From: a bacterium
GTDB taxonomy: Bacteria > SZUA-182 > DTGQ01
Assembly (NCBI GenBank): GCA_023512255.1
Contig: JAILZY010000044.1
Span: 1 to 28,213, forward strand
Direction of reading: 5' to 3'
Length of the DNA stretch: 28,213 nt
How positions within the stretch are numbered: position 1 is the stretch's first letter; each line of letters starts with the position of its first letter. The notes beneath the pieces were generated by a model that did not search any database, had not been told where the DNA came from, and saw nothing but the letters and a program-made list of their open reading frames with translations. The translations under genes and the position numbers were made by a program. Shown here piece after piece: positions 1-28,213 of the stretch.

Positions 1-34
1 AACTTTCTTCTCTCTTTATTTTCTCTCCTCCCCT

Positions 35-331
35 TTATATTTTCAACATTATTTTTTCAACATGGGGAACATCTGATTCATTAGAGGATAACGGAGCTAC
101 CACCCGCCACCGCTTATCTTTGCTCAATGGCCTCGTTTCCATAATCACAACCTGATCGCCTACCTTATACCTGTTTTCTTCATCATGCGCTTTGTATCGC
201 TTTCTTCTCTGGATAACCTTTTTATACTTAGGATGAATGATCGTTCTTTTAACCTCTACGACCACCGTCTTATCCATTTTATCACTAACTACAGTCCCGA
301 TTCTTTTTTTCCTTTGTCCCCTACTGTTCAT
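35..331 (-). CDS. rpsQ: 30S ribosomal protein S17
   Basis: S17 binds 16S rRNA and is a primary assembly protein of the small subunit. The 98-residue product opens with the family pattern [22 protein letters not shown] and contains the S17 beta-barrel strands through about residue 80 ([16 protein letters not shown]). It is longer than the E. coli protein (84 aa); the extra C-terminal residues (about 82-98, [12 protein letters not shown]...) are a charged tail. The gene starts 4 nt after the rpmC stop, as expected inside the S10 operon. The purine-rich 34 bases downstream (1-34 on the plus strand) hold a GGGGAGGAG tract that may belong to the leader of the next gene, but no start codon is visible before the window ends. 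Confidence 0.98.
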
Positions 332-335
332 GAAC

Positions 336-551
336 CTATTCCCCTGCCCCCTGTTTCTTCCTCTCGGCCAGCCTCTCCCGGTATACCGTCAATACTCGAG
401 CAATATCCTTCCTGACCTGACGAATCCTCATGAAATTTTCTACTTGCCCGGAAGCGGCCCGAAATCGTAATTTGAAAAGCTCCTCACGCAAATCAGCCTC
501 TTTTTGTCCTAATTCTTCATCACTGTAGTCTCTTAACTCTTTTGCTTTCAT
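336..551 (-). CDS. rpmC: 50S ribosomal protein L29
   Basis: L29 is a small helical protein near the peptide exit tunnel that helps form the docking site for nascent-chain factors. The 71-residue sequence has the family hallmarks: [14 protein letters not shown] at the N-terminus, a basic helix [29 protein letters not shown], and a basic C-terminal tail. The length is normal for the family (about 60-75 aa). It lies between rplP and rpsQ with gaps of 12 and 4 nt, the standard S10-operon order, so translation is probably coupled. Confidence 0.98.
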
Positions 552-563
552 AGTCTTAAAAAC

Positions 564-968
564 CTATCTGGCTACAAACCTTGTTCTTATTGGTAACTTA
601 TGGGCAGCTAATCTCATGGCCTCACGGGCTACCTCAGGGGAGACTCCCTCCATTTCATAGAGAATCTTCCCAGGCTTTACCACCGCCACCCAAAACTCCG
701 GCGCACCTTTTCCCTTTCCCATCCTTGTCTCAGCAGGTTTCTTACTTACCGGCTTGCTGGGGAAAATGTTGATCCAAACCTTTCCCCCTCTCTTGACATA
801 ACGGGTAATGGCAATTCGAGCCGCCTCTATCTGCCTGTTAGTAATCCAGCCCGGCTCCAAAGCCTTTAAACCATAATCTCCAAAGGTCAACCGTGAGCCA
901 CGATAAGCTTTCCCGGTCATTCTACCCCTTTGAACTTTCCGGTACTTCACCTTATTCGGCATTAACAT
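564..968 (-). CDS. rplP: 50S ribosomal protein L16
   Basis: L16 is a late-assembly large-subunit protein that contacts tRNA in the A and P sites. The 134-residue product starts [17 protein letters not shown], matching the conserved MLMPKR-KYRK-QRGR opening, and contains the characteristic [19 protein letters not shown] segment at about residues 84-102. The gene sits between rpsC and rpmC with short gaps. The length equals that of typical L16, which supports the chosen start over the internal methionine at residue 3. Confidence 0.98.
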
Positions 969-991
969 GATATCTTACTCCGCTTCTTTTC

Positions 992-1666
992 TCAAACGTT
1001 GTAGGTAACACTCTCTAACTGCTCTTTCGATGGCTGCTCCTTTGACAAAACCTCACCCTTAAAAACCCACACCTTTACTCCAATAACCCCATAGGTAGTT
1101 CTAGCTATGGCCATGCCATAATCAATATCAGCACGCAAGGTGTGAAGCGGAACCCTTCCTTCCCGATACCACTCACGCCGAGCCATCTCAGCTCCCCCTA
1201 GCCTTCCCGCACAGGAAATCCGAATCCCTTCAGCCCCAAAACGCAAGGCCGCCGTCACCCTCTTCTTCATCGCCCTTCGGAAAGCAACCCTTCGCTCTAG
1301 TTGCATAGCCACATTTTCAGCTATCAGCTGAGCATCAATCTCCGCCTTCCGAATCTCATGAATGTTGATCGAAACCTGCTTGTGCGTAAGAGCCTGAATT
1401 TCATCTTTTAATTTATCAACCTCTGTCCCTTTCTTCCCAATAATAATCCCAGGTCGCGCCGTATGAATGTTGATTCTTACCTTATCAGATGCTCTCTCGA
1501 TTTCAACCCGTGAAACTCCAGCATTTTTTAGCTTTTCTTTCACAAAGGCCCTGATGCGCAAATCCTCAAGCAAATTCTTCCGATATTCCTTCCTCGAATA
1601 CCATTTCGATTCCCAGGTCTTGGTAAAACCTAATCTAAATCCAATAGGGTGTACTTTTTGTCCCAA
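992..1666 (-). CDS. rpsC: 30S ribosomal protein S3
   Basis: S3 lines the mRNA entry channel of the 30S subunit and contributes to ribosomal helicase activity. The 224-residue protein begins [13 protein letters not shown], a near-invariant S3 start. A type-2 KH domain is visible around residues 38-106, with the GxxG-type loop in [16 protein letters not shown] at about 71-86. The C-terminal S3 domain includes [26 protein letters not shown]. The last about 20 residues are a variable tail. It follows rplV by 11 nt in the usual operon position. Confidence 0.98.
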
Positions 1667-1677
1667 TACCTATCCTC

Positions 1678-2016
1678 CTACAATCTCTCTTCCAATACGA
1701 TCGAAATATGACTCGTTCTCTTTCTGATCCGAAATGCCCGACCACGAGCCCTCGGTTGAAATCGCTTAAGAGTCGGCCCTTGATTAGCGCTAATTTCAGA
1801 GATATATAATTTATCGACGTCTTTGATCTCGCCGTTCTGCTTGGCATTGGCTATGGCTGACCGCAACACCTTCTCAACCAACCTAGAGGCTGCCCTCGGC
1901 GTAAACTTCAGGATGTTAATAGCCTCATCCAAATTCTTCCCCCGAATAAGATCAACCACCAACTTAGCCTTCCGTGAGGTCGTAGGTAAATATTTAGACA
2001 CCGCTTTTACTTTCAT
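1678..2016 (-). CDS. rplV: 50S ribosomal protein L22
   Basis: L22 lines the polypeptide exit tunnel through a long beta hairpin. The 112-residue product shows the family pattern KYLPTTSRKAKLVVDLIRGK near the N-terminus and the hairpin region QGPTLKRFQPRARGRAFRIRKR at about residues 79-100, followed by HISIVLEE. Length is typical (about 110-118 aa). There is only a weak Shine-Dalgarno sequence in the 4-nt gap after rpsS, so translation probably relies on coupling to the upstream gene. Confidence 0.98.
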   Translation of the reverse strand: MKVKAVSKYLPTTSRKAKLVVDLIRGKNLDEAINILKFTPRAASRLVEKVLRSAIANAKQNGEIKDVDKLYISEISANQGPTLKRFQPRARGRAFRIRKRTSHISIVLEERL

Positions 2017-2020
2017 TTTT

Positions 2021-2305
2021 CTACTTTACCCTAGTTGATTTTTCGCTCTTAGACCCGTGCCCTCGAAACGTCCTAGTAGGGGCAAATTCGCCTAACTTAT
2101 GACCAACCATATTCTCCGTGATATATATTGGAATAAACTTTCGGCCATTGTGTACAGCTATGGTATGACCGACCATCTCAGGGAAAATAGTTGAATTCCG
2201 CGCCCAGGTTTTAATAACCTTCTTCTCCAAGGCCTTATTCATCTTTTCAACCTTTTCCCAAAGATTATGATCAATATAGGGCCCTTTTTTCACCGACCGC
2301 GCCAC
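2021..2305 (-). CDS. rpsS: 30S ribosomal protein S19
   Basis: S19 forms the head of the small subunit with S13 and contacts bridge B1 regions. The 94-residue sequence starts [19 protein letters not shown] and contains [45 protein letters not shown], which is diagnostic. The start codon is GTG, read clearly because AGGAGG lies just upstream at normal spacing (positions 2306-2320 region). It sits between rplB and rplV. Confidence 0.98.
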
Positions 2306-2314
2306 GATATCCTC

Positions 2315-3142
2315 CTATTTCCCCTTTCTACTCTTGATAATATACTTAGCAGTTAGCTTATTCTTCCTGGTCTTAAATCCCTTGGTAGGTTTACCCCACG
2401 GAGTACAAGGATGCCTTCCTCCTGAAGATTTACCCTCACCACCACCCATAGGATGATCAATAGGATTCATGGCTACTCCCCGAACCTTACTTCTCCTGCC
2501 AAGCCAGGCTGATCGGCCAGCCTTACCAAGAGAGATATTCTCATGATCCATATTTCCAACCTGGCCGATAGTCGCCAGACAATCTAAATGGATAAGCCTC
2601 ACCTCTCCAGAGGCCAAGCGCACATGACCATAACTGCCCTCTTTAGCCAGAAGCTGAGCACTAGCTCCAGCACTACGAGCTAGTTGCCCCCCCTTGCCCT
2701 TCTTCAACTCAATATTATGAATAATACTTCCGACTGGAATGTTCCTCAAAGGAAGTGCATTACCCACCTGAATCTCAGCCTCTGGACCCGACATCACCTG
2801 AGCCCCAACAGTCAGTGTATTCGGAGCCAAAATATACCGTTTTTCACCATCGGCATAATGCAATAAGGCAATTCGAGCACTCCGATTAGGATCATACTCA
2901 ATACTGACCACCTTGGCCGGAATCGAAAATTTATCCCTCTTAAAATCAATAACCCGATACCGTCTTTTATGACCGCCACCTCGATGTCGAGAGGTCAGCC
3001 GACCAACATTATTCCGACCACCAGTTTTGGTTATTTTGCGCAAAAGCGATTTCTCAGGCTCTTCCCTGGTAATCTCTTCAAACGTGGATACAGTCTGGGT
3101 TCTTAAACTCGGCGTAACTGGCTTATAACTCTTTATCCCCAT
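2315..3142 (-). CDS. rplB: 50S ribosomal protein L2
   Basis: L2 is a primary rRNA-binding protein close to the peptidyl-transferase centre. The 275-residue product has the standard length. It shows [20 protein letters not shown] (about 50-69), the OB-fold and SH3-like RNA-binding domains, and the conserved C-terminal loop [20 protein letters not shown], whose histidine is the residue linked to peptidyl-transferase function in E. coli (His229). It starts 36 nt after the rplW stop. Confidence 0.98.
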
Positions 3143-3178
3143 AACAATCCTTTGCCTTGACTATCCTTACTTAAAGTC

Positions 3179-3469
3179 TTAAGGACCTTCCAAAAGCTCA
3201 ATGGTTTCCCCTTTGGCTAAAGTAACAATTGCCTTTTTCCGATCCGGTCTCCTGCCCTGATGAACCCCAAGCCGCTTTTTTTTGCCAAGAAGATTAATAA
3301 CCGCTACCTTCTCTACCTTAACGTTAAAAATATCCTCAACCGCCTGCTTGATCTCAATCTTATTAGCCAGCTTGTCAACCTCAAAAGAAACCTTATTGAA
3401 CAGCTTCTTTTGAAAAGTGCTCTTCTCCGTTACCATGGGCCGTTTAATGATTTCATATGCAGACTTCAT
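3179..3469 (-). CDS. rplW: 50S ribosomal protein L23
   Basis: L23 sits at the exit of the polypeptide tunnel and is the docking protein for trigger factor and SRP. The 96-residue sequence shows the family pattern YEIIKRPMVTEKSTFQ at the N-terminus, a central VDKLANKIEIKQAVEDIFNVKVEKV segment, and a basic loop GKKKRLGVHQGRRPDRKKAIVTL. Its ATG overlaps the TGA stop of rplD (ATGA), a clear sign of translational coupling. Confidence 0.98.
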   Translation of the reverse strand: MKSAYEIIKRPMVTEKSTFQKKLFNKVSFEVDKLANKIEIKQAVEDIFNVKVEKVAVINLLGKKKRLGVHQGRRPDRKKAIVTLAKGETIELLEGP

Positions 3470-4095
3470 GGGCTCAATTTCTCCTCAACCTTCTTTGCTG
3501 CTGACTTGAGCATGATCAATTTCTTATATAAGAGGATATCATATACATTCAGCCCCTCAGTGTCAATCACCTTTACATTCGAAAGATTCCTAGCCGCTAA
3601 TCTCAAATTCGCGTGCTGCTCACCATCGAGAACCAATAAGGATTTTTCCCTAATCCCCAAGCGGTCAAATATCTCCTTTATTAGCCGAGTCTTAGGTTGC
3701 TCAAGGTTAAACTCTTCCAGTACTATCAAATCCCCTTCTCTACGCTTCATTGAAATCACTGACCGAAGAGCATAGTTTAAAACCTTCTTATTCAGCTTAA
3801 ACTCATAACTCCTGGGATGAGGACCAAAAACAATCCCTCCCCCAACCCAAAGCGGTGACCTCTTGCATCCCGCCCGAGCTCGGCCAGTTCCCTTTTGCCT
3901 CCAGGGCTTGGTGCCGCTCCCCTGAACTTCGGAGCGGGTTTTCGTACTGGCTGTCCCCTTCCTCTTCTTGGCCTGCTGGTAGCAAACCACATCGTGGAGA
4001 AGATGCTCCTTGAGCTGAACATCAAATACCGACTCTGCTACCTCGATCTGTTCGATCTTCTCGTTATTAATATTATAGATATCTAAGCTTATCAT
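3466..4095 (-). CDS. rplD: 50S ribosomal protein L4
   Basis: L4 lines the exit tunnel constriction with L22; in E. coli it also represses the S10 operon. The 209-residue product carries the family core [31 protein letters not shown], beginning near residue 47, followed by [18 protein letters not shown]. Length is normal. The notable point is its position: it starts 28 nt after the rpsJ stop, whereas in nearly all bacteria rplC (L3) lies between these two genes. The ribosome-binding site is weak (GAAAAGAG directly before ATG). Confidence 0.97.
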
Positions 4096-4123
4096 CTCTT
4101 TTCACGCAACTTTATCCTGAAAA

Positions 4124-4432
4124 TTATAGCTTAATCTCTACATCAACGCCGGAGGGAAGATCGAGACGCATTAAAGCATCCACGGTCTGCGGTGTTGGTT
4201 CCAAAATATCCAGAATCCGCTTATGAGTGCGGATTTCAAACTGCTCTCTGGACTTTTTATCAATATGCGGAGATCTGAGAACGGTATAGCGATTCTTTCT
4301 GGTCGGAAAGGGTATCGGTCCAGATACCTTGGCCCCAGTCCGCTTTACCGTCTCAACTATCTCACCGGCCGACTGGTCTAAAATCTGATGATCATACGCA
4401 CAAAGTTTAATTCTTATCCTTTGACCTTCCAT
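4124..4432 (-). CDS. rpsJ: 30S ribosomal protein S10 (NusE)
   Basis: S10 is a small-subunit head protein that also acts as NusE in transcription antitermination, coupling NusG-bound polymerase to the ribosome. The 102-residue product has the family pattern [52 protein letters not shown] (residues about 6-58) and ends in a typical VDVEIKL. The ORF could open one codon earlier at a GTG (4435), but the ATG at 4432 is better placed relative to GAGGA upstream and gives the usual length. It follows tuf copy 1 by about 112 nt. Confidence 0.98.
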
Positions 4433-4435
4433 CAC

Positions 4436-4535
4436 TTCCTCACTGGCTTAAAACCCGCCTCTGCGCAGGGCTCTTGCCCTCTCCACACCACAGGAGAAGA
4501 GCTTGGCAAAATAGTGGATAAAAACCTCTTCAGAA
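4436..4535 (-). other. Spacer between tuf copy 1 and rpsJ
   Basis: This gap of about 100 bases separates the tuf repeat unit from rpsJ. It contains a short hairpin at 4467-4480 (AGGGC stem, 4-nt loop, GCCCT) and copies of AAGCTCTTC/GAAGAG that could pair. No good promoter is visible, and the hairpin is not followed directly by a T tract. In other bacteria an S10 leader regulates this operon, but nothing here matches the E. coli leader by eye. Confidence 0.4.
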
Positions 4536-5770
4536 GCTTGCCACCTATTCAATAATCTCACTGACCACACCGGCACCGACCGTACGGCCACCTTCCCGGA
4601 TAGCAAAGCGCATCTCTTTTTCCAAGGCAATCGGAGTGATGAGCTCGGCCGTAATATTCACATTATCCCCAGGCATCACCATCTCTACCCCCTCGGGCAA
4701 ATGCACCGTCCCGGTAACATCCGTCGTCCGCACAAAAAACTGCGGCCGATAACCATTGAAAAACGGCGTGTGCCGACCACCCTCTTCTTTGGTCAAAACA
4801 TAAACCTGAGCCTTAAACTTCGTGTGCGGCGTGATCGTCCCTGGCTTGGCCAATACCATCCCCCGCTCAACCTCTTCCCGCTTCTTACCCCGCAGCAAAA
4901 CTCCTATATTGTCTCCAGCCTGACCCTCATCCAATATCTTGCGAAACATCTCTACCCCTGTGGCTACCGTCTTCTGCGTCTCCCTAATCCCAACTATCTC
5001 TACCTCATCTCCAACTCGAATCACCCCTCGCTCTACTCTACCCGTGGCTACCGTCCCACGACCAGATATGCTAAATACATCCTCTATCGGCATCAAAAAC
5101 GGCTTGTCTATGTCCCTCTTCGGAAGCGGTACATACTCATCTACCGCCTTCATCAAATCATATATCACCTTGCAGTTAGGACAATTCTCCTTACCACACC
5201 CACACTCTCCTGCCTTCAGAGCCGATCCCCTAATCACCGGAACCTCATCCCCTGGAAACTCATACTGACTGAGCAGCTCCCTCACCTCAAGCTCTACCAG
5301 CTCCAGCAACTCCTCATCATCCACCATGTCCACCTTGTTCAAAAAAACCACTATATACGGCACACCTACCTGACGAGCCAACAATATGTGCTCCCTTGTC
5401 TGCGGCATCGGTCCATCAGCCGCCGATACCACCAAAATCGCCCCATCCATCTGCGCCGCTCCAGTAATCATGTTCTTCACATAATCTGCATGACCAGGAC
5501 AGTCCACATGCGCATAATGCCGATTCTCCGTCTGATACTCCACATGCGCCGTCGCTATCGTTATCCCCCTCTCCCTCTCCTCAGGCGCATTGTCTATCTG
5601 ATCAAACGCCTTGTACTCTGCCAACCCCTTGTTGGCCAATACCTTAGTAATGGCTGAAGTCAGCGTCGTCTTACCATGATCCACATGCCCTATCGTCCCT
5701 ATATTTACGTGCGGCTTCGTCCTCTCATACTTCTCTTTCGCCATTTCAGTCTTCCCTCCAATTTCTCCTT
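4536..5770 (-). repeat. tuf direct repeat, copy 1 (1,235 bp)
   Basis: This segment matches 20490-21724 at a constant offset of 15,954 bases. It covers the whole tuf gene, 9 bp after the stop and 26 bp of the leader with its ribosome-binding site. The translated products are residue-identical, and other reading frames through the copies also agree, so the DNA is identical or nearly so. The match ends abruptly at 4535/20489 (a versus g) and 5771/21725 (t versus c). The limits fit a gene-conversion tract. Confidence 0.95.
4545..5744 (-). CDS. tuf: Elongation factor Tu (copy 1)
   Basis: EF-Tu is the GTPase that delivers aminoacyl-tRNA to the ribosomal A site. The 399-residue protein shows the G1 loop GHVDHGKT (19-26), DCPGH (81-85), NKVD (136-139) and SAL (174-176), followed by domains II and III ending in AGVVSEIIE. 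Between the G5 motif and the helix leading to [11 protein letters not shown] lies a four-cysteine cluster (C181, C183, C188, C191; CxCx4Cx2C), absent from E. coli EF-Tu. It follows fusA by 62 nt and precedes rpsJ, the classical str-operon position. The other copy at 20499-21698 encodes an identical protein. Confidence 0.99.
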
Positions 5771-5806
5771 TTTAATTGAACAGCGCACTAATTCATCCTT
5801 GATTCT

Positions 5807-7888
5807 TTAATGCCCATATAGCCTGGCCAGTATCTGTTCAGAAAGGGTATTAGGGACTTCATCATATGCCCGAAATTCCATAGTAAAGGTGCCTCTCCCC
5901 TGGGTCATTGACCGAAGACTGGTTGAATAACCAAACATCTCGGCCAGGGGAATCTTGGCCATAATGATCTGAACACCACCCTTTGATCTGAGATCCTCTA
6001 TCCTGCCCCGACGGGCATTGACATCCCCGATTACATCTCCCATATATTCATCAGGGACAATGATTTCAACCTCCATCACCGGCTCAAGCAAAACCGCATC
6101 AGCCTGCTTGGCCGCGTTCTGAAAGGCCATAAAACCTGCAATCTTGAAGGAAATATCCGAAGAATCAACCTCATGGAAAGATCCATCAATCAGGGTGGCT
6201 TTGATGTCCACCATCGGATAGCCAGCTAAAATCCCCGTCTCCATTGCCTGGACTACTCCTTCCCTGACCGCCGGAATAAACTCTTTGGGGATAACTTCAC
6301 TGACCAAGGCATTTTCAAATTCAAACCCTCGCCCCCGAGCCAAAGGCTCAATCACTAATTTTACATGGCCATACTGGCCTCGACCTCCAGTCTGCCTAAT
6401 AAATTTAGCCTCACCCTCCCCCTTTTTGCGAATCGTCTCCTTATAGGCCACTTGAGGTTTACCAATATTGGCCTGAACCTTGAATTCCCGAAGCATTCGC
6501 TCAGTAATAATTTCAAGGTGAAGCTCTCCCATCCCCGAAATGATGGTTTGACCAGTTTCATTGTCAGTATGAACCTTAAAGGTCGGATCTTCCTGAGCTA
6601 ACTTATAAAGCGTAGAAGCTAACTTCTCCTGATCAGCCTTGGTCTTCGGCTCGATAGCTACATAAATGACCGGCTCGGGAAACTCCATCCTCTCCAGAAT
6701 AATCGGCTCCCTCTCATCACAGAGGGTATCCCCTGTGCCAGTTTTACGAAAGCCTACCGCCGCCGCAATATCTCCCGCCGAAACCTCAGAAATATCCTCC
6801 CATTTATTGGCATGCACATGGAGCAGACGCCCTACCCGCTCACGATAATCCTTGCTAGCATTGTAAACATATGAGCCAACCTGCAAAGTTCCAGAATACA
6901 TCCGAAAAAAGGTCAATTGCCCCACAAAGGGATCATTCCAGATCTTAAAAGCAAGGGCTGCCAGCGGCCCCTTCTCCGAAGACTCTCTCTTTTCTTTCTG
7001 ATTCGTCTTGCAATTAATCCCTTCAATCGCCGGAACATCGGTCGGAGCCGGAAGATAATCAACTACCGCATCCAGCAGCGGTTGAACCCCCTTGTTTTTA
7101 AAGGCCGAGCCACAGACAACCGGTACAAAAGCCATACTCAGCGTCCCAGCTCTCACTCCCCTTCGGATCTCAGACTCAGTCAACTCTCCTGTTTCCAGAT
7201 ACTTCTCCATCAGCTCTTCATCTTCCTCAGCCACCGCCTCAACTAGCCTGCCCCGGTATTCCAAAGCCTCTTCTTCAAACTCCTCAGGAACTACGTCCTC
7301 ACGAAAGGTCGCCCCCAGCTCATCTGTATCATAAATGATGGCCCGCATTCTAATCAGATCTATCACCCCTTGAAATTCACTCTCTTTTCCAAGGGGAATC
7401 TGCAGCAGAGCGGTTTTGGTATGCAATCTTTTTTCAATCGACTCTACACTAGCAAAAAAATCCGCTCCAATCCGGTCCATCTTGTTAATGAATACTACCC
7501 GCGGCACATGATACCTATCCGCTTGACGCCAAACCGTTTCCGTTTGAGGCTGAACCCCACTCACCCCACAAATTACAGTAATCGCTCCATCCAAAACCCG
7601 CAAACAACGCTCTACCTCAGCTGTGAAATCTACATGACCAGGAGTGTCAATAATATTAATCCGATGATCACGCCAATAACAGGTTGTAGCTGCCGAAGTA
7701 ATGGTTATTCCTCTCTCCCTCTCCTGCTCCATCCAGTCCATTTCCGTAGAGCCTTCATCTACCTCGCCCATCTTATAGGTAATTCCCGTATAGTAGAGAA
7801 TTCGTTCCGTAGTTGTTGTCTTGCCAGCATCAATATGGGCCATAATCCCGATGTTTCTTATCTTGGAGAGAGGAAACTTTCTAGACAC
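5807..7888 (-). CDS. fusA: Elongation factor G
   Basis: EF-G is the GTPase that drives translocation and, with RRF, ribosome recycling. The 693-residue product starts [20 protein letters not shown], with the P loop AHIDAGKT at 17-24, DTPGHVDF, and [10 protein letters not shown]; domains III-V follow, including GMGELHLEI and the domain IV segment [11 protein letters not shown]. The GTG at 7888 aligns with known EF-G N-termini. A second GTG three codons earlier (7897) is also open, and a GGAGG tract abuts the downstream start, so the exact initiation codon is not settled. It begins close behind the rpsG stop in the str operon. Confidence 0.98.
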
Positions 7889-7897
7889 CCTCCACAC

Positions 7898-8368
7898 CTA
7901 CCATTTATAATGAGCAAAAGCCTTGTTAGCTTCAGCCATCTTATGAGTATCTTCCCGCTTCTTCACCGAAGCTCCCTTACCAGCAGCAGCATCGATCAGC
8001 TCTCCAGCGAGAGCCTCCCGCATGTTTTTTTCACTCCGCTTCTTGGCAAAGTCCACAATCCAACGAATAGCTAGACTAACCCGACGCTCAGATCTGATCT
8101 CTACCGGCACCTGATACGTTGATCCACCAACCCGCCTTGACTTTACCTCTATGATTGGCTTGACATTATTCAGGGCCTGCTTGAAAACCTGCATAGGATC
8201 CTGATTAGTCTTCTGCTGGATAATATCCATCGCCCCATAGAAAATACTCTCAGCCAGGCTCTTTTTGCCCTTCTTCATCAGAGTATTGATAAACTTAGTA
8301 ACAATAGTATCATTGTATCGAATATCTGGTACTGTTTCTCTTTTGGATACGATCCCTCTTCTCGGCAT
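7898..8368 (-). CDS. rpsG: 30S ribosomal protein S7
   Basis: S7 nucleates assembly of the 30S head and contacts the E-site tRNA. The 156-residue product begins MPRRGIVSKRETVPD and contains FINTLMKKGKKSLAESIFYGAMD and GGSTYQVPVEIRSERR, both diagnostic. The reading frame is open from a TTG at 8377, but GGGAG (8379-8383) lies 10 nt upstream of the ATG at 8368, which also gives the normal family length. The spacer after rpsL is only 14 nt, so the long intercistronic S7-binding site known in E. coli cannot be present. Confidence 0.98.
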   Translation of the reverse strand: MPRRGIVSKRETVPDIRYNDTIVTKFINTLMKKGKKSLAESIFYGAMDIIQQKTNQDPMQVFKQALNNVKPIIEVKSRRVGGSTYQVPVEIRSERRVSLAIRWIVDFAKKRSEKNMREALAGELIDAAAGKGASVKKREDTHKMAEANKAFAHYKW

Positions 8369-8382
8369 ATAAATCAAACTCC

Positions 8383-8754
8383 CTATTTCGGTGCCTTGGC
8401 CCCATACCGAGACCGGCTCTTTCTCCTGTCCTGAACTCCGACCGTATCCAGCGCTCCCCGGATAATGTGGTAACGAACACCTGGCAGGTCCTTAACTCTT
8501 CCGCCCCGCAACAAAATAATCGAGTGTTCCTGCAAATTATGCCCGATCCCGGGTATATAGCCGGTAACCTCTTTCCCACTGGTTAATCTGATTCTGGCCA
8601 CTTTTCGTAAGGCCGAGTTTGGCTTTTTCGGCGTAACCGTATACACCCTCAGACAAACCCCGCGCTTTTGCGGACAAGAATCCAATGCTGGAGCCGACTT
8701 TTTCTTCTGAACCTTTTCTCGACCCTTCCTCACCAGTTGATTGATAGTTGGCAT
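8383..8754 (-). CDS. rpsL: 30S ribosomal protein S12
   Basis: S12 is a decoding-centre protein that affects translational accuracy. The 123-residue product shows [13 protein letters not shown] at the start, [18 protein letters not shown] (about 40-57) and [13 protein letters not shown] (about 84-96). The positions whose mutation gives streptomycin resistance in other bacteria (K43/K44 region and K88) are wild type, and the aspartate that carries beta-methylthiolation in E. coli is present (D89). Its stop overlaps the rpsG ribosome-binding site. It follows rpoC and is preceded by a strong promoter candidate at 8800-8828. Confidence 0.98.
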
Positions 8755-8799
8755 TCTTCCTTTCCCTCATCTTACCAAGTTATATATAAAAGAGCTCCG

Positions 8800-8828
8800 A
8801 ATATACTACAATATTAACCGGTTGTCAA
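8800..8828 (-). promoter_or_regulatory. Sigma70-type promoter inside the end of rpoC
   Basis: On the minus strand, TTGACA (8823-8828) is followed by a 17-bp spacer and TATATT (8800-8805). The -35 is perfect and the -10 matches 5 of 6 consensus bases. The -35 hexamer lies in the final codons of rpoC (Leu-Thr) and the -10 is just past its stop. It would give rpsL-rpsG-fusA-tuf and perhaps the S10 genes their own transcription start in addition to read-through from rpoBC. Confidence 0.75.
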
Positions 8829-11800
8829 TACCCTTTTCTCTTCAAGCTCTAATTCCTCACCCAGACTCTCTTTATCCAAAACTTCCTTTTCAGGAAAAAC
8901 ATTGATGTTCCGGTAAGCCCTAAATCCAGTACCAGCCGGAATCAATCGCCCGACAATGACATTTTCTTTGAGTCCCCTGAGTTCATCGACCTTTCCACAA
9001 ACACTGGCCTCAGTCAATACTCTGGTCATCTCCTGGAAGGAAGCAGCTGAAATAAAACTCTCCGTACTCAACGAAGCCTTGGTTATCCCCAAAAGCAGCG
9101 GTTTTCCTGTCGCCGGCCGCAACCCCTTAGCCTTAACCCGCTCGTTTTCCTCAAGGAACCGAAAACGGTCAACCTGCTCACCAATAATGAAATCCGTATC
9201 ACCTACATCTTCTATCTTCACCCATCGAAGCATCTGCCGAACAATGACCTCTATATGCTTGTCATTGATATTAACCCCCTGAAGCCGATAAACCTCCTGG
9301 ACCTCATTGACCAGATACTTCTGCAACTCCTTGTCTCCCAACACCCGCAAAATATCGTGCGGATTGGGAGAGCCATCCATCAGCGGCTCTCCGGCCTTGA
9401 CCCGATCACCATCATGAACATTGATATGTTTCCCACGAGGTATCAGATATTCCTCTTCAACCCCCATGTCGTTCTTGACATATACCTTGCGCATTCCCTT
9501 GACTACACCGCCAAGACGCACCTCTCCGTCGATTTCAGCAATAGTGGCATGCTCTTTGGGTTTGCGGGCCTCAAACAGCTCAGCCACCCTGGGCAAACCT
9601 CCCGTAATGTCCTTGGTTTTGGTGGTCTCACGCGGAATCTTGGCGATCAAATCCCCAGGATAGACCTTAGCCGAATCAACCGCCACCAAATGAGCCTGAG
9701 CAGGTAAAAGATAGGTAGCTAACACCTTATTCGTGGCCTCATCCTTAATGTGCACCCTGGGCTGACGCTTTTCATCCTGATGCTCAATGATGACCTTTTG
9801 AGAAAGACCCGTTACCTCATCAACCTCCTCACTCATGGTAACTCCCTCAACCACGTCCCGATACTGAAGCCTGCCTTCCACTTCGGTCAAAATGGGGATA
9901 GTATACGGATCCCACTCAACCAAACTCTGCTCGCTCTCAACCCTTTGGCCCTCAACCACTTTCAAGGTAGCCCCATAAACTACCGGATATCGCTCCCGCT
10001 CTCGGCCAGTGTCATCCTGAATACCAATGCTGCCGTTTCGGTTCATAACCACTAGGAAACCCTCTTTATTGCGAACCGTGTTGACATTGTGAAATCTAAT
10101 CACACCTGCATTTTTGGCTTTCAAGGTGGTTTGCTCGACAATCCTACTGGCCGTTCCCCCAATATGGAAGGTTCTCATGGTCAACTGCGTCCCAGGCTCA
10201 CCAATAGATTGAGCGGCAATAACACCCACAGCTTCACCCAATTCCACCAGCCGACCACTCGATAGATTCCGACCATAGCACATAGCGCACACCCCGCGCT
10301 TGGCCTCACAGGTCAAAACCGATCGAATCTTTACCTTCTTTATACCGGCATTTTCAATCTCAGCCGCAATCTCTTCGGTAATCTCCTCATTGGCATCAAC
10401 CAACAGCTCGTTGGTGATCGGATCACGAATCTCTTCCAAGGCTACCCGACCAAGAATTCGGTCTTTGATAGAGGCAATCAGCTCCCCTCCTTCAACAATC
10501 GGAGTAACCGTTATTCCATCAATGGTCTTGCAATCCTCCTCAGTAATAATCACATCCTGAGCTACATCAACCAGCCGCCTGGTCAGATACCCTGAATCCG
10601 CAGTTTTTAGAGCAGTATCAGCTAAGCCTTTCCGAGCCCCGTGAGTTGAAATAAAGTATTGCAAAACAGTCAACCCCTCACGGAAATTGGCAGTAATCGG
10701 AGTCTCGATAATCTCTCCCGAGGGCTTGGCCATCAACCCCCGCATCCCAGCCAACTGCCGAATCTGCTGCTTGCTTCCCCTGGCCCCTGAATCAGCCATC
10801 ATATAGATAGGATTAAATTCCGCTTTCCCAGCTCCATCAGTAGACTGCTCGCTCTCAAGTTCCATAAACATCTCATCCGAAACCTGCTCAGTAACCCGCG
10901 ACCAAATATCAACTACCTTATTATACCGCTCACCATCGGTGATAATCCCATCAAGATATTGCTGCTCAACCTCGATGACCTCTTTTTCAGCCTTGCGGAT
11001 CAATTCATCCTTCCGAGAAGGAATTTTCATATCATCAATCGAAATCGACACTCCAGCTTTGGTAGCATACCGAAAACCAAGGTCTTTTAGATCATCCAGC
11101 AGCCGCAAGACCTCCTCATGCTCACACTGACGTACACAGGTAGCCACGAGTTTGGTCAACTCCTTCTTGTTCAGCACCTTGTTGGTGAAAGGAATATTCT
11201 TAGGCAGAATCTCATTAAAAATCACCCTGCCTACGGTTGTCTCGATAATCTTTTTATTTAATCGAAGCCGGATCTTCTCCTGTAAATCCACCTGACCACA
11301 TTCATGGGCAATGAGGACCTCCTCAGGATTCGAAAATAACTTTTTCACCTCCGGCTGCCTCTTCCCCTCTTGGGTCAGATAATAACAACCTAAGACAATA
11401 TCCTGCGTAGGAACAGTGAGAGGCTCTCCATTGGCTGGTGAGAGAATATTATTAGTCGACATCATCAACACCCGAGCCTCAGCCTGGGCCTCCACCGACA
11501 AGGGAATATGCACCGCCATCTGGTCTCCATCAAAATCAGCATTAAAGGCAGCACAAACCAGCGGATGAATGCGAATCGCCTTCCCCTCAACCAGTAGCGG
11601 CTCAAAGGCCTGAATCCCCAGCCGATGCAACGTAGGCGCCCGGTTCAAAAGAACAGGATGCTCGGCCACCACCTCTTCCAGGATTTCCCAAACCTCATCC
11701 TTTTCCTTCTCCACCATCTTCTTGGCACTCTTGATGGTGGTTACATATCCCTTCTCTTCCAACCGGTGATAGATAAATGGCTTGAATAGCTCAAGAGCCA

Positions 11801-12914
11801 TTTTCTTGGGCAGTCCACACTGATTAAGCTTCAATTGCGGATCAACCACAATAACCGATCGCCCTGAGTAATCAACCCTCTTGCCGAGAAGATTCTGACG
11901 GAACCTACCCTGCTTTCCTTTTAGCATATCACTTAAGGATTTCAAGGGCCTATTGTTCGGCCCTCTCAACACCCGGCCCCGCCTTCCATTATCAAATAAT
12001 GCATCTACAGACTCCTGAAGCATTCTTTTTTCATTCCTAATAATTACCTCAGGAGCCCGAAGCTCTTGCAGCCGCTTCAGCCGATTATTTCGATTAATCA
12101 CCCGCCGGTAGAGATCATTCAGATCAGAAGTCGCAAATCGTCCCCCATCCAGCGGCACAAGAGGACGTAGCTCCGGCGGAATCACCGGAATCACGTCTAA
12201 AATCATCCACTCCGGTTTATTGCCCGAATGCAAAAAGGCCTCGACCACCCTCAGCCGTTTGGCCACCTTTTTCTGCTGCTGGGCAGAGCTTGTAGTCTTC
12301 ATCTCTTCCCGCAACTCAGCAGCCAGTTTTTCAAGATCAAGCCTCTTTAGCAGCTCCTTGATGGCTTCTGCCCCCATACCAGCCTGAAACCGATCACCGA
12401 ATTCCTCGACACAGCGGCGATATTTCTCCTCAGTCAACAATTCATGCCTCTGTAGCGTAGTATCCCCTGGATCAATGACTACATAGGCCTCAAAGTAGAG
12501 TATTTTCTCCAGCTCCCTCAGAGTCATATCCAAAAGATGCCCGATCCGACTCGGCAGCCCCTTAAAAAACCAGACATGAGATACAGGACAAGCCAGTTCA
12601 ATGTGCCCTAGCCGCTCTCGACGCACCTTGGATTGAATCACCTCAACGCCGCATTTATCACACACTACCCCCCGATGCTTCATCCGCTTGTATTTGCCGC
12701 AATTGCACTCCCAATCCTTGGTTGGACCAAAGATCTTGGCACAAAATAAACCATCCTTTTCAGGTTTAAAGGTACGGTAATTAATGGTCTCCGGCTTTTT
12801 AACCTCACCATGAGACCACGATCTAATTTTCTCCGGTGAGGCAATTCCAATTTTGATAAAATCAAATTCAATCCGTTCTGATTTTCTTTCAGTAAAGCTT
12901 CTAAAGGTCCTCAA
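8814..12914 (-). CDS. rpoC: RNA polymerase subunit beta'
   Basis: Beta' forms the catalytic core of RNA polymerase with beta. The 1366-residue product carries the N-terminal zinc site (C70, C72, C85, C88), the catalytic NADFDGD loop at 458-464 with Mg-binding aspartates D460, D462 and D464, the second zinc site in [16 protein letters not shown], and the adjacent trigger-loop region [19 protein letters not shown]. The start is TTG at 12914, supported by GGGAGGGG about 5 nt upstream. Length is slightly below E. coli (1407 aa). Its last codons contain a promoter for rpsL. Confidence 0.99.
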
Positions 12915-12933
12915 GGAGTCCCCTCCCTCAGAG

Positions 12934-12950
12934 TATCGATATTATCGATA
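12934..12950. repeat. Paired 8-bp palindromes between rpoB and rpoC
   Basis: TATCGATA occurs at 12934-12941 and 12943-12950, each a perfect palindrome, one base apart. The pair can also fold as a single RNA hairpin with a 7-bp stem. It sits in the 47-bp rpoB-rpoC spacer, just upstream of the rpoC ribosome-binding site. No T tract follows, so it is not an ordinary terminator; function is unknown. Confidence 0.6.
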
Positions 12951-12961
12951 TTATTCATTTT

Positions 12962-15900
12962 TTAATTATTACTACTTTTTACCAATTCAACATCCAGGCA
13001 CAAACTCTGCAACTCCTTGACCAGGACGTTGAATGATTCCGGAATGCCCGGCTCTCTCAGGTTTTCACCCTTGACAATAGCTTCATAAGCATCGGTTCGT
13101 CCGGCTACATCATCGGATTTAACGGTTAGGACCTCCTGTAGGGTATAAGCAGCTCCATAGGCTTCAAGAGCCCAAACCTCCATTTCACCAAATCGCTGAC
13201 CGCCAAATTGAGCCTTTCCTCCTAACGGCTGCTGAGTAACCAGGGAATAAGGACCGATTGATCGGGCATGAATCTTATCATCAACTAAATGGGCCAGCTT
13301 GAGCATATAAATATACCCAACCGTTACCTCCTGACGGAATGGCTCCCCAGTTCGACCATCACGCAAGATCGTTTTCCCACTCTCAGGAAGCCCAGCCTTC
13401 TTTAGCTCTTCCCTGATCTGACTTTCGGTCGCCCCATCAAATACCGGCGTAGATACATAAAACCCAAGGGCTTTGGCTGCCCATCCAAGATGAGTCTCCA
13501 AAATCTGCCCGACATTCATCCGAGAAGGCACCCCGAGCGGATTGAGAACAATATCTACCGGTGTTCCGTCAGAAAGAAAAGGCATGTCCTCTTCAGGAAG
13601 TATCTTAGAGACAACCCCTTTATTCCCATGCCGCCCAGCCATTTTGTCACCCACAGACAATTTGCGCTTGATAGCAATGTAGACCTTAACCAGCTTGATA
13701 ACCCCAGGAGGCAGCTCCCCTCCTCTTTCCAGACGGGAGATCTTGTCTTCAAATTCAAGCTGCAGCTCTTCTTTCTGCCTCTCTGCCCAATCAGTAATCT
13801 CGTCTATCTGCGGCTCAAGCAAGGGGTCGCCAATAATCTTATCCATAAGAGCAGCGTCGTCCAAAAACTCCTCAGACTCACCATCATCCCGCTGCCCTTC
13901 TTTGATAAGCTCTAAAATTTTCCTCTGCTTGGACTCTTCGACAATCTTGGTCTCATCCTCAAAATCTTTCTTCAACTTTCCAATTTCATCCTCTTCAATT
14001 TCCGCAGTTCGCTTATCTTTTTCCACTCCCTTGCGAGAGAAAACCTTCACATCAACTACAATCCCTTCAACCCCAGGAGGAGCAACCAGAGAGGCATCCC
14101 GCACATCCGCAGCCTTCTCTCCAAAAATAGCTCGAAGAAGCTTTTCTTCCGGCGTCAGTTGAGTCTCCCCCTTGGGAGTAACCTTGCCCACCAAAACATC
14201 ACCCGGCTTTACTTCCGCCCCAATTCGGATAATCCCACTCTCATCAAGATTGCGAAGCGTATCCTCTCCCACATTCGGTATATCACGGGTAATCTCCTCT
14301 CGACCAAGCTTTGTATCCCTGGCCTCAATTTCAAATTCCTCAATATGAATGGAAGTAAAACAATCCTCCTTGACTACCCGTTCACTGATCAGAATAGCAT
14401 CCTCAAAATTGTAGCCACCCCAAGGCATAAAAGCTACCAGAACATTCTGCCCCAAGGCTAATTCACCCTGATCAGTGGAGGAGCCATCAGCTATGATCTC
14501 ACCCTTTTTTACCCGCTGCCCAGGTCTGACAATAGGTCGCTGATTCTGACAGGTGTTTTGATTGGTTCGCTGAAATTTCACCAGTTCATAGACATCAATA
14601 ATCGGCTCCTCACCCTTCAGATCACTTCCATTATCCACCCGAATAATGATCTTGGTGGCATCAACCCGCTCAACTACCCCATCCCTTTTGGCCAGGATGA
14701 CCACGCCCGAGTCTCTTGCTACTACCGCCTCCATCCCAGTGCCAACTAGCGGCGCTCTCGGCCTCAACAAAGGAACCGCCTGCCGCTGCATGTTAGACCC
14801 CATCAAGGCACGGTTGGCATCGTCATGCTCAAGAAAAGGAATCAAAGAGGCCGAAACACTGACCAGTTGCTTGGGAGAAACATCCATGTAGTTTATCTGC
14901 TCAGGAGGAACCTTGCGCGGCTCACCGCCGACTCTGGCCGCTATCCTAGAATCAATAAACCGACCCTCCTCATCAAGCCGAGCATTGGCCTGAGCTACCG
15001 CATACTGCTCCTCCTCAGAAGCAGTCAGATACTCTATTTCATTCGTAACCCGACCATTGATCACTTTCCGATAGGGAGTTTCGATAAAGCCAAAATCATT
15101 GACCCTAGCATAGGTCGACAATGAGGCGATCAAACCAATATTAGGCCCTTCCGGGGTCTCAATCGGACAAATCCGACCATAATGGGTAGGATGAACATCC
15201 CGCACCTCAAATCCCGCTCGTTCACGACTCAAACTCCCAGGGCCAAGAGCACTCAACCTGCGCTTGTGGGTCAATTCAGACAAAGGATTCGTCTGATCCA
15301 GGAACTGGGAGAGTTGGCTGCTGCCAAAAAACTCCTTAATTACCGCCGACACTGGCTTGGAATTCACAATATCATGCGGCATCACCGTCTCCATGTCCTG
15401 AATGCTCATCCGCTCCTTGATCGCTCGCTCCATTCGAACAAGACCTACCCGGAACTGATTCTCTAAAAGCTCTCCAACCGCCCGAACCCTACGATTTCCT
15501 AAATGATCAATGTCATCCACATATCCAATCCCATGGGTCAACTGAAGAAGATATCGGATAACAGCTATAAAATCCTCTTTCTGCAAAAGCCGATTTTCAA
15601 TATCAATATTCAGCCCAAGCCGGCGATTCATAATCAGCCGGCCCACCTTGGTCAGATCATATCGCTTGGGATCATAAAACAGACTGTGGAAAAGAGCCTT
15701 GGCACTCTCCAGGGTTGGCGGATCCCCAGGCCGCATTCTCTTATATATTTCAATTAAAGCATCATCCTGAGTCTTGATCGGATCCTTCTCCAGCGTATCA
15801 CGCAAAGATGAACCAATGGGGCTATCCTCAACAATCAAAAGCTCGATTGAGGGAATCTTTTTCTCATAGAAACTCGTCAGTTTCTCTTCTGTGATCATCT

Positions 15901-16873
15901 GATTACATTCTAAGAGAACTTCCCCACTCTCAACATCAATCACATCTTTGGCCACATACCTGCCCACAATCTGCTCTGTCTTGACCGGAAGCCGATCGAG
16001 GCCGATTTCTTCCATCCGCTTCAAAATACTCCGATTGAGCTTGCCCCCAGCTTTAACCAAAACCTGTCCGCTGACAGGATCAATAATATCCTTCGAGACT
16101 CTTTCGCCTACATGAACCTCAGGATTAAGAATTTTATACCCCTCTCCTCCTTCCAGAACAATCTTTTCGGTAGCATAGAACGCCTTCAGGATCTGCTCAT
16201 CATCCTTAAACCCCAGGGCACGAAGAAGAACTGTGGCCAGAATTTTCCTCCGCCGATCAATCCGAAGATACAAAACATCCTTAGTGCAGACCTCAAATTC
16301 AATCCATGATCCCCGATAGGGAATAATTCTGGCAATATAGAGTATTTTTTGACTCGAATAGGTTTTACCTTTATCGTGGCTGAAAAAAACCCCAGGAGAG
16401 CGATGCATTTGACTGACAATGGTTCTTTCCGTACCATTGATGATAAATGTCCCATGCTCGGTCATCAAAGGGATTTCACCCAGATAAATTTCCTGCTCTT
16501 TAATGTCCCGGATAGTCTTGGTCTGCCTTTCCTTGTTCTTTTGCCAAACAATCAGCCTGACCACAACCTTCAAAGCAGCCGCATAGGTCATCCCGCGCTG
16601 CCGGCACTCATTAACGGTATATTTCGGCTCCCCCAAACTATAGGACACAAACTCTAGCGAGCAGTTATCCCCAAAATCAGTAATTGGGAAGATACTGGTA
16701 AATACACCTTGAAGGCCCTCATCCTTTCGCGCCTCAGGAGGAACATCAGCTTGTAAGAACTGTTCGTAGGATTTCTTTTGAATCTCAATGAGATTCGGAA
16801 CCTCCATGATTTGAGGGATTCGAGCAAAATCCTTTCGTACCCTTTTTCCGGGTTTATTGTTATGGCTATCCAT
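12962..16873 (-). CDS. rpoB: RNA polymerase subunit beta
   Basis: Beta is the second large catalytic subunit of RNA polymerase. The 1303-residue product has the conserved N-terminal lobe ([23 protein letters not shown]), the rifampicin pocket [25 protein letters not shown] at 517-541, the downstream [23 protein letters not shown] block, and the C-terminal [11 protein letters not shown] and [19 protein letters not shown] segments. D526, H536 and S541 correspond to E. coli D516, H526 and S531 and are wild type, so the pocket looks rifampicin-sensitive. The ATG at 16873 has AGGA 6 nt upstream; a TTG six codons earlier (16891) is an alternative start. Confidence 0.99.
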
Positions 16874-16933
16874 AAACTTTCCTATAAACAATTATCCTAA
16901 CAATAAATAGTGAAAATGACTAATAACGAATAA

Positions 16934-17323
16934 TTATTTAATTTCGACTTTGGCTCCCTCTTTTTCCAGCTCAGCCTTAATCTTTTCAGCCTCCTCTTTC
17001 GAAACATGCTCTTTCACTGGCTTAGGAGCGCCTTCAACCAAGTCCTTAGCCTCTTTCAAGCCAAGCCCGGTCAAGGCCCGAACAACCTTGATAACTTGAA
17101 TCTTCTTATCACCAGCACTGACCAAATTAACCGTAAATTCAGTCTGCTCTTCCTTAGCTTCCGCGGCCGCAGCCGGAGCTGCCCCCCCAGGCATCATCCC
17201 CACTGGAGCCATAGCCGCTGAAACCCCAAATTTCTCTTCCAGCTCTTTCACTAATTCGGAAAGTTCCAAAACCGTCATGTTGGCTATGTAATCAATTACT
17301 GCTTCTTTTGTAATCTCTGGCAT
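16934..17323 (-). CDS. rplL: 50S ribosomal protein L7/L12
   Basis: L7/L12 forms the flexible stalk that recruits translational GTPases, including the EF-Tu and EF-G encoded nearby. The 129-residue protein has an N-terminal dimerisation domain (about 1-33), an Ala/Gly/Pro-rich hinge (about 38-60), and the C-terminal domain with [32 protein letters not shown]. The frame is open from an ATG at 17341, but AAGGAG lies in those extra codons at correct spacing for the ATG at 17323, which also gives the usual MPEITKEAV-type start. It follows rplJ, with which it forms the stalk complex. Confidence 0.98.
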
Positions 17324-17358
17324 GATATAAATCTCCTTCATTTCCTAATCATGGTGAG

Positions 17359-17874
17359 CTATTGACCCTTTTTCTTCTCTTCAATCGCTTTTAACACCAT
17401 CAACAACTGAACTATCGGACCATTCAGCACGTTCATTAAACCGCGCAATGGCGACTGAATCCCCATAACCACCTTGGCCAGGAGGACCTCCCTTGGAGGA
17501 AGCTCAGCCAAAGCGGCAACCTCAGCCGTATTCATGACCTTGCCTTCAACAATCCCACCCTTGATCTTTAAGGCTGGATTATCCTTAGCATAGTTAGTCA
17601 AAATCTTAGCTACTAACGCCGGGTCATGGTAACCAAAGGCCAAAGCTGTAGGATTCCGCAGAAAGTCATCCACCTCCTGCTTCCCCTCGAAAGCCTTCCG
17701 AATCAAGGTGTTCTTGAACACCTTATATTCAATCTTCTGCTCCCGAAGACGATGCCTCAGCTCCTCCATATTCTTGACCGTCAGACCGCAAAAGTCACTG
17801 AATACGGTAGCCTTCGCCCTTTGAAGCCTTTCCTCGATTTCCTCTACTTGCTTTTCTTTTTCCGCCCTGATCAA
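17359..17874 (-). CDS. rplJ: 50S ribosomal protein L10
   Basis: L10 anchors L7/L12 dimers to the ribosome and in other bacteria autoregulates its own operon. The product shows RAEKEKQVEEIEERLQRAKATVFSDFCGLTV at the N-terminus and a central NPTALAFGYHDPALVAKIL segment. There is no ATG start in frame. A TTG at 17874 gives 171 residues and a GTG at 17886 gives 175; neither has an ideal Shine-Dalgarno. I favour TTG because the stop of a short upstream ORF (17871-17909) overlaps it as TTGA, allowing translational coupling. The 105-117 bp leader also carries paired TGTATACA palindromes. Confidence 0.97.
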   Translation of the reverse strand: MIRAEKEKQVEEIEERLQRAKATVFSDFCGLTVKNMEELRHRLREQKIEYKVFKNTLIRKAFEGKQEVDDFLRNPTALAFGYHDPALVAKILTNYAKDNPALKIKGGIVEGKVMNTAEVAALAELPPREVLLAKVVMGIQSPLRGLMNVLNGPIVQLLMVLKAIEEKKKGQ

Positions 17875-17909
17875 TGACTGGTACACCCCTCTTTATATGG
17901 TAGATACAT
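17871..17909 (-). CDS. Possible 12-codon leader ORF before rplJ
   Basis: An ATG at 17909 preceded by AGGAG (17914-17918) opens a 12-residue frame, MYLPYKEGCTSH, ending in TGA at 17871-17873. It is out of frame with rplJ, and its stop overlaps the TTG start of rplJ as TTGA. This is the arrangement expected for translational coupling. The peptide resembles no family I know. The Shine-Dalgarno spacing is short (4 nt), so it may simply be a chance frame. Confidence 0.35.
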   Translation of the reverse strand: MYLPYKEGCTSH

Positions 17910-17930
17910 AAATCTCCTGTTTTATAAAAA

Positions 17931-17948
17931 TGTATACAAATGTATACA
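17931..17948. repeat. Paired TGTATACA palindromes in the rplA-rplJ spacer
   Basis: TGTATACA occurs at 17931-17938 and 17941-17948, separated by AA. Each is an 8-bp palindrome and the pair forms an 18-bp near-perfect inverted repeat that could be a protein operator on DNA or a hairpin in RNA. A weak promoter-like match (TTGTAT, 17-bp spacer, TATAAA) on the minus strand overlaps it, which would fit an operator. Function is inferred only from position. Confidence 0.5.
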
Positions 17949-17991
17949 ACCTAACTACTGGCTTTCCCTTAGGCTTGATGAATTGATTCAA

Positions 17992-18696
17992 TTACCTTCT
18001 GAATGCATTTCGAATCTTGGCTGCATCCAAACGTATCCCTGGCCCCATGGTCGAGGAAATAGCAATGCCCTTTATATACTGGCCTTTACTAGTAGGAGGT
18101 TTTAGACGGACTAAGGTCTCGAGGAAGGCAGAAGCATTCTCCTTAAGCTGGTGCGGAGTAAATGAAACTTTGCCGATCGGTACATGAACGATACCGGCCT
18201 TCTCTACCCTAAAATCAACCTTGCCTTTTTTGATATCGCTCACTACCTGGGCAATGTCAAAGGTTACGGTCCCTGTCTTAGGATTGGGCATCAATCCACG
18301 GGGACCAAGAATCTTGCCTACCTTGCCCACACTCCCCATCATATCAGGAGTAGCCACTACTCGATCAAAATCCATCCAGCCACTCTTGATCTTCTCAACT
18401 AACTCATCTCCTCCAACATAGTCTGCCCCCGCATCCCTAGCCTCTTTCTCTTTTTCTCCTTTAGCAAATACCAGTATCTTTACTTTCTTGCCTGTGCCAT
18501 AGGGCAATACGACCGATCCCCTCACCATTTGATCAGACTTTTTCGGATTTACCCCAAGCCTGACCGCCATATCTACGGTCTCGTCAAACTTGGCAAAAGC
18601 AGCTTCCTTAACCGCTACCATTGCCTCGTCTAGATCGTACCTCTTAGCTGGATCGATCTTCTTCCTTGCCTCGATATACTTCTTTCCTGCCTTCAT
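17992..18696 (-). CDS. rplA: 50S ribosomal protein L1
   Basis: L1 forms the mobile L1 stalk that handles E-site tRNA, and in other bacteria represses the rplKA message. The 234-residue protein has the expected length and the signature [15 protein letters not shown] (about residues 130-144), with the N-terminal [22 protein letters not shown] and the C-terminal [17 protein letters not shown]. The ATG at 18696 has GGAGGGG directly upstream. It lies 42 nt after rplK. A 13-bp inverted repeat (17981-17993) spans its stop codon. Confidence 0.98.
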
Positions 18697-18738
18697 TGCC
18701 CCTCCATCGTAGTGCCATGACGCTAAATTTCTGTTCTC

Positions 18739-19164
18739 TCACCCTACGACCTCAATGCCCATGCTCCTGGCAGTCCCCTCCACAATCCTGATGGCACTAT
18801 CAATATCAATAGCGTTTAAGTCTGGCATCTTGGTCGCGGCAATCTCTCTTATCTGCTCTTTAGTAACCTTTCCCACTTTCTCTTTGTTAGGTGCCCCTGA
18901 GCCCTTGGCAATTCCCGCAGCCCGCTTTAACAGTACCGAAGCCGGAGGTGTTTTGGTAACAAAGGTGAAAGAATGATCTGCATAAATAGTAACCACTACC
19001 GGAATAATCAGCCCTTCTTTCCCCCTTGTCTGCTCATTGAAATTTTTGCAAAACTCCATGATGTTCACACCATGCTGACCCAAAGCCGGCCCTACCGGAG
19101 GAGACGGAGTCGCTTTTCCCGCGGGAACCTGAAGCTTTACATAGCCAACTATTTTCTTTGCCAT
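18739..19164 (-). CDS. rplK: 50S ribosomal protein L11
   Basis: L11 is at the base of the GTPase-associated centre and is the binding site of thiostrepton-type antibiotics and stringent-response sensing. The 141-residue product has the proline-rich N-terminal segment [34 protein letters not shown] and the C-terminal RNA-binding domain with [36 protein letters not shown]. The length is standard. GGGAG lies 9 nt before the ATG. It follows nusG with a 30-nt spacer, the universal order in this operon. Confidence 0.98.
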
Positions 19165-19194
19165 AAATACATGCTCCCTTAATTACTACAAATC

Positions 19195-19725
19195 CTATAT
19201 CTTCTCAACCTGCCCAAAATCAAGCTCTACGGGGGTAGAGCGGCCAAAAATGCTTACCAGAACCCGTACCTTCTCCCGATCTTCATTAATCTCATCAACC
19301 TGGCCGGTAAAACTGGTAAACGGTCCATCAATAATCTTGACCCGCTCCCCTTTTCCGAACAAGACTTCAGCTTTGGGTTTCGTAGCCCCGGTCCTCATCT
19401 GCTCCAGGATAGTCTCAACCTCTTTCTCACTCATCGGAGTCGGCTTAGACCCCGCACCAACAAAACCAGTCACCTTCGGGGTATTTTTGATGATGTACCA
19501 AATCTCATCATTCATCTCCATCTCCGCTAAGATATACCCCGGGAAAAATTTCTTGCTGGTTACATGCTTTTGACCCTTTTTGAGCTCACAAACATCCTCG
19601 GTCGGTATGAGAATCTGAGAGACTACATCCCCCATCCCAAGATGACGCAACCGCTGCTCGATACTTGTCTTAACTTTATTTTCGTAACCAGAATATGTAT
19701 GGATTACATACCAAGCTTTTGCCAT
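19195..19725 (-). CDS. nusG: Transcription antitermination/elongation factor NusG
   Basis: NusG binds RNA polymerase through its N-terminal domain and links it to S10 or Rho through its C-terminal KOW domain. The 176-residue product begins MAKAWYVIHTYSGYENKVK, contains KKFFPGYILAEMEMNDEIWYIIKNTPKVTGFVG, and ends with a KOW domain around residues 121-176 (GERVKIIDGPFTSFTGQV). Length and order after secE are typical. The secE-nusG spacer (19726-19870) is longer than usual and holds a small open frame. Confidence 0.98.
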   Translation of the reverse strand: MAKAWYVIHTYSGYENKVKTSIEQRLRHLGMGDVVSQILIPTEDVCELKKGQKHVTSKKFFPGYILAEMEMNDEIWYIIKNTPKVTGFVGAGSKPTPMSEKEVETILEQMRTGATKPKAEVLFGKGERVKIIDGPFTSFTGQVDEINEDREKVRVLVSIFGRSTPVELDFGQVEKI

Positions 19726-19751
19726 TTTTAGCCCTTGCTCAACCTTTCAAA

Positions 19752-19853
19752 CTAACTTTCAGGATCTCTTCTTAAACCAAAGATCCATAAATTCTTGAGC
19801 TCCTCGATCCCATTACCTACCACCCAAAGCCCGGTATCTAAAAATCTGACCAT
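19752..19853 (-). CDS. Possible 33-residue ORF between secE and nusG
   Basis: An ATG at 19853, 17 nt after the secE stop, opens a 33-codon frame that ends 26 nt before nusG. AGGAG (19856-19860) is upstream but only 2 nt from the ATG. The peptide is mixed hydrophobic with charged ends (MVRFLDTGLWVVGNGIEELK... then a basic RRDPES end). I recognise no family. It fills most of an otherwise unexplained 145-bp gap, which is the main argument for it. Confidence 0.25.
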   Translation of the reverse strand: MVRFLDTGLWVVGNGIEELKNLWIFGLRRDPES

Positions 19854-19870
19854 CACTCCTGTTCGACTCC

Positions 19871-20056
19871 CTATTTAATCAGTGTACTTATAAGCCGCGC
19901 CAGCCCTAAGTCACAAAGATATAAAAAGATAGTTATAATAGCTGTCGTCACCAAAACCACAGCCGTAGAACTGATTACCTCAGCCTTGGTAGGCCAGGTA
20001 ACTCTCTTGAGCTCTAACTTTACTTCCCTAAGAAACTGGATCATTTTTCCAATCAT
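19871..20056 (-). CDS. secE: Preprotein translocase subunit SecE
   Basis: SecE is the essential clamp subunit of the SecYEG channel in the inner membrane. The 61-residue product is the short single-span type: a cytoplasmic amphipathic segment FLREVKLELKRVTWPTKAE (residues about 8-26) with the conserved WPTKAE motif, then one transmembrane helix of about 25 residues. E. coli SecE has three spans. It precedes nusG as in most bacteria. The start ATG at 20056 has GGTGG about 6 nt upstream; methionine 5 is an alternative. Confidence 0.96.
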   Translation of the reverse strand: MIGKMIQFLREVKLELKRVTWPTKAEVISSTAVVLVTTAIITIFLYLCDLGLARLISTLIK

Positions 20057-20159
20057 CTTATGCCACCCACTTATCTCCTCTACCTGCCCTTTGGTGAATC
20101 GCCATAAGGTGAAAAATCATCGTCATCTCGTCCAATTCTCTTTCGAGAAATGAATTAAG

Positions 20160-20233
20160 CAGGCCAGGAGGGATTCGAACCCCCAACCCCCGGATTTGGA
20201 GTCCGGTGCTCTGGCCGTTAGAGCTACTGGCCT
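20160..20233 (-). tRNA. trnW: tRNA-Trp (CCA)
   Basis: The 74-nt cloverleaf has acceptor arms AGGCCAG/CTGGCCT, D stem GCTC/GAGC, anticodon stem CCGGA/TCCGG with loop CTCCAAA (anticodon CCA), T arm GGGGG-TTCGAAT-CCCTC, and discriminator G as usual for tRNA-Trp. CCA is not encoded. It lies between rpmG and secE, a conserved position. Its first two bases (20232-20233) are also the last two bases of the rpmG stop codon. Confidence 0.97.
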
Positions 20234-20381
20234 ACTTAATTTCTCGATGAATGGTATGGGATCGACAAAACCGACAATATTTCTTTAACTCAAGTTTATT
20301 CGGAGTCTTCTTCTTATTCCTGGTCGTGTTATAATTCCGCCGCTTGCACTCCGAACATGCCAAAATTACAATATCTCTCAT
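20232..20381 (-). CDS. rpmG: 50S ribosomal protein L33
   Basis: L33 is a small large-subunit protein near the E site. The 49-residue product reads [20 protein letters not shown] at its start and [15 protein letters not shown] at its end. Two CxxC pairs (C9/C12 and C36/C39) mark the zinc-binding form. GGGG lies about 6 nt upstream of the ATG. It sits between tuf copy 2 and tRNA-Trp, an order seen in deltaproteobacteria and relatives. The TAG stop overlaps the tRNA-Trp 5' end by two bases. Confidence 0.97.
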
Positions 20382-20442
20382 TCTTTACCCCGCTCTCTTG
20401 AAAAGCAGGAAGCTCCCAATTTTTATTTTAAAATTCCACTAT

Positions 20443-20471
20443 ATTATAATGTCTGCTTACCCAGATGTCTG
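20443..20471 (-). promoter_or_regulatory. Weak promoter candidate before rpmG
   Basis: On the minus strand a perfect TATAAT (20443-20448) lies 17 bp downstream of CAGACA (20466-20471), which matches the -35 consensus at 4 of 6 positions. It is in the 117-bp spacer between tuf copy 2 and rpmG and could add transcription of rpmG, tRNA-Trp, secE and nusG. GCAGACAT is present twice here, once over the -35 and once in the spacer. Confidence 0.4.
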
Positions 20472-20489
20472 CTCCACTATAGCTTTCTG

Positions 20490-21724
20490 GCTTGCCACCT
20501 ATTCAATAATCTCACTGACCACACCGGCACCGACCGTACGGCCACCTTCCCGGATAGCAAAGCGCATCTCTTTTTCCAAGGCAATCGGAGTGATGAGCTC
20601 GGCCGTAATATTCACATTATCCCCAGGCATCACCATCTCTACCCCCTCGGGCAAATGCACCGTCCCGGTAACATCCGTCGTCCGCACAAAAAACTGCGGC
20701 CGATAACCATTGAAAAACGGCGTGTGCCGACCACCCTCTTCTTTGGTCAAAACATAAACCTGAGCCTTAAACTTCGTGTGCGGCGTGATCGTCCCTGGCT
20801 TGGCCAATACCATCCCCCGCTCAACCTCTTCCCGCTTCTTACCCCGCAGCAAAACTCCTATATTGTCTCCAGCCTGACCCTCATCCAATATCTTGCGAAA
20901 CATCTCTACCCCTGTGGCTACCGTCTTCTGCGTCTCCCTAATCCCAACTATCTCTACCTCATCTCCAACTCGAATCACCCCTCGCTCTACTCTACCCGTG
21001 GCTACCGTCCCACGACCAGATATGCTAAATACATCCTCTATCGGCATCAAAAACGGCTTGTCTATGTCCCTCTTCGGAAGCGGTACATACTCATCTACCG
21101 CCTTCATCAAATCATATATCACCTTGCAGTTAGGACAATTCTCCTTACCACACCCACACTCTCCTGCCTTCAGAGCCGATCCCCTAATCACCGGAACCTC
21201 ATCCCCTGGAAACTCATACTGACTGAGCAGCTCCCTCACCTCAAGCTCTACCAGCTCCAGCAACTCCTCATCATCCACCATGTCCACCTTGTTCAAAAAA
21301 ACCACTATATACGGCACACCTACCTGACGAGCCAACAATATGTGCTCCCTTGTCTGCGGCATCGGTCCATCAGCCGCCGATACCACCAAAATCGCCCCAT
21401 CCATCTGCGCCGCTCCAGTAATCATGTTCTTCACATAATCTGCATGACCAGGACAGTCCACATGCGCATAATGCCGATTCTCCGTCTGATACTCCACATG
21501 CGCCGTCGCTATCGTTATCCCCCTCTCCCTCTCCTCAGGCGCATTGTCTATCTGATCAAACGCCTTGTACTCTGCCAACCCCTTGTTGGCCAATACCTTA
21601 GTAATGGCTGAAGTCAGCGTCGTCTTACCATGATCCACATGCCCTATCGTCCCTATATTTACGTGCGGCTTCGTCCTCTCATACTTCTCTTTCGCCATTT
21701 CAGTCTTCCCTCCAATTTCTCCTT
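20490..21724 (-). repeat. tuf direct repeat, copy 2 (1,235 bp)
   Basis: This is the second copy of the unit at 4536-5770, in the same orientation, including the leader and ribosome-binding site. Flanking sequence diverges at once on both sides. The copies bracket secE through fusA, so homologous recombination between them would remove about 16 kb of essential genes; selection should prevent that while still allowing gene conversion. Confidence 0.95.
20499..21698 (-). CDS. tuf: Elongation factor Tu (copy 2)
   Basis: This gene encodes an EF-Tu identical in all 399 residues to the product of 4545-5744, including the GTPase motifs and the four-cysteine cluster at 181-191. Here it is downstream of four tRNA genes and upstream of rpmG, which corresponds to the tufB locus of E. 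coli. A GGAGGGA ribosome-binding site lies about 9 nt before the ATG. It probably shares a transcript with the tRNAs driven by the promoters at 22119-22217, so the two copies are likely under separate control despite identical coding sequence. Confidence 0.99.
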
Positions 21725-21733
21725 CTCTTTAAG

Positions 21734-21806
21734 AGCCCACGACCGGACTTGAACCGGTGACCTCTTCCTTACCAAGGAAGTGCTCCGCCGACTGAGCTAC
21801 GTGGGC
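21734..21806 (-). tRNA. trnT: tRNA-Thr (GGU)
   Basis: The 73-nt gene folds with acceptor GCCCACG/CGTGGGC, D stem GCTC/GAGC, anticodon stem CTTCC/GGAAG with loop TTGGTAA (anticodon GGU), and T arm ACCGG-TTCAAGT-CCGGT, with discriminator T. CCA is not encoded. It is the last of four tRNAs before tuf copy 2 and corresponds in position to thrT of E. coli. Confidence 0.97.
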
Positions 21807-21828
21807 TAGACACTAGTCTGAAATCTGG

Positions 21829-21902
21829 AGCGGGAAACGGGATTCGAACCCGCGACCCTCAACTTGGAAGGCTGATGCTCTAGCCAACTGAGCTATTCCC
21901 GC
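21829..21902 (-). tRNA. trnG: tRNA-Gly (UCC)
   Basis: The 74-nt cloverleaf has acceptor GCGGGAA/TTCCCGC, anticodon stem TCAGC/GTTGA with one G-T pair and loop CTTCCAA (anticodon UCC), and T arm GCGGG-TTCGAAT-CCCGT. The discriminator is T and CCA is not encoded. It is third in the four-tRNA cluster, matching glyT in E. coli. Confidence 0.97.
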
Positions 21903-21921
21903 TCAAAATTTCATCTCAACA

Positions 21922-22003
21922 TGGTGGGGGGAGGATTCGAACCTCCGAAGGCATCGCCGTCAGATTTACAGTCTGATCCCTTTGGCCGCTCGGGAACCCC
22001 ACC
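21922..22003 (-). tRNA. trnY: tRNA-Tyr (GUA)
   Basis: The 82-nt class II tRNA has acceptor GGTGGGG/CCCCACC, anticodon stem TCAGA/TCTGA with loop CTGTAAA (anticodon GUA), a long variable arm CGGCGATGCCTTC, and T arm GGAGG-TTCGAAT-CCTCC, with discriminator A. CCA is not encoded. It is second in the cluster, matching tyrU of E. coli. Confidence 0.97.
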
Positions 22004-22031
22004 AATTTTGCATTTTATGTAAACCTCTAGA

Positions 22032-22104
22032 AGCTGGCGAAGGGACTCGAACCCCCGACTTGCTGATTACAAATCAGCCGCTCTACCGACTGAGCTACGC
22101 CAGC
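22032..22104 (-). tRNA. trnT: tRNA-Thr (UGU)
   Basis: The 73-nt gene has acceptor GCTGGCG/CGCCAGC, D stem GCTC/GAGC, anticodon stem GCTGA/TCAGC with loop TTTGTAA (anticodon UGU), a T arm ending in GTTCGAGTCCC, and discriminator T. CCA is not encoded. It is the first gene of the tRNA-tuf operon, about 8 nt from the predicted transcription start of the proximal promoter. Confidence 0.97.
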
Positions 22105-22118
22105 GATGATGAACGAAC

Positions 22119-22147
22119 ATACTATTAATTATGTAATTTTAAGTCAA
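22119..22147 (-). promoter_or_regulatory. Proximal promoter of the tRNA-tuf operon
   Basis: On the minus strand TTGACT (22142-22147), a 17-bp AT-rich spacer and TAGTAT (22119-22124) form a good sigma70-type promoter. Transcription would start near 22112, a few bases before tRNA-Thr(UGU) at 22104, so the primary transcript would have only a very short 5' extension. Confidence 0.7.
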
Positions 22148-22188
22148 TCTCGATTTAAACCAACTGAGCACAATTTAACGTAAATGTG

Positions 22189-22217
22189 ATTGTACTACAC
22201 CTGATAATCTTTGTCAA
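22189..22217 (-). promoter_or_regulatory. Distal promoter of the tRNA-tuf operon
   Basis: On the minus strand a perfect TTGACA (22212-22217), a 17-bp spacer and TACAAT (22189-22194, 5 of 6 consensus bases) lie exactly 70 bp upstream of the proximal promoter and immediately after the rlmB stop. Tandem promoters are common for stable RNA operons. I see no intrinsic terminator between rlmB and this site. Confidence 0.75.
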
Positions 22218-22228
22218 CCTACCAATTT

Positions 22229-23038
22229 CTATTGATTCCTTTGCCTTACAACCTCATACATAAGAATCGCACCGGCTACGGAAACATTCAGCGAAGAAAT
22301 ATGCCCCTTCATCGGCAAAGAAACAAAAAAATCACACTTTTTTTCTATAATCTGCTTTAATCCCTTCCCTTCACTCCCCAAAATGATGGCCAAGGGCAGG
22401 GTAAAATCAGCCCGCGTCCAGGGACAGTCTCCTTGAGCCTTGGCTCCAAAAAGCCAAACCCCCTTTTTCTTCAATTTCTCGCACGTAGTGGCTAAATTAG
22501 ATACCTGGACCACCGGCACATACTCAAGTGCACCGCTGGCCGCCTTAGCTACCACAGGGGTCAGCCCACAGCTTTCATGCTTTGAGATAATCACCCCATG
22601 CAGCCCAACAGCCTCACCCGTTCGGATCAGCGATCCCAAATTCCTCGGATCCTCGATCCGATCAAGCACCAGCAAAAACGGCGCCTCACTCTTTCGGGCC
22701 GCACAATCAAAAATATCCTCAAGTTCAAACTCTTTTCCCCGCTCGACCAAGGCAGCCACCCCCTGATGTAGCCGGCTGCCACACAGCGCATCCATCTGCC
22801 GCCTCGTCCGGTACTCAATGGCGATCCCTCTCAGGGAGGCTATTCTTTTTATTTCCCCTATCTTCTGGCTGCCCGCAGACTCAGCAATCACCAAACTGAG
22901 CACTTGCCGCCGCCCAGCCAGCAAGGCTTCCAGTACACTGTTCCTTCCATAGATTAGGTCGTCAGCTCTATAGACACTGCCTCCTGCTTCTTTTCCAAGC
23001 TTTCTTCTGCTCTCTTTGCCCTGGCTGTTTACATTCAA
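22229..23038 (-). CDS. rlmB: 23S rRNA 2'-O-ribose methyltransferase, SpoU/TrmH family (RlmB-like)
   Basis: The enzyme uses S-adenosylmethionine to methylate a 23S rRNA ribose (G2251 in E. coli for RlmB). The 269-residue product has an L30e-like substrate-binding domain (IYGRNSVLEALLAGRRQV, about 29-46) and a SPOUT knot domain with motif 1 DPRNLGSLIRT (130-140), motif 2 AIILGSEGKGL (217-227) and motif 3 SSLNVSVAGAILMYE (248-262). The start is TTG, with GAGG 7 nt upstream. The position after cysS is common in bacteria. A TrmH-type tRNA methylase is a less likely alternative. Confidence 0.92.
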   Translation of the reverse strand: MNVNSQGKESRRKLGKEAGGSVYRADDLIYGRNSVLEALLAGRRQVLSLVIAESAGSQKIGEIKRIASLRGIAIEYRTRRQMDALCGSRLHQGVAALVERGKEFELEDIFDCAARKSEAPFLLVLDRIEDPRNLGSLIRTGEAVGLHGVIISKHESCGLTPVVAKAASGALEYVPVVQVSNLATTCEKLKKKGVWLFGAKAQGDCPWTRADFTLPLAIILGSEGKGLKQIIEKKCDFFVSLPMKGHISSLNVSVAGAILMYEVVRQRNQ

Positions 23039-23078
23039 TTTCAGACCTCAGCTCCCCCATCTCCTCTTACTTTTCTGC

Positions 23079-24755
23079 TTACTTTCTCTTCCACACCGTG
23101 CCCTCTTTGCGATCCTCAAGCACGATTCCCTTCTCCTGAAGCCGTGAGCGAATCTGATCAGCTAAGGTCCAGTCTTTTTTAGCCCGGCAGATATTGCGAA
23201 TCTCAAGAATAATCTCCATTAAGTCATTAACTATATTATCATCATCGGCTAATTTCGACAAAGCTTTAGATTCCTGAAAAAGTCCCAAGACCCCGCCAAG
23301 TTCCCTGATAAGGTCCACCATCTGCCGCAGGTGCCGTCTTTGGTCATGATTCATAGAGGGATGATCATGAATAAAAATATTTACCTCTTTCACCGCCTCC
23401 CAGAGTCTGCCAATGGCTTCCGCAGTGTTAAAATCATCATCCATAGCTGCTTCAAAGGCGGCTCTGAGACTGCCGAGCCCTGCCTCATCCTGCTGCTTTA
23501 CAGTCTGTGCCCGCCGCTGGCTATGATCGCGGCCAGATCCTCCTGCTGGCTCCTGCTCCCCGGCAGCTTCTGGCTCCTGAGTGCCTGATAGCGGCTCCTG
23601 GCTGCCCTCCTGGGCTGAGCTGTATATCTCCTGCAAGGCTGCATCTTTTTGGCCCGGCTCCTGGCTACCACGGGCTGATAAGCCCTGAGTGCTGGCTACT
23701 AGCCTGCTCTCCTCCTGGCTCTCCCCGCCTGGCTCCTGCTCTCCCCCTCCTCCTGCCTTGATAAGATACTCTGCCGTATCAAAGGTATTATACACTCGCT
23801 CCAGAGCCCTGGCCGCCTCATCCAGCCCAGCAGTGGTAAAGTTGACCGGGCTTCGATAGTGCGTGGACAAAAGAAACAGCCGCAAGGTTTCACTGCTGTA
23901 TCGGGCCAGGACCTCTTTAATGGTGAAGAAATTCTTCAGAGATTTTGACATCTTCTCCTGGTTGATATTCACAAACCCATTGTGCAGCCAGTAGCGGACA
24001 AAAGGCTTTCCCGTAGCCGCCTCAGATTGGGCAATTTCATTCTCATGGTGGGGAAAGATCAAATCCTCTCCTCCCCCATGAATATCAAAGGTTTCGCCAA
24101 GATGCTTGATCGACATGGCCGAGCACTCAATATGCCACCCAGGACGTCCTGCTCCCCAAGGGCTTTCCCAGGCAGGCTCACCCTCCTTGGCGCTCTTCCA
24201 AAGGACAAAATCAAGAGGATCCTTTTTTCGGCTGTCAACCTCAACCCGTGCCCCAGCCTGCATACTGTCCAGACTCCTCTTAGATAGCCGACCATAGGCG
24301 GGAAACTTTCTGATGTCAAAATAGACATCTCCTCCCTCGACCCGATAGGCATATCCCCGCTCTTCGAGACGCCGAATAAGAGCAATAATCTCTTCTATAT
24401 GCTCGGTGGCCTTTGGCTCAAAAGTAGCCTGTCTGACCCCAAGACGCTCCATGTCCTGGTAGTAATCAGCCGTATACTTTTGAGCGATCTCCTTGGCCGT
24501 GCAGCCCTCTTCCTGGGCCCGCTTGATGATCTTGTCATCAATATCAGTAATGTTGCGGATGTACCTTACGGCAAACCCCCGATACTCCAGATAACGCCGA
24601 ATGACATCAAAGATTATCGCTCCCCGAGCATGCCCGATATGGCAGTGGTCGTAAACCGTCACTCCGCAGACATACATCCCTATCTGCCCTGGAACCAAAG
24701 GAGTAAACTTTTCTTTTCGGCCAGTTAAGGTATTGTAAACCTGAAGTTCACTCAT
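23079..24755 (-). CDS. cysS: Cysteinyl-tRNA synthetase with low-complexity insertion
   Basis: This class I synthetase charges tRNA-Cys. The 558-residue protein shows the HIGH motif (HIGH, 39-42), KMSKS (268-272) and the zinc ligands expected from E. coli (C30, C211, H236, E240). Typical CysRS is about 460-490 residues. The excess lies between the helix ARALERVYNTFD (315-326) and FEAAMDDDFNTAEA (434-447), where residues about 334-425 form a Gly/Gln/Glu/Ser/Pro-rich stretch with five QEP motifs. Catalytic and tRNA-binding parts look intact. Its ATG overlaps the gltX stop by 8 nt (ATGAGTGA), so translation is coupled. Confidence 0.98.
   Translation of the reverse strand: MSELQVYNTLTGRKEKFTPLVPGQIGMYVCGVTVYDHCHIGHARGAIIFDVIRRYLEYRGFAVRYIRNITDIDDKIIKRAQEEGCTAKEIAQKYTADYYQDMERLGVRQATFEPKATEHIEEIIALIRRLEERGYAYRVEGGDVYFDIRKFPAYGRLSKRSLDSMQAGARVEVDSRKKDPLDFVLWKSAKEGEPAWESPWGAGRPGWHIECSAMSIKHLGETFDIHGGGEDLIFPHHENEIAQSEAATGKPFVRYWLHNGFVNINQEKMSKSLKNFFTIKEVLARYSSETLRLFLLSTHYRSPVNFTTAGLDEAARALERVYNTFDTAEYLIKAGGGGEQEPGGESQEESRLVASTQGLSARGSQEPGQKDAALQEIYSSAQEGSQEPLSGTQEPEAAGEQEPAGGSGRDHSQRRAQTVKQQDEAGLGSLRAAFEAAMDDDFNTAEAIGRLWEAVKEVNIFIHDHPSMNHDQRRHLRQMVDLIRELGGVLGLFQESKALSKLADDDNIVNDLMEIILEIRNICRAKKDWTLADQIRSRLQEKGIVLEDRKEGTVWKRK
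23481..23756. repeat. Degenerate QEP-coding repeats inside cysS
   Basis: This in-frame segment encodes about 90 low-complexity residues. The plus strand repeats variants of TGGCTCCTG (CAGGAGCCA in the coding direction), producing QEP at residues 340-342, 365-367, 386-388, 393-395 and 401-403. Spacing between repeats is irregular, so it is not a clean tandem array. Base composition is clearly more GC-rich than the rest of the gene. Confidence 0.85.
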
Positions 24756-26220
24756 GTTTCGTCAATTGCTCCGCTAATGATAAAATATGCTTGACCCTAC
24801 TCAGGCAGCGCTCCCTGCCTACCAGAGAGAAAATCGCACCAAGCTCTGGGCCGCTCATCTTGCCGGTCAGGGCAACCCGCATGGGCATATAAAGCTTCTT
24901 CCCCTTTTGGCCGCTCTTATCCTGCACCCCCTTGATAACCTCGTGCCCATCGCCTAACTCCTCAGCCGAGAAGCTCTCCAGCACTTCCTCCAAGGCTTGC
25001 ATAACCGCAATCGACTCATTTGTCTCAAGCCAGATCCGGCTCTCTTGATCAACGGAAGGGGTATCATCAAAGTATACAGAGGCAAGATCAGCCACCTGGG
25101 CACAATATGACACCTTGGCCTGAAGGGAGCCTACGATCTCCTCTGCCCGCGACATCTCCCTGTCCGTGAGCTGCCGATCTATATATCCCCGCTCCTGTAA
25201 AAAGGGAAGACACTCCTTGGTGAGCCGCTTTCGGTCAGCCTGCCTGATATAGCAGCCGCTCATCCAATTCAGCTTGGTGAGATCGAAAATAGCTGCACTC
25301 TTTGACATCCGCTCAACTGTAAAATTTTGAATCAACTCCTCACGGCTTAAGATTTCCTTCTCATCAGGGGATGACCAACCCAACAGGGCCAGATAGTTCA
25401 TGATCGCCTCCGGCAAATACCCTTTTTGCCGATAGCTGCTAACCGAGGTCGCCCCATGCCGTTTGCTCAGCCGAGTGCGATCAGGGCCAAGAATCATCGG
25501 CATATGACCGAATTGTGGTGGCTGGGCTCCAAGGGCCTGGTAAATCAATATCTGCTTAGGGGTATTAGACAGGTGATCCTCACCCCGCAGCACATGGCTG
25601 ATCTTCATCAGAAGATCATCCACGACCACCGCGAAATTGTATGCTGCCCGGCCATCTGAGCGCAGGATGATAAAATCTCCGATAGTTTGTCCATCAAATG
25701 ACACCTGACCGCGAATAAGGTCTTGGACCACAACCGCTTCCTCAAGAACCCGAAACCGTACTGAGGGGCGTCTGCCCTCCTGCTCAAAGGCTCTTTTCTG
25801 ATCCTCGGAAAGATGGAGACACCGGCCTTCATATTGAGGGGTCTGGCCACGGCTTAGCATCATCTGCCGTGAGTGTTCTAGCTCCTGCGGCGTGCAATAG
25901 CAGTAATAAGCTCGGCCACAATCGATCAGCCGCCGGGCATACTCCTTATAAATCGCTATCCGTTCCGATTGCCGATAAGGGCCATACGGCCCTCCCCTAT
26001 CCGGGCCCTCATCCCAATCAAGCCCTAGCCAAGCAAAATCCTGAATAATCACTTCTTCTGCTTCGGCTACATGCCGATCAAGGTCAGTATCCTCAATTCG
26101 CAGAATAAATCTTCCCCCATGATGCCGAGCAAACAGCCAATTGAACAGCGCTGTCCTGGCATTACCAATATGTAAATATCCGGTTGGACTTGGCGCAAAC
26201 CTTACTCGAATATTTTCCAC
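24748..26220 (-). CDS. gltX: Glutamyl-tRNA synthetase
   Basis: GluRS charges tRNA-Glu; in many bacteria without GlnRS it also mischarges tRNA-Gln. The 490-residue product has FAPSPTGYLHIGNARTAL (8-25, HIGH motif at 17-20), a zinc site like that of E. coli (C107, C109, C134, H136 with C-x-C-x24-C-x-H spacing), AAYNFAVVVDD (192-202), and the KMSKS-type loop LSKRH (251-255). The start is GTG at 26220, with AAGGA inside the end of ispF. Specificity (discriminating or not) cannot be told from the sequence. Confidence 0.97.
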   Translation of the reverse strand: MENIRVRFAPSPTGYLHIGNARTALFNWLFARHHGGRFILRIEDTDLDRHVAEAEEVIIQDFAWLGLDWDEGPDRGGPYGPYRQSERIAIYKEYARRLIDCGRAYYCYCTPQELEHSRQMMLSRGQTPQYEGRCLHLSEDQKRAFEQEGRRPSVRFRVLEEAVVVQDLIRGQVSFDGQTIGDFIILRSDGRAAYNFAVVVDDLLMKISHVLRGEDHLSNTPKQILIYQALGAQPPQFGHMPMILGPDRTRLSKRHGATSVSSYRQKGYLPEAIMNYLALLGWSSPDEKEILSREELIQNFTVERMSKSAAIFDLTKLNWMSGCYIRQADRKRLTKECLPFLQERGYIDRQLTDREMSRAEEIVGSLQAKVSYCAQVADLASVYFDDTPSVDQESRIWLETNESIAVMQALEEVLESFSAEELGDGHEVIKGVQDKSGQKGKKLYMPMRVALTGKMSGPELGAIFSLVGRERCLSRVKHILSLAEQLTKHE

Positions 26221-26224
26221 GAGG

Positions 26225-26722
26225 CTAAGATTCCTTCTCGCAAAACTCCTCTATGAGAACCACACCATAGGCTGCTATTCCATCCTGCTGACCACCGCCA
26301 CCAAAAAGGGGCAGCCCATTGGTAGTCGAGGCTTTGATGTTAAGCTGAGAGTCAAAAATTCCTAACTCACGGGCCAGTGTTTTTTTTATCTCTTCTTTAT
26401 AGGGAGATAATCGAGGCTGATTGGCAATGATCACTAGATCAATATTTCTAATTTGATACTTCTTAGCCCTCATCAAGGCTAGAGTCGACTGTAGCAGTCG
26501 TCTGCTTGAGATGTCCTTGTAGGCTGGATCCGTATCAGGAAAATGCTCGCCGATATCCCCACTGCCAAGCGCTCCTAATAAGGCATCGCACAAGGCATGG
26601 ATAACCACATCCGCATCCGAATGCCCCAAAAGCCCTACCGGATGGGGAATATCAACCCCGCCCAAGATGAGCTTTCTTCCCGGCACCAGGGGATGAACAT
26701 CAAATCCCAATCCAATCCGCAT
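26225..26722 (-). CDS. ispF: 2-C-methyl-D-erythritol 2,4-cyclodiphosphate synthase
   Basis: IspF converts CDP-methylerythritol 2-phosphate to the cyclodiphosphate with release of CMP, in the MEP isoprenoid pathway. From the ATG at 26722 the 165-residue product aligns without gaps to E. coli IspF for most of its length: zinc ligands D8, H10 and H42 and FPDTDPAYK are present. The final loop departs from the family: position 135 is Asn instead of Glu, 142 is Gly instead of Arg, and there is a small Gly/Gln insertion (FGGGGQQDGIA). An upstream ATG (26752) is open but has no ribosome-binding site; the one at 26722 has AAGGAG directly abutting it. The start is therefore homology-based. Confidence 0.93.
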   Translation of the reverse strand: MRIGLGFDVHPLVPGRKLILGGVDIPHPVGLLGHSDADVVIHALCDALLGALGSGDIGEHFPDTDPAYKDISSRRLLQSTLALMRAKKYQIRNIDLVIIANQPRLSPYKEEIKKTLARELGIFDSQLNIKASTTNGLPLFGGGGQQDGIAAYGVVLIEEFCEKES

Positions 26723-26750
26723 CTCCTTGTGCCCGCCCGCTATCTTCATC

Positions 26751-26790
26751 ATGTATATTTATATTTTATAATGTATATTTATATTTTATA
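26751..26790. repeat. Exact tandem 20-bp AT-only-like repeat before ispF
   Basis: The unit ATGTATATTTATATTTTATA occurs at 26751-26770 and again at 26771-26790. It contains a single G per unit and leads into a nearly pure A/T stretch up to about 26837. It lies directly upstream of the ispF reading frame and touches the alternative ATG at 26752. Confidence 0.9.
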
Positions 26791-26846
26791 TTATTTATAT
26801 ATAATATATACTATATAATATATATAGTTTATATTAATCTATAGAC
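26753..26846. other. Extremely AT-rich ispD-ispF spacer
   Basis: The 94-bp spacer is almost entirely A and T, unlike every other junction in the window. It holds the second 20-bp repeat unit, many TATAAT-like strings on both strands and one of two TCTATAGA palindromes (26838-26845; the second, 26854-26861, is in the last codons of ispD). An internal promoter is possible, but no -35 stands out because the sequence is too repetitive. Confidence 0.7.
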
Positions 26847-27545
26847 TTATATTTCTATAGACCCGCTAGCCAGCCACCTTTCAGCCAGCTCAAGATCTTC
26901 GGGGTAAGTAATCTTTATATTCCTGATTGAGCCAGGAATGATTCTCACCGCTACTCCAAGCCGCTCAACCAGAACAGAATCATCCGTCCCACAAAATCCC
27001 TCCTGAAGAGCCTGTTGATGAGCTGCCCATAGAAGATCGAATCGGAAGGCTTGGGGGGTTTGAGCCAAAAAAAGCCCGTGGCGAGGGACCGTCTCCTCTA
27101 TTAGACCATCCTGATTAACTCTCTTTAGGGTATCTCTGAGCGGGATAGCCGCGGTACAGGCGCCATATTTTTCCGCCTCACGAATGGCCTGCTGCACGAG
27201 TTGCCAAGAGACAAAAGGCCGAGCCGCATCATGGATAACCACGATCTGCGCTATTCCTCTGGCTGCCAAAAGCCCCTGATATACCGACTGCTGGCGCTGT
27301 GCCCCACCGGCCACGATCTGATACGGCTTATGAAGACAACCCAAATCCCTCACCTGCCGCTCGCAAAACTCCTCATCTCCTGGAGAAACGATTACCACCA
27401 GCCGATCAAGTTCAGGGCACCTGTCCATTGCCCGTAAGGTGTAAGATATCATTGGCCGCTGGCCAATGAGCCGGTATGGCTTGGGGCATCCACTCCCTAG
27501 CCGAGTTCCTGACCCTGCTGCGGCCACAAGGGCTATTGTCTTCAT
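26847..27545 (-). CDS. ispD: 2-C-methyl-D-erythritol 4-phosphate cytidylyltransferase
   Basis: IspD joins CTP and methylerythritol phosphate to give CDP-methylerythritol, two steps before IspF. The 232-residue product shows the nucleotide-binding loop VAAAGSGTRLGSGCPKPY (7-24), GGAQRQQSV (80-88) and VIHDAARPF (103-111), all diagnostic, with family-typical length. It starts 34 nt after carD. There is no obvious Shine-Dalgarno before the ATG. ispD and ispF are separate genes here, rather than a fused IspDF. Confidence 0.97.
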   Translation of the reverse strand: MKTIALVAAAGSGTRLGSGCPKPYRLIGQRPMISYTLRAMDRCPELDRLVVIVSPGDEEFCERQVRDLGCLHKPYQIVAGGAQRQQSVYQGLLAARGIAQIVVIHDAARPFVSWQLVQQAIREAEKYGACTAAIPLRDTLKRVNQDGLIEETVPRHGLFLAQTPQAFRFDLLWAAHQQALQEGFCGTDDSVLVERLGVAVRIIPGSIRNIKITYPEDLELAERWLASGSIEI

Positions 27546-27579
27546 GAGGTTTTGGGAGCTGCTTTAGCCTCTATTGTTT

Positions 27580-28065
27580 TTACTTTCCCTCGTTGAAAAT
27601 CTTATCCAGATCCGCCTCGACTCGGTAATTGGGAACCTTCTTGACATATGAAATTTCATCCACAATCAGCGACTTGACACTGTCGAGCATTCTTTTCTCA
27701 CCAAAGCTCAGCTCTTTTTTCCGATTCATCAGCATCAGATTCCGCAACACAGAAGCCAACTGGAATATTGAGCCGGTTTTCAAACGATCCATATTATCCT
27801 TGTATCGCTTGCTCCACTTAGGAGACATCGGCTCTCCTTTCCCCCGAAGAACATCGACTACCTTATCTACTTCATCCGGGCTGATCAGCTCCCGCAAGCC
27901 GACATCATCCGCATTATCGATAGGGACCATGATGGTTGTGCCGTTACTGAGGATCCTTAAAATGTAATATCGTTGCTCTACCCCGAGGATAATTTTAGCT
28001 TCAATAGCTAAAATCTCACCAACCCCTTGAAGTGGATAAACAACTTTATCTCCCACCTCAAACAT
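27580..28065 (-). CDS. carD: CarD/CdnL-family RNA polymerase-binding regulator
   Basis: CarD-type proteins bind the RNA polymerase beta subunit and stabilise open promoter complexes, often at rRNA and housekeeping promoters. The 161-residue product has the N-terminal polymerase-interaction domain (MFEVGDKVVYPLQGVGEIL, residues 1-19, then YYILRI...TTIMVPIDNADDVGLR) and a helical C-terminal domain with LSFGEKRMLDSVKSLIVDEIS. Length is normal. TGGAGGA (28072-28078) precedes the ATG by 6 nt and a near-consensus promoter lies at 28092-28120. It heads the operon with ispD and ispF. Confidence 0.95.
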   Translation of the reverse strand: MFEVGDKVVYPLQGVGEILAIEAKIILGVEQRYYILRILSNGTTIMVPIDNADDVGLRELISPDEVDKVVDVLRGKGEPMSPKWSKRYKDNMDRLKTGSIFQLASVLRNLMLMNRKKELSFGEKRMLDSVKSLIVDEISYVKKVPNYRVEADLDKIFNEGK

Positions 28066-28091
28066 ATCTTATCCTCCAAGAAAGAGAACTT

Positions 28092-28120
28092 ATTATACTA
28101 TACATTACCTTTTAAGTCAA
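28092..28120 (-). promoter_or_regulatory. Sigma70-type promoter of the carD operon
   Basis: On the minus strand TTGACT (28115-28120), a 17-bp spacer and a perfect TATAAT (28092-28097) precede carD by about 27 bp. It is the best promoter match in the window and the likely start of the carD-ispD-ispF-gltX-cysS-rlmB transcript. Confidence 0.8.
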
Positions 28121-28149
28121 ATTTTCTGCCACCTCTCCAGATGTTCCCC

Positions 28150-28213
28150 ATGTTTAAATTAGGAGGAGGAGATAAGCCGCAGGGTAAGGGTATTGAGGTA
28201 AAAGACAATAGTA
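28150..28213 (+). CDS. Possible start of an unrecognised divergent gene (partial)
   Basis: On the plus strand an ATG at 28150 (or 28141) opens a frame that runs off the window, beginning MFKLGGGDKPQGKGIEVKDN. It would be divergent from carD. Neither ATG has a Shine-Dalgarno sequence; the AGGAGGAGGAG at 28160-28170 is inside the frame and has no start codon at suitable spacing downstream. I recognise no family. It may be non-coding. Confidence 0.25.
   Translation, partial: MFKLGGGDKPQGKGIEVKDNS

Follow-up and report, generated by a model that had tools for sequence, protein, structure and literature searches.

Few bacterial gene orders are as conserved as that of the S10 operon, which serves as a marker both in taxonomy and in the search for ribosomal genes. 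In the genome considered here (G000; a 3.83-Mb draft in 172 contigs, 96.6% complete with an estimated 2.2% contamination), the operon is found on contig C30, whose entire 28,213-nt stretch was analyzed and is referred to below as the window. The copy in this window lacks rplC, the gene for ribosomal protein L3, at its usual place between rpsJ and rplD. L3 is essential, and binds early in the assembly of the 50S subunit, among the first of its proteins. The question raised by the locus is thus where the L3 gene is, and whether it has moved, was lost from the assembly, or has been replaced.

The rpsJ–rplD junction

The two genes flanking the expected position of rplC, both on the minus strand, are intact: rpsJ (ribosomal protein S10; 4124..4435) matches Pfam PF00338 with an E of 4e-39, and rplD (L4; 3466..4095) matches PF00573 with an E of 1e-71. 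The spacing between them is 28 bp (4096..4123, minus strand; coding-strand sequence TTTTCAGGATAAAGTTGCGTGAAAAGAG) and contains no coding remnant of L3; the earlier note was right to state that the junction leaves no room for this protein. The remaining genes keep the canonical order, again as had been claimed: after S10 and L4 follow, all on the minus strand, rplW (L23; 3179..3469), rplB (L2; 2315..3142), rpsS (S19; 2021..2305), rplV (L22; 1678..2016), rpsC (S3; 992..1666), and rplP (L16; 564..968), with their order matched to relatives, and then rpmC (L29; 336..551, a 71-aa open reading frame with L29-like sequence) and rpsQ (S17; 35..331, Pfam PF00366). A tblastn search of the window with approximately 110 L3 proteins gave a best E of 0.003, at a position inside the rpoB/rpoC region, which bears out the statement that no L3-like sequence occurs elsewhere in the window.

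A copy of tuf (4545..5744, minus strand) lies upstream of rpsJ. Over all of its 1200 bases it is identical to a second window copy (20499-21698), and the identity continues for 9 and 26 bases into the flanks, which reflects either recent gene conversion or duplication of one copy by the assembler. Elsewhere in the window, cysS (23079-24755) encodes a CysS whose conserved segments are separated, at about 23460-23760, by some 100 inserted residues with a high content of Q, E, G, S, and P.

The canonical operon, tabulated as rpsJ-rplC-rplD-rplW-rplB-rpsS-rplV-rpsC-rplP-rpmC-rpsQ for Fusobacterium, Clostridioides, Bacillus, and E. coli (PMC1924603), has the same gene order as the operon described here apart from rplC, and the str operon rpsL-rpsG-fusA-tuf precedes it here as usual. 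In contrast to the canonical arrangement, rplC does not stand between rpsJ and rplD, either in the window or in four related genomes (G001-G004), and is instead encoded elsewhere with a promoter-like element of its own. Published rearrangements of the same 40-kb cluster are likewise changes fixed in a lineage; however, those described are insertions between operons and translocations, with rplC unnamed, whereas here a single gene has been removed from the interior of an operon.

A single rplC gene on another contig, and its counterparts in the order

When the rest of the G000 assembly was searched with the Ribosomal_L3 profile (Pfam PF00297), as the earlier note had proposed, a single intact copy was found on contig C72 (G000:C72:377-1039; 220 aa). 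The encoded protein scores 62.6 bits, above the curated cut-off of 22, and is collinear with a solved uL3, residues 4-210 aligning on residues 3-205 of 9i5t_E (E 1.7e-67). The gene starts with an ATG at C72:377, preceded by AAGGAG, and the contig itself starts 376 bp ahead of it. The next gene, 58 bp 3′ of rplC, encodes a 699-aa product resembling acyl-CoA synthetases of the ADP-forming type, and is followed by a 355-aa gene with the look of the phosphotransacetylase family (both named from a reading of their sequences). C72 and the window are similar in base composition, with GC contents of 46 and 48%, respectively, and a tetranucleotide r of 0.92.

We compared this arrangement, using draft assemblies throughout, with four further genomes of the same order (G001-G004) and four of the same class outside the order (G005-G008). 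The L3-less S10–L4 junction is present in all four of the other order genomes (with gaps of 28-52 bp), and it is this recurrence in close relatives that identifies the move as real rather than a gap in one assembly. We located rplC itself in four of the five order genomes; in G001, G003, and G004 it lies upstream of the same acyl-CoA-synthetase-like gene as in G000, and the genes of C72 recur in order, such that the downstream neighbors of the relocated gene are conserved while the upstream ones differ between species. In G002, L3, the synthetase, and the gene after it are all absent, a pattern that the loss of a single contig would produce. The four order L3s form one clade (support 100/96), and those of G000 and G001 are 82-83% identical. 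All four class genomes outside the order, by comparison, keep S10-L3-L4. Because the order is without rplC in the operon while these class genomes retain it, the relocation is derived: the derived state is found in the whole order (G000-G004), and the ancestral state in G005-G008. Among the class genomes, G008 has approximately 1 kb between S10 and L3 (L038, G008:C67, 628-1647), and the other three have short gaps.

Upstream of all four relocated rplC genes we observed a near-consensus element, TTGACA-N17 (the spacer ending in TGC)-[CA]ATA[AC]T, at −284 (G000), −164 (G001), −164 (G003), and −116 (G004) from the ATG, together with a Shine–Dalgarno sequence AAGGAG before each gene. Among the in-operon rplC genes of the survey described below, just 3/127 have a comparable element in the 300 nt before the gene. 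The element is conserved within the order only; a search for a promoter common to rplC genes relocated in other phyla gave none. This sigma70-type element probably drives rplC. With the gene outside the common transcript, the question arises of how the supply of L3 is matched to that of the other ribosomal proteins; it would presumably be set by the gene’s own promoter and not by co-transcription with them.

The leader of rplC in G000 is longer than the others, and contains two direct repeats: a perfect 27-bp unit (L031, on G000:C72, 181-207 and 242-268) with no other copies in the genome; the sister species shows no such unit in its leader. The repeat is neither a CRISPR nor a dispersed one, given that its two copies in the genome both lie in the rplC leader. 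The same locus encodes a 236-aa Gly/Tyr/Leu-rich protein with GGLGGLYGG-like repeats (L031 13082-13792), and G004 has a CAP-like protein with a similar repeat tail (L034 14117-15172).

Location of rplC and an L3 loop in other phyla

The extent to which rplC leaves the S10 operon elsewhere was surveyed from a search over 386 genomes, with L3 and its flanks read in the genomes that it listed and in those already compared. In the first survey set outside the phylum, L3 is followed by L4 in 113 genomes and is not in 8 (G036, G051, G054, G099, G119, G197, G200, and G256), and in each of these 8 S10 and L4 were confirmed to adjoin with no L3 between them. A second set of 40 genomes, judged from the L3 side only, has 34 in the operon and 6 outside it (loci L265, L269, L273, L284, L285, and L292). 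Taken together, L3 lies away from S10/L4 in 14/161 genomes outside the phylum (9%, a rough figure, as the sample favors genomes whose L3 scores highly against Pfam). The earlier note had placed rplC at this position in nearly all bacteria; that generalization stands for the 147/161 genomes where L3 adjoins L4, and fails for the other 14. The same arrangement, S10–L4 without L3 and L3 elsewhere, is found in three named genomes among those with the nearest L3s, namely Deltaproteobacteria SKW240 and ZodW_Metabat.263 and one Auribacterota genome (relocated L3 loci of this kind are L045, from SKW240, L059, and L064). The relocation in the order is thus one of a recurrent kind, and in those lineages looked at the neighbors of the relocated gene differ from one to another. 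We found no report of rplC outside the S10 operon in the literature, of which subscription journals were covered only in part, so that earlier reports may exist.

The relocated L3s (that of G000:C72 and those of surveyed loci L151-L297) have in common a loop of the form HGxH[ED]xxR[HG]xG, which in G000 reads HGTHDYSRHGG (residues 139-149); in-operon L3s mostly have HGSMFHRxPG at this point, one residue shorter. A strict pattern, [HR]G[TSAN]H[ED]xxR[HG]xG, was written on the first set, and is present there in 14/15 relocated rows, a count that includes the three named genomes, selected because their L3s resemble that of the order; in G003, a G replaces the second H of the motif. With the three named genomes left out, the motif occurs in 8/8 relocated lineages (the order counted once) versus 5/117 in-operon rows (Fisher p 1e-9). 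Applied unchanged to the 40 further genomes of the second set, the strict pattern is found in 5/6 relocated versus 3/34 in-operon L3s (p 5e-4); the sixth relocated L3 has HGVHEVFRHGG, one position off, and a relaxed pattern captures 6/6. Both p values assume independence among genomes, an assumption that does not hold. This association of relocation with a loop type near the catalytic center, which extended to genomes outside those used to define the motif, would surprise a specialist.

By alignment, the loop maps a few residues ahead of uL3 position 149 (E. coli numbering), the site of tiamulin-resistance substitutions in the loop extending toward the peptidyl transferase center (PMC7345174). 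The motif of the relocated L3s would accordingly lie in the same loop as those mutations, but it differs from them in being a natural type tied to gene location, known here from sequence alone, and not a resistance mutation.

Origin of the relocated gene and of its loop

That L3 lies outside the S10 operon in this order is near certain. We consider it probable, taking this location jointly with the identity of the gene as the native copy, that rplC relocated in the ancestor of the order: it would have left the operon for a site upstream of the acyl-CoA-synthetase-like (ADP-forming type) gene, the operon would have closed cleanly after its departure, and the sole remaining L3 gene would now be expressed from its own sigma70-type promoter. 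Vertical descent of the gene, which we infer, is less sure than its location, the trees of L3 and of the other ribosomal proteins being too poorly resolved to prove it. Among the options that the earlier note had listed (moved, lost from the assembly, or replaced), a move is favored by the presence of L3 on another contig, the junction in five assemblies, and the downstream neighbors common to four. An artefact of assembly or binning, in which a misjoin removed rplC and the copy on C72 is a contaminant, might be suspected in a 172-contig draft with 2.2% estimated contamination and a contig that begins 376 bp before rplC; it is very improbable when the L3-less junction is common to five separate assemblies, the relocated locus has the same neighbors in four, and the L3s of G000 and G001 are as similar as noted above. 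Loss or mis-assembly of rplC is ruled out by the five assemblies. That L3 is dispensable in this lineage, or that an unrelated protein replaces it, is scarcely conceivable, since only absence from the window speaks for it and C72 carries one intact gene for a full-length L3.

A more substantial alternative is that the order gained an L3 gene from another lineage at the new site and subsequently lost its own rplC from the operon. The order’s L3 is 46% identical to that of the class and 47% to those of unselected other phyla, whereas for S10, L4, and L2 the class is the closer match; its best foreign match (62%) is to SKW240 (L045), itself a genome with L3 outside the S10 operon; and in full L3 trees the relocated L3s group, with 4 changes of location label versus 10 and 7 in trees of other ribosomal proteins. 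The identity to the Deltaproteobacterium, compared with 46-48% to the class, was the first hint of a foreign gene, and is weakened by the choice of the named loci for similarity to the order’s L3; with 22 unselected genomes, identity is 46.4% to the class versus 46.7% to other phyla. AU tests run to look for horizontal replacement did not in any case reject the order and class together (p-AU 0.17 with 70 rows and 0.11 with 39 rows), and the other ribosomal-protein trees do not join order and class firmly either. Nor does the grouping of relocated L3s point to transfer: with unselected taxa, full L3 trees need 4-5 changes, and without the 19-residue loop they need 7, as do the S10+L4+L23 and L4 trees, so that the grouping comes from the loop alone. 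For the same reason we rejected a common lineage of ‘orphan L3’ genes, for which the hint of 4 versus 10 changes became 4-5 versus 7 with unselected taxa and was gone without the loop columns. Replacement thus appears unlikely, and we prefer the simpler view that the native gene relocated.

The sister rows of the order in the S10+L4+L23 tree (G043, G226, G084, and G355; weak support, 84) also count against replacement, as they carry the same loop with L3 still in the operon, and this suggests that the loop arose before the relocation. A single clade of motif carriers is not rejected either by S10+L4+L23 (where its likelihood is slightly higher, p-AU 0.55) or by L3 without the loop (p-AU 0.28); the motif may therefore be an ancient feature inherited within one broad set of phyla, where rplC later moved out of the operon on one or more occasions. 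Shared ancestry, a functional link between loop and location, and repeated transfer of a solitary L3 are the candidate causes of the association. It is a tentative and rather doubtful proposal that the L3 genes outside the S10 operon encode one type of L3, marked by the HGxH[ED]xxR[HG] loop by the peptidyl transferase center, with a link to location beyond shared ancestry, either because the loop permits the gene to leave or because a mobile L3 lineage repeatedly displaced the native one. If it were true, the location of a gene and the make-up of a loop at the ribosome core would be connected by more than common descent. An independent-pairs test of loop against location yielded only one pair on supported branches.
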